From Leptolyngbya sp. Heron Island J (GTDB taxonomy: Bacteria > Cyanobacteriota > Cyanobacteriia > Phormidesmidales > Phormidesmidaceae), in NCBI RefSeq assembly GCF_000482245.1, contig NZ_AWNH01000070.1, positions 62,001 to 126,000 on the forward strand: a stretch of 64,000 nucleotides of DNA. Reading direction: 5' to 3'. Every line of letters starts with the position of its first letter. The first letter of the stretch is position 1. A program made the translations under genes and the position numbers. The notes beneath the pieces were generated by a model that saw only the letters and a list, made by a program, of their open reading frames with translations, made no database searches and was not told the DNA's origin. Positions 1-64,000 of this stretch are shown one piece after another.

Positions 1-951
1 CCTGGAGTGGGCACAACATTTACCATTAGCGTCCCCTTTACCCTTTCCATCATGCGAGTATTGCTGGTGGAAACCAGCGGTATGCAACTGGCATTTCCTA
101 CCGATAGTATCGAAGAGATGATCCGTCTCAAAACTACGCAGATCTTCGACACGCCGGAGCAAAAAGTGATTAACTGGGAAGGGCTGACCGTGCCGCTGAT
201 CTACCTGGATCGGTGGCTAGAGTTTCGCTGTCCGATGCGGCCCACCAATAGAGAAGCTGTGCCGATTATCAATGAGCCATCAATTCTCATTGTCAATCAA
301 GGAGAACGCTTAAGTGGCATTCATATCGATCGGTTTTGGGGAGAACGAGAAGTTGTTATCCGTCAGATTGAAAATGTCATTAGCTTACCGCCAGGCTTTA
401 ACGGTTGCACTATTTTGGAAGATGGCCATGTCGTGCCTCTAGCCGATGCCGTTAAACTGCTGGAATGGGTTGAGCGCGATGAAACAGAACAGGATGATAA
501 CAATTCTCGTCCCCATTGGCAGAACCTGCTACAGTCTGGGCTAGGGGAGACTGAACCACCTCAACCGCTGGCCTTACCTCAGGTGCAACAAATTAATATC
601 CTGGTGATTGACGACTCTATTAATATGCGTCGGCTGCTACGGACGACCCTAGAACAAGCTGGCTATAGTGTAGAGCAGGGCAAAGATGGTCAAGATGCGG
701 TAGACCAATTATCTAGGGGATTAATCGTTGATGCGATTGTATGTGATATTGAAATGCCGCGCCTAGATGGATATGGTGTGCTGGCTGAGCTTAAATCTGA
801 TGCCAGGTTTAAGAACTTACCGATTATTATGCTGACCTCGCGCGGTAGCGAAAAACATCGCCAGCTGGCGATGCGTTTAGGCGCAACTGCTTACATTACC
901 AAACCCTATCAGGATCATGAGCTTCTGCAAATAATTGAGCAGGTACTCTAA
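1..951 (+). CDS. CheA-type hybrid histidine kinase, C-terminal part
   Basis: The open frame runs in from the window edge, so only the C-terminal ~316 residues are visible. It opens with the last strand of a CheA-type HATPase (GVGTTFTISVPF). A CheW-like regulatory domain follows (about residues 15-155), then a linker, then a response-regulator receiver domain (about 195-316). The receiver has the acidic pair in VIDDS, the phospho-acceptor Asp in VCDIEMPRLDG and the conserved Lys in YITKPY. This order (kinase, CheW, REC) is that of cyanobacterial CheA-like proteins such as PixL/HmpE, which signal to type IV pili or other taxis outputs. The Hpt and dimerisation domains lie upstream. A CheW-like gene follows after 32 bp. 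Which taxis system it serves cannot be told from this fragment. Confidence 0.88.
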   Translation, partial: PGVGTTFTISVPFTLSIMRVLLVETSGMQLAFPTDSIEEMIRLKTTQIFDTPEQKVINWEGLTVPLIYLDRWLEFRCPMRPTNREAVPIINEPSILIVNQGERLSGIHIDRFWGEREVVIRQIENVISLPPGFNGCTILEDGHVVPLADAVKLLEWVERDETEQDDNNSRPHWQNLLQSGLGETEPPQPLALPQVQQINILVIDDSINMRRLLRTTLEQAGYSVEQGKDGQDAVDQLSRGLIVDAIVCDIEMPRLDGYGVLAELKSDARFKNLPIIMLTSRGSEKHRQLAMRLGATAYITKPYQDHELLQIIEQVL

Positions 952-983
952 CAGCAATCCCTCAGTGCAGTGTAATCACCCCC

Positions 984-1556
984 ATGACTCCTTTATCTTC
1001 CCTCAAATCTCGACGTCTGAGAACCTATAAAGGCGAGCCTACGCAACAGGTCATTGTTTTTCAAATGCAACGTGAGTGGTTTGCGTTACCAATTTTTGCG
1101 GTCAAGAAGGTAGTACGTAAAAGTGAGACCCAGGGAGACTATCATAATTCTGGGACAGGCCTTACTGTTTATGAAGGTAAAGAGCTGCTTGTTTTAGATA
1201 TTTCCCAGCAGCTTTTTGGCTCCATGAGTTACCAGGCCAGTTTACCGGCATTTGGGTTGCCAGAAGATGTCACATCACAATCATATCCATACCTGGAGCA
1301 ACAGTCTGCTGGTGGATATTTAATTATTATTCGCAGCCATCAAGGAGAATTAGCGGGGCTGCCGGTGGCCTCATCTCCAGCTGTGCGACGATTTGCCCAG
1401 TCAGCCATAGTGCCGCTACCGTCGAACTATGCTACTCGGGTGAATATAAGATGTGTTAGCGGATTGATTGTCCAGTCTGACGTCGAGCCGCTTTTATTTG
1501 TTCTCAATCCGGATCAGCTGTTACAGACTCAACCTTTGCTACCACCCACCATCTAA
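984..1556 (+). CDS. CheW-like adaptor protein
   Basis: A 190-residue protein with a single CheW-like fold. The segment QVIVFQMQREWFALPI resembles the first CheW strand pair, and YEGKELLVLDISQQLFG resembles the second subdomain that normally reads 'g.ipviDL...'. The sequence is divergent from canonical CheW and carries an N-terminal basic tail of about 20 residues. It follows the CheA-like gene by 32 bp on the same strand, so the two are probably co-transcribed. It would be expected to couple receptors to that kinase at the membrane. No receptor (MCP) gene is visible in the window. Assignment rests on fold-like pattern and context. Confidence 0.7.
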   Translation: MTPLSSLKSRRLRTYKGEPTQQVIVFQMQREWFALPIFAVKKVVRKSETQGDYHNSGTGLTVYEGKELLVLDISQQLFGSMSYQASLPAFGLPEDVTSQSYPYLEQQSAGGYLIIIRSHQGELAGLPVASSPAVRRFAQSAIVPLPSNYATRVNIRCVSGLIVQSDVEPLLFVLNPDQLLQTQPLLPPTI

Positions 1557-1876
1557 CTCATTAAAATTGAAGGCGTTGTTGATCTGAACTATGATTTCGT
1601 CTTAGAGATATGGCTGGATGGCATTTTCAATCCATCGGTTCATCGTCGTAAATCAGCAACGGTAAATTGCACCGTTAATGTCACCCTTAGAAAAGCTTTG
1701 TATAAAGTGGTGCAACTTTAAAGCTAGTGGTAATCGGGTAACTATTTGTACTGAGCACAGACTGAGGCGCTGTTGAACTTAGCTAACTGAACAGTGCTGT
1801 TTTAGAAATACAGCGACTGACTTCTGCATGGACGTATCTAAATTGTTTTGCCAACGCCTTCAGCGTCGCTATACTA
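1557..1876 (+). other. Intergenic region with one family-B repeat
   Basis: This is 320 bp without a supported gene. It holds one copy of a dispersed hairpin element (1571-1663). The rest shows no ORF or clear promoter that I can defend. Confidence 0.6.
1571..1663 (+). repeat. Dispersed repeat family B, copy 1
   Basis: The ends are complementary: GTTGTTGAT at 1575-1583 can pair with ATCAGCAAC at 1652-1660, with one G-U pair. The interior contains CATCGGTTCATC near the 3' end. The same plan, with a similar 3' half (TTCATCCTCT...CAGCAACG), recurs at 31956-32050 and 52433-52529. Function is unknown; it could be a MITE-like element or a structured RNA motif. Confidence 0.5.
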
Positions 1877-3517
1877 ATGCTCAAATCAAGGAAGTGGCTG
1901 TCCTGGCTTTTACCTGGACTTGTATTGATAGTCGGCATAGGGTTGAGTTTAGGACTACAGTTCTACAGCCGAGATGGAGTATTTTTTAGCGGTGATGCTG
2001 GATTAAAAGCCCTGTTGTCCCAGCAGTTTAGTGCTGGCAAGTGGCAAACATCTCTGGATCTGCCTCAACCGGCCTGGGTGCTGACCCTCTGGCGACAGGG
2101 GCTTTATCCGTTTGCACCACCCTATGTTTATGAGCAACAGGGAAATTATTTTATTACGTTTCCATTTATATTCCCGGCGATTACTGCGCCGTTCTATCGA
2201 CTGATAGGCTACCACGGTCTATATGTGGTGCCCCTGATATCTTTATGGGTTACTTGGTTGCGGCTGTGGCAAGTGTGTCGAGTGTGGCGGATTCACTCAG
2301 CTATCATTGCCCTGAGCTTAGGCTTGGTAATTTTGGCATCGCCCTTGACTCTCTACGGGGCGATTTACTGGGAACATACCCTGGCGATCGCACTAGCCTT
2401 TTGGGGTGTCTCAGGGCTACTGATTCATCTGTTGCCAGCAGGACAAACCGATCGCATCAGCCTGAATGAAGCCTTGGTTAACGGCGTCTGTGTCGGGTTA
2501 GCGGTGTGGTTGCGGCCTGAATTGTTGTGTTTAGCCATCATTTTGGCAGCCCTGGTCGTGGCTAGCCGGATTCCCCAGATACCGACTCGATGGCGAGTGG
2601 TCATTCCCCGTGGATTAACCCTGGGCTTAGTGGTGGCCTTTACTGGCGCAATGTCGCTGACGATTCTGGGATTGCTAGGCATGAACGGCGTCATCTATGG
2701 TCGTACCCTGGGCATGTATGCCATAGAAAGCAGTGTATCCATTGGTCAGCGAGCGACTCAAATCTGGCATAACTATAGCTATATGGTGGTTGCACTGCTG
2801 CGGTATTTCCCTGCCTGGTTGCTGGCATTGGCACTCCCCTGGTGGATGGGAGGACGGGCTCGCGCTGCAAGTATTGTGCTGATCACCGTTGGCAGCTTAT
2901 TTGCGATCGCAGTTCCCCTGATTGCCCCCTCCAGCCTTGAGGACCCGCAATGGGGACCCAGGCTGTATCTCATTTTGGTCCCCATAACCGGCCTCATTAT
3001 TGCCGCCGGGTTGCAGCATCTGTGGCCAATACGCCAAAAACGCTGGCAAACCCTGGCTGCTATTGCCCTGGTGATGGCCTTAGGCATACACATCAATCTC
3101 ATCAACGGGGGTTTAAAGGACTATTACGATCCCCAGACCAACTCGATTTCACTGTCTAGCAACCGTGCCCCCGTTGCCCCTGCCATTGCCGCCCTGGCCA
3201 GCTACAACGAACCCTGGGTGGCCATGTCCCACCAGCAGGTCGCCCATCAGCTCTGGCCCAGCCTGCGCTTTAAGACATTTTTTCGCACCGAAACCGAAAC
3301 CGCCGTCACCCAGCTAGCGGCAGAACTCGTGAACCAGGGCGAGTCATCATTTTTATATCTCTGTGAGCCAGACATTTCCTGCTTGATCCCCAACCAAGGC
3401 ATCTTACGGTCCAATCAGTTTGGCAACGATAATACTGCCATGCGTATATCCTTTAGATCATTGGGTACCTTTGGTAAATATTCGTTCTATCGTGGACTGA
3501 TAAACGTTAATCAATAA
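1877..3517 (+). CDS. Polytopic membrane protein, possible GT-C glycosyltransferase
   Basis: A 546-residue protein starting at an ATG. It begins with a Lys/Arg-rich N-terminus and a first membrane helix (about 8-28), then an extracytoplasmic-looking loop with the acidic motif FSGDAGLKALL near residue 40. About ten further hydrophobic helices follow to residue ~400, and a C-terminal soluble tail of ~140 residues. An early loop with acidic residues followed by many helices is the general plan of GT-C lipid-sugar-dependent glycosyltransferases. I cannot place it in a named family with certainty. The next gene on the same strand is a polyprenyl-phosphate-sugar synthase type GT2-GtrA protein, which would make the lipid-linked donor such an enzyme uses. 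That link is inference. Confidence 0.55.
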   Translation: MLKSRKWLSWLLPGLVLIVGIGLSLGLQFYSRDGVFFSGDAGLKALLSQQFSAGKWQTSLDLPQPAWVLTLWRQGLYPFAPPYVYEQQGNYFITFPFIFPAITAPFYRLIGYHGLYVVPLISLWVTWLRLWQVCRVWRIHSAIIALSLGLVILASPLTLYGAIYWEHTLAIALAFWGVSGLLIHLLPAGQTDRISLNEALVNGVCVGLAVWLRPELLCLAIILAALVVASRIPQIPTRWRVVIPRGLTLGLVVAFTGAMSLTILGLLGMNGVIYGRTLGMYAIESSVSIGQRATQIWHNYSYMVVALLRYFPAWLLALALPWWMGGRARAASIVLITVGSLFAIAVPLIAPSSLEDPQWGPRLYLILVPITGLIIAAGLQHLWPIRQKRWQTLAAIALVMALGIHINLINGGLKDYYDPQTNSISLSSNRAPVAPAIAALASYNEPWVAMSHQQVAHQLWPSLRFKTFFRTETETAVTQLAAELVNQGESSFLYLCEPDISCLIPNQGILRSNQFGNDNTAMRISFRSLGTFGKYSFYRGLINVNQ

Positions 3518-3635
3518 CCTAAACAGGACTCCGCTAACTATCAGCCTTAGTAGAGCTTTAGCAGTAAGGCCTTGCTAGGGGCGTTATGTGTACTCCCCCG
3601 CCCAGTGGGGTATCTCTCCTGGTAAATCTGTATCA

Positions 3636-4862
3636 ATGAATTCCTATACTTCTGAGCTGGTTAAGCCCCCCCAAGGACCATTAAGAATTACGTCTACCCA
3701 TAGCGGTTTGCCATTTTCCTTGGTGATCCCTACCTATAACGAAAGCAAAAACGTTGGCAAGTTGGTGTCATACCTCTCAGCTCTGCTGGATAATCTGCTG
3801 CCCAACCAGTATGAGCTAATTTTGGTCGATGATAATAGCCCAGACAATACCTGGGAAGTCGCCCAGCAACTCACCTCCAACTACCCGCAGCTGCGGGTGA
3901 TGCGACGTCAGCAAGAACGGGGGCTCTCCTCAGCCGTAATCCGTGGCTGGCAGGTGGCCCAGGGAGAAATTTTAGGCGTCATCGATGCCGATTTGCAGCA
4001 CCCTCCTGAAACCCTCAAGCAAATGATTCACCATGTACAGGCAGGGGCCGATCTGGCGGTGGCCAGCCGCCATGTGCATGGAGGTGGCGTCAGCGATTGG
4101 AGCCCGATCCGGCGCTTCTTATCGCGGGGAGCCCAGGTCTGTGGGCTGCTGATTCTGCCCAGTGTGGTCGGTCGCGTTACCGATCCCATGAGCGGATATT
4201 TTATGGTGCGGCGCAGTGCTATTGCCGGTCACACCCTCAACCCCCTGGGTTACAAAATTTTGCTAGAGGTGATTGGTCGGGGCAATGTGGGTGAGATTGC
4301 CGAAGTTGGTTATGTGTTTCAGGAACGGGAGGAAGGCGAAAGCAAGGTGACCTGGAAGCAATATGTAGAATACCTGGGTCACTTGGTACGGCTGCGATCG
4401 CAAGGGCGCATTGCCCGCATTCGTCAGAAATTTCCCATCGGTCGATTTTTGCGGTTTGGGGTGGTAGGTTTAAGCGGCGTATTTGTGGATATGGTGGTGC
4501 TCTATTTATTGAGCGACCCCAGCACCCTGGCCTGGGGTCTCACCCGCAGCAAAATTATTGCCGGTGAGGTCGCGATTCTCAATAACTTTTTATGGAATGA
4601 CGCCTGGACCTTTGCAGACATTGCTAGATCCCAGCAAGGCATGGGAGCCCGACTCAAGCGATTTCTCAAATTTAACGTAGTTTGCCTGTCGGGGTTGGTG
4701 CTGAATGTACTGCTGCTCAACCTGATTTTTAACGTCGTCTTTGGCCAGCAGTATCGATATCTAGCTAACCTGATTGCGATCGCAGTGGTAACCGCCTGGA
4801 ACTTCTGGATGAATCTCAAGCTTAGCTGGCGGGTCACCCAGGTGAAAAAATCGGATAATTGA
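3636..4862 (+). CDS. GT2 family glycosyltransferase fused to GtrA membrane domain
   Basis: The N-terminal half (about residues 30-260) is a DPM1-like GT2 domain. It has the nucleotide-sugar strand SLVIPTYNESKNV, the acidic motif ILVDDNSPDNTW, and the metal-binding VIDADLQHPPE. The C-terminal ~140 residues form a GtrA-like unit with four hydrophobic helices. Proteins with this plan transfer sugar from a nucleotide donor to undecaprenyl/dolichyl phosphate and help move the product across the membrane. I chose ATG 3636; a GTG at 3588 in the same frame adds 16 residues and cannot be excluded. The GtrA half contains a HIP1 site. It follows the putative GT-C protein after ~120 bp, suggesting a joint role in cell-surface glycosylation. 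Confidence 0.88.
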   Translation: MNSYTSELVKPPQGPLRITSTHSGLPFSLVIPTYNESKNVGKLVSYLSALLDNLLPNQYELILVDDNSPDNTWEVAQQLTSNYPQLRVMRRQQERGLSSAVIRGWQVAQGEILGVIDADLQHPPETLKQMIHHVQAGADLAVASRHVHGGGVSDWSPIRRFLSRGAQVCGLLILPSVVGRVTDPMSGYFMVRRSAIAGHTLNPLGYKILLEVIGRGNVGEIAEVGYVFQEREEGESKVTWKQYVEYLGHLVRLRSQGRIARIRQKFPIGRFLRFGVVGLSGVFVDMVVLYLLSDPSTLAWGLTRSKIIAGEVAILNNFLWNDAWTFADIARSQQGMGARLKRFLKFNVVCLSGLVLNVLLLNLIFNVVFGQQYRYLANLIAIAVVTAWNFWMNLKLSWRVTQVKKSDN

Positions 4863-4895
4863 CGGTAGCTGTCAAATTGGCTTCAGGTTATTCAG

Positions 4896-4921
4896 GCCCC
4901 CAAACCGTCAAGTTTGGGGGC
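4896..4921. terminator. Hairpin between convergent genes
   Basis: A perfect 10-bp inverted repeat, GCCCCCAAAC / GTTTGGGGGC, encloses a 6-nt loop. It is followed by a short T run on the plus strand and lies between the convergent GT2-GtrA gene and the membrane-protein gene. It could act in both directions. Confidence 0.7.
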
Positions 4922-4974
4922 TTTGAGTCTTAAGCTCCCCGAGCTAAGAGGGCAGCTTTTTTGTCAGTAATGCT

Positions 4975-5409
4975 CTAGAAAGCATTGTTGATGCCAAAGG
5001 CTTCTTGAACGGGTTCTTGCAAAAAGTAGTAAATATAAAACCCGCTAAAGGCAACGGAGGCCAGGCTGACGGGATTAATCATCAGCAGTCCCCCCAGGTT
5101 GCCAAAAATGCCTAGGGCCTGCAGCCCCAGATTTAAATACCAGGCCCAGGACTGCAGCGCCCAGAGGCCAACTGCGATCGCGGCATTGGCCAGGGCCAGC
5201 ACCAAAAAGATGCCCCCAATCACCCTAGGAAACGCATCAATTACCCCTGGCGGTAGCTGTTCCAGCAAGTCTGACATCTCTGGGTCCAGACGCATCCGTT
5301 CTAGAATCAGCTTACTTAGAAAAAAGGCCGCAACCCCTAAAAAGCCCAGCAACAGAGCCTGTAGGGCATCGATAATGGCCAAAATTGTCACACCTACGGG
5401 TCGTTCCAT
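4975..5409 (-). CDS. Small four-helix membrane protein, unknown function
   Basis: A hydrophobic protein of about 144 residues starting at ATG 5409 (MERPVGVTIL). An in-frame TTG at 5448 would add 13 residues. It has about four membrane helices: two near the N-terminus flanking a loop with acidic residues (RLDPEMSDLLEQLPPG), and two in the C-terminal half containing LWALQSWAWYLNLGLQ. Helices followed by a Trp-rich 'W..ar..W' turn are seen in several uncharacterised small membrane families, but I do not recognise a named one. It is divergent from tex and convergent with the GT2-GtrA gene. No catalytic motif is visible. Confidence 0.6.
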   Translation of the reverse strand: MERPVGVTILAIIDALQALLLGFLGVAAFFLSKLILERMRLDPEMSDLLEQLPPGVIDAFPRVIGGIFLVLALANAAIAVGLWALQSWAWYLNLGLQALGIFGNLGGLLMINPVSLASVAFSGFYIYYFLQEPVQEAFGINNAF

Positions 5410-5480
5410 CGCCTTATTAACCGCGTCTGTAATTTCACGGTATAGCAATTATGGACCCATGGGGGCAAGGACTCCTTAGC

Positions 5481-5486
5481 TATAAT
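5481..5486 (+). promoter_or_regulatory. Candidate -10 box for tex
   Basis: TATAAT lies 30 bp before the tex ATG. No good -35 is visible at the usual spacing. An AGGAA at 5505-5509 is a plausible ribosome site for the ATG at 5516. Confidence 0.4.
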
Positions 5487-5515
5487 CATGGCTGCTTGTT
5501 TTATAGGAACGCTCT

Positions 5516-7774
5516 ATGCAGTTTGCGCCTGTTATCGCCAAGGATCTGTCTGTTCGACCGGCTCAAGTAGAGGCGGCGTTAGAACTGCTGGAAACGGGGG
5601 CGACAGTGCCGTTTATCGCCCGCTATCGTAAGGAAAAAACGGGGGAGCTAGATGAACGCCAGCTGCGGCAGATTGAGGAGCAGTTCGCCTATCTCACAGA
5701 GCTAACCAACCGTAAACAGACGGTACTGGAGTCCATTGACAGCCAGGGCAAGCTCACCGACGAGCTCCGCGATCGCATTACCCGTTGCACCAGCAAAACC
5801 GAACTAGAAGACCTCTATTTACCCTATCGCCCCAAACGTCGCACCCGTGCTACGGTGGCCCGTGAAAAAGGTCTCGAACCCCTGGCCCAGCAAATCGCCC
5901 AGCTAAACCAGTCGGGGGCAGCGGTGAAATCCCTAGAAGAATTGGCCACCGGCTTTGTTACGGATGAGGTGCCCGATGCGGCAGCCGCTTTACAGGGAGC
6001 CGCCGACATTCTGGCAGAGGGAATTGCTGAGCAGTCAGACCTGCGGGCCTATGTACGACAGACGTTACTAAAAACGGGGGTCTTTAGCTCCAAGATTAAG
6101 CCAGACTATCCCGAAGGCAGCACCAAGTATGAGATGTATCGCAAGTATGAATGTGCGATCGCAAAGCTGGCTCCCCACAATTTACTCGCCCTGTTGCGCG
6201 GCGACAAAGAAGGCATTCTTAAAGTTAACCTCACTGGTGATGAAGACACCATTCTCGACCATCTAGAACGCAATCAGATTCGCACCAAACAAGCCAACAT
6301 AAGAGAGTTTTACCAGACCCTAATTAAAGACACCTTCTCACGGCTGATGAAAAATTCCCTCACCAATGAGGTGATTGCCGAGAAAAAAGCCTGGGCCGAT
6401 AGCGAATCCATCGACACCTTTGCCGTCAATATCAAAAATCTGTTGTTAGCCGCTCCAGCTGGGATGAAACCCACCTTAGGCGTAGATCCAGGATTCCGCA
6501 CAGGCTGTAAGGTCGCCGCCATTGATGGCACTGGCAAATTTTTAGAATATAAAGCGATTTTTCCCCATACGGGCAAACAGGAGAGTGCGGCCAAGATTCT
6601 CTCGGAGATGATTGCTCGACACAATATTCAGCTGATTGCTATTGGTAATGGTACCGCCAGCCGAGAGACTGATGGGTTTGTTGCGGAAGTGATTCGGGAG
6701 CTAGATCCAAAGCCGATTAAGGTGATGGTGAATGAGTCGGGGGCGTCGATTTATTCAGCCAGTGAGGTTGCGATCGCAGAATTTCCAGACCTGGATATCA
6801 CCGTGCGCGGAGCCATAAGCATTGCCCGACGACTGCAGGACCCCCTAGCAGAGCTAGTAAAAATTGAACCCAAGTCCATTGGTGTAGGTCAGTATCAGCA
6901 CGATGTGGACCAGAAGCTACTCAAACAAAAGCTCGATGCCACGGTAGAAAGCTGCGTGAACTATGTCGGTGTAGATTTAAACATTGCGTCCCGCGAATTA
7001 CTCACCTATGTGTCGGGGGTGAGTTCTGCCATTGCTAACAATATTGTTGCCTACCGTAATGAGAATGGTGCATTTAATAGCCGACGACAGTTGTTGAAAG
7101 TGGCAAAACTAGGGCCAAAAGCCTATGAGCAATGTGCGGGCTTTTTACGCATTCGTGACGGTAAGAACCCGTTGGACAATACCGCCGTGCATCCAGAGAG
7201 TTATGACACGGCCACCACAATTTTGAAAGACAAAGGCGTGGATGTGAAAGCGGGGCTAAGTGAGCTAAATTTAGCCAATTTGGACCTGCAGCGGTATGTC
7301 ACCGAGGCGGTGGGACTGCCGACGCTGCGAGACATTGTTGAAGAGCTAGAGAAGCCAGGACGAGATCCGCGAGCAGAGTTTACCTATGCCAACTTCCAAG
7401 AGGGGGTAAATGAGATTTCAGACCTGAAGGAAGGCATGGTGTTAGAGGGCGTGATTACCAACGTGGCGAACTTTGGGGCCTTTGTGGATATTGGCGTGCA
7501 TCAGGATGGGCTGGTGCATATTTCTCAGCTGGCGAATCGATTTGTGAAAGACCCGAAGGAGATTGTGCAGGTGGGTCAGGTGGTGAAGGTGAAAGTGATG
7601 GAAGTGAATAAAGAGTTAAAGCGAATTGGGCTGAGTATAAAAGCAGTTGATGGGGGTGGTGGGAAGGCGGCACCGAGACCGAGTAAGAAGCAGGCGGTGG
7701 AGAAAGCAACACCAAAGTCGGCTAGTTTGGCAGATTTGCAAGCAAAGTTTAGTCGCTCAAAACGAAGAAAGTAG
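5516..7774 (+). CDS. tex: Tex, S1-domain RNA-binding transcription accessory protein
   Basis: A 752-residue protein, close to the usual Tex length. The N-terminal helical region is typical (FIARYRKEKTGELDE near residue 35; LYLPYRPKRRT near 100). It is followed by a YqgF/RNase-H-like domain beginning GVDPGFRTGCKVA (about 325), a helix-hairpin-helix region (VSGVSSAIANNIVAYR, about 500) and a C-terminal S1 domain (about 638-710: GVITNVANFGAFVDIG, LVHISQLA). A basic tail (FSRSKRRK) ends it. Tex binds nucleic acid and is linked to transcription/RNA quality control in the cytoplasm. Homology with eukaryotic Spt6 is established for the family. The Roco gene follows 39 bp after the stop on the same strand and may be read from the same transcript. 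Confidence 0.97.
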   Translation: MQFAPVIAKDLSVRPAQVEAALELLETGATVPFIARYRKEKTGELDERQLRQIEEQFAYLTELTNRKQTVLESIDSQGKLTDELRDRITRCTSKTELEDLYLPYRPKRRTRATVAREKGLEPLAQQIAQLNQSGAAVKSLEELATGFVTDEVPDAAAALQGAADILAEGIAEQSDLRAYVRQTLLKTGVFSSKIKPDYPEGSTKYEMYRKYECAIAKLAPHNLLALLRGDKEGILKVNLTGDEDTILDHLERNQIRTKQANIREFYQTLIKDTFSRLMKNSLTNEVIAEKKAWADSESIDTFAVNIKNLLLAAPAGMKPTLGVDPGFRTGCKVAAIDGTGKFLEYKAIFPHTGKQESAAKILSEMIARHNIQLIAIGNGTASRETDGFVAEVIRELDPKPIKVMVNESGASIYSASEVAIAEFPDLDITVRGAISIARRLQDPLAELVKIEPKSIGVGQYQHDVDQKLLKQKLDATVESCVNYVGVDLNIASRELLTYVSGVSSAIANNIVAYRNENGAFNSRRQLLKVAKLGPKAYEQCAGFLRIRDGKNPLDNTAVHPESYDTATTILKDKGVDVKAGLSELNLANLDLQRYVTEAVGLPTLRDIVEELEKPGRDPRAEFTYANFQEGVNEISDLKEGMVLEGVITNVANFGAFVDIGVHQDGLVHISQLANRFVKDPKEIVQVGQVVKVKVMEVNKELKRIGLSIKAVDGGGGKAAPRPSKKQAVEKATPKSASLADLQAKFSRSKRRK

Positions 7775-7794
7775 ATGATTTGAACCCCTTAACT

Positions 7795-7806
7795 AAAGGA
7801 GGTGAT
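7795..7806 (+). promoter_or_regulatory. Full-length Shine-Dalgarno sequence for the Roco gene
   Basis: AAAGGAGGTGAT is complementary over its whole length to the conserved 3' end of bacterial 16S rRNA. GGAGG ends 11 nt before ATG 7814. The apparent upstream GTG start (7802) lies inside this element, which argues for the ATG. Confidence 0.85.
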
Positions 7807-7813
7807 AAAGACG

Positions 7814-10800
7814 ATGCCAATGACAAAAGATCAGCTTCTGAAGGTTATCGAGACAGCAGCTAGGACCAGAACAACAAAACTCGATCTCTCTGGATATGGT
7901 TTGAGTGAGTTGCCCGCTGAGATTGGACAACTCAGCAATTTATCAGCGCTCGATCTCAGTAAGAATCAACTGCATAGTTTACCGGTTGAACTTACACAAC
8001 TTACCAAATTATCTCAGCTCTATCTGAGTGAGAACCAATTGAGCTACCTGCCTGCCGAAATTGGACAACTTACAAATCTATCTCGGTTCGCCCTACGCGC
8101 AAATCAACTGAGTAGGCTACCTGCCGAAATTGGGCAACTTACGAATTTAGCTTGGTTAGATCTCAGCGCGAATCAACTAACCAGTCTACCTACTGAAATC
8201 GGTCAGCTAGTCGAATTATCTTGGCTTTACCTTAGAGCTAACCAACTGGGCTATTTCCCAGCTGCAATAAGTCAACTCACCAACTTACCCTGGCTTGATC
8301 TCAGTGCGAACCAGTTGGATAGCCTACCTCCAGAAATCGGAGAACTGACTAAATTATGGGAGCTGGATCTCAAAGCAAACAATTTGGATGGCCTACCTCC
8401 AGAAATCACCAAACTTAAGAATTTATCAATTCTCGATTTAAGAGCAAATCAATTCAAGAGTCTACCTGCAGAAATTGCTCAGCTCATTAGTCTATGGGAA
8501 CTTGACCTGAGTGCAAACCAACTGAGTAGTTTACCCACAGAAATTGCTCAGCTTATCAACCTATTAGTACTCAATTTGAGTGCAAACCAACTGAGTAGTT
8601 TACCTACAGAAATTGCTCAACTGGCCAAATTGTGTGAGCTTGATCTTAGAGCAAATCAATTGAATAGTCTGCCAGTCGAAATTGGACAACTTACTGATTT
8701 AGCTTGGCTGGATCTGAGTGTAAACCAACTAAGCAGCTTGGCTAAGGAAATCGCCCAACTCACTAATTTATCCGTACTTTACATCCGCGCAAACCAGCTG
8801 GATAGCGTACCTGCCGAAATTGGGCAACTTAAGAATTTATCTCAGCTCGATCTAAGTTCAAATCAATTGAGAAGTTTACCGGAAGAAATCGCCCAACTCA
8901 CGAACTTATCTCGGTTCTACCTCAGGAAGAATCCTCATTTATCCATTCCTCCTGAAATTGTCAGTAAAGTTGATGTGCCTGCCATAATCATCAACTATTA
9001 TCTACAAAATAGTGAAGAATCCTCTCGCCAGCTTAATGAAGCTAAGGTTCTTTTCGTAGGTGAAGCTAAGGTTGGTAAAACGTCTTTGGCAAAACGGCTT
9101 ATTGACGGGACCTTTGATGCCAGTGAGCGTATGACTGAAGGTATCAACATTCGTGATTGGATAGTGACAGCTAAAAATCAACAAGTCAAGCTTAACGTGT
9201 GGGACTTTGGTGGTCAGGAAATCATGCACGCTACCCATCAGTTTTTCCTTACCAAGCGTAGCCTTTATTTGCTTATTCTTAGTGCTCGTCAAGATGAAGA
9301 TGCCAATCGTATTGAATACTGGCTCAAAATTATTCGCAGCTTTAGTGATAACTCTCCCGTAATTATTGTTGGAAACCAGGTTGATCAAAAACCCCTCGAT
9401 ATTGATCGGCGTGGCCTTAAGAAAAAGTATCCCAATATAGTTAGATTTATTGAGACTTCCTGTAGCAACCTTAAACACAAGGGTATTGAAAAACTCAAGC
9501 GTGAAATTCAACAGCAAATTGCCAACCAGCCCCACGTCTTTGACAGCCTTCCTGCTTCTTGGTTTGCTGTGAAAGACCAGCTAGAGAAACTCGATGCCGA
9601 CTATATCGAATATCACCAATACCAACATATTTGCCAATCTCAAAACATCACCCAAGAACAAAATCAGAAAACTCTGGTTGGCTTTCTTCATGATCTGGGT
9701 ATCGCACTTAACTTTAGTGATGATCCTCGCCTTAAGCAAGACAATATTCTTAACCCAGAGTGGGTAACTAATGGTGTTTACTCTATTCTTAATGATAATG
9801 CTCTCATGACCGAGCATAAGGGAATTTTGGAGCGCTCTATGCTCCATCGTATCCTGGATAAAAAAAAATACCCTGCTGACAAACATCTGTTCATCCTTGA
9901 CATCATGCGCAAGTTTGAACTGTGCTTTCCTCTTGAAGGCTACGAGGACAAAAATTATCTCCTACCCGATCTTCTTAGCAAAGAAGAACCTGAAACCGGC
10001 GATTGGAATGATATTCTCCCCTTTCAGTATCATTATAATATTCTTCCTGGTAGTGTTATCTCACGATTCATTGTCCGTATGAATCAACTCATCTCTAAAC
10101 GCACCTACTGGCGAAATGGTGTAGTTCTTACTAAAGGCGTCAATAAAGCCCTCGTCAAAGCCGACAAGGAAGATCGAAAAATGTTTGTCTGGGTTAGTGG
10201 AAACCAAAGCACTCGACGTATCCTACTAGAAAGTATTCGCGATCAGTTTGACTACATTCACAGCAGCATACCTGGCCTAGAAGTAGACGAAAAAGTTCCC
10301 TTACCTAGCAATCCTAATGTTCTAGTGGACTACAAAAACCTACTCGACATGGAAGAAATGGGTGTGGAAGACTTCGTACCCTCTGGTCTTCGCCAAAAAG
10401 TTCGCGTTCGCGACTTACTTGAAGGAATAGAAAGTAGTCAAAATCGAGAAGAACGTCAAGAATCTCGCAAAGAACTAGAGCAGAGGTTTCCGCCTCCTGC
10501 ACCTATCCCAAATCTACAGACAACTCCTTTAGCACGCTCTCATACTCCTTGGGGGTCGGGTCTATTCTATTTGTTCGTATTATTTATTGTTACAGCTCTG
10601 TTTGCCATTGTCAGTCGTCTCGTACCTTGGTATATTTTGCCTATTGTTATCATTGGCGCTCTACTTTCTATTGGTGTTATTGGCGCATTCCAGCTTATGC
10701 AAGACGAGCGCTTCAGCGAAGAAAAATTCGTCACCTTAATCATTGAAGCCTACAAGCGCTTGCCATTATTGCGTGGGCAAGACACTAAACAGTTATCATC

Positions 10801-10828
10801 AGAAGAAAATACCAATAGTGATTCATAA
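7814..10828 (+). CDS. Roco protein: LRR, Roc GTPase, COR and C-terminal membrane helices
   Basis: About 1004 residues from ATG 7814. Residues ~20-390 are sixteen leucine-rich repeats of 23 residues (consensus LxxLDLSANQLxSLPxEIxQL). A Roc GTPase follows (~405-570), with P-loop GEAKVGKT, switch motif WDFGGQE, and GNQVD in place of the usual NKxD. A COR region comes next (~590-880), then a Pro-rich linker and two membrane helices (~915-937 and ~940-961), with a short cytoplasmic tail. Roco proteins are GTPases that dimerise through COR; LRRK2 is the known eukaryotic relative. Here the membrane helices suggest an anchored form. No kinase or other effector domain is attached. Codons are more A/T-rich than in tex, and the repeats are very uniform, consistent with recent repeat expansion or transfer. 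Confidence 0.93.
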   Translation: MPMTKDQLLKVIETAARTRTTKLDLSGYGLSELPAEIGQLSNLSALDLSKNQLHSLPVELTQLTKLSQLYLSENQLSYLPAEIGQLTNLSRFALRANQLSRLPAEIGQLTNLAWLDLSANQLTSLPTEIGQLVELSWLYLRANQLGYFPAAISQLTNLPWLDLSANQLDSLPPEIGELTKLWELDLKANNLDGLPPEITKLKNLSILDLRANQFKSLPAEIAQLISLWELDLSANQLSSLPTEIAQLINLLVLNLSANQLSSLPTEIAQLAKLCELDLRANQLNSLPVEIGQLTDLAWLDLSVNQLSSLAKEIAQLTNLSVLYIRANQLDSVPAEIGQLKNLSQLDLSSNQLRSLPEEIAQLTNLSRFYLRKNPHLSIPPEIVSKVDVPAIIINYYLQNSEESSRQLNEAKVLFVGEAKVGKTSLAKRLIDGTFDASERMTEGINIRDWIVTAKNQQVKLNVWDFGGQEIMHATHQFFLTKRSLYLLILSARQDEDANRIEYWLKIIRSFSDNSPVIIVGNQVDQKPLDIDRRGLKKKYPNIVRFIETSCSNLKHKGIEKLKREIQQQIANQPHVFDSLPASWFAVKDQLEKLDADYIEYHQYQHICQSQNITQEQNQKTLVGFLHDLGIALNFSDDPRLKQDNILNPEWVTNGVYSILNDNALMTEHKGILERSMLHRILDKKKYPADKHLFILDIMRKFELCFPLEGYEDKNYLLPDLLSKEEPETGDWNDILPFQYHYNILPGSVISRFIVRMNQLISKRTYWRNGVVLTKGVNKALVKADKEDRKMFVWVSGNQSTRRILLESIRDQFDYIHSSIPGLEVDEKVPLPSNPNVLVDYKNLLDMEEMGVEDFVPSGLRQKVRVRDLLEGIESSQNREERQESRKELEQRFPPPAPIPNLQTTPLARSHTPWGSGLFYLFVLFIVTALFAIVSRLVPWYILPIVIIGALLSIGVIGAFQLMQDERFSEEKFVTLIIEAYKRLPLLRGQDTKQLSSEENTNSDS

Positions 10829-10969
10829 CATGAATACTGGCCAACCCACAGTAATCCAAAATCTCAGCCTCAAGGTTCAAAACTGTCTAGGTGTGTTCAG
10901 CAATTAGATACCACTCAAATCATAGAAATACTGTAAAAAAAAATCCCGTCTCTACGATGCCCTGAAAGC

Positions 10970-11013
10970 TTAGGTGGGTCAAGGCAGAAACTGGACACAT
11001 CTGACCCACCTAA
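10970..11013. repeat. 12-bp perfect inverted repeat downstream of the Roco gene
   Basis: TTAGGTGGGTCA (10970-10981) and TGACCCACCTAA (11002-11013) are perfect complements separated by 20 nt. There is no T tract. It may be a terminator-like hairpin, or it may belong to the transposase remnant that follows. Confidence 0.55.
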
Positions 11014-11094
11014 CGACCTGTCTATGGATGGTCGTCGCGCTAATTCACATAGGCGAGGTGAACCTGACGAAGTGGGCCAAGTACATCCCCTGGG
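10990..11094 (+). pseudogene. Possible IS4-like transposase fragment
   Basis: The plus-strand frame reads HLTTCLWMVVALIHIGEV and then NLTKWAKYIPWA. This resembles the N-terminal 'ALIxxGxVxLxxWxxYIP' segment of IS4-family transposases common in cyanobacteria. It has no start of its own and runs into the antisense 3' end of the DEP gene, so only ~35 residues look transposase-like. Recognition is from memory of the family pattern and is weak. Confidence 0.3.
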
Positions 11095-11562
11095 CTATTC
11101 ATCTACATAGAAGCGATAGAAAAAGTGGTTGTTTTCAAAATCTTGTTCATCGAGCACATGATGAATAATGTGGCGTTCTAACATACGTTGTCCCACGCGG
11201 ATAGCTTCGTGCGGCGTGAGGTTAGCGTTATTTATTAGCCAATCGACGGCTTCATTGCCAATAAAGCACTTTGGATATACCTTGAGCTTATAGCGACGGT
11301 CTTTAATCGATATTCCGGCACTGCTGCTTCTCATCTGGGTAACGAGCTGTTCTAACGCTTCTGGGGTAACGTAGGGAGCCAGCTTAAGCTTCTGATCTAC
11401 ATACGTTACATCGCCCGCTAAGATCCATTGGACCAGGCTTTCGTAGTCGTACTGAGGGTAGAGATTATTAAAGTCTGTAACTAATGCTTCGGCCTTACTG
11501 TAGAAAATCTTGAGATTCAGGCAGGCAACGGCAACAGTTTCAACTTTTGTTTTTGACACCAT
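11095..11562 (-). CDS. DEP-domain protein
   Basis: A protein of 155 residues from ATG 11562; an in-frame TTG at 11577 would add five. The C-terminal ~75 residues match a DEP domain: IKDRRYKLKVYPKCFIG, then NEAVDWL, then a helix with GQRMLERHIIHHV, ending in NHFFYRFY. DEP domains usually attach signalling proteins to membranes or partners. The N-terminal ~80 residues (LNNLYPQYDYESLVQWIL-like) are not recognised. It sits between the Roco gene and a short conserved protein, in a stretch rich in eukaryote-like domains. No enzymatic domain is present, so it is probably an adaptor or localisation module; that role is inference. Confidence 0.8.
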   Translation of the reverse strand: MVSKTKVETVAVACLNLKIFYSKAEALVTDFNNLYPQYDYESLVQWILAGDVTYVDQKLKLAPYVTPEALEQLVTQMRSSSAGISIKDRRYKLKVYPKCFIGNEAVDWLINNANLTPHEAIRVGQRMLERHIIHHVLDEQDFENNHFFYRFYVDE

Positions 11563-12127
11563 GTGAGGACTTCTCAATAAAAATAGGAGAATTTATAGGA
11601 CTGAAATTGTCTTTTGTTGTATTGAGGCAGCCTATACAGGTCTATCCCCATCTGAATAATCAAGATGCCAGAGGTAGCTGAATGGCATCTGACTGTAAAC
11701 TGAAAAATATCTGAAGGATGATTAATTCAGCTGAGAATAGCAACAGCGCAGCGCAGCGCAACGCGAGGTTTTAAATTACTTCCGTCGTTTTAAGTGATTG
11801 AGCTGTGAAATGATTTTTTGCGGTTAAACCTGTTCTTCCAAGACTCTGACGCTGGAGCTATGCAATCCATAACAGCCCGCTTGACGAAAGTCTGGCTACC
11901 GTTCTAAAGTGACTCAATGCTGCCAGTGCAGCTGTTCTACTAGAACCTAATACTTAGCACCATCGGCAGGTGCTAGCGACACCTAACCGATGGCTACCCG
12001 CGGATTACCTAGCAATCCTTGGGATGGGGTTATTATGCCTCAACCTCTGCGATTTGCCACACATTTTGCGGGGGCTGAGGACTTAGGTTCTGGCTTTCCT
12101 TGTCCTATCTCTGGAGAACCAGAACCC
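11563..12127. other. Intergenic region with GCGCA tandem repeat and hairpin
   Basis: About 560 bp, assuming the next gene starts at 12128. It holds a short pentamer run (GCGCA-like units, 11747-11766) and an imperfect hairpin at 11960-11993. In that hairpin CCATCGG pairs with CCGATGG and inner AGGTG pairs with CACCT. No other gene is supported. Confidence 0.5.
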
Positions 12128-12367
12128 ATGTTTCAAAATTCAAATCAGAGCGCGTCAGCGCTCACCAATCTGTCTGCCTCGCTACCAGAATCTTCCTACG
12201 AAACGGGACGGCATCTGCTGCTAGGGAGTTTGCACTTTGTCCAGACCACCATCAAGCTGTTGCATAAACTCAACTATACTGACCCCAACGACTGGAGCCG
12301 TCCGCTACCCACCGGACGCCCCAATGAAGTGATGGCAATTTTGACCAAGAAGGTAAAAATTATCTAG
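12128..12367 (+). CDS. Short conserved cyanobacterial protein, unknown function
   Basis: A 79-residue protein from ATG 12128. The frame is open back to an ATG at 11990, but the extra 46 residues are Pro/Gly-rich and low in structure, and that ATG lies within a hairpin arm. The C-terminal half (HLLLGSLHFVQTTIKLLHKL followed by NDWSRPLPTGRPNEVMAIL) looks like a compact conserved core that I associate with small cyanobacterial proteins without assigned function. It has no signal peptide, membrane helix or catalytic motif. It is convergent with the J-WD40 gene, and a strong HIP1-built hairpin separates the two. Confidence 0.6.
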   Translation: MFQNSNQSASALTNLSASLPESSYETGRHLLLGSLHFVQTTIKLLHKLNYTDPNDWSRPLPTGRPNEVMAILTKKVKII

Positions 12368-12373
12368 AGCTAG

Positions 12374-12407
12374 GGCTAGAGCGATCGCACATGCGATCGC
12401 TCTAGCC
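12374..12407. terminator. 15-bp perfect hairpin made of two HIP1 octamers
   Basis: GGCTAGAGCGATCGC (12374-12388) and its exact complement (12393-12407) flank a 4-nt loop. Each arm ends in a full GCGATCGC. It lies between convergent genes and so fits a bidirectional terminator, although no T tract follows. Confidence 0.65.
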
Positions 12408-12450
12408 ACCACCAAATCTGCGTGTCACCTTATCAGGCTATCTGACCTTA

Positions 12451-14064
12451 TTAGCTCAGCTGCCAAACCTTCACCGTATGATCAGCACTACCGCTGACAA
12501 TCAACTTCCCATCCAGACTATAAGCAACAGAATAAACACCAGCCTGATGCCCAACCAGGGTATCAATAATTTTCCCAGTGCTTACATGCCAGATCTTAAC
12601 AGTGTGATCATAACTGCCACTCACCAATATCTGACCATCAGCGCTAAAAGCCAAAGAACTCACCGTCTCAGCATGACCCCTGAGTTCAAATAGTTTTTTC
12701 TGATATTGACGATTCCACATAACAATCTCAGCCCCACTGCCGACTGCTAAGAGAGAACCCTGTCGACTAAGGGCCACAGCTCTAGTCGGGTTAGCCGAAA
12801 ACGAGCGAATTACCTTACCAGTCTTAGTATGACGCAGGCTGAGCAGATTTCCCTTACCGCCATAGACAAAAGATTTCCCATCCCAGCTCATAGCTAACGC
12901 TAGAATCGCTGCTGGATTGTCTTTGAGAGTATAACCCTCTTTGCCAGACTTTAATGACCAGAGCCGCACTGTCTTATCCTGGCTGGTGCTGACTAAAAAC
13001 TGATTGTTGGGGCTAAAGGCTAGCGCTGTAACCGTATCTGCATGTCCCAGGATCAAATTACCCAACGAGCGTACTAAGTCTCCCGTCCGTAGATCCCAAA
13101 GTTGAATGGTTCGATCTGTACCGCCGCTGGCGATTAATTTTCCATCCCCGCTGATGGCTATACAATAAATCTCCTTACTATGGTCACTCAGGGTTCTTAA
13201 TAAACTGCCGGTTTTGACGCTCCAAATCCGTAGGGTTTGGTCGTAGCTGCCAGTGACCAGCTTTTTCCCATCTCTGGTCAGGGCCACAGCAGAAACAACT
13301 GCAGTATGACGAGATAGGGTATGGAGACATTGCCACCTCGGAGAACGAGACCGTACCTGAGCCGACGATTGTCTCGGGGCTGAGGTTCGCTGTTCTAAAT
13401 CTCGCATGCGTCTGAAGTCTGCATCGGCCCGGTCGTCATAGCCTCGACGGAAATAGGCTTGACTACGATAGCGATAGGCATCTATATGATTAGGATTGAG
13501 CTGAATAACAGTTGTAAAATGCTCAATGGCTGCTCCATATTTTCGAGCTTTAAACTGTGCTAGTCCTTGTTGAAAGACCATTTCAGCCTCAGTCAGAGAA
13601 TTGTCAACAGAGGATGGGGTATGGCGTTTTAGCTCAGCTACTTTCTTAAAGTCGGCTTTGGCTTGTAGATCTAGGCCTAGCTGTTCTAGGGTAAAGGCGC
13701 GAGCTTGATAGGCTTGCAAATAATGGGGACGTTTGCGGATCGCCTGGGTAAAGCTTTCGATAGCCTGTTTATGTTTTCCGGTCTGTAGATAGGCGATCCC
13801 TATTTCATAATGCTCTTCAGCACTGGGGGGACGTACTGAGATTCTGGTGCCAAAGTTGGTTGGCTCGGAGAGCTGAATGAGCGTGTCATAGGCTTCCTTG
13901 ATGAGCTCAAACTTTTCTCGGGCTTGTTGGAGCTGCTCGGGTTGATTTGAAAATTTGTCTGGATGCCACTGCTGGGCTAATTTTCGATAGGCTCGTTTGA
14001 TATCTTCTTTGGTGCTGCCGGGCTCTAAACAAAGCACGCCATAATAATAGTTCAAGCTTGCCAT
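12451..14064 (-). CDS. J-domain / TPR / WD40 fusion protein
   Basis: A 537-residue protein with an ATG start. The N-terminal J domain (about 4-68) contains the HPD tripeptide in QQWHPDKF, which stimulates Hsp70 ATPase. Two TPR-like helical blocks follow (about 85-150 and 165-225: YEIGIAYLQTGKHKQAIESF and YGAAIEHFTTVIQLNPNHID). Residues ~245-537 form seven WD40 repeats, enough for one complete propeller. Repeats 1-3, 6 and 7 have clear GH-xW-D endings; repeats 4 and 5 are degenerate. The likely role is an Hsp70 co-chaperone that recruits specific clients through the TPR and propeller surfaces in the cytoplasm. The substrate is unknown. J domains fused directly to a WD40 propeller are uncommon. 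Confidence 0.92.
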   Translation of the reverse strand: MASLNYYYGVLCLEPGSTKEDIKRAYRKLAQQWHPDKFSNQPEQLQQAREKFELIKEAYDTLIQLSEPTNFGTRISVRPPSAEEHYEIGIAYLQTGKHKQAIESFTQAIRKRPHYLQAYQARAFTLEQLGLDLQAKADFKKVAELKRHTPSSVDNSLTEAEMVFQQGLAQFKARKYGAAIEHFTTVIQLNPNHIDAYRYRSQAYFRRGYDDRADADFRRMRDLEQRTSAPRQSSAQVRSRSPRWQCLHTLSRHTAVVSAVALTRDGKKLVTGSYDQTLRIWSVKTGSLLRTLSDHSKEIYCIAISGDGKLIASGGTDRTIQLWDLRTGDLVRSLGNLILGHADTVTALAFSPNNQFLVSTSQDKTVRLWSLKSGKEGYTLKDNPAAILALAMSWDGKSFVYGGKGNLLSLRHTKTGKVIRSFSANPTRAVALSRQGSLLAVGSGAEIVMWNRQYQKKLFELRGHAETVSSLAFSADGQILVSGSYDHTVKIWHVSTGKIIDTLVGHQAGVYSVAYSLDGKLIVSGSADHTVKVWQLS

Positions 14065-14671
14065 GAGCTTAGACGGTAAGACTGTATTTCAATAGCCAAT
14101 TAGTTTTGAAGGATTATCGAGTAAGCTCAGTAACTTAAATAAGGATGGTCCTCGGCATGAGTAATATCTAAAAAATATTTAGTTTTGGGGCTATGCTAGC
14201 AAATTTCACATTATCTGACCCGGTCACTATCACTACTTTGAAGAAGCCTTCATGCCTGCTGATAGAGCTTTATCAGGCTTGAGTAAACAAATACAAACTC
14301 CTGTTGCAAAATTGGTAAGTCTGTGATTTAAAGGATAAAAGCAGGGAAAAACCAGCTTGACAATGTAGTCAGTTAAATACGTTGCACTGAGATAGGAACA
14401 CCCTAGCGTCCTTATACAATGTTTTCTCAGGTTATGGTGCCTGACCATACAGCTATAGGTTCGCGCGGGTTTTCCACATTTCAAAAACTGTTGCGTGGAG
14501 TTTAGGAGATTGTTGCTAGCACTCAGGCCAAGTAACTATTGCTGCTTAATGGTTCTGAGCCCGTTTAGTGTTGTGTCAAGCTTTTAAGTCTTGTCCCCCT
14601 CCCCTCAAATTTCTATTGTTTATACACATCTAGAAGATAGTGCTTTGAAAGGTGCTTCATACCTTGAATTG

Positions 14672-14726
14672 GCCCTCATCCCCCAACCCCTTCTCCCTGG
14701 GGGAGAAGGGGTTGGGGGATGAGGGC
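14672..14726. repeat. Perfect 26-bp hairpin repeat
   Basis: Positions 14672-14697 and 14701-14726 are exact complements around a 3-nt loop (TGG). The arm is C/T-rich, of the CCCTCATCCCCCAACCCC type, a palindromic intergenic repeat common in cyanobacterial genomes. A partial copy follows around 14775-14800. Confidence 0.85.
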
Positions 14727-14736
14727 TCGGAAATTG

Positions 14737-14844
14737 GAGCTACTCTCCGACTTGTGTATACACGGTAGCCCGCCAGGGAGAAGGGTTTGGGATTAGGGCT
14801 TGAACTCAAGAGCTATTCTCCGACTTATGTATATACGGTAGCCC
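14737..14844. repeat. Pair of ~35-bp direct repeats
   Basis: 14737-14771 and 14810-14844 differ at only a few positions. Both contain TCTCCGACTT...ACGGTAGCCC, and the first holds the palindrome GTGTATACAC. The interval between them resembles one arm of the adjacent hairpin, suggesting duplication of a hairpin-plus-flank unit. Confidence 0.7.
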
Positions 14845-14938
14845 CAAATCTGGCAGGCTAGGGGACTGGATAACCGATGAATCCTTTACCAGCTGTCTTG
14901 CTATATGATTTTTTTGGTAAAGAAGGGTGGTAGTGCGG

Positions 14939-15757
14939 TTAAGAAGAAGTGGTTAGTGTTGTTTCTTCGCAGTGCCCTTCACCCACATGACCCAAGCTTG
15001 GTAAAATCTCCATTAGCTTCTGATGGTCTGCATCGGAGAGTCTTGTCTTTAAGGCTGCACTGTCGATATCTAGCTGACCATTTTCTGCCAGGACTGCCAG
15101 GGGGTCAAAGCCCAAGGCTCCCGTATTAATAGCATCTTCAGCCGGAGCCTCTGCATCACCAAATAAATGATCAAAATGGAATGTGGCTTCTACGTCAGCA
15201 CTCTCGCCACTGTTGACAAATCCTTTGCGTTCATCGCCAATAAAATCGCCGCAGGTAAAACTTAGCTCTTCTGAGAGTTTGAGAGAGAAATCGATGGTTT
15301 CTCCATCTTTGCTGGCTGAGCCAACCATCATGATTGGATAGCCCTGGGCGGCACCGCTGAGGGCCGCAACCATTTGCCAGGAGAGGGCGTTGTATCGACC
15401 GGCGGGGGCATCTAGCTTGCCAACTTCGATGGGCTCACTACCTACAGCCAGGTCAATGGTAGTCGGCTGATCAAGGCTAACTTCTGTCTTGGCGTTGAGG
15501 GTGTCACTTTGCTGTGGATCAAATGGTGGCTCGGTTTGATAGGCTTTGACACTATCCAGGGTTACATAGACATGGTCAAAACTGATCTGCCAGCCATCTT
15601 TGGTGGTAAATCCCTGACGGACAAAATCTTCACCGTTGGCTTCAATGCTTAAAGTGCCTGCTTCGGCAACCGGGACTGATTCTTGACTACAACCAATGAC
15701 GCCAACGACAGCCAGTAAACCGATAGCTGTAAAAATTTTAGACGTTTGATAACTCAT
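14939..15757 (-). CDS. Secreted lipoprotein, DUF4382-like pattern uncertain
   Basis: A 272-residue protein from ATG 15757; the open frame extends 27 codons further, but those residues do not fit a signal peptide. The N-terminus is a lipoprotein signal: charged start, hydrophobic stretch and lipobox VIGC, giving a lipid-modified Cys at about residue 22. The mature part begins with an acidic linker, then beta-rich segments such as DGWQISFDHVYVTLDSVKAY and APAGRYNALSWQMV, and ends with a His/Cys-containing tail (HVGEGHCEE). The 'paG.Y..l' pattern recalls carboxypeptidase-like or DUF4382-type domains, but I cannot assign the family. It would sit on the periplasmic side of a membrane. No neighbour indicates a pathway. 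Confidence 0.7.
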   Translation of the reverse strand: MSYQTSKIFTAIGLLAVVGVIGCSQESVPVAEAGTLSIEANGEDFVRQGFTTKDGWQISFDHVYVTLDSVKAYQTEPPFDPQQSDTLNAKTEVSLDQPTTIDLAVGSEPIEVGKLDAPAGRYNALSWQMVAALSGAAQGYPIMMVGSASKDGETIDFSLKLSEELSFTCGDFIGDERKGFVNSGESADVEATFHFDHLFGDAEAPAEDAINTGALGFDPLAVLAENGQLDIDSAALKTRLSDADHQKLMEILPSLGHVGEGHCEETTLTTSS

Positions 15758-16026
15758 AGGGCAATCTCTCGGGGGTGAGGAGAATAACGCCCAATTATGA
15801 GCACTGTCCAAGCTGACAACAATACCCCGGGGGGGCAATCCTCAGGGTATCTGGACTAGATTTAAGGATTTTGTTTAAATTGGATAGAGATATGCCAATG
15901 TTGAACAGTGAGATGATTGTTATTTTGGTAGATGCGGACAAGATCACAACGGGTGGTCAACAGAATGGCACCGGCAGTGGTAATGGTGTGTTGATTGATT
16001 CAGGTTGTTATGGAACGCTCGGAGCC

Positions 16027-17265
16027 TTATTCTAGGGCGTTGAGTTTTTCAAGCAGTAAAGGGTTGCGGGCGACTTGTTGCACAGTGGCGGTGGCTCCTT
16101 TTTGGTTGAGATGACTGGGGTCGGCAAAAAAGCTATCTTGATTGACCCATTGGGATAGTAAGTCAATCACGACAAACCCGAGACGCTGGCTTTGGGTTTG
16201 TAAAAACTGTTGAAATTGTCGGTCTAGGGGGAGGCGATAGTCATCTAAGTAGTCACTGCTGAGGGGAAGATGGACGTAAACTAAGTCGACATTTTGGCTT
16301 TTGAGGTAGTTTACTAGCGATCGCAACGACCCCAGCTGCAGCCCTGTCAGGCCAAAGGGATTATAAAACGCATCATAACGACCACTAACCCGAGGAAAGG
16401 TTTGATAAAAAACGACTGGATCAAATTCAGCTAACACGGGCAAAAATCCATAGGCATTGATCGTACTGGGTAGCTTGGGGAGTGGCGCACGGTCAGCAAA
16501 ACCAGGGCGTTCTCCTGCCAGGACTGCCTGATACCCTGGTGAATCGAGAATGCTGGCAAATGTGGCATCTAACCGGCGGCTGTTAAACGCCCGCGACCCA
16601 TCGCCCCAGATCACCAGCTTGGGTAACTGCTCGGGGGTCAATAGCCGCTGCAGCACAAAGTTCATCACCTGGGCTGTGGCTCCATTGATGCTGAAGTTGT
16701 ACACCCGCACTGGATATCCCTGGGCATTTAATAGGGTTTGCAAGGGTTGTGGGTCGAGGCCCTGCAGGGCTCGCGAGCTGCCTACAATTAATATGTCGGG
16801 TGGGCCAAATGTGGCGAGATAGCTGAGATAAAGCCGCAGCTGCTCATCTAGAATTGGGCTACCCAAACTGGGGAAGACGTTAGGCCAGCTGAGTCGATTG
16901 GCCTGCTGTTGGGCCAGTGCTAGATTTTCTAAGAATTCTCGCTGTTTACGTTGAGCAAAAAACCGTTCTGGACTGTTGGCAGGAATCGTTTGGAGTGTTG
17001 CGATCGCACTGATCCAGGCCTCTACTACCTCATCCCACTGCTCCACCGATCTAGCAGTTTGGGCTAGGTCCGTTGCCTGTTCAGCTTGCTCAAATCCTGA
17101 ACGCAGGGCAGCGGCGACCTGCCGATCGGCCCACAAGTTGACCTTAGCCGCCAGTGCCGTTTTGGGGCCGCTACTGCCACGATCTAGCCAAACCCCCACT
17201 GAGAGTAAGATCGCCAACCCAAAGAGCAATACTGTTATCCAGCGCCGTTTATCTAGAACTCTCAT
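16027..17265 (-). CDS. Membrane-anchored SGNH/GDSL-like protein (DUF1574-type)
   Basis: 412 residues from ATG 17265; a GTG nine codons upstream is less likely. One N-terminal membrane helix (about 9-28, ending LSVGVWLD) anchors a large extracytoplasmic domain. That domain carries GPPDILIVGSSRALQG, with the serine of block I of SGNH hydrolases, and near the C-terminus FADPSHLNQKGA, matching the DxxH pair of block V. A middle segment has VYNFSINGATAQ, compatible with the Gly/Asn blocks. Such proteins deacetylate or acylate cell-surface polysaccharides in other bacteria. Whether this one is active is not shown. A helical region (about 45-110) separates the anchor from the catalytic domain. Confidence 0.75.
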   Translation of the reverse strand: MRVLDKRRWITVLLFGLAILLSVGVWLDRGSSGPKTALAAKVNLWADRQVAAALRSGFEQAEQATDLAQTARSVEQWDEVVEAWISAIATLQTIPANSPERFFAQRKQREFLENLALAQQQANRLSWPNVFPSLGSPILDEQLRLYLSYLATFGPPDILIVGSSRALQGLDPQPLQTLLNAQGYPVRVYNFSINGATAQVMNFVLQRLLTPEQLPKLVIWGDGSRAFNSRRLDATFASILDSPGYQAVLAGERPGFADRAPLPKLPSTINAYGFLPVLAEFDPVVFYQTFPRVSGRYDAFYNPFGLTGLQLGSLRSLVNYLKSQNVDLVYVHLPLSSDYLDDYRLPLDRQFQQFLQTQSQRLGFVVIDLLSQWVNQDSFFADPSHLNQKGATATVQQVARNPLLLEKLNALE

Positions 17266-17409
17266 GATGCCAACTCGTCTTGTGTAACCCACCAGCGGTA
17301 TATAACCATAGCGTGGGGGCAGACGGACTTTGATTGTAATTATTTCTGCTCAAAGGATAGCAATTTGATGCTGGGGAGTGGGCTTCCAGGCAGGGGCAAA
17401 AGGAGATCT

Positions 17410-18681
17410 TCACTTTTGGGTAAATTCCCAAATACCTTGCCAGTCATGGGGCAGTCCCTGGAGCTGCAATAGCTGTAATCGTTCTAGATAAAGCTGAACC
17501 GTTTTGTCGGTGGGGTTGGCCTGGTAGACGTGCTCAAAACAGCTTTGGGCCTGGTGCAGCTGTCCGCGTTGATAAAAATCCAGGGCTTCTAAATAGGCGG
17601 GTAAGGTTTTGAGCTTGGTGGCCCGTAGGGTATCGTCTTCAGCGTCGAGTACTTCGTATACGGTGATGGGTGTGTGTCGCCCTTTGACGATGGCTCGATC
17701 AATCAGCCGCACTGGGTAGCGATCGCGATCCGCCAGCTTTTGCAGCACATCTTCTGAAACCAACAGCTGCACCCCATAGTATTTGGTTAATCCCTCCAGC
17801 CGAGCGGTCAGATTAACATTGTCAGACAGGGCATCTCCCTGCATCCGATGACTCTCACCAACAATACCGACCATCATGCGGCCGACATGAATGCCCATGC
17901 CCACACTCAAAGGGGCTTGCCCGTTGGTATGGCGGTGTCGATTGTAGTCGCGTAGCCGTTGGGCTTGGGCAATACAGGCCTGCAGCGCATCATCCACGCC
18001 ATCGGGAAAGACGGCCATTAAGCCATCTCCCATGTATTTCATAATTAGACCATTGTGGTTGGCGATTTCGGGACTCACATAGCCCAAATACGTGTTGATA
18101 AAGTTAAAATTTTCCTGCGGTGTCATGGTTTCGGCCAGGGTGGTAAAACCGCGAATGTCGGAAAATAAAATTGCCATTTCCTTGCTAACGTGATCCCCTA
18201 GCCGCAAGTCAATCACGCTCTCTTTTTGCAAAAAATGCAGCAGCTCCTGGGGGACAAACCGGCTATAGGCCTGCAGCAGGTGTTCCAAATGCTGGTTGGT
18301 TTTAATCAGGGTCTGCTCATGGCTTTTGACGGCTAACACGGTTTCTGTAAATACCTTGGCTAGATTCCCCAGCTCATCAGTACGATCGGCAACGGTGGCC
18401 AATTGCTCTGAGGTGAATATATCTTTTTGGACTGCCGCTGCTGCTGAAGTAACAATTTTTACCTGCTCAATATAGCTGGCCATTTCCCGCTTTTGCTGGT
18501 TGAGAGAATTCTCCAGCACAGTGGAATGTTCAGTCACAATGCTGATCAATGCCTCAAGGTTATCGCGTTCGCTCTCGGCTAAAGCCAGTGCCTCATGCAG
18601 TTGCCTATTTTCTGCAACAAGCTGTTCAGGCGATTGGGTGTTGAGTGAGCAATCATCGGATTTAGGGGACGAGGCATTCAT
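17410..18681 (-). CDS. Class III adenylate/guanylate cyclase
   Basis: 423 residues from ATG 18681; GTG 18696 is an alternative start. The N-terminal ~110 residues form a long helical, coiled-coil region with a HAMP-like end (TDELGNLAKVFTETV). The cyclase homology domain spans ~165-345. It has metal-binding Asp175 in LFSDIRGFTTL and Asp219 in KYMGDGLMAVF, and the substrate-region motif SDNVNLTARLE. The Lys in MKYMGDG favours ATP. The C-terminal ~80 residues (YLEALDFYQRGQLHQAQSCF) look like a TPR pair. No membrane helix is visible, so it is probably cytoplasmic and controlled by its N-terminal helix or the TPR. It makes cAMP or cGMP; the exact nucleotide cannot be fixed by eye. Confidence 0.93.
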   Translation of the reverse strand: MNASSPKSDDCSLNTQSPEQLVAENRQLHEALALAESERDNLEALISIVTEHSTVLENSLNQQKREMASYIEQVKIVTSAAAAVQKDIFTSEQLATVADRTDELGNLAKVFTETVLAVKSHEQTLIKTNQHLEHLLQAYSRFVPQELLHFLQKESVIDLRLGDHVSKEMAILFSDIRGFTTLAETMTPQENFNFINTYLGYVSPEIANHNGLIMKYMGDGLMAVFPDGVDDALQACIAQAQRLRDYNRHRHTNGQAPLSVGMGIHVGRMMVGIVGESHRMQGDALSDNVNLTARLEGLTKYYGVQLLVSEDVLQKLADRDRYPVRLIDRAIVKGRHTPITVYEVLDAEDDTLRATKLKTLPAYLEALDFYQRGQLHQAQSCFEHVYQANPTDKTVQLYLERLQLLQLQGLPHDWQGIWEFTQK

Positions 18682-18833
18682 AGCAGGGAGCAGCACCTTT
18701 AGCCATGTTTACATGGATGCTAGAAAAATCCAGGAGTATTTACGTAGGGATGCTTGATCTATGGTGTGGCGGGCTCATGAATGCTAGCCCATGGAACTGC
18801 TCAATACCTTACCCCATAGCCGGTGGCGAACCA

Positions 18834-19922
18834 TCAATGACCATCAATGGTGGGTGCTGAAAATGCAACTTCTGCCAGGGCGGCGTCAGGTATTACATAG
18901 GAGGTTTTGAACACCTCGTTTTCTTCGTTGATCACTTCAGGAAACTTTGCCCCTAGCAATAGCTCTACTGCAAAAATTTCCTGGACTGCAGCTTCAAACT
19001 TCAAAAAGGCTATAGTTTGACCAGTTTCTATATTGACGACCCAAACCCCACAAATTCGCTCGGTTGGCTGTTCGGTGATTGGCACACTGCCAAACGTGGC
19101 AGTTTCTCGCACCTGGGAGAGGCCAATAAACGCCAGCGGACCATAAAAGGTTAGCCCCCGAGTAAATCCAGGCAGAGTCGCTACGGTGCTGAGGTTACCA
19201 GTGTTAATATCCACCTTGGCCAGGCTGCCTTGACCCGACTCCAGCACCCACAGCTGCTGCCGATGCCAGCGGGGGGAATGGGGCATCGACAGACCAGTGG
19301 CAATGATGCGGTTATCGGTAATGTCCATGAGCAGACCACCATTGGCCTTATTTTGCCGCCAGCCACCGGGGGTATCGGTCTGTCCTAACGCTGTGACATA
19401 GCGGGGGGTACCCTCCACCATGCCCAATCCATTCAGGTGGCAGCGATCTTCTGGAGCATAGGCGCTAACAAAAGGCGGTCGCCAGCGCGGCACAAAACTG
19501 TGGTCAAAATCTAATGTACATAGACATGAGAACCGCGTATTGACAAACCACAGACCGTCCGTGCCCAGGGCCATCTCATGGATATCAATGTCACCAGTGG
19601 TGTGGATATGTCTGGGGATGTAACAGGCGTCATGTTTGCCTGCGGGTTCTAATTTGGCAGCTGCAGCGGGCACGTTGTAACTAATCCAAATTTGGCTACT
19701 AGTGCCAATGGCCAGTCGAGTCGCATCAACCGCTACCCCCATGGGTTTACTAAATATCCGAAAGTGAGTATTTAAGGTCTCGCCATCGGCTCGAACCACA
19801 ATCAATTTGCCTGCTTGATAGGTAGATACCACCAAACTCCCACCGATCTGCGTTAACAACTCTGGCAAGGTTTGGGTATGCACACTGCGGAGTGCAGCGG
19901 TGGGTGGGGTAGTCATATTCAT
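18834..19922 (-). CDS. TIGR03032 family protein
   Basis: A 362-residue protein beginning at ATG 19922. The sequence follows the TIGR03032 pattern: SLVVSTYQAGKLIVV near residue 30, then FSKPMGVAV, HIHTTGDIDIHEMALG, LWFVNTRFSCLCTLD, RCHLNGLGMV, and an SPRWHRQQLWVLESG block. Alternating short strands and turns suggest a beta-propeller. The family is found in cyanobacteria and proteobacteria and has no assigned reaction. It has no signal peptide. It lies downstream of the purine permease on the same strand, but the gap of ~150 bp contains a palindrome, so co-transcription is uncertain. Confidence 0.85.
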   Translation of the reverse strand: MNMTTPPTAALRSVHTQTLPELLTQIGGSLVVSTYQAGKLIVVRADGETLNTHFRIFSKPMGVAVDATRLAIGTSSQIWISYNVPAAAAKLEPAGKHDACYIPRHIHTTGDIDIHEMALGTDGLWFVNTRFSCLCTLDFDHSFVPRWRPPFVSAYAPEDRCHLNGLGMVEGTPRYVTALGQTDTPGGWRQNKANGGLLMDITDNRIIATGLSMPHSPRWHRQQLWVLESGQGSLAKVDINTGNLSTVATLPGFTRGLTFYGPLAFIGLSQVRETATFGSVPITEQPTERICGVWVVNIETGQTIAFLKFEAAVQEIFAVELLLGAKFPEVINEENEVFKTSYVIPDAALAEVAFSAPTIDGH

Positions 19923-20002
19923 GAATCATGATGCCGTCGGCACGGCAGATGATAAGCAAACAACCGATGCGTTCACAATCTACTAACCCTGCTGTGTCAG
20001 CT

Positions 20003-20018
20003 ACCGTATATATACGGT
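20003..20018. promoter_or_regulatory. 16-bp perfect palindrome, possible operator
   Basis: ACCGTATATATACGGT lies ~80 bp upstream of the TIGR03032-type gene and ~55 bp after the permease stop. It is too A/T-rich in the middle for a good terminator and has no T tract, so an operator is more likely. Confidence 0.4.
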
Positions 20019-20071
20019 GCTCTGGATATGAATGGGCGCAGCCGAGGCAATCCCCCCCGTCTTCATTGCCA

Positions 20072-21484
20072 TCACCGACGTTCTCCCGGTAACAAGATAT
20101 TTAACACCAGCGCACAGATACCTCCGGTGGAAATACCAGAGCCAAAGATATTCTTAGCCAGGGGGGGTAACCCGGTCAGCAGGTCTGGTGCAAACGCTAC
20201 CCCCAAACCTAATCCCAGAGATGTGGCCAAAATAATCGCCTCGCGTCTGCCGATCTCAATTGAGGCAACAATTTTGATGCCAGCAGCGGCAACACTACCA
20301 AACATAATAATCGTGGCCCCACCCAATACAGGTTGTGGAATTGCCTGTAGCACACCACCGATGATGGGAAATAATCCCAATATGCTAAGAATAACGGCGA
20401 TAAAGTACCCCACATAGCGGCTGCCAATACCCGTAAGCTGGATCACGCCGTTATTTTGGCTAAATGTCGTATTAGGAAACGTGTTAAACAAAGCGGCGAT
20501 AAAAGAATTCAGACCATCTGCCAGTACTCCACCGCGCATCCGGCGAAAATAGGTTTCTCCTTGAATGGGCTGTCCGGTTACAACCGAGGTAGCGGTTAAA
20601 TCGCCAATGGACTCAATGGTTGTAATTAAATACAAAAAAGCAAAGGGGATAAACGCCGTTGGATTAAATCCAAAACCATATTTGAATGGAATTGGCAGAG
20701 TGAATACTGCTGTTTGCCCTAGCCCGCTCAGATCCACAACTCCCATAAATAAGCCAACAATATAACCAACAATCAAACCAATGGCGATCGATGCCATGCG
20801 GAGAAATGTATTACGACTACTGTTGAGAACAATAATGATCACCAATACCAAAAATGACAAAAAGATATTTTGAGCACTGCCATAGGTCTGATTTTGTCTT
20901 GCTAGGGCACCGCCACCCATTGCTAGAACGCCAGCATTAATCAGGGTTAGCCCAATCAACATCACCACTGTACCCGTCACCAGTGGAGTAATGACTCGGC
21001 TAATGGTCTCGATAAATTGACTAAACACCATTTCGATACATGAGCCCAGCAGACACATCCCAAAAATTAATCCCATTGCCTCGGTAGGTGTGGCTCCGCC
21101 AGCAATGGCCGCTGTTCCAGCTCCGATAATCGGACCAATAAAGGCAAAACTAGTACCCTGGATGCTGAGTAACCCTGACCCAACCGGACCAATACGGCGA
21201 GTCTGAATAAAGGTGGCAATGCCTGAAACAAACAGCGACATACTGATGAGATACGCTTGGTCGTCAGGTTCTAAACCGAGAGTACCGCCGATGATTAAAG
21301 AGGGGGTGATAATGCCAATAAAGCTGGCTAGAACATGCTGAACTGCTGCGAATAGAGTCTCTCGTAAAGGTGGTTTAGCTTCTAGTCCGTAGATTAAGTC
21401 GGTGGACTTGGCAACCACGGGCTCTGGTGGCAGATCACCGACAGTTTCGTCTGGATACTGAATAAATCTCTCGTGCTCGCTCAC
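20072..21484 (-). CDS. NCS2 purine/urate-xanthine permease
   Basis: About 470 residues from GTG 21484. AGGAG on the minus strand (21492-21496) lies 7 nt before this GTG, so I prefer it to the ATG at 21499 or the longer open frame. The protein is almost entirely hydrophobic with 12-14 helices. NCS2 hallmarks are present: AAVQHVLASFIG (the Q-H pair of helix 1), QGTSFAFIGPIIGAG, and the signature SQNNGVIQLTG in the NxGxxxxTG class that carries xanthine and urate rather than uracil. It would import purines with protons across the plasma membrane. It is divergent from the urate hydroxylase operon, so transport and breakdown are physically linked. Confidence 0.93.
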   Translation of the reverse strand: MSEHERFIQYPDETVGDLPPEPVVAKSTDLIYGLEAKPPLRETLFAAVQHVLASFIGIITPSLIIGGTLGLEPDDQAYLISMSLFVSGIATFIQTRRIGPVGSGLLSIQGTSFAFIGPIIGAGTAAIAGGATPTEAMGLIFGMCLLGSCIEMVFSQFIETISRVITPLVTGTVVMLIGLTLINAGVLAMGGGALARQNQTYGSAQNIFLSFLVLVIIIVLNSSRNTFLRMASIAIGLIVGYIVGLFMGVVDLSGLGQTAVFTLPIPFKYGFGFNPTAFIPFAFLYLITTIESIGDLTATSVVTGQPIQGETYFRRMRGGVLADGLNSFIAALFNTFPNTTFSQNNGVIQLTGIGSRYVGYFIAVILSILGLFPIIGGVLQAIPQPVLGGATIIMFGSVAAAGIKIVASIEIGRREAIILATSLGLGLGVAFAPDLLTGLPPLAKNIFGSGISTGGICALVLNILLPGERR

Positions 21485-21491
21485 CGATTTT

Positions 21492-21496
21492 CTCCT
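21492..21496 (-). promoter_or_regulatory. Ribosome binding site setting the permease start
   Basis: AGGAG (minus strand) is 7 nt upstream of GTG 21484 and lies inside the longer reading frame, just after the alternative ATG. It supports the GTG as the true start. Confidence 0.65.
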
Positions 21497-21884
21497 CATT
21501 CTCAGCAACGGGGTCCGACATGGGGAGCGTAACGCCGATCTCACAAATCGTACGGTTATCTCTGACGGGCACACTGCGTAGTTATCACTAGTATTTAAGG
21601 TCAACCATCAAACAAAAAATGTTCTTCCGTATACAGATGTTATCGATCCGGGCTGTTAGCGTGAGCCAGCGGTAAACTGTCTAAGGGTTGAGGCTAAATA
21701 TTGGAGAAGAGACAGTACGGTTGTTATTGACTGACTAGAAATTGTCCCTGTTTCATTCTATGATTGAGTTGGGTCTGTCAACAACTTTGGTAACAATTCC
21801 GCAGCTATGCTCACCAGTGCTGAAAGCTTACCACTCACTTCCGTAGCGAACTCATCAACTCAACCCAACCCCAAACGATTCTGT

Positions 21885-23051
21885 ATGGAAAATCTTAAAG
21901 TTATTGTTGTCGGTGCGGGCATGGGCGGTTTAACCACGGCCCTGGCTATGAGGCAGGCAGGCTACGATGTGGAAGTCTACGACCGGGTTAAAGCGCTGCG
22001 CCCGGCGGGGGCTGGCATCTCGCTCTGGTCTAACGGGGTGAAGGTGCTCAATCGTTTGGGGTTAGGAAGTGAGATTGCTCGCATCGGTGGCCTCATGGAA
22101 CAGATGGCCTATTACGATGGCAAAACTGGCGATGTACTTACCCGGTTTAATCTCTCTCCCCTGGTGGAGCGCGTTGGTCAGGCTCCCTATCCAGTCGCTC
22201 GCACTGATTTGCAACAGATGCTGCTGTCGGCGTTGGGAGCAGACCAGGTGCAGCTAGATAAACGCTGTGTGGCGATTGAGCAGAATGCCAACAGTGCTAC
22301 TGCAATTTTTGACGATGGCCATCGGGCAACGGGGGATGTCGTTGTGGGGGCCGATGGTACTCACTCCATCATTCGTAGCTATGTGTTGGGGCATGGTACC
22401 GAGCGTCGCTATGTGGGCTATGTCAATTGGAATGGGCTGGTGCCTGTGAGTGATGAGCTAGCTCCACCTGACAGCTGGGATATTTACGTTGCTCATGGTC
22501 AGCGAGCTTCGGTGATGCCCGTTGGGGACAATCGCTTTTACTTCTTTCTGGATGTGCCTTTACCCAAGGGCACTGAAAATAATCCTGACACTTATCGGCA
22601 GGAACTGTCAGATCATTTTTCTGGGTGGGCGCAGCCGGTGCAGACGCTGATCCAACAGCTTGATCCTGACAAAACCAACCGGGTGGAAATTCATGACATT
22701 GAGCCGCTCAAAGCTTTGGTCAAGGGTCGAGTGGCGCTGATTGGGGATGCAGCCCACAGTACGGCCCCTGATTTGGGCCAGGGGGGATGTCAGGCGATGG
22801 AGGATGCCTGGGCACTGGCCAGCTATTTGGCTACTACCAATATCAGCGTCGCTGATGCTCTGCAGCGCTATCAGGACAGGCGGCTGGAGCGAGTGGCTCA
22901 GATTATTCTCAAGGCCCGTAAGCGGGCTGAAATGACCCATGGAAAAGTGCCGACCAAAACCCAGCAGTGGTACACTGAGCTGGCCTCAGAAGATGGCACT
23001 AAAATTATGGCTGCGATCGCACAAACAATCTTACTGGGTCCCATGCATTGA
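21885..23051 (+). CDS. hpxO: FAD-dependent urate hydroxylase (HpxO-type)
   Basis: 388 residues from ATG 21885, which places the FAD motif at the N-terminus as in the family; an ATG at 21807 would add 26 unmatched residues. The dinucleotide fold is VVGAGMGGLTTALAMRQAG. The DG motif is GDVVVGADGTHSIIR. The second FAD motif is GDAAHSTAPDLGQGG, followed by QAMEDAWALA, nearly the pattern of HpxO. The enzyme hydroxylates urate to 5-hydroxyisourate using NADH and O2. The next gene is HIU hydrolase, its direct downstream partner, and the third gene makes urate, which strongly supports this substrate over other aromatic hydroxylases. It is cytoplasmic and contains a HIP1 site near the 3' end. Confidence 0.9.
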   Translation: MENLKVIVVGAGMGGLTTALAMRQAGYDVEVYDRVKALRPAGAGISLWSNGVKVLNRLGLGSEIARIGGLMEQMAYYDGKTGDVLTRFNLSPLVERVGQAPYPVARTDLQQMLLSALGADQVQLDKRCVAIEQNANSATAIFDDGHRATGDVVVGADGTHSIIRSYVLGHGTERRYVGYVNWNGLVPVSDELAPPDSWDIYVAHGQRASVMPVGDNRFYFFLDVPLPKGTENNPDTYRQELSDHFSGWAQPVQTLIQQLDPDKTNRVEIHDIEPLKALVKGRVALIGDAAHSTAPDLGQGGCQAMEDAWALASYLATTNISVADALQRYQDRRLERVAQIILKARKRAEMTHGKVPTKTQQWYTELASEDGTKIMAAIAQTILLGPMH

Positions 23052-23077
23052 TCAATCATGACGGACCATGACGGACC

Positions 23078-23446
23078 ATGACAGAGGCAACTACCGGCAA
23101 ACTCACTACCCATGTGTTAGATACAGCAAATGGCTGTCCTGCTGCTGGTATCAAACTAGAGCTTTATGGGCTAGCAGAGAACGGCGAACAGTGTCTGGCT
23201 AGCACAATCACCAACAGCGATGGTCGTACAGATCGCCCTCTGTTAGCGGCGGCGGCCATGGCAATTGGTATCTATGAATTACGGTTTTGGGTCGGTGACT
23301 ATTTTGCCGCCCAGACCAGTGCTTCAGACCCGCTGCCTTTTTTAGACCTGGTGCCCATCCGATTTGGCATTGCCGATGCCACAGCCCACTATCATGTACC
23401 GCTGTTAGTTTCTCCCTGGTCCTATAGCACTTATCGCGGCAGTTAG
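23078..23446 (+). CDS. 5-hydroxyisourate hydrolase (transthyretin-like)
   Basis: A 122-residue protein, the usual length. It starts with the family motif [18 protein letters not shown], carrying the catalytic His. It has [10 protein letters not shown] with the active-site Arg, the [19 protein letters not shown] block, and the diagnostic C-terminal YRGS. It hydrolyses 5-hydroxyisourate to OHCU. No signal peptide is present. The start lies in a tandem CATGACGGAC duplication (23057-23076), whose two extra ATGs are out of frame. It follows hpxO by 26 bp and precedes the deaminase by 7 bp, so one transcript is likely. The third enzyme of the route, OHCU decarboxylase, is not in the window. Confidence 0.95.
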
Positions 23447-23453
23447 TGGGGGT

Positions 23454-24815
23454 ATGAGCACATTACTGGTTAAACATATCCATACGCTGGTGACCATGGA
23501 CGACCAGCGACGAGAGATTCGAGATGGAGCGCTACTGGTTCAGGATAATGTGATTCGGCAGGTGGGCCGGACCCAGGAGATGGGTGAGATCGCAGTCGAT
23601 GAAGTCCTCGATTTACAAAACCGCCACATTGTTCTCCCAGGTCTGGTTAACACCCACCACCACTTTTACCAAACCCTGACTCGGGCTGTACCCGCTGCCC
23701 AAGACTGTGATTTATTTACCTGGCTGCAAACGCTTTACCCTATCTGGGCCAACCTTACCAGCGAGGCCATCGACGCCAGCACCCAGATGGCGGCAGCTGA
23801 ACTGATGCTTTCAGGCTGTACCACCAGCAGCGATCATCTCTACATATTTCCCAATGACTGTACCCTTGACGATGAGATTCGCAGTGTACAGGCCATCGGT
23901 TTGCGGTTCCATGCCAGCCGTGGCAGCATGAGCGTTGGCGAAAGCCAGGGAGGGCTACCCCCCGATAGTCTAGTGGAAACCGAAGCCGATATTCTCAAAG
24001 ACTCCCAGCGGCTGATCGAGACCTACCACGACAACAGCCGTCATTCCATGCTGCGCCTGGTGTTGGCCCCCTGCTCTCCCTTTTCCGTCTCACCGGATCT
24101 CATGCGCGAGTCTGCAGCTCTGGCCCGTAGCTATCCAGGGGTGCGACTACACACCCACCTGGCAGAAAACAAAAGCGATGTGGACTACAGCCTGGAAAAA
24201 TTTGGCCTCAGACCCGGTGACTACGCCGAGTCGCTCGGCTGGCTGGGCAAAGACGTCTGGCACGCCCACTGCGTTCAGCTCAGCGATGCTGCCATCCAAA
24301 AATTTGCCCACACCCATACGGGAGTAGCTCACTGCCCCTGTAGCAACATGCGCCTGGCCAGCGGTATTGCCCCAGTGCGCAAAATGCGCGCGGCTGGCGT
24401 CAATGTTGGCATCGGTGTTGATGGAGCCGCCTCAAATGATGCCAGTCATCTGTTACAGGAGGCCCGGACCGCTTTTTTATTGGCCCGAGTTCGTGACCAG
24501 TCTGCGATCGCTATTACCGCTCGTGAAACCCTGGAGTTAGCCACCCGAGGGGGAGCCCAGGTCTTGGGGCGAGACGACATTGGCTATCTGGCACCCGGCA
24601 TGTCTGCTGACTTTATTGCCTTTAATCTGGATACGCCTGCCTTTGTTGGTAGTCACCACGACGTTGTTGCAGCCCTAATCTTTTGTCAGCCCCCAGCGGT
24701 GGACTATAGCTTTATCAATGGCAAGAAAGTGATTGCTCAGGGACGACTGACCACCGTAGAACTTGGACCCCTGATAGAAATCTGCAATCGCCTTGCAGCT
24801 GATTTGGCAAGCTGA
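23454..24815 (+). CDS. 8-oxoguanine deaminase, amidohydrolase family
   Basis: A 453-residue amidohydrolase. Metal ligands appear as the HxH-type pair in LVNTHHHFYQTLTRAVP, then VRLHTHLAEN, WHAHCVQL and GIGVDGAASNDAS. The N- and C-terminal strands make the usual beta-sandwich. The segment FYQTLTRAVPAAQDCDLF, with LYPIWANLTSEAID and SGCTTSSDHLYIFP, is the pattern of 8-oxoguanine deaminases rather than of guanine deaminase or atrazine hydrolases. The product is urate. Urate is the substrate of the hydroxylase encoded two genes upstream, so the gene order itself supports the call. It is cytoplasmic. The TRZ/ATZ family is broad, so the exact purine should be treated as likely rather than proven. 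Confidence 0.85.
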   Translation: MSTLLVKHIHTLVTMDDQRREIRDGALLVQDNVIRQVGRTQEMGEIAVDEVLDLQNRHIVLPGLVNTHHHFYQTLTRAVPAAQDCDLFTWLQTLYPIWANLTSEAIDASTQMAAAELMLSGCTTSSDHLYIFPNDCTLDDEIRSVQAIGLRFHASRGSMSVGESQGGLPPDSLVETEADILKDSQRLIETYHDNSRHSMLRLVLAPCSPFSVSPDLMRESAALARSYPGVRLHTHLAENKSDVDYSLEKFGLRPGDYAESLGWLGKDVWHAHCVQLSDAAIQKFAHTHTGVAHCPCSNMRLASGIAPVRKMRAAGVNVGIGVDGAASNDASHLLQEARTAFLLARVRDQSAIAITARETLELATRGGAQVLGRDDIGYLAPGMSADFIAFNLDTPAFVGSHHDVVAALIFCQPPAVDYSFINGKKVIAQGRLTTVELGPLIEICNRLAADLAS

Positions 24816-24896
24816 ATCACCTCATCTAGTGAACGATGTCGACGGAGTTGGACTTTAGCATGATGAGGGCTTCGCCAAATCCCTCAGTAGCGCATC

Positions 24897-24944
24897 AATG
24901 GAACGCCTCTGCAGACAACATTTTTGGATCTAAATCCTGATCCC
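24897..24944 (-). repeat. Dispersed repeat family A, truncated inverted copy
   Basis: Read on the minus strand, it matches the left half of the copies at 33384 and 52274: GGGATCAGGATTT, then TGTTGTCTGCAGAGGCGTTC. It stops at the centre of the palindrome. Confidence 0.75.
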
Positions 24945-24979
24945 TTAAGCAGTAGCAAGAGCATTGTTGCGACATAAAA

Positions 24980-25014
24980 ATTCCCTTGAGTGCGCGCAAC
25001 GACCTCAAGGGAAT
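24980..25014. terminator. Hairpin after the purine operon
   Basis: ATTCCCTTGAG and CTCAAGGGAAT are perfect 11-bp complements with a 13-nt loop. No T run follows, so termination is only suggested. Confidence 0.45.
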
Positions 25015-25193
25015 GCAGGGCGAATGAATTTTTTGGGAAACAGTCTGACCTGTAAACAACCACCTATCGGTTAAAACGTCAGAGACCTGTTGGCATACCC
25101 AGGATAGATAGGACTGATGGATGTAAATTTACTATGTTTGAATCACCTACGAGAACACGGATTAAACAACTATTAAGGGACTTTACTCAAGCC

Positions 25194-25457
25194 TTAGTAG
25201 CCAGACAGATAGGCTTCTAGATGACCAAACTGCTCTTTGTTCAAGCTATAGTACATCCATCGACCTTGCTGCCGTACGCTAACCAAGGCAGCAATTTTCA
25301 GGGCCTTTAGGTGAAACGATATTCTAGACTGGGCTATGCCTAGTTTCTGACACATGTCGCTTACGCACAGCTCCTCATTCTGGAGCAGTTCAAGTATCTG
25401 TATGCGGATTGGATCGGATAGGGCGTGAAATCCCGAGATTACTGGCTCTTGGGTCAT
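25194..25457 (-). CDS. ArsR/SmtB-family transcriptional regulator
   Basis: An 87-residue winged-helix protein, short for the family. It follows the ArsR layout: SDPIRIQILELLQNEELCVSDMCQKLGIAQ, read in two parts as the dimer helix and first DNA helix. The recognition helix SRISFHLKALKIAALV and wing GRWMYYSLN follow. ELCVSDMC aligns with the ELCVCDLC arsenite site of E. coli ArsR. The first and third Cys are kept and the middle one is Ser, so metalloid sensing is possible but not assured. It is divergent from the class II aldolase gene across 564 bp that include several very short ORFs. No arsenic resistance gene is present nearby. Confidence 0.9.
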   Translation of the reverse strand: MTQEPVISGFHALSDPIRIQILELLQNEELCVSDMCQKLGIAQSRISFHLKALKIAALVSVRQQGRWMYYSLNKEQFGHLEAYLSGY

Positions 25458-26021
25458 GACAAAGTATCCTTTGAAGTTCAGTAGGACTGTTACTCATTTG
25501 TTGTCATGTATTAAAAGTAAATAATTTAAAAATGATGGTTTTGTTGACCTCATCAGATGCTCTATGAAGCAAGAGAGTTGTAGTTAGGTGAGAGGCCGTC
25601 ATGCATTGATATCGCAAGAAATCAATTAAATATTTATGTGTATACGATTCCCCAACCGTTAAAAAAGTTATGTCCGAAAAAACCCTGAAGCCTCTTTTTA
25701 AAAAGAAACAGTTTTATTGGTAAACCCTTGTAAACAGAGGCTTTATGCCAAAAATTAAATTTCTTTTTGCATGGCTTAAAAAAAACTAAAGATTAACGCC
25801 TGACAGTATTGTTAGAGAAGGAGTTTAATATTGGTGCTCATGGAGATATTAATTGAGTGGGTTAACTCTATTTCGGCTCCAAGAGAGACAAAGTATGAAG
25901 AAAAAAACTGTTGCGTACCGCATTAGCAAAACCAGCACCCTCTAATATTCTTTGGAGGATAGGTTGGTAATTCCACCCAATTCCCCTTAAATAGGAAAGG
26001 TGATCTTGTAATAGTCAGGCC
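25458..26021. other. Intergenic region with a series of micro-ORFs
   Basis: 564 bp between the divergent arsR-like and aldolase genes. Three very short plus-strand frames occur: 25670-25723 (17 residues, MSEKTLKPLFKKKQFYW), 25745-25789 (14 residues, MPKIKFLFAWLKKN) and 25834-25926 (30 residues). An 8-bp inverted repeat, AAGCCTCT / AGAGGCTT, spans 25688-25743. Only the third ORF has a ribosome site. Confidence 0.5.
25834..25926 (+). CDS. Candidate micro-ORF ending in a Cys-Cys motif
   Basis: From GTG 25834 (or the in-frame ATG 25840) it encodes about 28-30 residues: MEILIEWVNSIS, then APRETKYEEK, then NCCVPH. AAGGAG at 25818-25823 is 10 nt before the GTG. The peptide has an amphipathic N-terminal part, a charged middle and a Cys-Cys-Val-Pro-His end. 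It is too short for ordinary gene finders. The Cys pair and His could bind metal, and an ArsR-type regulator is next door. Whether it is translated is unknown, and I recognise no family. Confidence 0.3.
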   Translation: MLMEILIEWVNSISAPRETKYEEKNCCVPH

Positions 26022-26783
26022 ATGTCAGACTTAAGCTTCCCCACCCCACCCACGTTTGACAATGTGGAAGATGAACGTCGCCACCGTCAACAGCGTTTAG
26101 CAGCAGCTTTTCGTTTGTTTGCTCGCTATGGTTTTGATGAAGGTGTGGCTGGACACATTACCGTACGCGATCCTGAGTGGTCAGATTGCTTTTGGGTAAA
26201 TCCGTTTGGTATGTATTTTGGGCATATTCGCGTATCTGATCTCTTGCTGGTCAATCACCAGGGTGAGGTTGTCCAAGGCAATCAGTCGGTCAATGCGGCG
26301 GCGTTTGCAATCCACTCCCAAATCCACCAGGCGCGACCGGATGCCAATGCCGCTGCCCATGCCCATTCACTCTATGGCAAAAGCTGGTCCACCCTGGGAC
26401 GACCGCTTGATCCCCTGACTCAGGATGCCTGTGCATTTTATCAAGATCATGCATTGTTTGATGACTATACCGGGGTAGTTCTAGATCCGGAAGAGGGTAA
26501 ACGCATTGCAGCTACCTTAGGGGATAGAAAAGCAGTGATTCTGCGTAATCATGGATTGCTCACCGTTGGCCATACGGTAGATGAAGCTGCCTGGTGGTTT
26601 ATCACCATGGATCGGTCTTGCCAGGCACAGTTGATGGCAGAAGCTGCAGGCAATCCGGTTCTGATTGAGCCTGAGACGGCGAGTTTAACCTATAGCCAAA
26701 TTGGGTCTCATCGGATCGGATGGTTTAGTTTTCAGTCGCTGTATGACAAAATCCTGCGACAGGAGCCGGATCTGTTGGCATAG
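26022..26783 (+). CDS. Class II aldolase/adducin family protein
   Basis: A 253-residue protein with the whole domain. N-terminal residues (RLAAAFRLFARYGFDEGVAGHITVR) give the first helix and the GxxG-type phosphate loop. Metal ligands appear in AAHAHSLYGKSWSTLG and in VILRNHGLLTVG, the third His of the zinc site. The family includes fuculose- and ribulose-phosphate aldolases and also decarboxylases and adducin-like proteins. The N-terminal extension and LDPLTQDACAFYQDHA block resemble the uncharacterised 'class II aldolase/adducin' group rather than FucA. The substrate is not deducible. It is divergent from the arsR-like gene. Confidence 0.88.
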   Translation: MSDLSFPTPPTFDNVEDERRHRQQRLAAAFRLFARYGFDEGVAGHITVRDPEWSDCFWVNPFGMYFGHIRVSDLLLVNHQGEVVQGNQSVNAAAFAIHSQIHQARPDANAAAHAHSLYGKSWSTLGRPLDPLTQDACAFYQDHALFDDYTGVVLDPEEGKRIAATLGDRKAVILRNHGLLTVGHTVDEAAWWFITMDRSCQAQLMAEAAGNPVLIEPETASLTYSQIGSHRIGWFSFQSLYDKILRQEPDLLA

Positions 26784-26885
26784 TCTTGGCATAGGCAGTT
26801 GTCTCAAACTAAAAAACTATCATGAGAGATAATTCTTACATTATTGATTTTTCCCATACCTCAATGGGAACCTATCATTAGGGTG

Positions 26886-27674
26886 CTACTGCGTAAAGCT
26901 GGGATCAATGCTGACCCACATGACCAGGTCAAATTGTTCAGGGCTGATGGATGCGTCCAAAATACGGGTGGTGATGCCGGAGTCCTCCAGACGTCTCAAA
27001 CTGAGGCGATCGCCCAAGTTTTCGGTAAAGGCATCGAGTAGTTGTTCGGGGGCTTCGCTGTCGTTTACAGAAACCTGCGGGTTCACTAAAATCAGCCGGT
27101 GGCCGTTTTCGATGGTAAAGCTGGTTTGGGCCTTGATGTTTAGAACTTCGTCTCGATTAGGATCGGCTAAATCGAGTTCTAGCTGCAGTTGGTTGTCGGG
27201 GAGAAAGGTGGCGTTGGGGTTACTAAACTGATAGCGGCTGACCTCACGGTTCTGGGCGGCATTGCCCAGGTTGACTTGAATGTTATTAAGTCGCTCGGTG
27301 AACTCGGGGGATAGTAAGTACTGGTTAAGGTCTTCTGGGGTGATCACTATGTGGAGTGCCCCGTTGAGCGGCTGGTCTAGAACTACGTTGCCCCGTCTAA
27401 GACTGCTGAAGTCTAGATCAATTGGATCGGTTTCTAGATCTGCGATCGCAACCCGAAATCCTTCTACTGGATACAGCCCCCGCACCCCTACCTGCAGCCG
27501 GTCGATTTTCCCTTTGAGCAGGTTTAAATTTGACCCATTATCCACTCGTACCTGAACATCTTCGACACCATCTAACCGAGACCGAATTGCATTTTCAGCA
27601 ATGGTATCCAACCCAAAACCAATGGGTGAACCGATAAACAAAAGGCTGGACAGCAGGATTGAAATAAATTCCAT
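26886..27674 (-). CDS. DUF2993 (LmeA-like) protein
   Basis: A 262-residue protein with an N-terminal hydrophobic segment (residues 3-20) that is a signal peptide or anchor. The pattern matches DUF2993: AENAIRSRLDGVEDVQVRVD, then LLKGKIDRLQVGVRG, RVAIADLETDPIDLDF, and LTPEDLNQYL-like ITPEDLNQYLLS. Members of this family bind phospholipids (LmeA) or have unknown envelope roles. It has no catalytic motif. It is read toward proS, with a hairpin repeat in the 77-bp gap behind proS, so it is probably its own unit. Confidence 0.85.
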   Translation of the reverse strand: MEFISILLSSLLFIGSPIGFGLDTIAENAIRSRLDGVEDVQVRVDNGSNLNLLKGKIDRLQVGVRGLYPVEGFRVAIADLETDPIDLDFSSLRRGNVVLDQPLNGALHIVITPEDLNQYLLSPEFTERLNNIQVNLGNAAQNREVSRYQFSNPNATFLPDNQLQLELDLADPNRDEVLNIKAQTSFTIENGHRLILVNPQVSVNDSEAPEQLLDAFTENLGDRLSLRRLEDSGITTRILDASISPEQFDLVMWVSIDPSFTQ

Positions 27675-27699
27675 GGCCTACAAAACTGGCATCAAATTC

Positions 27700-27722
27700 T
27701 AGGGTGGGCATTGCCCACCCTA
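27700..27722. repeat. 11-bp palindromic intergenic repeat
   Basis: TAGGGTGGGCA / TGCCCACCCTA around a single T. This GTGGGCATTGCCCACC-type palindrome is widespread between cyanobacterial genes. It lies between proS and the DUF2993 gene and could terminate transcription from proS. Confidence 0.8.
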
Positions 27723-27751
27723 CGGGGTTGCTACGGGACTGCTTGGATGAT

Positions 27752-29563
27752 TTATACGCCTGCAACGGCCTCATCGACCCATTGCTTCACGGTGCTTACC
27801 ACCTCATCCAGGGGCAATTCAACCGATTCGCCATCGGCACGTTTGACCGCTTCTACCTTACCCTCTTTCAATGAGCGGCCCGTCACCACCCGGAAAGGAA
27901 TGCCAATTAGTTCGGAATCTTTGAATTTCACCCCAGCTCGTTCTTTACGGTCGTCGAGCAGGGTTTCCACACCGGCAGCATTCAGATCGGTATACAGCTT
28001 TTCTGCAGCCGCCATCTGGTCAGCGTCGTTGATGTTGGGGACGACAACAACGGCGTGGTAGGGTGCGATCGCAACTGGCCAAATAATCCCATTTTTGTCG
28101 TAGGACTGTTCCACAGCTGCCTGGGCCAGACGGGATACGCCAATGCCGTAGCAGCCCATTACTAGTGGTTGAGGCTTACCGCCTTCATCGGTAAAGGTGG
28201 CTCCCAGGGCAGTAGAATACTTGGTGCCCAGCTGGAAAATATGGCCGATCTCGATGCCCCGTGCAGTTTGAATGGTTTGGCTAGAGTCGTGAACGGCGCG
28301 ATCGCCGGCTATGGCTTTGCGAACATCGACAACCTTTTTCGGCAAAGTGAACTGGTCACCCCAGTTGGCACCGACCACGTGATAGCCCTTTTCATTTGCG
28401 CCTGTGGCAAAGTTCTTGAGATCCACAGCGGTCTCGTCGATGAGGCGGAGGAAGTGGGGAACTATGTTGTCCTGTTTTTGAATGTAGTCGTTCGAAATAT
28501 CAGGGGCAATGTAGCCCAGGGGTAAAGGCTGAGCCGCCCATTTAGCTTGGGCCTCAGCATCAGGAACCTCTAACGACAACAGGGTGGATGCGCCATAATC
28601 ATCGGCTAGATTGGTCAGGGCGTTTTGCAATTTAGTATCGTTAACGTCCTGGTCACCACGGATATTGATCAAGACCAGTACGGTTTGACCATTGTCATAA
28701 ACCGCCTGGTAGAGAACGTTTTTGACAATTTGAGTCGGCGAGCAATCTAGAAACTTAGCCATCGTCTCAATGGTGGAAGTGTTAGGAGTTTCTAGTTTTT
28801 TATATTCATTAAACTCTGAGGGAATGGCATCCGCAGGCAGCGATACCGCCTTTTCCACATTGGCGGCGTACTTGCCATCCTCGGTGAACAGCACCTCATC
28901 TTCCCCCGCATCGGCCAGGACCATAAATTCGTGGGAGCCAGACCCGCCAATGGCTCCAGAGTCTGCTTCCACTGCCCGAAACTTGAGACCACAGCGAGCC
29001 AAAATATTGCTGTAGGCCTGGTACATCTCGTCATAGGTGGCTTTGAGACTATCAATGTCCCCATGGAACGAATAGCCATCTTTCATAATGAATTCCCGAC
29101 CCCGCATCAGACCAAATCGGGGGCGAATCTCATCGCGAAACTTAGTTTGAATCTGATACAGATGGGTGGGCAGCTGCCGATAGGAGCGCACCATGTCGCG
29201 GGCTACAGCCGTAATCACCTCTTCATGGGTGGGGCCCAGGGCCACTTCCTGCTGACGCCGGTCGGTCAGGGCAAACATGATTCCTTCTGCCTTGGTGTAG
29301 GTGTCCCACCGGCCCGACTCCTGCCATAGTTCAGCAGGCTGCAGCTGGGGGAGCAAACATTCCTGGGCTCCCGTCGCGTTCATTTCTTCACGGACGATGG
29401 CTGATACCTTATTGAGCACTCGCCACATCAGTGGCAAATAGGCAAATACCCCGCTGGCAACTCGCCGGATATAGCCCGCCCTGATTAGGAGCTTGTGACT
29501 GGGAATCTCCGCCTCAGCCGGATCTTCACGCAGCGTGACAAACAGCATCTGGGACAGGCGCAT
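27752..29563 (-). CDS. proS: Prolyl-tRNA synthetase, bacterial type
   Basis: A 603-residue class II synthetase starting at ATG 29563. Motif 1 region: [16 protein letters not shown]. Motif 2: [23 protein letters not shown]. Motif 3: [14 protein letters not shown]. Between motifs 2 and 3 lies the insertion (editing) domain typical of bacterial ProRS, of about 180 residues, with the YbaK-like fold. The C-terminal anticodon domain is about 480-603 ([14 protein letters not shown]-type). It charges tRNA-Pro and hydrolyses mischarged Ala-tRNA-Pro. A free-standing YbaK homologue is encoded at 32904, covering Cys-tRNA-Pro. No operon partner is evident. Confidence 0.98.
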
Positions 29564-29759
29564 AGTTCAGCAGATTCTCACAACATCAACACAGTTTAGT
29601 CCATTAAAGCAAGCAGTACTGCGTTGAAGTAGAAAATTTGGTAAGAGGATGTTTTAAGATTCCGGCTTTTTGTGGGTGTGACGGATGTAGTAACGCCCTG
29701 TAGGCAGGTTGAGCTTAGCCAACGGCAGCTCCCTAAAAACTAAGAATGTATCAGGTTTT

Positions 29760-31058
29760 CTACTTGGGCAGCTTCACTGTAAATGTGGTTTTTTGCCTTG
29801 TGCTTTTTAATTCAATGGTGCCGCCTAAATTGATAACCAGCTGCTTTGTCAGAGCCAGACCCAGTCCGCTACCGCCATACTGTTGTTTGTCTATCTCAGG
29901 GACGCGATAAAACTTTTCAAAGATGTAGGGTTGGTGGCTGGGTGGAATTTGCACACCGGTATTGGCGATGGCGATTTCTACTGCAGTATCGATAGCTTTG
30001 ACGGTGATTTTGACTGTCTTTTTAGCTGGCGTGTATTTGATGGCATTGTTGATCAGCTCTGTGATCACTCGCTCGAGCTGGGTGACGTCGCACTCAAATA
30101 ACAATGGCTCTTGGGGAATAGTGATGCTGAGCTTTAAAGACTCTTGCTCCAACCTGGTGGTAAATGTGCGTAGCAATGAGGGCAACCACTCGCTCAGGTT
30201 CATTAATACCGGTTCTGATGCTTTTTGGTGTTCGGGAAACATCAGGGTAATGAGATTGTCGACAAACTGTTTCTGTCGCCGACATTCTTGGCTGAGGAGG
30301 CTCAACACTTTGAGTACAGTGCTACGCTGAGGTACCTTGCGCCATGAGGCGTCTTTAAAGATTCTCTCCAGGGTTTGGGCGGATAGCTGAATACTCCCCA
30401 GCGGAATAAATAATTCGTGGGAGATGAGCTGTAGAAATTCGTCTTTGGCGTTACGCAATTGGCGAATTTGGGTCTGTTGCTGGTCTATGGTTTGTTCTAG
30501 ATGGGTTTGATGAAGTGCGATCGCAACATAATTTGCCAGTCGACATAGCTGCTTTGACTCCGTCCCATCAAAAGCGCGTTGACCTGAACGCAGCACCCAC
30601 ATATTCCCTAACGAGGTGGTTCGCATCATGATTGGACAGCCCAGCCATGTCAAAGAAGCATCCGATGGTTTTTTAGTCCCTAGACACTGGGAGCTAAACT
30701 GCAGCGATGTTCCTTGAGTTAGGGGCTTATAGAGGTCCCATAGCTGAGTAATGGGCCGGGACTGGTTAGCTGGTCCCAGCCAGCCATCACCAACGCCACC
30801 CACTAATTTGGCTTGCTGCTGTTGGTTTTCATATAGCTCTATCTGACAGCCACGCAGATCAAACTGTTTGGCCACAGTCATCGGCAACCAACTAACTAAT
30901 TTTTGAAAAGAGTCTCCTCGCTGTATGAGCCCTAAAATTTGCTCTGTTAGTTGAAAACTTATGCCATGGTTAGAGGCTTCTGAAGCGGACAACATAGACG
31001 GGTCTGCATCAATCATTTCAGACTGAACTAAATTAAATTCAAACCCGTTATTGCTCAA
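29760..31058 (-). CDS. Sensor histidine kinase with GAF-like domain
   Basis: 432 residues from TTG 31058. AGGAGG lies 11 nt upstream of this TTG, so I prefer it over ATG 31016. Residues ~35-185 resemble a GAF-type sensor (WLPMTVAKQFDLRGCQIELY, then LGNMWVLRSGQRAF). A linking helix leads to HisKA with phospho-accepting His214 in LISHELFIPLGSI. The HATPase has N-box ELINNAIKYT, IANTGVQIP and G-box GGSGLGLALTK. It has no membrane helix, so it is cytoplasmic. It is divergent, across 1.1 kb of structured DNA, from an OmpR-type regulator that is the plausible but unproven partner. Confidence 0.93.
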   Translation of the reverse strand: MSNNGFEFNLVQSEMIDADPSMLSASEASNHGISFQLTEQILGLIQRGDSFQKLVSWLPMTVAKQFDLRGCQIELYENQQQQAKLVGGVGDGWLGPANQSRPITQLWDLYKPLTQGTSLQFSSQCLGTKKPSDASLTWLGCPIMMRTTSLGNMWVLRSGQRAFDGTESKQLCRLANYVAIALHQTHLEQTIDQQQTQIRQLRNAKDEFLQLISHELFIPLGSIQLSAQTLERIFKDASWRKVPQRSTVLKVLSLLSQECRRQKQFVDNLITLMFPEHQKASEPVLMNLSEWLPSLLRTFTTRLEQESLKLSITIPQEPLLFECDVTQLERVITELINNAIKYTPAKKTVKITVKAIDTAVEIAIANTGVQIPPSHQPYIFEKFYRVPEIDKQQYGGSGLGLALTKQLVINLGGTIELKSTRQKTTFTVKLPK

Positions 31059-31844
31059 GACTTGCCTGGCCTCCTACGTCATCACCATACAGTGAGAAAG
31101 GTGCATGGGGACAGTTGACTTGATGCTATTAAATCACAAGAAAACTACCAATATCTATAGTTCACCAATGAATTAACTAGTCCAAGTCGTGCAAGTGAAA
31201 CGGTTAACAGGTTGGTTAACAGCTATAAAAGTATTTTGCTAATTTAGCCTTCAATAAAAATAAAGGACGGGAGAAACTTTATGTGGATAAAACCAAGATA
31301 CATATCTAATTTAGTATCTAAAAAATAAAAATTTAAAATCCCATAAAAATTTTATGGAGTATAAAACGTTTGCTCAAAGACTTACATCAACATTTTCAAT
31401 CTGAGCAAAATCAAGGAGATAACCAACGGGCTTTTAAATAATTTAAGGCATCGAAAAACTAACAACCAGCAGCCCTTTAAGTAAACAAGTGTCTTAAAGT
31501 CTTTATTCCAAGCTACCTGTTCTTAGGATAAGAACAGAGTTTGACTTAGTAATAGGCTACCAACCAAACTCTTAATTCTTTTCCAAAAGACCACGTAGCA
31601 ATCAAGTAACCGACTTACTAACCTCACATGAACTCGTAATAAAGCATTAGACTGCAGTCAATCATCAAACACGGATTACTGACACATTTGTTTAAATGTG
31701 TATCGAATTGTTAAGGTGCTCTACCTCTAACTAGATCAGGGTCTGAATCCGACCTTTCAAATGTTACAGTGTCAAACGAGTTAGACTTCATCAACATAGA
31801 TTACAATCTGCAAAATTGAGGAGATTTTAATTCAACAAACAGTA

Positions 31845-31927
31845 ATTACGTCACGTAATATTTCCCAAAAGAGGAAATATTTTATTAAGTGATATGGCCG
31901 TAAGGGCACTCATGGTATGTGCCCTTA
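31845..31927. repeat. Chain of three perfect hairpins
   Basis: ATTACG-TCA-CGTAAT (31845-31859), AATATTTCC / GGAAATATT (31857-31881, 7-nt loop) and TAAGGGCAC / GTGCCCTTA (31901-31927, 9-nt loop) follow one another closely. This is suggestive of a structured RNA or an operator array. Confidence 0.6.
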
Positions 31928-31955
31928 TCAGTTGTTTACTTGGCTAATAGTAATC

Positions 31956-32050
31956 CGGCGTTGCTGCTCCTCAGTGTGATTTCATCTGTCAAGTTTGGGC
32001 TAATTGCACTGCTTAGCAGATTGATTCATCCTCTAAAGCAGCAACGGCAT
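31956..32050 (+). repeat. Dispersed repeat family B, copy 3
   Basis: The ends pair: GGCGTTGCTGCT (31957-31968) with AGCAGCAACGGC (32037-32048), one mismatch. The 3' half, ATTGATTCATCCTCTAAAGC, resembles the copy at 52433-52529. Confidence 0.55.
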
Positions 32051-32125
32051 TAATTCTTTGATTTAGCTACAGGCTAAGGCCTAAGTCACTTTTGCCGATT
32101 TTTCCTCCACAGTGCTCTGATTGAG

Positions 32126-32156
32126 CAAAATAAATGCCCAATGGGCGTTTATTTTG
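32126..32156. promoter_or_regulatory. Hairpin over an upstream ATG of the response regulator
   Basis: CAAAATAAATGCCCA (32126-32140) and TGGGCGTTTATTTTG (32142-32156) pair at 14 of 15 positions around one base. The centre is the A of an in-frame ATG at 32141. It may be a terminator, operator or translational switch. It argues for a start further downstream. Confidence 0.55.
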
Positions 32157-32176
32157 CAGAGCTGTGCATTGAGGTT

Positions 32177-32896
32177 ATGTCAGTGGTTAACGGTAAAGCT
32201 GTCATCCTGATTGCTGAGGATGAGGTTCATATTCGTAACGCTTTGCAGCGTAATTTAACTCAGGCTGGCTATGAAGTAGTTTTGGCCGTGGATGGGGCAG
32301 ATGCCATAGCTCAGTTTAGAGCTTATGCGATTGACCTCGTTGTGTTGGATATCCTGATGCCGAAGTTGGATGGTTTGCAAGTATGTCGGCTGATTCGCCA
32401 GAAATCAGATGTGCCAATTATTATGGCAACTGTGTTGGGTAGTCCCTCTGATCGGGTAGTGGGTTTAGATTTGGGGGCAAATGACTATATTGTTAAGCCC
32501 TTTTCCAGTCGAGAGCTCATTGCTCGAATTCGTTCAATATTGAGACGTTTGTCTCCAGCAGGAAGAGAACGCTCCACTAGCCAAGTCAATCATTTGCCAG
32601 TGGTCTCTGTGAGCAATCTCATTCTCTATCCCCAGACCCGTAAGGTGTATGACTCAAATACCTCTATTCGCCTTACTGAGATTGAGTTTCACATTTTGTA
32701 TCTGTTGGCTCAGTCCCCAGGACAAATTTTTACGCGAGAGAATATTTTTCAACGGGTGTGGGGATACACCCATGATGCTGATTTAGAGACAAAGGCCCTG
32801 GATGTGCATATTTCACGTCTCAGAACCAAGCTCGATACCAGTACGGTGCAGATTATGACGATTCAGGGACGGGGTTATATGTTGCTAGCCCGATAA
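32177..32896 (+). CDS. OmpR/PhoB-family response regulator, RpaB-like
   Basis: 239 residues from ATG 32177; ATG 32141 and GTG 32183 are in frame. The receiver domain has AEDE acidic residues, phospho-acceptor Asp58 in VVLDILMPKLDG, the conserved Thr in IIMATVLG and Lys in DYIVKPFS. The C-terminal winged helix (about 145-239) includes RLTEIEFHILYLLAQSPG, then DVHISRLRTKLD and IQGRGYML. The receiver is close to the cyanobacterial RpaB/Ycf27 pattern (SDVPIIM...GDxxDRxxGLxLGAxDY), but the rest diverges, so it is a paralogue rather than RpaB itself. It probably pairs with the divergent kinase. Confidence 0.92.
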   Translation: MSVVNGKAVILIAEDEVHIRNALQRNLTQAGYEVVLAVDGADAIAQFRAYAIDLVVLDILMPKLDGLQVCRLIRQKSDVPIIMATVLGSPSDRVVGLDLGANDYIVKPFSSRELIARIRSILRRLSPAGRERSTSQVNHLPVVSVSNLILYPQTRKVYDSNTSIRLTEIEFHILYLLAQSPGQIFTRENIFQRVWGYTHDADLETKALDVHISRLRTKLDTSTVQIMTIQGRGYMLLAR

Positions 32897-32903
32897 ACTG
32901 CCT

Positions 32904-33371
32904 CTACAAGATGATAGAACCCACAACTGCCTGGGTGGCTTTAATGTAATCCTGTGGGCTCAGCCAAAGCATAGCTCCACGCATGCCAGCTGAGACGGCA
33001 ATTTTGTCGTGGGCCTCAATCCATTCATCGACGTAGGTCGGATAGTTCTTTTTGCCAGCGAGGGCGGTGACACCACCGCGGATATAGCCAGTCAGGGGCT
33101 GTACTTCTTTGAGGGCGACAGGTAACAGTTTTCGGTCCTTGGTCAGCTTAGCCAGAGCCTTGAGGTTGAGCTGCGCGTTGGCCGCTAACACAGCCAGGCA
33201 AATTCCGTTGCGATCGCCCCGAATTACCAGTGTCTTAAAAACTTGATCGTGGGCTAGCCCCAGTTTGTCAGCGGTAGCGCTAGCCACCAAGTTATCTGGG
33301 TCTACCGTATAGGTCAGAATCTGATAGTCAATAGCCAGGGTGTCAAGCAGACGGGCGGCGTTAGTTTTCAT
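32904..33371 (-). CDS. ybaK: Cys-tRNA(Pro) deacylase YbaK
   Basis: A 155-residue protein of the YbaK/EbsC fold. It begins KTNAARLLDTLAIDYQ and has the GLAHDQVFKTLVIRGD strand with the conserved Lys of the active site. It also has TGYIRGGVTALAGKKNYP, which carries the Gly-rich loop that recognises Cys, and ends SPQDYIKATQAVVGSI. It hydrolyses Cys wrongly attached to tRNA-Pro by ProS, which is encoded ~3 kb away. It is convergent with the response regulator, with only 7 bp between stops. Confidence 0.94.
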   Translation of the reverse strand: MKTNAARLLDTLAIDYQILTYTVDPDNLVASATADKLGLAHDQVFKTLVIRGDRNGICLAVLAANAQLNLKALAKLTKDRKLLPVALKEVQPLTGYIRGGVTALAGKKNYPTYVDEWIEAHDKIAVSAGMRGAMLWLSPQDYIKATQAVVGSIIL

Positions 33372-33383
33372 AGGCCGTTGCTA

Positions 33384-33490
33384 AGGGATCAGGATTTTAT
33401 CAAATCCAACAATGTTGTCTGCAGAGGCGTTCCATGGAACGCCTGTACGGCAAAAGATAGGACCTCATTGAATCCTCATTCCTAAGTAGA
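33384..33490 (+). repeat. Dispersed repeat family A, full copy 1
   Basis: It starts GGGATCAGGATTTTATC and holds the perfect 20-bp palindrome AGGCGTTCCATGGAACGCCT at 33425-33444. It ends near TTCCTAAGTAGAG. It matches 52274-52380 with about ten mismatches over ~107 bp by eye. Confidence 0.85.
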
Positions 33491-33538
33491 GACTGCGATT
33501 GAGAGTCATGCTAGCTGAAAGTGTTTGTGGTTGGTTGA

Positions 33539-35164
33539 TTAAAAATTTGTCACAGGTATGTCCAACTGCCCAACTGAGAATTGGGCTCGACCATCGGATT
33601 TCGCCTGATAGAGCCCCTGATCGGCGGCGCTAATCAGCTCTTGGGGAGATCCATTTGTGGTGGATGCAACCGTGGCAATTCCTAAACTAACAGTGAGATA
33701 GGTGCTCACTGTTGACAGACGATGCTCAATTTTAAGCTCTTGTACGGATGTTTGAATAGCCTGAGCCACATACTGTGCTCCGACGAGGGCAGTATTGGGA
33801 AGTACCACTGCAAATTCCTCACCCCCATAGCGGGCAACCAGGTCAGGCTGACGTTTAACTGCCTTTTGTAATGCCTGCGCCACAAGCCGCAGACATTCAT
33901 CCCCAGCCTGGTGTCCATAGGTATCGTTGTAGAGCTTAAAGTAGTCGATATCACACAGAATGAGAGTCAGGGGAGTCTGGTTGTGAGACATCCAGGCATT
34001 GCGGAGAAACTCATCAAAAACGCGACGATTGGCAATCTGGGTTAAGGCGTCGACCCGAGCCAGAGCTGTGAGTTCTTGATTTTGCTGTTGTAAGGCTGCA
34101 GTGTTTTCTTTGTGCATGGTAATGTCTGTGGCGGTCCCCAACAGCTGTAGAGGAGTTCCATCTGGGTTCCACTGAAAGATAGTTTCTCGGCAAAGCAACC
34201 AATGCCAGTGGCCCTGTTTATGCTGGAGTCGATATTCATTTTCAATCACGTCTCCGCTTTGCGACTGGGCTAGCTGTTGACGAGCTTGTTGAATAGTGTT
34301 TATGTCATGGGGATGGGCTAAACGTTCTAAAAAATGAGCGCCGAATTGTTGAATCTCGTCTGGAGAATACCCCAGGATATTCTCCATATAGCCATTGACA
34401 TAGTAATTAGTGCCGCTGGCAAAATTATTGACATAGAGAATGTTGCTGCTGGCGTCCAGGATACCTCGGATAAAGCGTTGGCTTTCTTGCCAGGCTTGCT
34501 CTGCTTGTTGTCGCTCAATGTTTGCTAACTTGAGCTGGTGGTCCTGTTTGTTTAAGGCTTTAGTTTTTTGTTGCTGGCTGGCATGGCTTATGGCCAGGGC
34601 AATCAGACAGGCCGCAGTTAGCGCGAAAGATTTTTCAGCGGCTTGCCAAACCCTGGGAGCATGGTGTTGAACACAGCATAGAACGCCAACAATTTGTTGG
34701 TCATGGTGGATGGGGACTTCGATCAGAGCGGTAATGGTTGGCTGTTGGCTCCGTAGATAGGGTGGCCAACTGACCGAGATATCTGTGGGGCTGCGGTTGG
34801 CAGCTTGATGGATTGCTTCAGCTGTATTAACCACTAGCCAATCCTGCTGGCCCAGGTTCTCAAAATAGTCAGCATGTTCAGCGATTTGAACAGGCTGGCT
34901 CAGGGCATCGGACCCATAATGAGCTACTGGTTTAAAGGCAGTGCGACTGTCGGCATATAGCCATACCTGACAACTGGTCAGGCCCAAATTTTTAACCGCT
35001 GAGTAGGCGATCGCAGCTGTCGCCGCATCCACATCACCACGGTAAATCGAGGCACATCTGTTCAGGTCCAAGAGGGCTTGGGATAGGGCGCTAGGGGATG
35101 CATAGGCATCTAAAAAAACAGACGTTACTAGTGGCTGATGCGATTGTTCAGATGTAAGTGACAT
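33539..35164 (-). CDS. GAF-PAS-GGDEF diguanylate cyclase
   Basis: A 541-residue soluble protein. The N-terminal GAF domain (about 30-195) contains TALIEVPIHHDQQIVGVLCC. A coiled-coil linker follows. The PAS domain (about 230-355) contains YYVNGYMENILGYSPDEIQQ and ends with the PAC-type DITMHKENTAALQ. The GGDEF domain (about 365-535) has the active GGEEF at 447-451, with the inhibitory RxxD site RQPD exactly five residues upstream (438-441). It has the LCDIDYFKLYNDTYGH metal/substrate motif. It should make c-di-GMP and be product-inhibited. Control is through the GAF and PAS domains. The start is ATG 35164. Confidence 0.95.
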   Translation of the reverse strand: MSLTSEQSHQPLVTSVFLDAYASPSALSQALLDLNRCASIYRGDVDAATAAIAYSAVKNLGLTSCQVWLYADSRTAFKPVAHYGSDALSQPVQIAEHADYFENLGQQDWLVVNTAEAIHQAANRSPTDISVSWPPYLRSQQPTITALIEVPIHHDQQIVGVLCCVQHHAPRVWQAAEKSFALTAACLIALAISHASQQQKTKALNKQDHQLKLANIERQQAEQAWQESQRFIRGILDASSNILYVNNFASGTNYYVNGYMENILGYSPDEIQQFGAHFLERLAHPHDINTIQQARQQLAQSQSGDVIENEYRLQHKQGHWHWLLCRETIFQWNPDGTPLQLLGTATDITMHKENTAALQQQNQELTALARVDALTQIANRRVFDEFLRNAWMSHNQTPLTLILCDIDYFKLYNDTYGHQAGDECLRLVAQALQKAVKRQPDLVARYGGEEFAVVLPNTALVGAQYVAQAIQTSVQELKIEHRLSTVSTYLTVSLGIATVASTTNGSPQELISAADQGLYQAKSDGRAQFSVGQLDIPVTNF

Positions 35165-35289
35165 CCTAATTGATTAAGAATAAATCAATCTGATGCAGCT
35201 ATAGGTTGGGCAAGAGCCCCCTAAAAACTACAGATATCAGACTTCTTCAATTAGGATTCCTCAGCAGCGTCGTGTTTTAACTCTGTTTG

Positions 35290-35339
35290 CTAGTACTAAT
35301 GGGTGAGCAATGCCTTCACTGTTCACCCATTAGTACTAG
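35290..35339. repeat. 17-bp perfect inverted repeat overlapping the sufS stop
   Basis: CTAGTACTAATGGGTGA (35290-35306) and its exact complement (35323-35339) flank a 16-nt loop. One arm covers the sufS stop codon. No T run follows on the minus strand. It may stabilise or end the suf transcript. Confidence 0.65.
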
Positions 35340-36598
35340 TCAAAAATGTTGCCAAAGAACTCAATCGTGTCTTTGAGGGCGGCAACAAAGCTATCGATTT
35401 CATCGTAGGTGTTGTAGAAGTACAGACTCGCCCGAGCGGTGGAGTCTATATTCAGCAACCGATGCAGTGGTTGAGTGCAGTGGTGCCCTGAGCGAATGGC
35501 AATACCGGCCTGGTCTAAAAAGGTTGAGATATCTTGGGGATGGAGGCTATCGACGGTAAAGGTCGCGATCGCAGCCCGTCCACTACCATCGGCATTGGGC
35601 ATTGGTCCATAGAGCTTCAGCTTAGGTACATCCGCCAGGCGCTCATACAAATACTGGGTGAGCTCATGCTCGTACTGGGCAATCCGCTCCATGCCAATCC
35701 CCATCAGGTAATCCACTGCCGCTCCCAGCATGATCACTTCAGCAATCGCTGGGGTTCCAGCTTCAAACTTGTGGGGCAGTTCCGCATAGGTCGAGTGATC
35801 CAGATAAACATCCTGAATCATCTCACCACCGCCCAAAAATGGGGGCATAGCGTTGAGGATATCGAGTTTGCCGTAGAGAAACCCAGCGCCCGTGGGGCCA
35901 CACATTTTGTGAGCTGAAGCCACCAACCAATCGCAGTCAATGGCCTGGACATCCACAGGCATGTGGGGCACGCTCTGGCAGGCGTCAATCAGCACTTTCG
36001 CGCCTTGAGCATGGGCCAGCTTGACGACGTCTTCTACCGGATTAATACAGCCCAGAGTGTTTGAGATATGGTTGATGGCCACCAGCTTGGTGCGATCGCC
36101 AATCAACTCCCGAAAATGATCTAGGTCAAATTCCTGAGTTTCTGTCAGTTGTACATGCTTTAATACAGCGCCTGTCCGCTGTGCCACCAACTGCCAGGGC
36201 ACCAGGTTGCTGTGGTGTTCCATCACCGACAGAATCACCTCGTCCCCAGCTTTCAAGTTACTCAAACCCCAGGCATAGGCCACCAGGTTAATTGCTTCAC
36301 TGGCATTACGGGTAAAGACAATCTCATCCCGACTGGCCGCGTTGACAAATGCCGCCACCTTATCGCGAGTGGCTTCATAGGCCGCCGTTGCCCGAGCGCT
36401 TAGGGTATGAACACCACGATGGACATTGGCATTATCCCGATTGTAATAATTCACCAGAGCATCCAGAACAGCTTTAGGCTTCTGAGATGTGGCTGCATTA
36501 TCAAAGTAAATCAGCGGCTTGCCATTCACCGTTTGATCCAGGATCGGAAAATCCGCCCGGACTTCATCGGCGAGAGGTTTGGCCATCGTTAGAGTCAT
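35336..36598 (-). CDS. sufS: SufS cysteine desulfurase
   Basis: A 420-residue PLP enzyme. Landmarks are [12 protein letters not shown] near the N-terminus, [25 protein letters not shown]-like [11 protein letters not shown], the PLP Lys in [16 protein letters not shown], and the catalytic Cys in [11 protein letters not shown]. These are group II (SufS) features. It removes sulfur from cysteine and passes a persulfide to the SufBCD scaffold. It starts at ATG 36598, three bases from the sufD stop, as the last gene of the operon ftrC-sufB-sufC-sufD-sufS. SufE, its usual partner, is not in the window. Confidence 0.97.
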
Positions 36599-36601
36599 TG
36601 C

Positions 36602-37882
36602 CTACACTGTCCATTGCTGAATGTACTGGGTCATACGCTCTCGCAGGGGAGCCACAGGAATCGGCTCAATAATTTCCATGGCAAAGGCGTAAATGAGAAG
36701 TCGCTGGGCCTGGTCACGATTAATGCCCCGACTTTGTAAATAGAAGACTTCATCCGGTGCCAGCTGACTGACGGTAGCCCCGTGGGCACACTTCACATTG
36801 TCGGCCACAATATCTAGCTCGGGTTTGGTGTCTACCCGCGACTTAGGCGATAGCAGCAGATTGCGATTCAGCTGGGAGGCGTTGGTTAACTGCGCCGGTT
36901 TAGGCACATACACCTGACCGTTAAACACACCGTGGGCACGCCCATCAATGATATTCTTCTGGAGCTGATTAGCGGTCCCATGGGGATGATTGAGCGCCAC
37001 TAAACTATGGGTATCGGCCAGCTGCTGGTCACGAATGGCCGTCAGACCATATAGGTCGGTCTCGGTTTGAGGACCTGTCTGATACACCTCAAGGTGATGG
37101 CGAGAGATGCCAGCGCCTAAATTAAGGGTAGTGTTGCGATATCGACTATCCCGCGCCTGAGAAACGGCTGTTTTACCAATGTGTATCCCGTCAGTGGATT
37201 CTTGCTGAAGACACAGGTGGGTCACCTCGGCATTGTCATGTACCCAAATTTCACTGACGCTATTGGTAAAGCTAGAGCCACTACTGTGAAATTCTTCCAG
37301 TAACGTCACAGCACTGCCAGTTTCTGCGATTACCAGACAGCGGGGCTGTACAAATAAACCTTCACCGACTGTTAGGTAAATTACCTGAACTGGGCGTTCA
37401 ATAACTGTGTTTCTGCCAATGTGGAGTACCGCAGCATCTACAAATCCAGCCGTATTTAGAGCCGTAAATACTTCGTTACTGCCATGCACCTGGGCTAATC
37501 CATCAGGGATAGCTGTCAGCTGACTCAGTACGCTAACACCATCAACAGCCTGAGAAAGACTGTCGACATAGACGCCATTGACAAACACCAAGCGGCTGGC
37601 GTCAGTCAGGCTAACACTGGTCAGTAGTGTCTGGGCTTGCTCTAGCACCGCCTGACTAGGATTGGCGGGAGCCTGAAACGACTTATCCAGCATTGGCGAT
37701 AGGTCGGTAAAGCGCCAAGCCTCATCGCGGTTGGAAGGGAATGTGCGCTCTTGAACCAACGACTGAGCCGCTGCCCGCAAAGTGTCTAGCTCTAGAGGCG
37801 ACTGCTGAGCTGAGGTAGCAGCCTGAGTCAGTAGCGCGGTCAAGTAGCGATCGCGCTGAGCCACGGTTACAACATTACTCAT
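36602..37882 (-). CDS. sufD: SufD, Fe-S scaffold subunit
   Basis: 426 residues from ATG 37882, which overlaps the sufC stop (ATGA). The longer open frame adds ten residues inside sufC and is less likely. It has the SufB/SufD beta-helix core: [20 protein letters not shown], then [29 protein letters not shown] and [18 protein letters not shown], the near-invariant end motif with a His/Glu pair. SufD lacks the SufB cysteines and forms the SufBC2D complex that builds and delivers 4Fe-4S clusters. The 4-nt overlap points to translational coupling with sufC. Confidence 0.96.
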
Positions 37883-38661
37883 GAAGGCACCGCCTGCTCT
37901 TCCAAGAGCCATTCGTAGCCTTTAGCTTCAAGGGCCAAGGCGAGTTCCTTACCGCCGGTTTTAATGATATGCCCACCGCACATGACATGAACGTAGTCAG
38001 GCACGATGTAGTTGAGCAATCGCTGATAGTGGGTAATCACCAGGTTGGCATTGTCAGCAGTGGCCAGCTGATTGACCCCCTCAGCCACGGTCTTTAAAGC
38101 ATCAATATCTAAACCAGAGTCAGTTTCGTCCAAAATCGCCAGAGTAGGCTCCAACAAAGCCATTTGTAAAATCTCGTTGCGCTTTTTCTCACCGCCAGAA
38201 AAGCCCTCATTAACGCTGCGATCCAAAAAGCTGACATTCATTTTGACAACCTCAGCTTTCTCTTCGATCAGGTCGTCAAAGTCAAAGACGTCAATCTCGT
38301 CTTCACCTCGGGCCTTGCGATGAGCATTGTAGGCCACCCGCAAAAATTCACGGTTGCTCACCCCAGGAATTTCCAAAGGATATTGAAACGCTAGAAAGAC
38401 ACCAGCAGTGGCTCGCTCATGGGGCTCTAGCTCAGACAGGTCCTTGCCGTTAAACTCGATGGTGCCATGGGTCACTTCGTAATCGGGATGACCTGCCAAA
38501 ACTTTAGAAAAGGTACTCTTGCCGGAGCCGTTCAGACCCATAATAGCGTGGACTTCACCGGCTTTAACCTCTAGGTTCATACCCTTGAGAATTTCGGTCC
38601 CATCTACGCTAGCTCGTAGATCTTTAACAGAGAGAATTGTTTTTGCGTCTGGATTAATCAT
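37879..38661 (-). CDS. sufC: SufC, Fe-S assembly ATPase
   Basis: A 260-residue ABC-type ATPase. It has Walker [10 protein letters not shown], the Q-loop in [12 protein letters not shown], signature [13 protein letters not shown], Walker [13 protein letters not shown] and the switch His in VITHYQRLL. The YPxEIPGVxNxxFLR block separates SufC from transport ATPases. It is cytoplasmic and powers the SufBCD scaffold. The start is ATG 38661, 30 bp after sufB, and its stop overlaps the sufD start. Confidence 0.98.
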
Positions 38662-38690
38662 GTATATCTGATATGTCTTGGGGTGGGGCG

Positions 38691-40127
38691 CTAGCCAACG
38701 GCATTTTCTAACTTGAGGGCCAACAGTTTATCGGCCTCAGCAGCAAATTCCATGGGGAGCTTATTAAACACATCCCGGCAGAAACCGCTGATGATCATAG
38801 AAACAGCATCTTCAGGAGAAATGCCTCGCTGGGCAAAGTAAAACAGCTGGTCTTCGCCAATCTTGGAGGTGGAAGCTTCGTGTTCTACCTGACCAGTATT
38901 GTTTTGAACTTGGATGTAAGGGTAGGTGTTGGCGTTGGACGTGTCGCCAATCAGCATGGAATCACACTGGGAGTAGTTGCGGGCATTCTCAGCTTTAGGA
39001 CCGACTTTAACCAGACCACGATAGCTATTTTTGGAATTACCTGCCGAAATTCCTTTGGAAATAATGGTGCTACGGGTATTTTTGCCCACGTGAACCATCT
39101 TGGTACCCGTATCGGCCTGCTGCATGTTGTTGGTCAGAGCTACTGAGTAAAACTCGCCAACGGAGTTATCTCCCACTAAGACACAGCTGGGATACTTCCA
39201 GGTGATAGCCGAACCGGTTTCCACCTGGGTCCAGGAAATTTTGGAATTTTTACCAGCACAGAGACCGCGCTTGGTGACAAAGTTATAGATGCCGCCTTTG
39301 CCATTTTTGTCACCAGCAAACCAGTTTTGCACAGTAGAGTAGTTGATTTTGGCGTCGTCTAGTGTCACTAGCTCCACCACTGCCGCATGTAGCTGATTGC
39401 TGTCATACATGGGGGCGGTGCAGCCCTCCAGATAGGTAACAGAGCTACCCTTGTCAGCAATAACTAGCGTTCTCTCGAACTGACCGGAATCGCCATTGTT
39501 AATCCGGAAATAGGTAGACAGGTCCATCGGACACTGGGTATTTTCGGGGATATAAACAAAGGACCCATCGCTAAAAACAGCCGAGTTTAGAGCTGTAAAG
39601 TAGTTGTCTGCCGAAGGTACCACACTACCGAGATACTTTTTGATCAGTTCTGGATGGTCCTGAACTGCTTCTGAGATCGAGCAGAAAATGATGCCGTGCT
39701 CTGCTAGCTCCTCTTTAAATGTGGTGGCGATGGAAACACTGTCAAACACAGCATCAACGGCCACATTGGTAAGGCGCTTTTGCTCTGATAAAGGTAGACC
39801 CAGCTTTTCAAAGGTGGCCAGAATTTCTGGGTCTACCTCATCTAGGCTCTTGAGCTTTTCACTTTGCTTGGGAGCCGAGTAGTAGATGATGTCCTGATAG
39901 TTGATGGGCTCGTAGTTGACATTGGGCCAGTTGGGCTCCGTCATCTTAAGCCACTGTCGGTAGGCCTTGAGACGGAATTCCAACATAAATTCCGGTTCGT
40001 TCTTTTTCTGTGAGATTAAACGAATGATGTCTTCGCTCAACCCGCGAGGAATAACATCGGATTCTACATCAGTGACAAATCCGTACTTATAGGGCTGACT
40101 AACAACAGCTTGAACGCTAGTGCTCAT
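38691..40127 (-). CDS. sufB: SufB, Fe-S scaffold subunit
   Basis: A 478-residue protein starting at ATG 40127. SufB landmarks are [39 protein letters not shown], and [20 protein letters not shown]. It also has [12 protein letters not shown], followed by [20 protein letters not shown] with cysteines that build the cluster, and the C-terminal [15 protein letters not shown]. It is the platform for de novo Fe-S synthesis. In this operon it is second, ~100 bp after ftrC, so a separate internal promoter is possible. The SufR operators lie upstream of ftrC. Confidence 0.98.
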
Positions 40128-40229
40128 GGTTTACCGAGAGGGCTGAGGGGTGTGATTGAACAAATCTGGAGTTTTCGCAAACTGACCGGATGAATAGCAA
40201 AACGTCAGGTCTTTGACCAAACGATCAGG

Positions 40230-40589
40230 CTAGTACTTATTGGTTTCTTTGCGAATGTGATCGAAGGAAATTTCCTGGTCTTCACCAGCAAAGTCGTTAT
40301 CCTCTGTGAGGAAAAGCATGCAATGACACTCGCGACGCTCCTGCATGGGAACACAGGGACAGTTCCAATAGGTGCTTTTGACCTCGGCTTCCTTATCTTC
40401 GTAGTGCCGGCAGGGACATAGCGGTGAGCCAAAGTCATCCTTATGCTTCGCTAAACCCTCCAGTACCACTGCGGTTACACCGAGATCGGCGCAAAAATAG
40501 GTGCCGGTACGCTTGGCATAACTTTGGGCAAAATTTCGTATTAACTCAAGATTTTTGTCAGTGGCCTGTGTGGGTTTACTTAAGGTCAT
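40230..40589 (-). CDS. ftrC: Ferredoxin-thioredoxin reductase catalytic (beta) chain
   Basis: 119 residues from ATG 40589; the open frame extends 17 codons further into the regulatory region and is not favoured. All seven motif cysteines are present: CPC-X16-CPC-X8-CHC (SPLCPCRH, YWNCPCVP, RRECHCML) plus the upstream Cys in TYFCADLGV. This enzyme holds a 4Fe-4S cluster next to a disulfide and passes electrons from photoreduced ferredoxin to thioredoxin. Here it is the first gene of the suf operon, behind the SufR operators, so it should be co-controlled with cluster assembly. The variable alpha chain (ftrV) is not in the window. Confidence 0.97.
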   Translation of the reverse strand: MTLSKPTQATDKNLELIRNFAQSYAKRTGTYFCADLGVTAVVLEGLAKHKDDFGSPLCPCRHYEDKEAEVKSTYWNCPCVPMQERRECHCMLFLTEDNDFAGEDQEISFDHIRKETNKY

Positions 40590-40634
40590 GGGTGAATGGG
40601 GATGCTGAGACAACCAGATGATTCTATAATTAAA

Positions 40635-40648
40635 CAACACACAGGTTG
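40635..40648. promoter_or_regulatory. SufR operator 1 (CAAC-N6-GTTG)
   Basis: CAAC-ACACAG-GTTG matches the published SufR inverted repeat. It lies 46 bp before ftrC. A minus-strand TATAGA (40623-40628) that could be its -10 box sits just downstream. Confidence 0.75.
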
Positions 40649-40689
40649 CTTAACTCTTTTTAAAGAGTAATCGAGCTGGCAGACTTTAG

Positions 40690-40703
40690 CAACACGTATG
40701 TTG
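40690..40703. promoter_or_regulatory. SufR operator 2 (CAAC-N6-GTTG)
   Basis: CAAC-ACGTAT-GTTG, with an extended dyad of 9-bp arms (40685-40693 / 40700-40708, one mismatch). It is 66 bp before the sufR ATG, which suggests autoregulation. Confidence 0.78.
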
Positions 40704-40769
40704 TTAAAGTAAGAAGAGTCAGTTTTATTGTTTACAGTCTGTAATATTGCGATCGCAACTTCAGGGCCG

Positions 40770-41405
40770 ATGACCTCACTGCAGCAGCCATCCACTAAGG
40801 ACGATATCCTCCAATTTTTGATGAAATCTGGTCAGGCGACAGCCCAGACCCTAGCTGAGAATCTGAGCGTCAGTCCCCAGGCGATTCGACGTCATCTCAA
40901 AGATTTACAGGCCGAAGATCTAGTAGAACACCAGGCGATGCAGTCTGGTATGGGCCGTCCCAATTACATCTATCAGCTCAGCTCCAAAGGGCGGGCTCAA
41001 TTTCCCTCTCAGTACGACCAATTTGCCGTGTCATTACTCGACACCATGACGGCAACCGTTGGGGCGGAACAGGTGGGTGTAATTTTACGAGAGCAGTGGC
41101 AGCGTAAGGCCGAGAACTATTGTAAAACCCTGGGTAACGGTACCCTCCCTGAGCGCGTTCAGCATCTGGTGGAGCTACGCCAGGCCGAAGGCTACATGGC
41201 CGAGCTCCACAGCGGTGACGATGAAGATACGTACATTATCACCGAATACAACTGCGCTATTTCCCAGGTGGCCGCATCCTATCCCGCTGTCTGCGGTCAT
41301 GAACTTGCGATGTTCGCAGTAGCCTTACCCGACTGTCAGGTAGAACGCACCCACTGGCTGGTACGCGGTGAAAACCTCTGCGGTTATAGGATTCAGAAGA
41401 AGTAG
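40770..41405 (+). CDS. sufR: SufR, Fe-S-sensing repressor of the suf operon
   Basis: 211 residues from ATG 40770; TTG 40728 in the same frame is unlikely. The N-terminal winged helix (about 10-75) includes LAENLSVSPQAIRRHLKDLQ and GRPNYIYQLS. The C-terminal half holds four cysteines spaced CX12CX13CX14C (NCAIS, VCGHE, DCQVE, LCGYR), the cluster-binding pattern known for SufR. The 4Fe-4S form represses suf genes; cluster loss releases them. It is divergent from ftrC-sufBCDS, with two matching operators between. Confidence 0.97.
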   Translation: MTSLQQPSTKDDILQFLMKSGQATAQTLAENLSVSPQAIRRHLKDLQAEDLVEHQAMQSGMGRPNYIYQLSSKGRAQFPSQYDQFAVSLLDTMTATVGAEQVGVILREQWQRKAENYCKTLGNGTLPERVQHLVELRQAEGYMAELHSGDDEDTYIITEYNCAISQVAASYPAVCGHELAMFAVALPDCQVERTHWLVRGENLCGYRIQKK

Positions 41406-41421
41406 TTTTTCTGATTTGATT

Positions 41422-41445
41422 GCGGAGGTGTTCTATGGAATGCCT
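41422..41445 (+). repeat. Degenerate core of repeat family A
   Basis: It matches the palindromic core of the family at 20 of 24 positions. The changes turn G-C pairs into G-U pairs, so the hairpin is kept in RNA. It lies right after the sufR stop and may help end that transcript. Confidence 0.5.
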
Positions 41446-41485
41446 AAGTTTGCTGTGCCATGCTCATCAATGACATTAGACTCCT

Positions 41486-41770
41486 ATGTTCGATCAAACT
41501 CTCCAGTTTTTGACGCCCGAAGAATCTGCGGAGGTAGATAAAGCTCTGCTAACCACACCAGAAAAATTTCTGACCCGGTTAACCCTTTCGACGGCAAAGC
41601 TTTTAGCATTTATTGCTAAGGATTTGGAGACCTCAGTTGATGATCTGACCACCGCACAAATCATTGCTTGGTTTGAAGTGGATGCCAAGCGTAAGCAGGA
41701 GCAAGGTATTAGTGCCTCTGTACTTAAGTGGGATGCTAGAAACTTAGAGGATTTGACCTCAGAGAAATAG
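41486..41770 (+). CDS. Small helical protein, unknown function
   Basis: A 94-residue, mostly helical and acidic protein (MFDQTLQFLTPEESAEVDKA, then TPEKFLTRLTLSTAKLLAFI). It has no cysteine, signal peptide or membrane helix. The length and composition resemble small conserved cyanobacterial proteins, but I do not recognise a family. It follows sufR by 80 bp on the same strand, after a hairpin. The ATG at 41486 has no clear ribosome site. The clean start and stop and ordinary codon use make it a probable gene. Confidence 0.6.
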   Translation: MFDQTLQFLTPEESAEVDKALLTTPEKFLTRLTLSTAKLLAFIAKDLETSVDDLTTAQIIAWFEVDAKRKQEQGISASVLKWDARNLEDLTSEK

Positions 41771-41989
41771 CGCATTTTCCACCATGGCGGTTTTGGGCCA
41801 ATGATTCAGGAGTTTTTGTCCTATTTAGGGCTTATTTTTATTTTTTTATAAAAATGATGAAGTTTGTCCGTTTCTAGGAACTGTCCTTAATCCAGAACAT
41901 TCTTCTTAGCAAGGTGGGTGGGAGCCAGGTTCAAGCGATCTGTGTTTCGACCTATCTACTGTGTGAAGGACTATGGAATTTGACTGAAC

Positions 41990-42373
41990 ATGATGTTATT
42001 TGATCGAAGCAATCGCTCTGCTGATCATCTGTATCTCAAGGCTCGGACGCTATGGACTAAAGTTGTGAGCCTGAGTATCTACGATAGTGAAGACATGCTT
42101 CATTCAGTGGCTGCTCTATTGCAAAAGGCCAGACGGCAGAACGCTCGTCATGTGCCATCCTTGGTTTTGCTAAGTGATGTCTTCATGGTTTCGGGGGCTG
42201 AAAAAAAAGCGATGGAGGTTGTGAATTTACTGATTACCCTTGAGCCCCAAAATCAGACTCACGCTAGGAAAAAAGTTTTGCTGGAGCGACTACAGGCCAA
42301 ACGTAGTGATGACAATCGTGACGCAGTGCGTGACTTTGTTGAAGTGCGGTGGACCCAAACAAATGACTGGTAG
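41990..42373 (+). CDS. TPR-like helical protein, unknown function
   Basis: A 127-residue protein (start ATG 41990 or 41993). Its helix pattern, SVAALLQKARRQNARHVPSL then LLSDVFMVSGAEKKAMEVVN and LLITLEPQNQTHARKK, looks like two TPR units. There is no signal or catalytic motif. It would be a protein-binding module. It is convergent with the J-pentapeptide gene, 13 bp apart. Confidence 0.6.
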   Translation: MMLFDRSNRSADHLYLKARTLWTKVVSLSIYDSEDMLHSVAALLQKARRQNARHVPSLVLLSDVFMVSGAEKKAMEVVNLLITLEPQNQTHARKKVLLERLQAKRSDDNRDAVRDFVEVRWTQTNDW

Positions 42374-42386
42374 CAGTCCTAGCGGC

Positions 42387-43508
42387 TTACTCGTGGATGC
42401 GGCCATCGGGCATAATTGTGCCCGTTAGCCTGGCGGCGGTCAGTTTGACCATGACCTTATTGCCGTAGCCGATGATGGCACCACTGAGGTCTGCGCCACT
42501 AAGGTCTGCGCCACTAAGGTCTGCGCCAACTAGGTTGGCTTCCCGCAGATTGGCATGACTCAGGTTAGCCTGCAGTAAGTTTGCTCGAAAGAGCTTAGCT
42601 TTATGCAGGTTAGCCTGATTCAGGTTGACCTTATGCAAAAAGGCATCGCTGAGGTCTGCACCTTCTAGATTCGACTTACTCAGGTTGCGACCGGAAAAAT
42701 CCTTTTCCTTAAGATTGGCTCCCTTAAAATCAGAGCCTTCTAAATCGGGGTCAGCTTTTTTGCGAGCATTTGAGTTCTGCGGAGCAGAATAGCTGCTGGA
42801 CTGAGGTACTTGATAGATATAGTCTGCATAGCTATTGTCATTGACCGGACGATAGGCGGAGCTATACGCAGAGCTACGACCGTTAGCTGGGCTGCTACTG
42901 GTGGCACTATTGCCGTTATTCGAGTTACTTTGAGCAGCTGCGCCATTGCTGGAACCATTAGTGCCATTCCCATTGGAAACGACTGGATCTTTGTAGGCAG
43001 AGTGGGACGATGTGGAGTTACTAGCGGCAGCACCATTATTAGCGGTGGAGCCATTGGTGGGTCTGTAGTTATTGGCGGAGCCATAGCCAGCTGAGCTGTA
43101 GCCATTACTCGCAGCCCGACGGCTTTGGGCCGCAGTGCCGTTGCTATACCCTGCTGCTGCTGTATCCGTTGTCCCACTGCCGTTTTGAGCTGTATTGGCA
43201 GTGCTGTAGGGATAGGTATATCGATTTTGACTGTAGGAACGATAGCGGTGGCTGCCGTAGCGCTCAGGATTATATTTATTGGGTTTAGGCTTTGACGCCC
43301 CGTCACGCAGATGCTGCTTTAAACGACTGCGGGCATCGTTGAGACGTTTAAGCTTGTCTTGGGCTTTATCGCGTAGCCGTGTGTTATCGGCTGGAATCCG
43401 ATCTGGATGCCATATAAATACGAGGTCTTTATAAGCCTGATTGACGTCTGAGAGTGAGGCACCGGGCTCTAACTCCAGTACGTTATAGGCTTTCGCGATA
43501 TCGTCCAT
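42387..43508 (-). CDS. J-domain protein with low-complexity linker and pentapeptide repeats
   Basis: 373 residues from ATG 43508; an upstream TTG-type start adding 17 is less likely. A J domain at 1-65 has the HPD tripeptide in VFIWHPDRIP. Residues ~85-265 are low complexity, rich in Ser, Asn, Gly, Ala and Tyr (NNGAAASNSTSS-like). The C-terminal ~95 residues are pentapeptide repeats (ANLxx/ADLxx; GADLSGADLSGADLSG), which fold as a right-handed quadrilateral helix. It is probably an Hsp70 co-chaperone whose pentapeptide rod binds a partner. The linker is likely disordered and could support assembly or phase separation. Near-identical 15-base units in the DNA show recent repeat growth. Confidence 0.88.
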   Translation of the reverse strand: MDDIAKAYNVLELEPGASLSDVNQAYKDLVFIWHPDRIPADNTRLRDKAQDKLKRLNDARSRLKQHLRDGASKPKPNKYNPERYGSHRYRSYSQNRYTYPYSTANTAQNGSGTTDTAAAGYSNGTAAQSRRAASNGYSSAGYGSANNYRPTNGSTANNGAAASNSTSSHSAYKDPVVSNGNGTNGSSNGAAAQSNSNNGNSATSSSPANGRSSAYSSAYRPVNDNSYADYIYQVPQSSSYSAPQNSNARKKADPDLEGSDFKGANLKEKDFSGRNLSKSNLEGADLSDAFLHKVNLNQANLHKAKLFRANLLQANLSHANLREANLVGADLSGADLSGADLSGAIIGYGNKVMVKLTAARLTGTIMPDGRIHE

Positions 43509-43834
43509 GGGTAGAGTTATAACAGCGGTGACGGAACGGCTAGTTGAGCAAAACAACACCGTGGTTTGTCCAGAAGGCGATGCCGTACAACCGCCAGTCT
43601 AAATATGCTTGAAAATGTTAGGCCTATCAACCGATTCACTAGCTAATGGGACTCTTGTAGGACTTTTGGGTGGTGTTAACTCAGTTTCTAAACGTTTTTC
43701 AATAATCAGACTTCATGATTAAAGTCTAATGTAAGCCGATTATGACCATCGTTTGTAAGGCTGACCCCAGAACCTCCAATTCCTTTAAGGCTCCATTGCA
43801 ATTCCTTATCAAAAAAGACTATTTAGTAACAAAA
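43509..43834. other. Intergenic region, nothing clear
   Basis: About 325 bp between the J-pentapeptide gene and the binding-protein gene. A short 6-7 bp hairpin (AGACTT / AAGTCT, around 43709-43728) is the only structure I see. No gene is supported. Confidence 0.5.
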
Positions 43835-45604
43835 CTATTCCTCGGCCAGGCTAAGTTCATAAACATTCCATAATGCTCCCAGGGGAGAGTATTTCACATT
43901 CTGGACTTTGTCGCGAATGGCGGCCATGGAGTACTGGTTGATCAGGTAGATAAACGGCAGCTGCTCTTGGACAATTCGCTGGGCCTCTACGTAGATTTCC
44001 CGACGTTTGGCTTCATCTAATTCCTGGGCTCCTTTAAGGTATAGCTGGCCAATTTCTGCTTCCCAATCGGCGACGACACGACCTTCAATAGGATCTTGGC
44101 CTGGCAGTGGTTTTTGATTAAAGGCATGTAGGCCACCGTCTGGATTCCAAACATTAGAGCCACCGTTGGGTTCTAAGCCACCGCCAAAGCTAATTAAGTG
44201 ACATTCCCAGTCGAGACTATCGCCGAGCTTTTCGACCAGGGAGCCCCAACTAACCGGGGTAAAGTCTACGATGATGCCAATTTTGCTTAAATCCTGCTTG
44301 ATCTGAGCACCAATGGCTTCACGTACTTTATTGCCTGCATTAGTGATCAGGGTAAACCGTACTTGGTTGCCCTCGGCATCGAGCAGCTGGCCGCTGTCGT
44401 TATATTGAAAACCGACGGACAGCAGGAGATCTTTAGCGGTTTCCAGGTTGTAGTTGTAGGCTTTGATGCCGTCTTCTTCAGGACTGGCAGAATAGGGGCT
44501 CAAGGGGAAAATAGATGAGTTTTGAAGGACTCCCAGACCCTGATAAATATTGTTCAGCATCGTGGGGCGGTCGATGGCATGGGCGACGGCCTGGCGAAAC
44601 TCCAGGGTATTAAACCAGCGCGATTTGACAGGATCGACTAGGGGGGTGCCATCACGGGAGCCTTTGTTGAGATTGAACGATATAAACAGGCTACTGGGGG
44701 CAGGTCCACCGTTGTAGATGGTGAACTGACCACGCTCCTCCTCGCGTTTAAGCAATGAAAAGTTATCGGGTTTGACGCTGGTCAGATCCAGACCACCGGA
44801 GCGAAATTGCACAAATTCGCTATCTTGGGACTCGACCACCTGCCAGATGATTTCCTGGAGATAGGGTTGGGGCTGGCCCTGATCGTCGGTACGCCAATAG
44901 TAGGGATTGCGTTCAAAGACTACCCGCTCGCCAGGGGTAAAGGCTTTGAGCATGTAAGGGCCATTGCTAATAATTTCACTGGGGGGTGTGCTGGTGCCCC
45001 AGGTTGATAAAAATAATGGATTACCCTCAGAATCGGTTTGGGTAATGGCGTCTTCCAGGGCATGTTTGGGCATGATGTTGACCCCGGTATTACGCAAAAA
45101 TGGGGCAAAGGGTTCAGGGACTTCAAATCTGACCTGACGCTCGTTAAGTTTAATCACCTGAGGCAGTTTGCCTTCTTCACCAATGCGAAGAATGTCACGA
45201 ATTTGGGTAGGGATGGCGTCATTTAGAAAGATGTCGTTGTAGGTAAAGACGACATCGTCAACGGAGAGAGGTTCGCCGTCGGACCATTTCAAGTTTTCTC
45301 GGAGGGTATAGGTGAGGGCCAGGCCATCATCGGAAAATTCCCAAGATTCAGCTAGCTCCGGCTCGATTTCGCCAGTTTCGTAGTTTTCGCTGATCAGTCC
45401 TTTATAGGTTAAAGGGAAGATATTAGGGCGTTCACTGCTGAGGGCGTAGTTAAAGGTTTTGGGATCGCTGAGGATGCTGTAGACCAACCGCGATAGTTCA
45501 GTATCGCTGGTTTTGAAGTTATCCAGGGAGCAGCCTGCGATCGCAACCACTATCACCAAGCTCATCAGCCAGTAGGACCACCGGCGAAACTTACGAAAGC
45601 CCAT
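43835..45604 (-). CDS. ABC transporter substrate-binding lipoprotein, peptide/nickel family
   Basis: 589 residues from ATG 45604 (the longer frame adds ten). The lipobox is VAIAGC, giving a lipid anchor at Cys ~24. The rest is the SBP_bac_5 fold (DppA/OppA): SYWLM leader, then PLTYKGLISENYETGEIEPE, LAESWEFSDDGLALTYTLRE, KWSDGEPLSVDDVVFTY and FRQAVAHAIDRPTMLNNI. It would sit in the periplasm and capture peptides or related ligands for an ABC importer. No permease or ATPase gene is nearby, so the partner is encoded elsewhere. The ligand cannot be deduced. Confidence 0.95.
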   Translation of the reverse strand: MGFRKFRRWSYWLMSLVIVVAIAGCSLDNFKTSDTELSRLVYSILSDPKTFNYALSSERPNIFPLTYKGLISENYETGEIEPELAESWEFSDDGLALTYTLRENLKWSDGEPLSVDDVVFTYNDIFLNDAIPTQIRDILRIGEEGKLPQVIKLNERQVRFEVPEPFAPFLRNTGVNIMPKHALEDAITQTDSEGNPLFLSTWGTSTPPSEIISNGPYMLKAFTPGERVVFERNPYYWRTDDQGQPQPYLQEIIWQVVESQDSEFVQFRSGGLDLTSVKPDNFSLLKREEERGQFTIYNGGPAPSSLFISFNLNKGSRDGTPLVDPVKSRWFNTLEFRQAVAHAIDRPTMLNNIYQGLGVLQNSSIFPLSPYSASPEEDGIKAYNYNLETAKDLLLSVGFQYNDSGQLLDAEGNQVRFTLITNAGNKVREAIGAQIKQDLSKIGIIVDFTPVSWGSLVEKLGDSLDWECHLISFGGGLEPNGGSNVWNPDGGLHAFNQKPLPGQDPIEGRVVADWEAEIGQLYLKGAQELDEAKRREIYVEAQRIVQEQLPFIYLINQYSMAAIRDKVQNVKYSPLGALWNVYELSLAEE

Positions 45605-45699
45605 AAAACACTTAGAAGGAACAGCCAGACACAATTTCTAGCTATTCTAGCGATTCATGCCCTTAGCTACACTTCACCTTGGCTAATTGTTGACCGTAT

Positions 45700-47193
45700 T
45701 TATCCAGCTTGGGGATAACGAACCAGCCAGGGCGATGGTGTCGGCTGCGGCACCTCGTCGCTAATCCGCTGACGAATAGTCTGGATATCTCGACCGGTGA
45801 GTCGGGCTAGATTTTGGGATTCCTGTTCAAACCGAGCCATTAAGTTCCGTAGATAGGTCTGACCTCGATCCTGAGCAGCCTTGACAATGTCGCGATACTC
45901 CTGACCCAGCCATGCCTCTAGCTGACGACGATCCGCCTCGTTAGCATACTCCTCTCGCAGTCGGGCCGGACAGTCAAGGCTGCCAGTAAAGGCATGATGA
46001 GTGACATAGCGTCCCTGGAAAAACTGCCGGTTAGCGGTGGTCTGGAACATTAAATCTTCAGGAAAGCGATCGCGACTGTAGCGCACATGGAGGCGCGAGA
46101 TAAAAATAGCAGGTGGTCTAGTTGGCGGCAGGGGACGGGGGGGAATTACACCGGGCGGCAGCGATGGTGGTTGGGGAGCGCGATCGAGCCAGGTAACACC
46201 AGCCGCCTCTAGTTCGGCTGGTGTTAAGGGCTCCGCTGAGCAAGGATCGCAGCCACGCATATCCCAGGCATATTCAAGAAATGCCACATTTTTATTTTCT
46301 TGCTGATAGCGGCGTTGGAAAATTTCTGGATAGACCTGGCCAAATTCATCCTGGACAAACAGAGGTAGCTCAATATCAGTGGGAATCGGTACCGTGCGAT
46401 AGTTGGTCAGCTCAATGCGTCCCTCCGGTGAGAGTAAATAAATGATCAGATTCTGATCGCCATCGGCATTGAGCATCCCGAGGCGAATCGGCAGCATAAA
46501 CTTGGGTGAGTCATAGGTAATCTGTAGCGGTCGCAATGACTGATAGCCGCTGCGATCAAACTGCTCTAAATTCACCCTGGCCACAAAGAACTTCATGCCC
46601 TGGCGGATATAGGGGGCCAGGACTGAGCTAGCCCCCTGGGGCAGATGGTACTGATTTTGGCGCAACCAAGTTTCTAGACCGTCGGATTGGCGAGCGCTCA
46701 AAATCAGAATGTCATATTCCCCCACGGCAAACTGTTCTTCAATAGTGACGCCGAGGGCCTCGGATGAGGTGGGGGCTGGGGCCGCCGATGGCGTCGTCGT
46801 CCGCTGACTTAACCGCAGTGATTCGTCAACCTGAAAAGGACGTAACACTTCGCACGGGTCACGGTCAAAATATTCCACCAGACGCGGTGCGCTGAAGGCA
46901 TCAAGCCGATCGAGCACTACTGGCTCGGCCACATCAACTTGATCTGCAGTAATGATGGTAGGGACGGGCACCACCAGGGCAAAATCGCTCACTTCCCCCT
47001 GGTAGTCATTGCCCATGGTCAACACTGTGTGGGTGCCGTCGCGAGCAATGGCCACTTGGGAGGCTTGGTTATAAAGATTGGTGTCAGCTTTGGCGACGTA
47101 AAAGCCACAGAAGGCATGGGCTGGTTGAGGATGAATGATCAGGGTGGCGATGATGGCGATCGCCACCATACCCATACGGAACAGACTAAGCAT
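45700..47193 (-). CDS. DUF2330 secreted protein
   Basis: A 497-residue protein with a signal peptide: hydrophobic core (residues 8-22) and cleavage after AHA, before FCGFYVAKAD. The segment FCGFYVAKADTNLYNQASQV, with VLTMGNDYQGEVSDFALVVP, VPVPTII and DQVDVAEPVVLDRLDAFSAP, is the DUF2330 pattern. It has a Pro-rich stretch (PPSLPPGVIPPRPLPPTRPP) near residue 340 and paired cysteines (RGCDPCSAE). The family is exported and has no known reaction. It lies 87 bp downstream of an RnfD-like membrane protein, a pairing I take as meaningful. A role in redox or envelope function is possible but inferred. Confidence 0.88.
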   Translation of the reverse strand: MLSLFRMGMVAIAIIATLIIHPQPAHAFCGFYVAKADTNLYNQASQVAIARDGTHTVLTMGNDYQGEVSDFALVVPVPTIITADQVDVAEPVVLDRLDAFSAPRLVEYFDRDPCEVLRPFQVDESLRLSQRTTTPSAAPAPTSSEALGVTIEEQFAVGEYDILILSARQSDGLETWLRQNQYHLPQGASSVLAPYIRQGMKFFVARVNLEQFDRSGYQSLRPLQITYDSPKFMLPIRLGMLNADGDQNLIIYLLSPEGRIELTNYRTVPIPTDIELPLFVQDEFGQVYPEIFQRRYQQENKNVAFLEYAWDMRGCDPCSAEPLTPAELEAAGVTWLDRAPQPPSLPPGVIPPRPLPPTRPPAIFISRLHVRYSRDRFPEDLMFQTTANRQFFQGRYVTHHAFTGSLDCPARLREEYANEADRRQLEAWLGQEYRDIVKAAQDRGQTYLRNLMARFEQESQNLARLTGRDIQTIRQRISDEVPQPTPSPWLVRYPQAG

Positions 47194-47280
47194 TTTGTTT
47201 TTCTAGGAACAACGAGGGTGGGAGTCTTAGTTTTTGAGTTGTTTGCAGTAGATACGATGGATATCAATGACTTTGCTGTT

Positions 47281-48135
47281 CTATAAACTTGTTGTCTTCC
47301 ACTCAAAGCGAGGAGACTCCCACAGCCGATCCAGCACAACTGTTAATGGCGATAACGCAAACAAGGCCCAGAAAATAGCAGTTGAGAGATAAAACTGATT
47401 GCGTAATACAAACGTCAGGGCCGCGATGGCTACTGCCCACATCAACCTTGCCGGTCGCGCATTGGGAATTGACCTAGGATCAGTCACCATAAACAATGCA
47501 AACAACAGTAGCGAACCACTCATCATCCGATGGGTCCACACATCCCAGGTCCAGCCTAGATATAGGTTGCGTATGGCCTCTAACAGAGCGTAACTGGCTA
47601 GAAACATCCCAGTAGTATCCCAACGCCCAACGCGCTTGAGCACCATGCCCCCTGCACCGATAAAGATCAAGCCGTACCAGATTTCATCGCCCCATTGGCC
47701 AGGAGAAACCCAGGCGTCGTTAGTCAGGGTGAGGACTGCGATAATTCCCAGATTGGCTGGATTAAAGAAATGTTTGTCACCGACCTGCAAGCAGAACTTG
47801 CTGGCAATAGCGATGCCAGCCGCTAGAGCCATTGTAGTCATATGATCGGTTCGTAACAGTAAGCTTAGACCCAGGGCCGTAATCAATGGACTGCGCCAGT
47901 TAACGTGAGTAAATGATAGTTTTGGCTCTGTTCCTAGGGTGTTGGCCTTGGTTAACCAAGATAGCAAGATTTGACTCACCAACGTTGTCACTATGGCCGT
48001 TGTCACTATGGCTGGTTGAAGTGACCAGTCACGCATGGCTACCCCTAGGACCAAAAATAAGCTTAGACACAGGATTTGATAGTCTCGTGCATCTTTGAAT
48101 AGGCTGAAGTGATGTAACAATGTCGGGGTAGCCAT
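47281..48135 (-). CDS. RnfD/NqrB-like membrane protein
   Basis: A 284-residue polytopic protein with about nine or ten helices. It shows NqrB/RnfD-type motifs: RSPLITALGLSLLLRT, SKFCLQVGDKHFFNPANLG (the 'fNPA' turn) and FALFMVTDPRSIPNAR (the 'TDPxxxP' turn near the C-terminus). In Rnf and Nqr complexes this subunit carries flavin and helps pump ions. Here no other rnf or nqr genes are present, and the usual covalent-FMN Thr motif is not obvious. It may be a stand-alone flavin-binding membrane protein. It is followed by a DUF2330 secreted protein on the same strand. Confidence 0.82.
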   Translation of the reverse strand: MATPTLLHHFSLFKDARDYQILCLSLFLVLGVAMRDWSLQPAIVTTAIVTTLVSQILLSWLTKANTLGTEPKLSFTHVNWRSPLITALGLSLLLRTDHMTTMALAAGIAIASKFCLQVGDKHFFNPANLGIIAVLTLTNDAWVSPGQWGDEIWYGLIFIGAGGMVLKRVGRWDTTGMFLASYALLEAIRNLYLGWTWDVWTHRMMSGSLLLFALFMVTDPRSIPNARPARLMWAVAIAALTFVLRNQFYLSTAIFWALFALSPLTVVLDRLWESPRFEWKTTSL

Positions 48136-48468
48136 AGACCACTTTAGACCGGCAACTATGGCTGTTAGTATGGCCGATGCTAATTCCGGATGCCCCCTAA
48201 GTTTCAGAAAATGAAACAGATTGAATTGCTGAAAGCCTTATTAGCGCAGTACTCTGCCAGGACATATAACGCCTTGGCTTATTTTTGGCTTAACTTCCTA
48301 TATCCTTGGAAATAGAAAACTATCCAACATACCCAACAACAACCAACTAACTATATAAAACCTATATATATCAAGCGATGGCTAACTCTCCGATCATGTT
48401 ACTAACGCCAGTAAAATGGTCGAAAGATGCTTGCTGAAGTCATTGAAGAGCAATATCTATTGGCAACG
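48136..48468. other. Intergenic region, nothing clear
   Basis: About 330 bp, A/T-rich, with one small hairpin (GTTTCA / TGAAAC, 48201-48217). A 16-codon plus-strand ORF near 48427 overlaps the acyl-CoA synthetase stop and is not supported. Confidence 0.5.
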
Positions 48469-50553
48469 CTAAAATAACCCCTGAATCATCTCAGAGTAAC
48501 GATCCACAACCACATTGCGGCGAATTTTGAGCGTTTGGGTGAGCAGACCATTTTCGATCGTCATTGGCTCCGGTAACAGCGTAAATGCAGCAATCTCATC
48601 CTGAGAACGGTAGCCGGGGCGATCGCGCACTTCTCGGTTGAGTTCTTGGCGCAGGAGCTTGTGAATGATGAGGTTGTCGGGTGCGATCGCTTCATTCTCC
48701 CCAATCATCAACGGAGGTGATTGGGCTAATCCCCAGGCTTGCAGGGCTTCCAGATTAGGCACAATCAATGCTCCCAGTGCTTTTCGATCTTGCCCAACCA
48801 GAACAATTTGATCGATAAATGAACTGCGTAAGCAGGCATCTTCGATCGGTTGTGGCTCAATGTTTTCGCCATTGCTGAGGACGATCGTATCCTTGGCTCT
48901 GCCGGTCAGGATAATGCTGCCATCGTCTGCTAGCCAGCCAATATCGCCTGTATCAAACCAGCCTTCGGGATCAATGGCCTTGGCGGTGGCTTCGGGGTTG
49001 CGATAATAGCCCTGCATGATTTGGGGACCTCTTGTCAGGACTAAGCCGCGTTTTCCGGCGGGCAAGGCTTGTCGGGTTTCTAGATCAACAACCCGAAATT
49101 CGGTCTGGATTAATGGTTGACCAGAAGCCTTGCGCACGTTGTTCCAATAGCGTCGCGCACTGAGTACGGGGGAGGTTTCAGTCAGACCGTAACCGACCAA
49201 AATTTCGATGCCAATCATTTCAAAAAAGTCTTCTAAATGCTGAGCCAGGGAACCGCCGCCACAGATGAGTTGCTTGACGTTGCCACCCAGGGCTTGCTGC
49301 ATTCGCTTGTAGAGCAACAGTTCCCCCAAGTAGTGCAGCGGAGCCAGCAACAGCGTGGTCGCCCAGGCTCGCAGGACTGCCGCTCGGGTCGGGTGTAAAT
49401 TGCGCAAATCGCGGTGCTTCCAGGTACGTACCGCTTGAATGTAGCGACTGCTGATCGCCAGAAACGATTGAATGAATGCTTGCATTCGAGGTGGGCGATC
49501 TCGAAAAGACTTTTGAATACCTTCGAAGATAGACTCCCACAATCGCGGCACTCCCACCACATAGGCGGGCTGATAGGTTTTCAGATCTTGCTTGAGATAA
49601 CGACGATTGGTATATACCTGAGTGCAGCCCTGGGAGAGCGTGTAGTATTCGCCTACCCGCCCAAAACTGTGCCAGGTGGGTAAGATGCTGAGGGTGCGAT
49701 CGCCAACCAGGGGTTGAATAATCGCCGTTAAAGCTACCAGTTGATAGATAAAGTTGGCGTGGCTCAGCATTACCCCTTTGGGTTGGCCAGTGGTGCCAGA
49801 GGTGTAAATCAGCGTGGCGAGGGTGTCTGGAGTTGTGTTGACGGATTGTAGCGGTTGCTGGTTGCCCAGTTCTAGCAGTTGGTCAAACGTGAGTAGTTTG
49901 ACGTGGGAGGGGCGACCGGGTAAGTCGGGCTGTTCGTTTGACAGAAGCACCACCCACTCCACTGGCAATGTCCAGATGCGATCACCCAACCGGTCTAACG
50001 TTTTGGCGTTTTCCACCACTAGCCCACTGCTCTGGCTATGCTCCAGAATGTAGAGCAGTTCATCTCGATCTGCAGTCGCCGATCGTACCGCATCCGCTGC
50101 ACCCGCCAGCATGATGCCCTGATCTGCCACCAGCCACTGCCAGCTATTGTCGGCAAAGAGCGCCACGATGGGTGGATTTTGAGGCGGGTTTTGAGATAGA
50201 CCTAGTGAGAGATTTAGCGATAAATCTTGTGATGAAGTTTGTGATGAAGTTTGCAGGGGCGACGAAGGGGACAACAGCGTTTGTATCCCTGCCGCGAACT
50301 GTCGAATTTGCTGATATACCTGCCGATAAGTCAGCGATACTGCCGGACGACTGTGGGGATCAATCAGCGCTTCCACATTGCCAAAGTATTGTTCTGTAAT
50401 CTCCCACATCTGTGGGAGCGATCGCAGGTGGCTATAGTCGATTAACCCGGTATGCTCAAACCGTTCTTTGGTTGAAAAATAGTTGGCAGAATCATTTCCC
50501 GAACGATTATCAAAACGATGCATAGATGGAGTCGAACGCGGATTAGTTGCCAT
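48469..50553 (-). CDS. AMP-forming long-chain acyl-CoA synthetase
   Basis: A 694-residue ANL-superfamily enzyme. It has the P-loop-like motif LIYTSGTTGQPKGVMLSH, LPTWHSFGRVGEYY, GYGLTETSPVLSARR, and GWFDTGDIGWLADDGSIILT with GRAKDTIVLSNGENIEP. These match the long-chain (FadD/Aas) branch. It activates fatty acids with ATP and CoA, in cyanobacteria mainly to recycle free fatty acids. Residues ~93-130 are an odd low-complexity insert rich in Ser, Gln and Leu (SSQTSSQDLSLNLSLGLS), matching short tandem duplications in the DNA (50172-50260). It starts inside the end of the MFS gene, with an 11-nt overlap. Confidence 0.94.
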   Translation of the reverse strand: MATNPRSTPSMHRFDNRSGNDSANYFSTKERFEHTGLIDYSHLRSLPQMWEITEQYFGNVEALIDPHSRPAVSLTYRQVYQQIRQFAAGIQTLLSPSSPLQTSSQTSSQDLSLNLSLGLSQNPPQNPPIVALFADNSWQWLVADQGIMLAGAADAVRSATADRDELLYILEHSQSSGLVVENAKTLDRLGDRIWTLPVEWVVLLSNEQPDLPGRPSHVKLLTFDQLLELGNQQPLQSVNTTPDTLATLIYTSGTTGQPKGVMLSHANFIYQLVALTAIIQPLVGDRTLSILPTWHSFGRVGEYYTLSQGCTQVYTNRRYLKQDLKTYQPAYVVGVPRLWESIFEGIQKSFRDRPPRMQAFIQSFLAISSRYIQAVRTWKHRDLRNLHPTRAAVLRAWATTLLLAPLHYLGELLLYKRMQQALGGNVKQLICGGGSLAQHLEDFFEMIGIEILVGYGLTETSPVLSARRYWNNVRKASGQPLIQTEFRVVDLETRQALPAGKRGLVLTRGPQIMQGYYRNPEATAKAIDPEGWFDTGDIGWLADDGSIILTGRAKDTIVLSNGENIEPQPIEDACLRSSFIDQIVLVGQDRKALGALIVPNLEALQAWGLAQSPPLMIGENEAIAPDNLIIHKLLRQELNREVRDRPGYRSQDEIAAFTLLPEPMTIENGLLTQTLKIRRNVVVDRYSEMIQGLF

Positions 50554-51967
50554 CCCCTTTTTCCCTGATTTCTTTTGGTTTTACCACTGCCAGCCAACCC
50601 TCTACTAATGTCATTAGCAGAGGCGTAATCGGGCTAATCAAATAGCGAAATAGCCAATCCGCCAGCCGCGTTTTTCGGGGTGCGTTGAGGGTAAAGTAGG
50701 CTATCAAAATTGACGCGATCGCCAGGGTCGCCGTGACATAGAAAAAAGGCGCAAAACTTCCCGTGATGCCGCGCAGGGCGATCGCCGTAAAAATTCCCGA
50801 AAGACCACCGCCGCCAAAGGCAAGGAACAATAAACCATAGTTATTAGGGTAGTTGGGCAACCCAAAAAAGCTCAAGGTTGCCGCTGGTGCGACTGCCAGC
50901 CACGCCCCTAGACAAAACCAGAAAATGGAAAACGCCACTAGAAATTGACCGGGTTCATTGGGGTTGGTGTGAATCATCAAAATTGAGGCAATCAAAATCA
51001 GACTGTTGATGATGATAATCGTGAACTTGGGGCGCAGGCGATCGTTCAACCATCCAAACAGCGGTCGCCCCAGCCCATTGAAGACTGCAAATAGCGGCAC
51101 AGTCAGAGCAAGTTCCTCGGCCTCCAGGTTAACCAGTTCGCTTCCGACCTGGGCGGTTGTGGCGATCGCCGTTAGCCCGACGAAGGTACCGACGGTGTAG
51201 CAAAACATTAGCCCATAAAAAGTCTGGGTTTGCATCATGGGCAGACTGGCGTCCGTTTCGACCGATTGATTGAGCGTCTGCGCAAAGTTGCTGGGAGTCC
51301 AGCGGGGCGGCGGCATTCGCAGGACAGAGGCGATCGCCACAATTAGCACCGTAAACACAATACCCAGCAAAACAAAGGTCTGGCGTATTCCCAGGGCGGG
51401 TAAATCCCAGGCGGGATTGCCGTTAATCAGATTGAAGGCTAGCGGTGCAGTCACCAGTGGCGACAGGCCAAATCCCACGACCGTCAACCCCACGGCCAAT
51501 CCTTTGCGATCGGGAAACCAGCGAGCTGCCACTGCCAGGGGCACGCCGTAGGTCATGCCCACCCCCAAACCGGCCACTACGCCATAGCTCAGCACCAGCC
51601 AGAGCAGGCTAGATGCTTGGCTGGCCAGCAGGTAGCCCAGACCCACTAAGATTCCCCCCAAACTGGTAAGAATGCGTGGGCTACAGCGATTCATGTACAG
51701 TCCGGTAATCGGCATCACCAGGGTAAAGGTGACTCCCAAAACCAAAAATGGCAGTAAAATCGTACCCGGACGACTTTTGAGTTCTGCCTCAAAGGGGCCG
51801 CTAAAAATGCTCCAGGAATAAACCGTACCTAAACAGAGCAACACCATTAAGCCGAGCGGAATAAACAGCCAGCGACCCTGATCGGGCGGCAAGCCAAACA
51901 AACGAGCCTCGGCAGGGAAGGGGAAGGTGGGGAGCAATTTGCCTTCGGTTACGGTAGCTTTTCTCAC
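50543..51967 (-). CDS. MFS transporter, oxalate/formate antiporter (OFA) type
   Basis: About 474 residues from GTG 51967; a GTG at 52003 adds 12. It has twelve helices. The OFA pattern is visible: GRWLFIPLGLMVLLCLGTVY then SWSIFSGPF, GVTFTLVMPITGLYMNR, GVGMTYGVPLAVAARWFPDRKG, and FAVFNGLGRPLFGWLNDRL, the MFS loop motif. It likely moves a small carboxylate across the plasma membrane. The stop overlaps the acyl-CoA synthetase start by 11 nt in another frame, so the two are translationally coupled. The substrate is unknown; the partner enzyme makes a carboxylic acid plausible. Confidence 0.9.
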   Translation of the reverse strand: MRKATVTEGKLLPTFPFPAEARLFGLPPDQGRWLFIPLGLMVLLCLGTVYSWSIFSGPFEAELKSRPGTILLPFLVLGVTFTLVMPITGLYMNRCSPRILTSLGGILVGLGYLLASQASSLLWLVLSYGVVAGLGVGMTYGVPLAVAARWFPDRKGLAVGLTVVGFGLSPLVTAPLAFNLINGNPAWDLPALGIRQTFVLLGIVFTVLIVAIASVLRMPPPRWTPSNFAQTLNQSVETDASLPMMQTQTFYGLMFCYTVGTFVGLTAIATTAQVGSELVNLEAEELALTVPLFAVFNGLGRPLFGWLNDRLRPKFTIIIINSLILIASILMIHTNPNEPGQFLVAFSIFWFCLGAWLAVAPAATLSFFGLPNYPNNYGLLFLAFGGGGLSGIFTAIALRGITGSFAPFFYVTATLAIASILIAYFTLNAPRKTRLADWLFRYLISPITPLLMTLVEGWLAVVKPKEIREKGDGN

Positions 51968-51989
51968 GTCACAAGCACTGATAATTAAC

Positions 51990-52253
51990 GATTTGGCTCT
52001 CACGCACGATAGCAGGATTTTGGGACATTATGATGAAATCAAGATTGAAGCTCAAAAACAAGGTGTGAGAGTTTGGTGTTGGGATACGGCTGGAAAATCA
52101 TTTTCAAATACCCCGTCGCATTCATGGAACTGGCTAGGAGGTTTAGATATTCATGATTTCTCCGCAGTGGAGTCTTGTGTAAAAATTATTTTAGGAGGAA
52201 AAAATAATATGATCCGCAGCCATTCTTTCGAGAACAAGAGGAGTGTTTTCTAG
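51990..52253 (+). pseudogene. Probable 3' fragment of an unrecognised gene
   Basis: The plus-strand frame reads ILGHYDEIKIEAQKQGVRVW, then CWDTAGKSFSNTPSHSWNWL and GGLDIHDFSAVESCVKIIL, and ends at TAG 52253. It looks like ordinary coding sequence, but its upstream part is antisense to the MFS start and it has no start codon of its own. It is most likely the tail of a gene cut at about 51990. I do not recognise the family. Confidence 0.45.
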
Positions 52254-52273
52254 TATCTCTTATCAAGATCACA

Positions 52274-52380
52274 GGGATCAGGGTTTTATCAGATCCAAAA
52301 ATATTGTCTGCAGAGGCGTGCCATGGAACGCCTGTACGGCAAAAGATAGGACCTAATTGAATTCTCATTCCTAAAAAGAG
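52274..52380 (+). repeat. Dispersed repeat family A, full copy 2
   Basis: GGGATCAGGGTTTTATC start, near-perfect palindrome AGGCGTGCCATGGAACGCCT (52314-52333, one mismatch), then CTGTACGGCAAAAGATAGG as in the 33384 copy. It lies 20 bp after the gene fragment. Confidence 0.85.
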
Positions 52381-52432
52381 TCGTGGTTTAAGCTGGTGTC
52401 CCTGATCAAACTGTGTTGGCGGATTTAAATGC

Positions 52433-52529
52433 ATTGGTGTTGCTGATCCAAACTATGTTTTTACCTGAAAGGTGCTGCTATATGGCACCTCTAACAGATC
52501 GGTTCATCCTCTCAATCAGCAACGCCAAT
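52433..52529 (+). repeat. Dispersed repeat family B, copy 2
   Basis: ATTGGTGTTGCTGAT (52433-52447) pairs with ATCAGCAACGCCAAT (52515-52529) at 14 of 15 positions. An inner hairpin, AGGTGC / GCACCT, lies at 52470-52490. It shares the 3' half TCGGTTCATCCTCT with the other copies. Confidence 0.6.
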
Positions 52530-52609
52530 CAACTTGAATAAGTGGCTCAGGATTTTGAATAAGTAGATCAGAGAGCCGAAGTAGTACGTTTAGTAATCTC
52601 ATCCTAAGC

Positions 52610-55165
52610 ATGCGTCATTGGTTATTGCCGATCACTGCCGAGTTGTCTAATGACTTATCTTTAGACTTGCTTGCATCCCTATTCGACGTTTTTGATAATA
52701 CTTCTGCTGAACGTAACTACCTCTCCTCTTTGGTAGGTCAGCTTGCTGCTGCTGTGAGGGGTGAATTGTCTCAGCCGCTCGTTGCAGACAGTGCCATTAA
52801 TGATGTGGCTGCCCTCCTGGGGGCAGCTGTGGATTTGAATGATGGTGATGATTTACCGACTCCAGAAGCGCTTATAGAAGAACTGGTCACGTTGCTGTTA
52901 GCGGGTGACTTGTCGGCTGTAGAAGAGTTGCTTGATGTAGGCCTCTCTGTGCCTGAAATCGAGATGCTGCCAGCAACTGCTCAGGATGGCTTCACCCTCA
53001 ACGATCTGTTTTTGGGCCATCAGGCGTTTGCTGACCATCAATTGGTGCAAACTTTGGGGATGCCTCTGGCCGCCCTGAGTCCAGACTTTTCTATGGAAGG
53101 GCTGGGGAATGATGCGATCGCATTTGCCAATAATATAATTTCCACGGCTGCAGACAGTCTCCAGACCTATGGCGACGGTGTCATCATTGATGCGATCGCC
53201 CACAGGGATCCCCAACAGCTATTGGCCGATTTAGAAAACCTGGGGTTTGCAGGCTCTGCCTTTGGAGATACCGTCTCCGGCTGGTTGCCCCTGACCTCCA
53301 TCAGCGCCCTAGCCGATTTAGAAAATCTTCGCTCTGCCCGTCCCACCTATGCCATTAACCGAGTTGGTCAGGTAACCAGTGAGGCCAATCCGGCACTGGC
53401 GGCTGATATCGCCCGAGATCTCTTCGACGTTGATGGCACCGATATTACCGTTGGCATCCTATCTGACTCTTTTTCAGCCAGTGTCGGCGCTAACGGTAGC
53501 TATGCCGAAGACATTGCCAGTGGTGACCTCCCTGACGATGTAGCCATTGTGGCCGATATCTCCTCCGGTAGCGACGAAGGTCGAGCCATGGCTCAGCTGA
53601 TTCACGACCTGGCACCGGGAGCTGATCTGGCCTTTAGAACTGCGTTTAGAGGGGCGGCTGACTTTGCCAACGGCATCCTAGAGCTAGTGGCTATCGGTGC
53701 AGATGTAATTGTCGATGACATTGGCTATCTAGATCAGCCATTTTTCCAGGATGGTGTCATTGCTCAAGCCGTTGATCAAGCCGTTGCGGCTGGCGTCCCC
53801 TATTTCTCTGCTGCTGGCAATTCGGGGGCTAACTCCTATGAAGACGAGTTTCGCTTTGGTCTTCAAATCGGTAACTATCGATTACATGATTTTGCCGCTG
53901 ATGATGTACTCGATATTTTTCAGAGCTTTACCCTTGCTCCAGGTGAGGGGATTACCCTGTCTTTTCAGTGGGATCAGCCCTTTAGTTCTTCTGGTGGCAG
54001 CGGTTCCACTAATGATTTAGACATTTTTGTTTTTGATAACCCCGATTTAACAACGGGTAATATTGTTGCCACTAGCGTAGAAGACAATATTAGTAGTGGG
54101 AATGCATTTGAATTTCTGAATTTTGTTAATGACACTGGCTCGACCCAAGACTTTCACATTGTCATTGGTCGTAACCTCATGCAGGGAGGAACCGATCCGG
54201 GACGCATAAAATATATTGATTTCGATGGCCAAGCCTCAGATGTTGAATATGCCACCAATAGTTCCACATCCTTTGGCCATCCCAATGCTGCTGGGGCGGC
54301 GGCGGTAGGAGCTGCTTTTTACGCAGATACGCCTGCGTTTGGCACGGTTCTGCCCAGGTTAGAATCCTTCTCCTCTTTAGGCGGGACTGAGATTTTCTTT
54401 GATACCGATGGTAACCGTTTGGATATGCCAGAACTTCGTCAGACGGTGGATTTTGTGGCTGTAGACGGTACTAATACTACGTTTTTTGGTACTGATATTG
54501 GCGACGATAGTGGTGCTTTCCCAAACTTTTTTGGTACTTCAGCGGCAGCTCCCCATGCGGCTGCAGTGGCGGTCCTGATGCTGGAGGCCGCTAACAATGC
54601 CGGGCTAGATCCCACCCCCCAGGATATTTACACAGCTCTGGAATCGACTGCTCTTGACATGGACAATCCGTTTACGGAGCAATTTGATCTGGGCTATGAT
54701 CCGGCCAGTGGATTTGGTCTGATTCAAGCAGATGCAGCTATCGACGCCCTGCTAAACAACTTGTCGCCTAGTGGTGAGATCCTTGAGGGAACAGATAACC
54801 GAGATGTCTTAGTGGGTACGCCAGAAGATGACATGATCATCGGATTTGGAGCTCGCGATCTGTTAGTAGGAGGTACGGGTAGCGATCAGTTTTTCTACAC
54901 TAGTCCCGACGATGGAGTTGATTATGTTCTAGACTTTGAAGTCCGTGTGGATCAAGTTGTTTTAACCACGCTTTTAGATAGCCTTGGTTACACTGGCACT
55001 ACTCCGTTTGTCGATGGTTATCTTGATATCCTGCCTCGCAGCATCAATTCCAGTGCTATCTTGCGGCTTGACACCAATGGTGGTGGAGATGAGTTAAGAC
55101 GCTTTATTCAGTTCCATGACGTTACCCCAACAGAATTGGCTGATATAAATAACTTTGTTGTCTAA
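52610..55165 (+). CDS. Subtilisin-like protease with RTX-type C-terminus
   Basis: An 851-residue acidic protein without a signal peptide. Residues ~270-730 are an S8-type domain: Asp286 in VGILSDSFSAS, the oxyanion region SAAGNSG, and nucleophile Ser644 in FFGTSAAAPHAAA. The position normally held by His has Glu323 (GSDEGRAMAQLIHDLAPG), as in a bacterial subgroup with a DEG motif. A beta-rich insert (~410-560) splits the domain. Residues ~735-790 are calcium-binding RTX-like repeats (DVLVGTPEDDM, DLLVGGTGSDQF), followed by a ~60-residue tail, the signal for type I secretion. The N-terminal ~250 acidic residues may be a propeptide. It is probably secreted; no transporter genes are nearby. Confidence 0.88.
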   Translation: MRHWLLPITAELSNDLSLDLLASLFDVFDNTSAERNYLSSLVGQLAAAVRGELSQPLVADSAINDVAALLGAAVDLNDGDDLPTPEALIEELVTLLLAGDLSAVEELLDVGLSVPEIEMLPATAQDGFTLNDLFLGHQAFADHQLVQTLGMPLAALSPDFSMEGLGNDAIAFANNIISTAADSLQTYGDGVIIDAIAHRDPQQLLADLENLGFAGSAFGDTVSGWLPLTSISALADLENLRSARPTYAINRVGQVTSEANPALAADIARDLFDVDGTDITVGILSDSFSASVGANGSYAEDIASGDLPDDVAIVADISSGSDEGRAMAQLIHDLAPGADLAFRTAFRGAADFANGILELVAIGADVIVDDIGYLDQPFFQDGVIAQAVDQAVAAGVPYFSAAGNSGANSYEDEFRFGLQIGNYRLHDFAADDVLDIFQSFTLAPGEGITLSFQWDQPFSSSGGSGSTNDLDIFVFDNPDLTTGNIVATSVEDNISSGNAFEFLNFVNDTGSTQDFHIVIGRNLMQGGTDPGRIKYIDFDGQASDVEYATNSSTSFGHPNAAGAAAVGAAFYADTPAFGTVLPRLESFSSLGGTEIFFDTDGNRLDMPELRQTVDFVAVDGTNTTFFGTDIGDDSGAFPNFFGTSAAAPHAAAVAVLMLEAANNAGLDPTPQDIYTALESTALDMDNPFTEQFDLGYDPASGFGLIQADAAIDALLNNLSPSGEILEGTDNRDVLVGTPEDDMIIGFGARDLLVGGTGSDQFFYTSPDDGVDYVLDFEVRVDQVVLTTLLDSLGYTGTTPFVDGYLDILPRSINSSAILRLDTNGGGDELRRFIQFHDVTPTELADINNFVV

Positions 55166-55203
55166 ATCTTGTTTGAGCTGGATCACTGCCGGAATACGCC
55201 CTG

Positions 55204-57714
55204 CTAATCTTTGGCAACCAGGCGAATATCAGAGATGCTGAGGGAGAAGGGTGCGGCTGTTTCCAATGCCAGTATTGTCAATTGGGACAGATCGGCCCCG
55301 GTGGCGGCGAGGCGATTGAGCGCTATGTGGGTCTGAAGCCATTTCCCTGGTGGACAGCCCACTAGGGGTCGAGTGATATCTAAATCGCTTTTAGCATCGT
55401 CACCATACCCAATAACTAGCTTAACCTGGCCCTCAGGGACCGTATCGATTCGATACTGAATTTCTAGGGCCATATCATAGTGCAATGGGACCATATAATC
55501 TTGAGCAGGGCCGGTAATGGCGACTGAGGCACTCCCTTGTCCGCTCCAAGTAAATTGTTGGGCATCTTCTTGAGCTGCTCGATCGATGGAACGAATAGTC
55601 AAGGCATTTTCTAACTGGATACGCTCATCTATAACAACACTGGATTCATTGCCAACGGAAGCCTGCAGGCTCCAGGGAGCCATGGGTTGCCCCAGGGCAA
55701 ACAAGGCCTCGTTCTGGGTGTTTTCGGTGCCATCTAATCCCGATATTTCGGGCAGCTGGGGTAAATTGCCACTGTCTGCATAGGTCAACCCATAGCCATA
55801 GGGAAACAAGGGCTCGTAGTTATTTTTACCTTGGTCAACCCTGGTCTGAGTTGCTGTGCGAGGCCATGAGAATGGGAGTTTACCTTTAAAGTCAGCGTTA
55901 ATATCACCGTTGGGCTGGCGAATTAAAACATCGGCGACGCCAGCCCCTTCGCTACCCGGTAGCCATGCGGCCACAAAGGCACCAGCGGCATTAATTTCAG
56001 GGGTGACCCACAGGGGTCTGCCTGATAATAAAACCGCCACTGTTGGAATGCCAGCTGCTCGCAGCTCTTGGAGCTGCTGCAGAGGAGTATTTGGTAAACA
56101 GTTAAGGGTGTCAATATCTCCCCTAAACTCGGCATAGGGGCCTTCTCCAAACACAACAATAGCAGCATCCGGTATTTGGCTGTAGCTCCCATCGGTGCTA
56201 AGTATGGCTTGACCGCCACTGGTTTCAACCGCGTGGCGAATTCCTGCCCAGATGGATGTTCCATTAGGAAACTGAGCATTGGTATTGCCGGTCCCTTGCC
56301 AGGAGAGCGTCCATCCGCCTGATTGTTGACCAATATCGTTAGCACCATCGCCGGTCACTAATAAGGTCTGATTGGCAGCTAAAGGTAAAAGGTTATCTTG
56401 ATTTTTGAGTAAAACCAGGGTCTCACGCACAGCCCGCCGAGCCACTGCCCGATGATTGGGATGAGCTAACAAGGAGTAGTCACCGGCTAAAGGTCGTTCT
56501 GAAGGCTTGGGTTTTTCAAATAACCCAAGCCGAAATTTGACCCGTAAAATCCGCCGTACCGCATCTTCTAGACGACTGCGCGCAATGTCTCCAGATTGAA
56601 CTTGGGCCACCGTGTTCTTATGGAGCTGACGCCAGCTGTCTGGGGCCATAAACATATCGATGCCGGCATTAAAAGCAGCTGGGCAGCTTGTGGTCGAACA
56701 TCCCGGTAGTTGGGCATGACCGTTCCAGTCTCCGATGACAAAGCCATTAAACCCCATACGGTCTTTGAGAACATCGGTTAGCAGCGGCTGATGACCGTGC
56801 AATCGCTGACCATGCCAGGCTGAGAATGATGCCATAACGGTTTGAACACCAGCTTCAATCGCTGGTGGATAGCCAGCACCGTGACGGTCCCGCAGCTTGA
56901 TTTCACTGTCGATGTTGTTGCCTTGGTCTTTACCTCCTTGGGTGCCGCCGTCGCCAATAAAGTGTTTGGCGGTGGCCAGTATGTGTTGACGGCTGAGAAA
57001 AGTGTCTGTGCCGAGTTCTCCCTGTAATCCTGTAACGATGGCTTTGGCATACTGAGCAACAAGGTCGGGATTTTCGGAATAGCTTTCGTAGGTCCTCCCC
57101 CAGCGACTATCTTGGGCGACGGCTAGCGTGGGAGCAAAGGTCCAATCCATGCCGGTGACTATTACTTCCCGCGCTGTTATGGCTCCAATTTGTTCCATGA
57201 GGGCTGGATTGCGAGTTGCCCCCAGGCCGATGTTGTGAGGGAAGATAGTCGCGCTGATAATGTTGTTATGGCCATGGACGGCATCCGTTCCCCAAAGAAT
57301 AGGAATGGCCTGATCCCCATTACTGGTATCCATGGAGGCCTCATAAAATGCATCAGCCAGAGGGAGCCAATCTTCTGTAGCAGCACGAACATTATCGCCG
57401 GGGGCAGAGTTCCCACCGTTAAGGATGGCCCCTAGACGATAGTGACGGATATCCTCTGGAGTAACGTGACTAATATCTGCTTGGATGGTTTGACCGACCA
57501 TTTCCTCTAGGGTCATGGCTGCCATCAAACCGTCAATGCGGGTCTCGATCTCGGGTTCTAAAGGGGCTCCCCCAGACGTTATTGGCCAATTTTCTGGAGT
57601 AATTGTTGGGGGAATGCTGCGGTGACTAATCCTTTTAACCGCCGTTGCCAGATAGGCGATTAATCCACCTATCAATACCAAGCCAATTAATAGGCTGACA
57701 AGGTTGATGTTCAT
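55204..57714 (-). CDS. Membrane-anchored glycoside hydrolase family 3
   Basis: 836 residues from ATG 57714; longer frames (ATG 57750, TTG 57813) add residues before the membrane helix. One N-terminal helix (about 4-25, LVSLLIGLVLIGGLIAYLAT) anchors it outside the cytoplasm. The GH3 N-domain has TEVIV-type strands, TDAVHGHNN, SRWGRTYESYSENPDLV, TAKHFIGDGGTQGG, and nucleophile Asp329 in FVIGDWNGH. The C-domain has RETLVLLKNQDNLLPL and VVFGEGPYAEFRGD with the acid/base Glu. The end (~720-836) is a beta-rich module, perhaps carbohydrate binding. Substrates of this ExoP-like branch are beta-1,3/1,4-glucans. It is convergent with the protease gene. Confidence 0.93.
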   Translation of the reverse strand: MNINLVSLLIGLVLIGGLIAYLATAVKRISHRSIPPTITPENWPITSGGAPLEPEIETRIDGLMAAMTLEEMVGQTIQADISHVTPEDIRHYRLGAILNGGNSAPGDNVRAATEDWLPLADAFYEASMDTSNGDQAIPILWGTDAVHGHNNIISATIFPHNIGLGATRNPALMEQIGAITAREVIVTGMDWTFAPTLAVAQDSRWGRTYESYSENPDLVAQYAKAIVTGLQGELGTDTFLSRQHILATAKHFIGDGGTQGGKDQGNNIDSEIKLRDRHGAGYPPAIEAGVQTVMASFSAWHGQRLHGHQPLLTDVLKDRMGFNGFVIGDWNGHAQLPGCSTTSCPAAFNAGIDMFMAPDSWRQLHKNTVAQVQSGDIARSRLEDAVRRILRVKFRLGLFEKPKPSERPLAGDYSLLAHPNHRAVARRAVRETLVLLKNQDNLLPLAANQTLLVTGDGANDIGQQSGGWTLSWQGTGNTNAQFPNGTSIWAGIRHAVETSGGQAILSTDGSYSQIPDAAIVVFGEGPYAEFRGDIDTLNCLPNTPLQQLQELRAAGIPTVAVLLSGRPLWVTPEINAAGAFVAAWLPGSEGAGVADVLIRQPNGDINADFKGKLPFSWPRTATQTRVDQGKNNYEPLFPYGYGLTYADSGNLPQLPEISGLDGTENTQNEALFALGQPMAPWSLQASVGNESSVVIDERIQLENALTIRSIDRAAQEDAQQFTWSGQGSASVAITGPAQDYMVPLHYDMALEIQYRIDTVPEGQVKLVIGYGDDAKSDLDITRPLVGCPPGKWLQTHIALNRLAATGADLSQLTILALETAAPFSLSISDIRLVAKD

Positions 57715-57885
57715 AGCAAGCACAAGCCCTAATAGTTCACCATGGGGCATGGTAGACGAATTATTGGTTTTAGTACGTTCATCAGGCTTTAGCGTTATCG
57801 TAAAAAACCTCAAATCCTTTAGAAAACTCTCAGGGTTGGCTCATTTTGATGATTTAGCGTAAATCTAATCTTCATCCCTTAAATC

Positions 57886-58416
57886 ATGACCCTATTACCT
57901 CGCTCGGCCTCATTTGTAACCGCTGGACTGATTGCTGCTTCAGTGCCGTTCATAACGACAGCGGCCTGCGCTCAAACATCTGAGCGGCTGGAGTTAATGA
58001 CTCTGGCACGTTTAGAGCAAATCCTACAGTCTGAGGTGGATGGCGTTGAGGGGGCAGATGGCCAGTGGCAGTTTCGGGTTAGCGATCGCACCGTAGTCGT
58101 ACTTGCTGACGCCAGCAATGACCGCATGCGAGTATTTAGCCCCGTCATCCCCACAGAAGAACTCACCGGGCCGCAAGTACAAGCCATGTTGGCCGCTAAT
58201 TTTCACACAGCTCTAGATGCCCGCTACGCTGTAACAGACGGGGCTGTTGTGGCCGTCTATGTACACCCGTTAAGCACACTGCAGGGGGATAACTTGCGTT
58301 CAGCCCTGCGGCAGGTGGTGAGCTTAGCCGAAACCTTCGGTACATCCTATTCCAGCAATGCCCTCAACTTTGGGTTACGGCAGCGGCAGCGCCCCAGCGA
58401 TTTAGACCAAATTTAG
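57886..58416 (+). CDS. Small secreted protein, YbjN/CesT-like fold possible
   Basis: A 176-residue protein with a signal peptide: basic start (LLPRSASF), hydrophobic core (13-25) and cleavage after CAQ or ACA. The mature part, LARLEQILQSEVDGVEGADG then WQFRVSDRTVVVLADASNDR and QVQAMLAANFHTALDARYAV, has an alpha-beta pattern like type III chaperone/YbjN folds. It ends at residue 176 with a basic tail. The role is unknown. It is convergent with rtcB, 3 bp from its stop, and divergent from the GH3 gene. Confidence 0.65.
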   Translation: MTLLPRSASFVTAGLIAASVPFITTAACAQTSERLELMTLARLEQILQSEVDGVEGADGQWQFRVSDRTVVVLADASNDRMRVFSPVIPTEELTGPQVQAMLAANFHTALDARYAVTDGAVVAVYVHPLSTLQGDNLRSALRQVVSLAETFGTSYSSNALNFGLRQRQRPSDLDQI

Positions 58417-58419
58417 CCT

Positions 58420-59601
58420 CTACCCCTTGACACAGACCACCTGTTTGAGAGTTGCAACGACCTCCACCAAGTCCTGCTGATTGGCCATGACCTCGTCAAT
58501 GGGTTTATAGGCGGCTGGAATTTCATCAATGACGCCCTTGTCTTTGCGGCATTCTACGCCAGCGGTTTGGGCAATTAGGTCATCCAGGGTGTAGGTATCT
58601 TTGGCTCTGCTACGGGACATGACCCGCCCGGCACCATGGCTGCAGGAGCAGTAGCTCTCGTGGCTACCTTTGCCCTTGACGATATAGGATTTGGTGCCCA
58701 TGGAGCCAGGGATAATACCATAGTCGCTGGTGCGAGCCCGCACAGCTCCCTTACGGGTGACATAGACATCTTTGCCAAAATGTTCTTCTTTTTCGGCGTA
58801 GTTATGGTGACAATTAACGGCTAGCAGTGGCTTAAAGGGTTTACCGCCGCCCAGGTGCTTTGCAATAATCTGCTTAAAGCGAGCCATCATCTCTTCACGA
58901 TTTTGCAAAGCATAGGCTTGAGCCCACTGCAGGTCGTTCCAATAGCTCCGAAATTCGGCAGTACCAGCGACAAAATAGGATAAATCTGGGTCCGGCAGTT
59001 TTTCAGTGGCCAGTTTACGCAGGTTTTTGGCGGTGCTGATATGGTTTTTAGCCAACATATTGCCAATATTGCGTGAGCCAGAATGGAGCATCAGCCAAAT
59101 ACTGTCTTCGGTATCGACACAAACTTCGATAAAGTGGTTGCCACCACCGAGGGAACCCATTTGACTGAGGGCTTTCTTCTCCAAATGCTGTACACCTTTG
59201 TGCAAGTCCTTAAAATGTCGCCAGCCTTGCCAGTTGTAAACAGACTTAGCAATCTTTTTATTGCTGTCAAACCCGGTCGGGATCGTTGCCTCGATGTCTT
59301 TACGGATTTTTTTGAGTTTACCGTCTAGCTTTTTGCCCTGGTAAGGCGTTTGGATCGCACACATGCCACAGCCGATATCAACGCCAACCGCTGCGGGGAT
59401 CAAGGCATCGTCAGTAGCAATCACAGATCCCACCAGTGCGCCTTTGCCAAGGTGAACATCGGGCATCAGCGCTACATGCTTGTAAACAAAGGGCAGAGAA
59501 GCGACGTTTTTAGCCATTTGAATTTCTTTTGAGCCGAGATCGTGATTGGCCCAAGAGAGGACAGGCTTATCGGTTTTAAAGGGGACGTTTTGGTATGGCA
59601 T
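58420..59601 (-). CDS. rtcB: RtcB-type RNA ligase
   Basis: A 393-residue protein with the full RtcB pattern: HVALMPDVHLGKGALVGSVI, the Cys metal ligand in GVDIGCGMCAI, LGGGNHFIEV, LHSGSRNIGN, GSMGTKSYIVKG, and the guanylated His in SCSHGAGRVMSR. The enzyme joins 2',3'-cyclic phosphate and 5'-OH RNA ends with GTP and Mn2+. It is shorter than archaeal RtcB (~480), as is usual for this bacterial group. The start is ATG 59601. No archease gene is next to it. Confidence 0.95.
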   Translation of the reverse strand: MPYQNVPFKTDKPVLSWANHDLGSKEIQMAKNVASLPFVYKHVALMPDVHLGKGALVGSVIATDDALIPAAVGVDIGCGMCAIQTPYQGKKLDGKLKKIRKDIEATIPTGFDSNKKIAKSVYNWQGWRHFKDLHKGVQHLEKKALSQMGSLGGGNHFIEVCVDTEDSIWLMLHSGSRNIGNMLAKNHISTAKNLRKLATEKLPDPDLSYFVAGTAEFRSYWNDLQWAQAYALQNREEMMARFKQIIAKHLGGGKPFKPLLAVNCHHNYAEKEEHFGKDVYVTRKGAVRARTSDYGIIPGSMGTKSYIVKGKGSHESYCSCSHGAGRVMSRSRAKDTYTLDDLIAQTAGVECRKDKGVIDEIPAAYKPIDEVMANQQDLVEVVATLKQVVCVKG

Positions 59602-60063
59602 ATCGAGAATTTAGTATAGTTCAGACCGATGTGCTATCCGGGTATTTATGAGGACACAATTGAGCGTCACAAAAAGATCAATACTATGCCTCCTGTTCTT
59701 CACTGGCTGACATAACAATTACGCCCATTCTTGAACAAGTTTGAATAAACCTGTACTTTTTGACCGTCTCTGGATCAAATTTCTTTGCATCACTAAAATT
59801 GTCGTGACGGCAAATACGCTCATCTATGAATTTTTCATCTCAGTTCAATACCAATCCATGGCTTCACTTTTCAATGATTAGTTTGCTGTGGCTGTTTAAT
59901 GGTCTTTGCCTGTTGTATGGTCTCGCTACCGCAGTTTTCTTGATGCGAATACTTTTTTTACAAACAATTTAATGTTTGCTCAAGCGTGGAGGTGATGAGA
60001 GTATGTCTGTGATACTGAAGATGGCATTCGAAGTATCTGCTCACTCTACACTCACAAGCTTAC
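59602..60063. other. Intergenic region with a candidate small membrane protein
   Basis: About 460 bp. It contains a 48-codon hydrophobic ORF (59826-59972) and a full GGAGGTGAT at 59988-59996, with ATG 60003 ten bases after GGAGG. The ATG leads into a 63-codon ORF antisense to the GNAT gene. Confidence 0.5.
59826..59972 (+). CDS. Candidate 48-residue single-helix membrane protein
   Basis: ATG 59826 to TAA 59972 encodes a short polar start (NFSSQFNTNPWLHF) and a long hydrophobic stretch (MISLLWLFNGLCLLYGLATA, continuing VFLMRILFL) that would span the membrane once. No ribosome site is visible. It lies alone between rtcB and the GNAT gene. It is too short for normal gene calling. I cannot tie it to any known small cyanobacterial photosystem or cytochrome subunit. 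Confidence 0.35.
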   Translation: MNFSSQFNTNPWLHFSMISLLWLFNGLCLLYGLATAVFLMRILFLQTI

Positions 60064-60564
60064 CTAGAGAGATTTCTCAAACCATTCCACATCCCAATAA
60101 CGACCAAACTTACGGCCCACTTCTTTCTGCCGACCAACGCTGTAGAAACCATATTTTTGATGCAAAGCAACAGATACTGAGTTGGGCATTGTGATCCCCG
60201 CATAGGCGCGATGCACATCCTCATTTGCTAGTGAACGAAATAAAGCTTGATACAGCTGTGTCCCGATGCCCTGACCCTGGGCATCGGGATTTAAGTAAAT
60301 GCTGGTTTCGACAGAAGTGTCATAGGCGGCTTTCGCTCGAAATTGGCTACTAGTGGCATACCCCACAACTGTCTTATCTTGCTCAGCAACCAGTAGACGA
60401 TGACGACCTTTGGCACTGTAGTGGCACCACCAGCGCTCTCGGCGTTCTGCCAGTGTGTAAGGAGTGATGTCAAACGTAATGGTTGTATTCAGAATGTAAT
60501 AGTTATAAAGGTCTGTGAGGGGCGCAAGATCGCTGGCTTGGGGCAGACGAACAATAATATCCAT
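60064..60564 (-). CDS. GNAT acetyltransferase, phosphinothricin-acetyltransferase-like
   Basis: A 166-residue GNAT protein. It starts IIVRLPQASDLAPLTDLYNY, has NTTITFDITPYTLAERRERW, the strand YATSSQFRAKAAYDTSVETS, and motif A LNPDAQGQGIGTQLYQALF, which binds acetyl-CoA. AGITMPNSVSVALHQKYGF and VGRKFGRYWDVEWFEKSL complete the fold. This is the PAT/YncA pattern: acetylation of amino-acid-like amines such as methionine analogues. The physiological substrate is unknown. It has no operon partner. Confidence 0.92.
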   Translation of the reverse strand: MDIIVRLPQASDLAPLTDLYNYYILNTTITFDITPYTLAERRERWWCHYSAKGRHRLLVAEQDKTVVGYATSSQFRAKAAYDTSVETSIYLNPDAQGQGIGTQLYQALFRSLANEDVHRAYAGITMPNSVSVALHQKYGFYSVGRQKEVGRKFGRYWDVEWFEKSL

Positions 60565-60730
60565 AGGGTTTTCAGAGATTTAGAGACAGCCCTTAATAGC
60601 GCTATGGATAATATCAGGAATAGGTGCTACTCAGAGATGTCTGACCATTGGAATCCGTGGAATTACGGAATTAGTAATGTATTTCTGTGTTTTTTTCCTG
60701 TCCATAGGTCCTTTGACAGAATGCTGAACT

Positions 60731-61297
60731 ATGTCAAGGTCAATAGCCCATAGGAGTTCCAAGTTGCACCTCGTTACTAGTTGGTTCAATCGGATGTTTT
60801 TGATTAATGACCCCATTCCCTGGAATCGGGTTGGGTCGTCTCAGTATGATAGTCAGCTCCGGCTGTGGAAAAGATTACTCCAGTCTGTATATAGGGCGCT
60901 GAGTATGATTTTTGGATTTGGCTGGGGGCAGTATGTGACAGCGGGTCACGCCCCTGTGAGGGATTATCTGCCGTTAGAAGTTTTACCTGATTATTATCTC
61001 AACTCCGATAGCGCAAAACGGCTCTGGCAAGACTGGCGGGTTTTAAGACGGTTGTTTGTCCGCCGCGATCACAGCCGCGATCTACTACTGCAAGGGCAGT
61101 CTGGCTGGTTGCCTATCCATGGTATGTGTATCCATCAACAGTTACTCACCATTACCACCGACGAAGGGGAGAAGGTGCTTAATCTAGAGGAGCCGGTTGT
61201 TTGGCTAAGTCGTGCGAACCCCGCCAACACACAAATTAGACGAGAACCCGTTTGGCTAGCTGCAGAACAGCCCCATAGTCTGTTATGTCCCGCTTAG
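60731..61297 (+). CDS. Protein of unknown function
   Basis: A 188-residue protein from ATG 60731; Met22 (60794) is an alternative. It is basic and Trp-rich, with one moderately hydrophobic segment (YRALSMIFGFGWGQYV, about 53-68) and the blocks VLPDYYLNSDSAKRLWQDWR and SGWLPIHGMCIHQQLLTITT. No known domain is apparent. It is not obviously a shadow: the opposite strand has no competing gene over most of it. It stands alone between a GNAT gene and nagB. Confidence 0.55.
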   Translation: MSRSIAHRSSKLHLVTSWFNRMFLINDPIPWNRVGSSQYDSQLRLWKRLLQSVYRALSMIFGFGWGQYVTAGHAPVRDYLPLEVLPDYYLNSDSAKRLWQDWRVLRRLFVRRDHSRDLLLQGQSGWLPIHGMCIHQQLLTITTDEGEKVLNLEEPVVWLSRANPANTQIRREPVWLAAEQPHSLLCPA

Positions 61298-61385
61298 AGA
61301 CTAGCTGATAGCAACCAGAACCCAGGAGTCAGGCTATGGGGGGCAACGCTCTCCGATGTCCTGGCTCTTGATGATTTGAGAATAA

Positions 61386-62165
61386 TTAGAAGAATTGACA
61401 GGCAGATTCATCTGTAAAGAGACTATTGTTGCCATTGCTATCAAGCCTTAAAACAGAGGCAGGACAGGCTGTAGACGGAGGTATTGTCAGTAGGGTCTTA
61501 AGAATATCAGCTTTGTGATATCCGGTCACACAACAGAGATTATAGCGGGCGTTGCGAATGGCCTTGAGGCTTAGGGTGATGGCATGGGTGGGTACATCCC
61601 TAAGCTGCGAAAAATGTTGAGAAGTCAGCTGTTGTTGGCGATTGATGGTGTCTAAACGGACTAGTTTTACCCAGCGAGGATCGTCAAAGTTGGCCACAGC
61701 TGGATCGTTAAAAGCTAGATGGCCATTAATGCCAACACCTAGTAAACAGATATCAATTGCATCTTGAGTCAGAAGATAGGTGTAGCGATCGCACTCGGCA
61801 ATAGGTTCTAACGCATTGCCATTGAGATAGTTAAATGTTCGAAACGGTAGCCACTGAGCAATTTGATTGTGTAGGTAGGCATTAAAACTAGCTGGATGCT
61901 CACGGCTCAGGCCTAAAAACTCATCCAGGTGAAAACCGATTACCCGCGACCAGTCCACAGTAGAGTCCTGACGCAGGTGTCTCAATAACCCAAGCTGCGA
62001 TTGTCCGGTTGCAAAGACAATGGTGGCAGTGGACTGCTGTTGGAGGATACGGTTTAACCGCTTAACTACACTTTGGCTCGCTGCCTGGGCCAGGGTGTCA
62101 GGTCCAGAATAAACTTGCACGTTGAGGGCATCAACCTTAAAGGTCCGAGTTGGCATCTGCTTCAT
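61386..62165 (-). CDS. nagB: Glucosamine-6-phosphate deaminase
   Basis: A 259-residue NagB-family protein. It has IVFATGQSQLGLLRHL (sugar-phosphate loop), IGFHLDEFLGLSREHPASF with the active-site Asp and the lid, and GVGINGHLAFNDP with the catalytic pair region. LRDVPTHAITLSLKAIRNAR follows. It converts glucosamine-6-phosphate to fructose-6-phosphate and ammonia. The C-terminal allosteric tail of the E. coli enzyme is shortened. The start is ATG 62165, with Met4 an alternative. It is divergent from the UPF0182 gene. Confidence 0.9.
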   Translation of the reverse strand: MKQMPTRTFKVDALNVQVYSGPDTLAQAASQSVVKRLNRILQQQSTATIVFATGQSQLGLLRHLRQDSTVDWSRVIGFHLDEFLGLSREHPASFNAYLHNQIAQWLPFRTFNYLNGNALEPIAECDRYTYLLTQDAIDICLLGVGINGHLAFNDPAVANFDDPRWVKLVRLDTINRQQQLTSQHFSQLRDVPTHAITLSLKAIRNARYNLCCVTGYHKADILKTLLTIPPSTACPASVLRLDSNGNNSLFTDESACQFF

Positions 62166-62284
62166 AACGCAACGCCATAAAAGTTAAAGCTTGATCGTAA
62201 AGCAAGCTGGGACAGAGGTTAGTTTCTTGTGACTACTTAAAATAAATCCTGGGGGTCGTGAGCGTGCGCTAAGCTTTTTAGGTT

Positions 62285-62327
62285 CGAGGAATCAACGGTT
62301 TAACCGTTGCTCTACTCCTCGCTTTTT
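62285..62327 (+). terminator. Rho-independent terminator or attenuator before the UPF0182 gene
   Basis: CGAGGA (62285-62290) pairs with TCCTCG (62316-62321), and an inner CAACGGTT / AACCGTTG forms a second helix. A run of six T follows at once. It reads on the plus strand only 26 bp before the UPF0182 start, with no plus-strand gene close upstream. It may therefore end a small RNA or attenuate the gene. Confidence 0.7.
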
Positions 62328-62352
62328 TAAGCGTTATCTGACAGGCTGCAGC

Positions 62353-64000
62353 ATGAGTTCAAAGTGGTTATGGTTAATTTTTGGAGGCGTGATTGCTATC
62401 GTCTTCTCCGGTACCCTGGTCCACTTAACTACAGAGGTTTGGTGGTTTGATGCGATTGGCTTTTCAGATGTGTTATGGACGCGCTGGCGCTGGCAGATTG
62501 CGATCGCACTTTTAGCCTTTGCCAGCTGGTGGGGACTCCTATTCCTTAACTTTGCCATTGCCCAACACATCACCCGGGAGCGCCCCCTGCGGGTTGTGCA
62601 AAATCCTCAGTGGGAACCCTACTTACCCGGAATGATCCGCTATGGTAGCCTCGGTCTGATTACCCTACTGGCACTGTCTGCAGCCATCAACGCCGCTGAG
62701 GCCTGGCAAGAGGTCTTAAAATTTCTACATCCGGTTGACTTTGGAGCCCAAGATCCACTGTATGGCCGCGAGATTAGCTTTTATATTTTCCAACTGCCCC
62801 TATTTGAGAATGTTCATCGTGCCACCATCGAGCTGCTTCTCTGGAGTCTCGTCCTGACTGCCTGTGTCTATGGGATCAAAGGAGAAATTCGTCCAGAACG
62901 GGGCTGGAAGTACTTTCTGACTGGAGAAGTCAAAACCCATTTTTGTGTTTTGCTGGCCGCATTAGCCACCATTTTTGCCCTGGGTTTTTGGCTGGCTCGC
63001 TATGAGCTGCTTTATTCCCCAACTGGTGTGGTGTTTGGAGCTGGCTATACCGATGTCAATGCTCGAATGCAAGCCTACGGCATTATGGGATTTATTACCC
63101 TAGCCATTGGGATTTTATTTCTCGCCTCCCTATGGCGTAGTGGTTTTTTGTTGCCTTTAACAGCCATTAGCCTCTATGCCGCCATCTTCGTTCTAATTAC
63201 AGGACTGTACCCATGGGCTCAGCAAAAATTTGTTGTTGAACCCAATGAGTTGCAAAAAGAAGCCCCTTATATTGCCGATAACATTGAGCTGACCCGGCTA
63301 GCCTATGGCCTTAATGATGTTCAGCAACAATCTTTTGAGGTTAAAAATCAGCTGGATGCCACCCAATTAGAACGCAACCATGCCACCATCGACAACATTC
63401 GTCTATGGGACTATCGACCCTTGCAAAGCACCTATGGGAGTCTGCAAACCCTACGGCCCTACTACCGCTTTCAGGATGTCGATATTGATCGCTACACCTT
63501 CGACGATGACTATCGCCAGGTGATGTTATCTCCTCGCGAGTTAGTTGATGATGCTCTGCCCGCCCAGGCGCAAACTTGGGTCAATCAACATTTGATTTAT
63601 ACCCATGGCTATGGTTTAGCCATGAGCCCGGTTAATAAAGTCACTGAAGACGGTCTACCCGAACTGTTTATTAAAGACCTGCCGCCCAAAAGTTCTGTTG
63701 ATCTAACCATTGAGCAGCCTCGTATTTATTATGGTGAGGCTACCGATCGCTATATTCTGACTGGTACAGCTCAAGCTGAGTTTGACTATCCCCTGGGCAA
63801 TGACAACGCCCAGTACAACTACACCGGTCCGGGGGGGGTGCCCATTGGCTCCTTCCTGCGACGACTAGTCTATGCCTACAATTTGGGTGATTGGCAGTTG
63901 CTGTTCTCCAATTCCTTAGGAGAAAACTCACGTATTCACTACCATCGACTGATTCAACAGCGAATTCGTCAGCTGGCTCCGTTTCTTTCCCTTGATAGTG
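62353..64000 (+). CDS. UPF0182 family membrane protein, 5' part
   Basis: The frame from ATG 62353 stays open to the window edge (549 residues visible; the family is about 900-1000). The N-terminal ~290 residues have seven or so membrane helices, with TEVWWFDAIGFSDVLWTRW and SFYIFQLPLFENVHRATIEL, and helix-loop LYSPTGVVFGAGYTDVNARM. A large extracytoplasmic part begins with KFVVEPNELQKEAPYIADNI, ELTRLAYGL, and continues with TIDNIRLWDYRPLQSTYGSL, YYRFQDVDIDRYTFDDDYRQ and NQHLIYTHGYGLAMSPVN. These are the classical UPF0182 landmarks. The function is not known. It is cut at the 3' side by the window. Confidence 0.95.
   Translation, partial: MSSKWLWLIFGGVIAIVFSGTLVHLTTEVWWFDAIGFSDVLWTRWRWQIAIALLAFASWWGLLFLNFAIAQHITRERPLRVVQNPQWEPYLPGMIRYGSLGLITLLALSAAINAAEAWQEVLKFLHPVDFGAQDPLYGREISFYIFQLPLFENVHRATIELLLWSLVLTACVYGIKGEIRPERGWKYFLTGEVKTHFCVLLAALATIFALGFWLARYELLYSPTGVVFGAGYTDVNARMQAYGIMGFITLAIGILFLASLWRSGFLLPLTAISLYAAIFVLITGLYPWAQQKFVVEPNELQKEAPYIADNIELTRLAYGLNDVQQQSFEVKNQLDATQLERNHATIDNIRLWDYRPLQSTYGSLQTLRPYYRFQDVDIDRYTFDDDYRQVMLSPRELVDDALPAQAQTWVNQHLIYTHGYGLAMSPVNKVTEDGLPELFIKDLPPKSSVDLTIEQPRIYYGEATDRYILTGTAQAEFDYPLGNDNAQYNYTGPGGVPIGSFLRRLVYAYNLGDWQLLFSNSLGENSRIHYHRLIQQRIRQLAPFLSLDS

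Follow-up and report, generated by a model that had tools for sequence, protein, structure and literature searches.

A conserved gap between divergent two-component genes, probably an RNA-based control region of a cyanobacterial group

Introduction

In Leptolyngbya sp. Heron Island J, a histidine kinase (HK) gene on the minus strand and an OmpR-type response regulator gene on the plus strand diverge from a non-coding gap of about 1.12 kb (31059-32182). What is the function of this gap, and is it exerted by DNA or by RNA? Positions are those of the window, i.e. the whole stretch of 64,000 nucleotides that was analysed, which belongs to an 8.06-Mb genome. The initial annotation had remarked on the unusual length and A/T-richness of the gap. 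Both were borne out, the G+C content being 36.7% over 31059-32194 compared with about 45-59% for the neighbouring genes in windows of 300 bases. It further described a hairpin-dense block that might host small RNAs, a long structured leader, or an operator array. We found no paper on this locus in the literature, one query being drowned in unrelated papers. Here, we compare the gap with its counterparts in related genomes, and conclude that it probably serves this cyanobacterial group as an RNA-based control region.

Results

The locus and its conservation

The HK gene starts at TTG 31058, with AGGAGG just upstream. The best model for the regulator is NCBIfam RpaB (NF045944), but its 251.7 bits remain below the cut-off of 330, and the protein is RpaB-like rather than RpaB proper. 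The gene order proS-HK-gap-regulator-ybaK-GGDEF is common to the congeners as far as their contigs extend (that of G002 terminates inside the gap, that of G007 in ybaK). An HK ortholog occupies the same place in five of the six congeners, the G002 contig stopping before that position. In the eight genomes searched outside the genus, the best HK matches are only 30-34% identical. The HK was seen at this locus only in this genus; in G031, G035 and G085, proS and the regulator adjoin without it, and the G009 and G026 contigs start inside the gap. Genes for a Cys-tRNA(Pro) deacylase (YbaK/EbsC, 32904-33371) and prolyl-tRNA synthetase (27752-29563) border the two-component pair in the genus, and in G031 and G035 they border the regulator; two functionally paired genes are thereby separated by regulators. 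In G007 the regulator gene (L051 202-935) consists of two overlapping frames, due to a frameshift or an assembly error.

Conservation in relatives, which the initial annotation had made part of its own test, was checked and found. A DNA search of 59 related genomes recovered the gap from the genome of origin and from six of its seven congeners (7/8). The eighth, G001 (70% complete), as well as G023 and G029 outside the genus, matched only a dispersed repeat. The six congeneric copies (G002-G007, from the Leptothoe/Adonisia/Leptolyngbya PCC 7375 clade) come from Adonisia turfae, Leptothoe kymatousa, Leptolyngbya sp. PCC 7375, Leptolyngbya cf. ectocarpi and two metagenome assemblies. The sample is thus one of seven related genomes, two of which (G004 and G005) are 96.1% identical here; identity was scored on six of the aligned gaps, leaving out G005 as the near-duplicate.

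Mean pairwise identity changes sharply along the gap. On the HK side (31140-31340) a single column is invariant. Identity is 63% over 31376-31510, 33% over 31511-31590, a variable middle part mostly missing in G004/G005, 68% over 31591-31850 and 53% over 31851-31932. It falls to 36% in the linker (31933-32085) and rises to 80% over 32086-32182. This profile therefore resolves the gap into two conserved units, separated and flanked by unconserved DNA (Table 1).

Table 1. Features of the gap and its flanking genes, in window coordinates
Feature	Position	Strand	Remarks
Histidine kinase gene (HK)	29760..31058	-	HATPase_c; HisKA below its cut-off
Unconserved flank, HK side to core	31140..31340		25% mean pairwise identity
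Conserved non-coding core	about 31366..31890	+	Candidate non-coding transcription unit; 63-68% pairwise identity
Module R1	31376..31425	+	5' copy of a ~45-nt direct repeat, AGACTTnCATCAACA ... GCAAAATnAAGGrG
Short helix	31428..31475	+	GGGC (31428-31431) / GCCC (31472-31475); one both-sided change, in G006
H element	31680..31719	+	Probable operator; near-palindrome / 10-bp-spaced units GTTTAAATGT GTATCGAATT GTTAAGGTGC
Proposed promoter P2	31762..31770	+	Extended -10-like TGnTAmAGT just before R2; predicted
Module R2	31781..31831	+	3' copy of the direct repeat
T1	31858..31886	+	Terminator-like hairpin (31858-31880), then T-rich run; end of core
T2	31901..31927	+	9-bp hairpin, kept in 6/7 species with different sequence; absent in G006
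Dispersed repeat, ~93 bp	31955..32050		Ends GGCGTTGCTGAT/ATCAGCAACGGC; occupies this site in the window's genome only
Structured leader of regulator mRNA	32097..32181	+	Last 85 bases before the regulator; contains T3 (32125-32157)
Response regulator gene, OmpR/PhoB type, RpaB-like	32183..32896	+	Probable start GTG 32183

A candidate non-coding transcription unit

We propose that the gap holds a plus-strand non-coding transcription unit, with H as an operator inside it, and a separate regulator mRNA whose leader would lock its own Shine-Dalgarno sequence. Judged from sequence comparison, this reading has about even chances of being right. We infer transcription and its direction, the promoters, the factor that would bind H and any target in trans from the features described below. 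The plus-strand unit is favoured because of the terminator-like end of the core, the duplicated module and the sharp borders.

T1, a hairpin followed by a T-rich run, lies at the end of the core in the orientation for plus-strand termination. On its own, the hairpin folds in 6/7 species, G002 being the exception; when T2 is included in the fold, 4/7 retain it (the window, G004, G006 and G007). The T-rich stretch follows in all seven species, interrupted by an A in the window and in G007. T1 plus T2 in the window folds lower than 199/200 dinucleotide shuffles (z -3.6). For T1 alone, 2/200 shuffles were as low in the window, and 39 to 121 of 200 in the other six species. Significance in the window only, and retention in only 4/7 species beside T2, count against our explanation. 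T2 is a hairpin conserved in structure rather than in sequence: its arms differ among six species (those of G004 and G005 being nearly alike), and its stem length was reached by 1 to 49 of 1000 shuffles in each of them. Just before T1 lies a short inverted repeat, T0 (31843-31857); at its site, some relatives (e.g. G005) permit an alternative A/T stem that possibly competes with T1.

The core contains the same module twice. The alignment score of R1 against R2 exceeds that of at least 499/500 shuffles in each of the seven species. The word AGACTTn(0-1)CATCAAyA occurs 14 times in the eight genus genomes, 11 times at this locus and three times elsewhere; the reversed control word occurs three times. 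Changes shared by both copies are suggestive only of joint evolution: CAAC was replaced by CAAT in R1 and R2 of G004/G005, which counts as one event, and both copies read CAACAC in G007, but G002 has CAACAC in R1 and CAACAT in R2. Candidate -10 elements precede both copies, namely TATAAA (31360-31365, loosely kept) and TACAGT (31765-31770) with TG ahead of it. By eye, both end 12 bases before the AGAC of their copy in the window, and ATG.TA.AGT (31761-31770) is invariant in 7/7 species. A convincing -35 element was not found by eye, and the two -10 candidates are unlike each other.

The proposed RNA would end at the T1 hairpin near 31886. A 5' end before R1 (about 31372) would give an RNA of ~515 nt, and one before R2 (about 31777) an RNA of ~110 nt. 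If both were used, the products would be two sibling RNAs opening with an identical 45-nt module. Pairing of R1 and R2 with the regulator leader was considered and is not convincing, as 24 and 164 of 300 shuffles were as good (G005 left out).

The regulator leader

The second unit would be the regulator mRNA, with the Shine-Dalgarno paired in the last 85 leader bases, so that translation would need the fold to be opened. The consensus fold is one long hairpin, in which CCTC (32104-32107) pairs with the Shine-Dalgarno GAGG (32171-32174). Across its 28 pairs, 95.8% of 168 cells are paired in the six distinct sequences (the identical G004 and G005 rows counted once), versus 35-45% when the partner was slid, a control that favours this fold because the alignment tested is the one from which the structure came. 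Four of the 28 pairs changed on both sides, which 2/500 shuffles reached. The consensus energy is similar on both strands (-22.2 on the plus strand, -21.0 on the minus strand).

In single-sequence folds, the CCTC-GAGG pairing appears in five of the seven species; in G002, and partly in G007, the Shine-Dalgarno has another partner. Apart from these two single folds, the Shine-Dalgarno is paired in a conserved structure with covariation. Its unpaired probability averages 0.115 over six species (G005 left out), versus 0.318 with the upstream part shuffled, and none of 200 shuffles was as low. Taken singly, the effect is strong only in G006 (1/200 shuffles as low) and G007 is contrary (133), with 15 in the window, 24 in G003, 46 in G002 and 40 in G004. 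The stretch 32100-32200 folds lower in the window than 200/200 dinucleotide shuffles (z -3.1). In the six relatives, where it was differently trimmed, the signal is weaker (z -0.3 to -2.1; 4 to 69 of 200 shuffles as low).

The initial annotation had centred T3 on an in-frame ATG of the regulator. ATG 32141 is indeed in frame, but it is probably not the start codon. Most relatives carry an in-frame start triplet at this site (ATG in G002 and G006, GTG in G004/G005, TTG in G007), which favours the initial annotation; the ATG of G003 is closed by a stop ahead of the regulator. Against this start, inspection by eye revealed no Shine-Dalgarno before it, a +1/-1 frame change between the window and the others, and a predominance of non-synonymous differences. 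GAGG, by comparison, stands 8 bases before GTG 32183 in the window, 9 bases before GTG in five of the six relatives, and 12 before ATG in G006.

Should the two units rather be read as one? A single long regulator leader could start at P2 (or P1), with T1 as a conditional terminator and read-through via T2 and T3. T1, T2 and T3 all lie on the plus strand upstream of the regulator, and H is found far upstream (about 320-600 bases before the regulator) even where the HK was not found, as if the regulator promoter were there. However, the linker that such a leader would have to cross is unconserved and holds a dispersed repeat in the window, which is also the basis for keeping the units apart. Moreover, the consensus folds, made with no dedicated anti-terminator search, contain no anti-terminator pairing. 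We therefore regard attenuation in one long leader as rather unlikely.

The H element

H is among the most conserved stretches of the core, and reaches beyond the genus. Among eleven gaps, the core profile matched that of G009, Vasconcelosia minhoensis (E 5e-4), and weakly that of G035 (E 0.04). A 59-column H profile, run against 375 kb of loci, many overlapping, gave G009 at E 9e-4, with G035 (E 0.57) and G085 (E 1.1) as next best; the latter are two genomes of another genus. In G009, G035 and G085 the matches are on the strand of the orthologous regulator and lie upstream of it, at distances of about 320, 594 and 601 bases. Between G085 and G035, H falls inside a 49-base identical stretch, the surrounding region being 76% identical. 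The profile did not find H in G031 and G026. A degenerate 27-base pattern matched seven contigs of the genome collection, six congeneric ones and Vasconcelosia, and nothing else; the pattern had been widened to admit the known G009 form, and the Vasconcelosia match is therefore no independent discovery.

Most likely, this 35-nt element is an operator of an OmpR-type regulator, plausibly the adjacent one, which would then regulate itself. It may serve the promoter next to R2. The spacing signal is modest. Repeats within H are spaced by 11 bp in G009 (0/400 shuffles) and by 10 and 12 bp in the genus group (0/400 each, the species not being independent and G005 left out), with nothing at lags 10-11 in G035/G085. 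According to PMC9241938, RpaB, the nearest named regulator family, binds HLR1, two direct 8-bp repeats of (G/T)TTACA(T/A)(T/A) separated by 2 bp. Similarly, an 8+2 bp direct-repeat spacing can be read in H, and its neighbour is RpaB-like. By eye, however, the H units (GTTTAAAT, GTATCGAA) differ from HLR1 as defined there and match its consensus poorly, and the regulator stays below the RpaB cut-off (251.7 bits versus 330). On this consensus, H was rejected as an RpaB site.

No RNA need be invoked to explain H. One could extend this to the whole gap, as a set of sites for the regulator and other factors together with the HK and regulator promoters, and no separate RNA. The spacing within H, the direct repeats bound by RpaB and the weak plus-strand RNA structure of the core agree with such a reading, but 500 conserved bp are long for binding sites. 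A plus-strand terminator at the end of the core would have no role unless a transcript arises inside the core, and the conserved core stops short of the HK side. Control by DNA only is thus unlikely, somewhat more so than the attenuated leader.

Nature of the core

The two-unit reading also asks what kind of sequence the core is. Its RNAalifold consensus energy is -10.9 kcal/mol, with a covariation term of 0. Against column-shuffled alignments, plus-strand windows from 31142 to 31880 reach only z -2.2 to +1.4, none being lower, and "hairpin-dense" does not hold for the whole block. The plus-strand window 31115-31206 does beat the shuffles (z -4.2). Several minus-strand windows between 31091 and 31340 do so too (z -3.0 to -6.1), although the consensus energy of some is close to zero; the alignments excluded rows of at most 40 letters (six rows at the HK side). 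Within the core, only minus-strand windows are significant, 31416-31531 (z -3.0) and 31649-31766 (z -3.2). The structure signal of the core leaves the strand unsettled, and both its weakness and the minus-strand windows count against our explanation. What is conserved in the core is thus chiefly its sequence; neither the consensus energy nor the alignment z-scores support a strongly structured large RNA.

No Rfam family matched the window at gathering score (4227 covariance models), and nothing appeared up to E 5 in 30900-32400. A sequence-only profile of the 3' part of the core (299 positions) matched 7/63 genomes of the family, all of one genus, once each and at this locus. A class-wide search (388 genomes) returned the same seven and three weak partial matches in 1.6-1.7-Mb genomes (E 9e-5 to 5e-4), which we consider background; no relative outside the genus is convincing. 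Misplaced housekeeping RNAs were rejected as well. RNase P RNA (RF00010) lies elsewhere in 8/8 genus genomes, over the cut-off in seven. For tmRNA, neither ARAGORN nor Rfam gave a match; a search with cyano_tmRNA did not discriminate, finding 1/8 in the genus and 3/14 in the controls, none over the cut-off in either. A tRNA-like string (31722-31760) is not kept in the relatives by eye and was taken as chance.

Could the core instead encode small conserved proteins? Shine-Dalgarno-like AAGGrG strings do occur in R1 and R2, but no conserved start after them was found by eye. The longest stop-free stretch is at most 53 codons, each frame has 8 to 24 stops, indels break the reading frames, and invariant sites are spread flatly over the three codon positions (59/54/51). 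Stops, indels and profile speak against a protein-coding core, and we reject this explanation as very improbable.

Inverted repeats and a probable mobile element

According to the initial annotation, the gap ended in a run of five inverted repeats. T0, T1 and T2 (31845-31927) and T3 (32125-32157) are present in the sequence, but the remaining one, at 31955-32050, is a dispersed repeat. With ~93 bp, this repeat gave 24 matches in 20 regions of five genomes, regions chosen because they had matched in the DNA search; two of the matches are one L097 place on both strands. None of the six relatives has it at this position in the alignment. Many copies exist in several genus genomes (L079-L098), two or three of them close together in L080 and L083, and some copies show by eye 8-9 base flanking similarities, possibly target duplications. 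The repeat is probably a small non-autonomous mobile element outside the conserved system. That all hairpins arose by chance in relaxed spacer DNA would agree with this insertion and with a simple terminator scan that was near expectation (2 found, 1.0 expected, sd 1.2), but conservation and compensatory changes already contradict it for the core, T2 and the leader, making it hardly tenable.

Discussion

Each of the three functions first suggested for the gap finds some support, in different parts of it; no single unit combines them. Small RNAs would fit the core, which is conserved, non-coding and closed by a terminator-like hairpin. The structured leader is confined to the last 85 bases before the regulator, where the conserved fold lies. 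Of an operator array, one 35-bp element stands, shared with orthologous regulator loci in other genera, which may be a direct-repeat operator.

The first unit recalls known tandem sibling sRNAs. OmrA and OmrB are controlled by OmpR, and an OmpR-type regulator gene adjoins the R1/R2 locus. As described in PMC4211561, PrrF1/PrrF2/PrrH in Pseudomonas and OmrA/OmrB in E. coli are tandem siblings; as with PrrF1/PrrF2 and OmrA/OmrB, a nearly identical 5' segment stands twice in tandem here, and a longer RNA covering both modules, like PrrH, would be possible. Unlike in tandem sibling sRNAs, the terminator-like hairpin follows R2 only, and none was found after R1. Two near-identical segments in one genome, the mark of sibling sRNAs, are present at the DNA level only, and comparison with Rfam gave no match.

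RNA thermometers and rpoS-type leaders control translation by sequestering the Shine-Dalgarno within the leader. The regulator leader resembles them in its conserved long hairpin, predicted to pair CCTC with GAGG, but differs from the known ones in having no Rfam match.

More tentatively, the two units could form a circuit of their own. The regulator would bind H and drive two sibling RNAs sharing a co-evolving 45-nt module, and its leader-locked ribosome site would be opened by such an RNA or by another signal; the HK would have joined within the genus, the operator and regulator being older. As a whole, this extension is unlikely to hold in every part, hardly more probable than control by DNA only.

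If transcribed, the core would represent a non-coding RNA family missing from Rfam 15, detected here in a single genus and tied to one two-component system. The leader provides a testable example of response-regulator translation that would be locked by a conserved leader, and H one of a probable operator retained where the neighbouring kinase differs.
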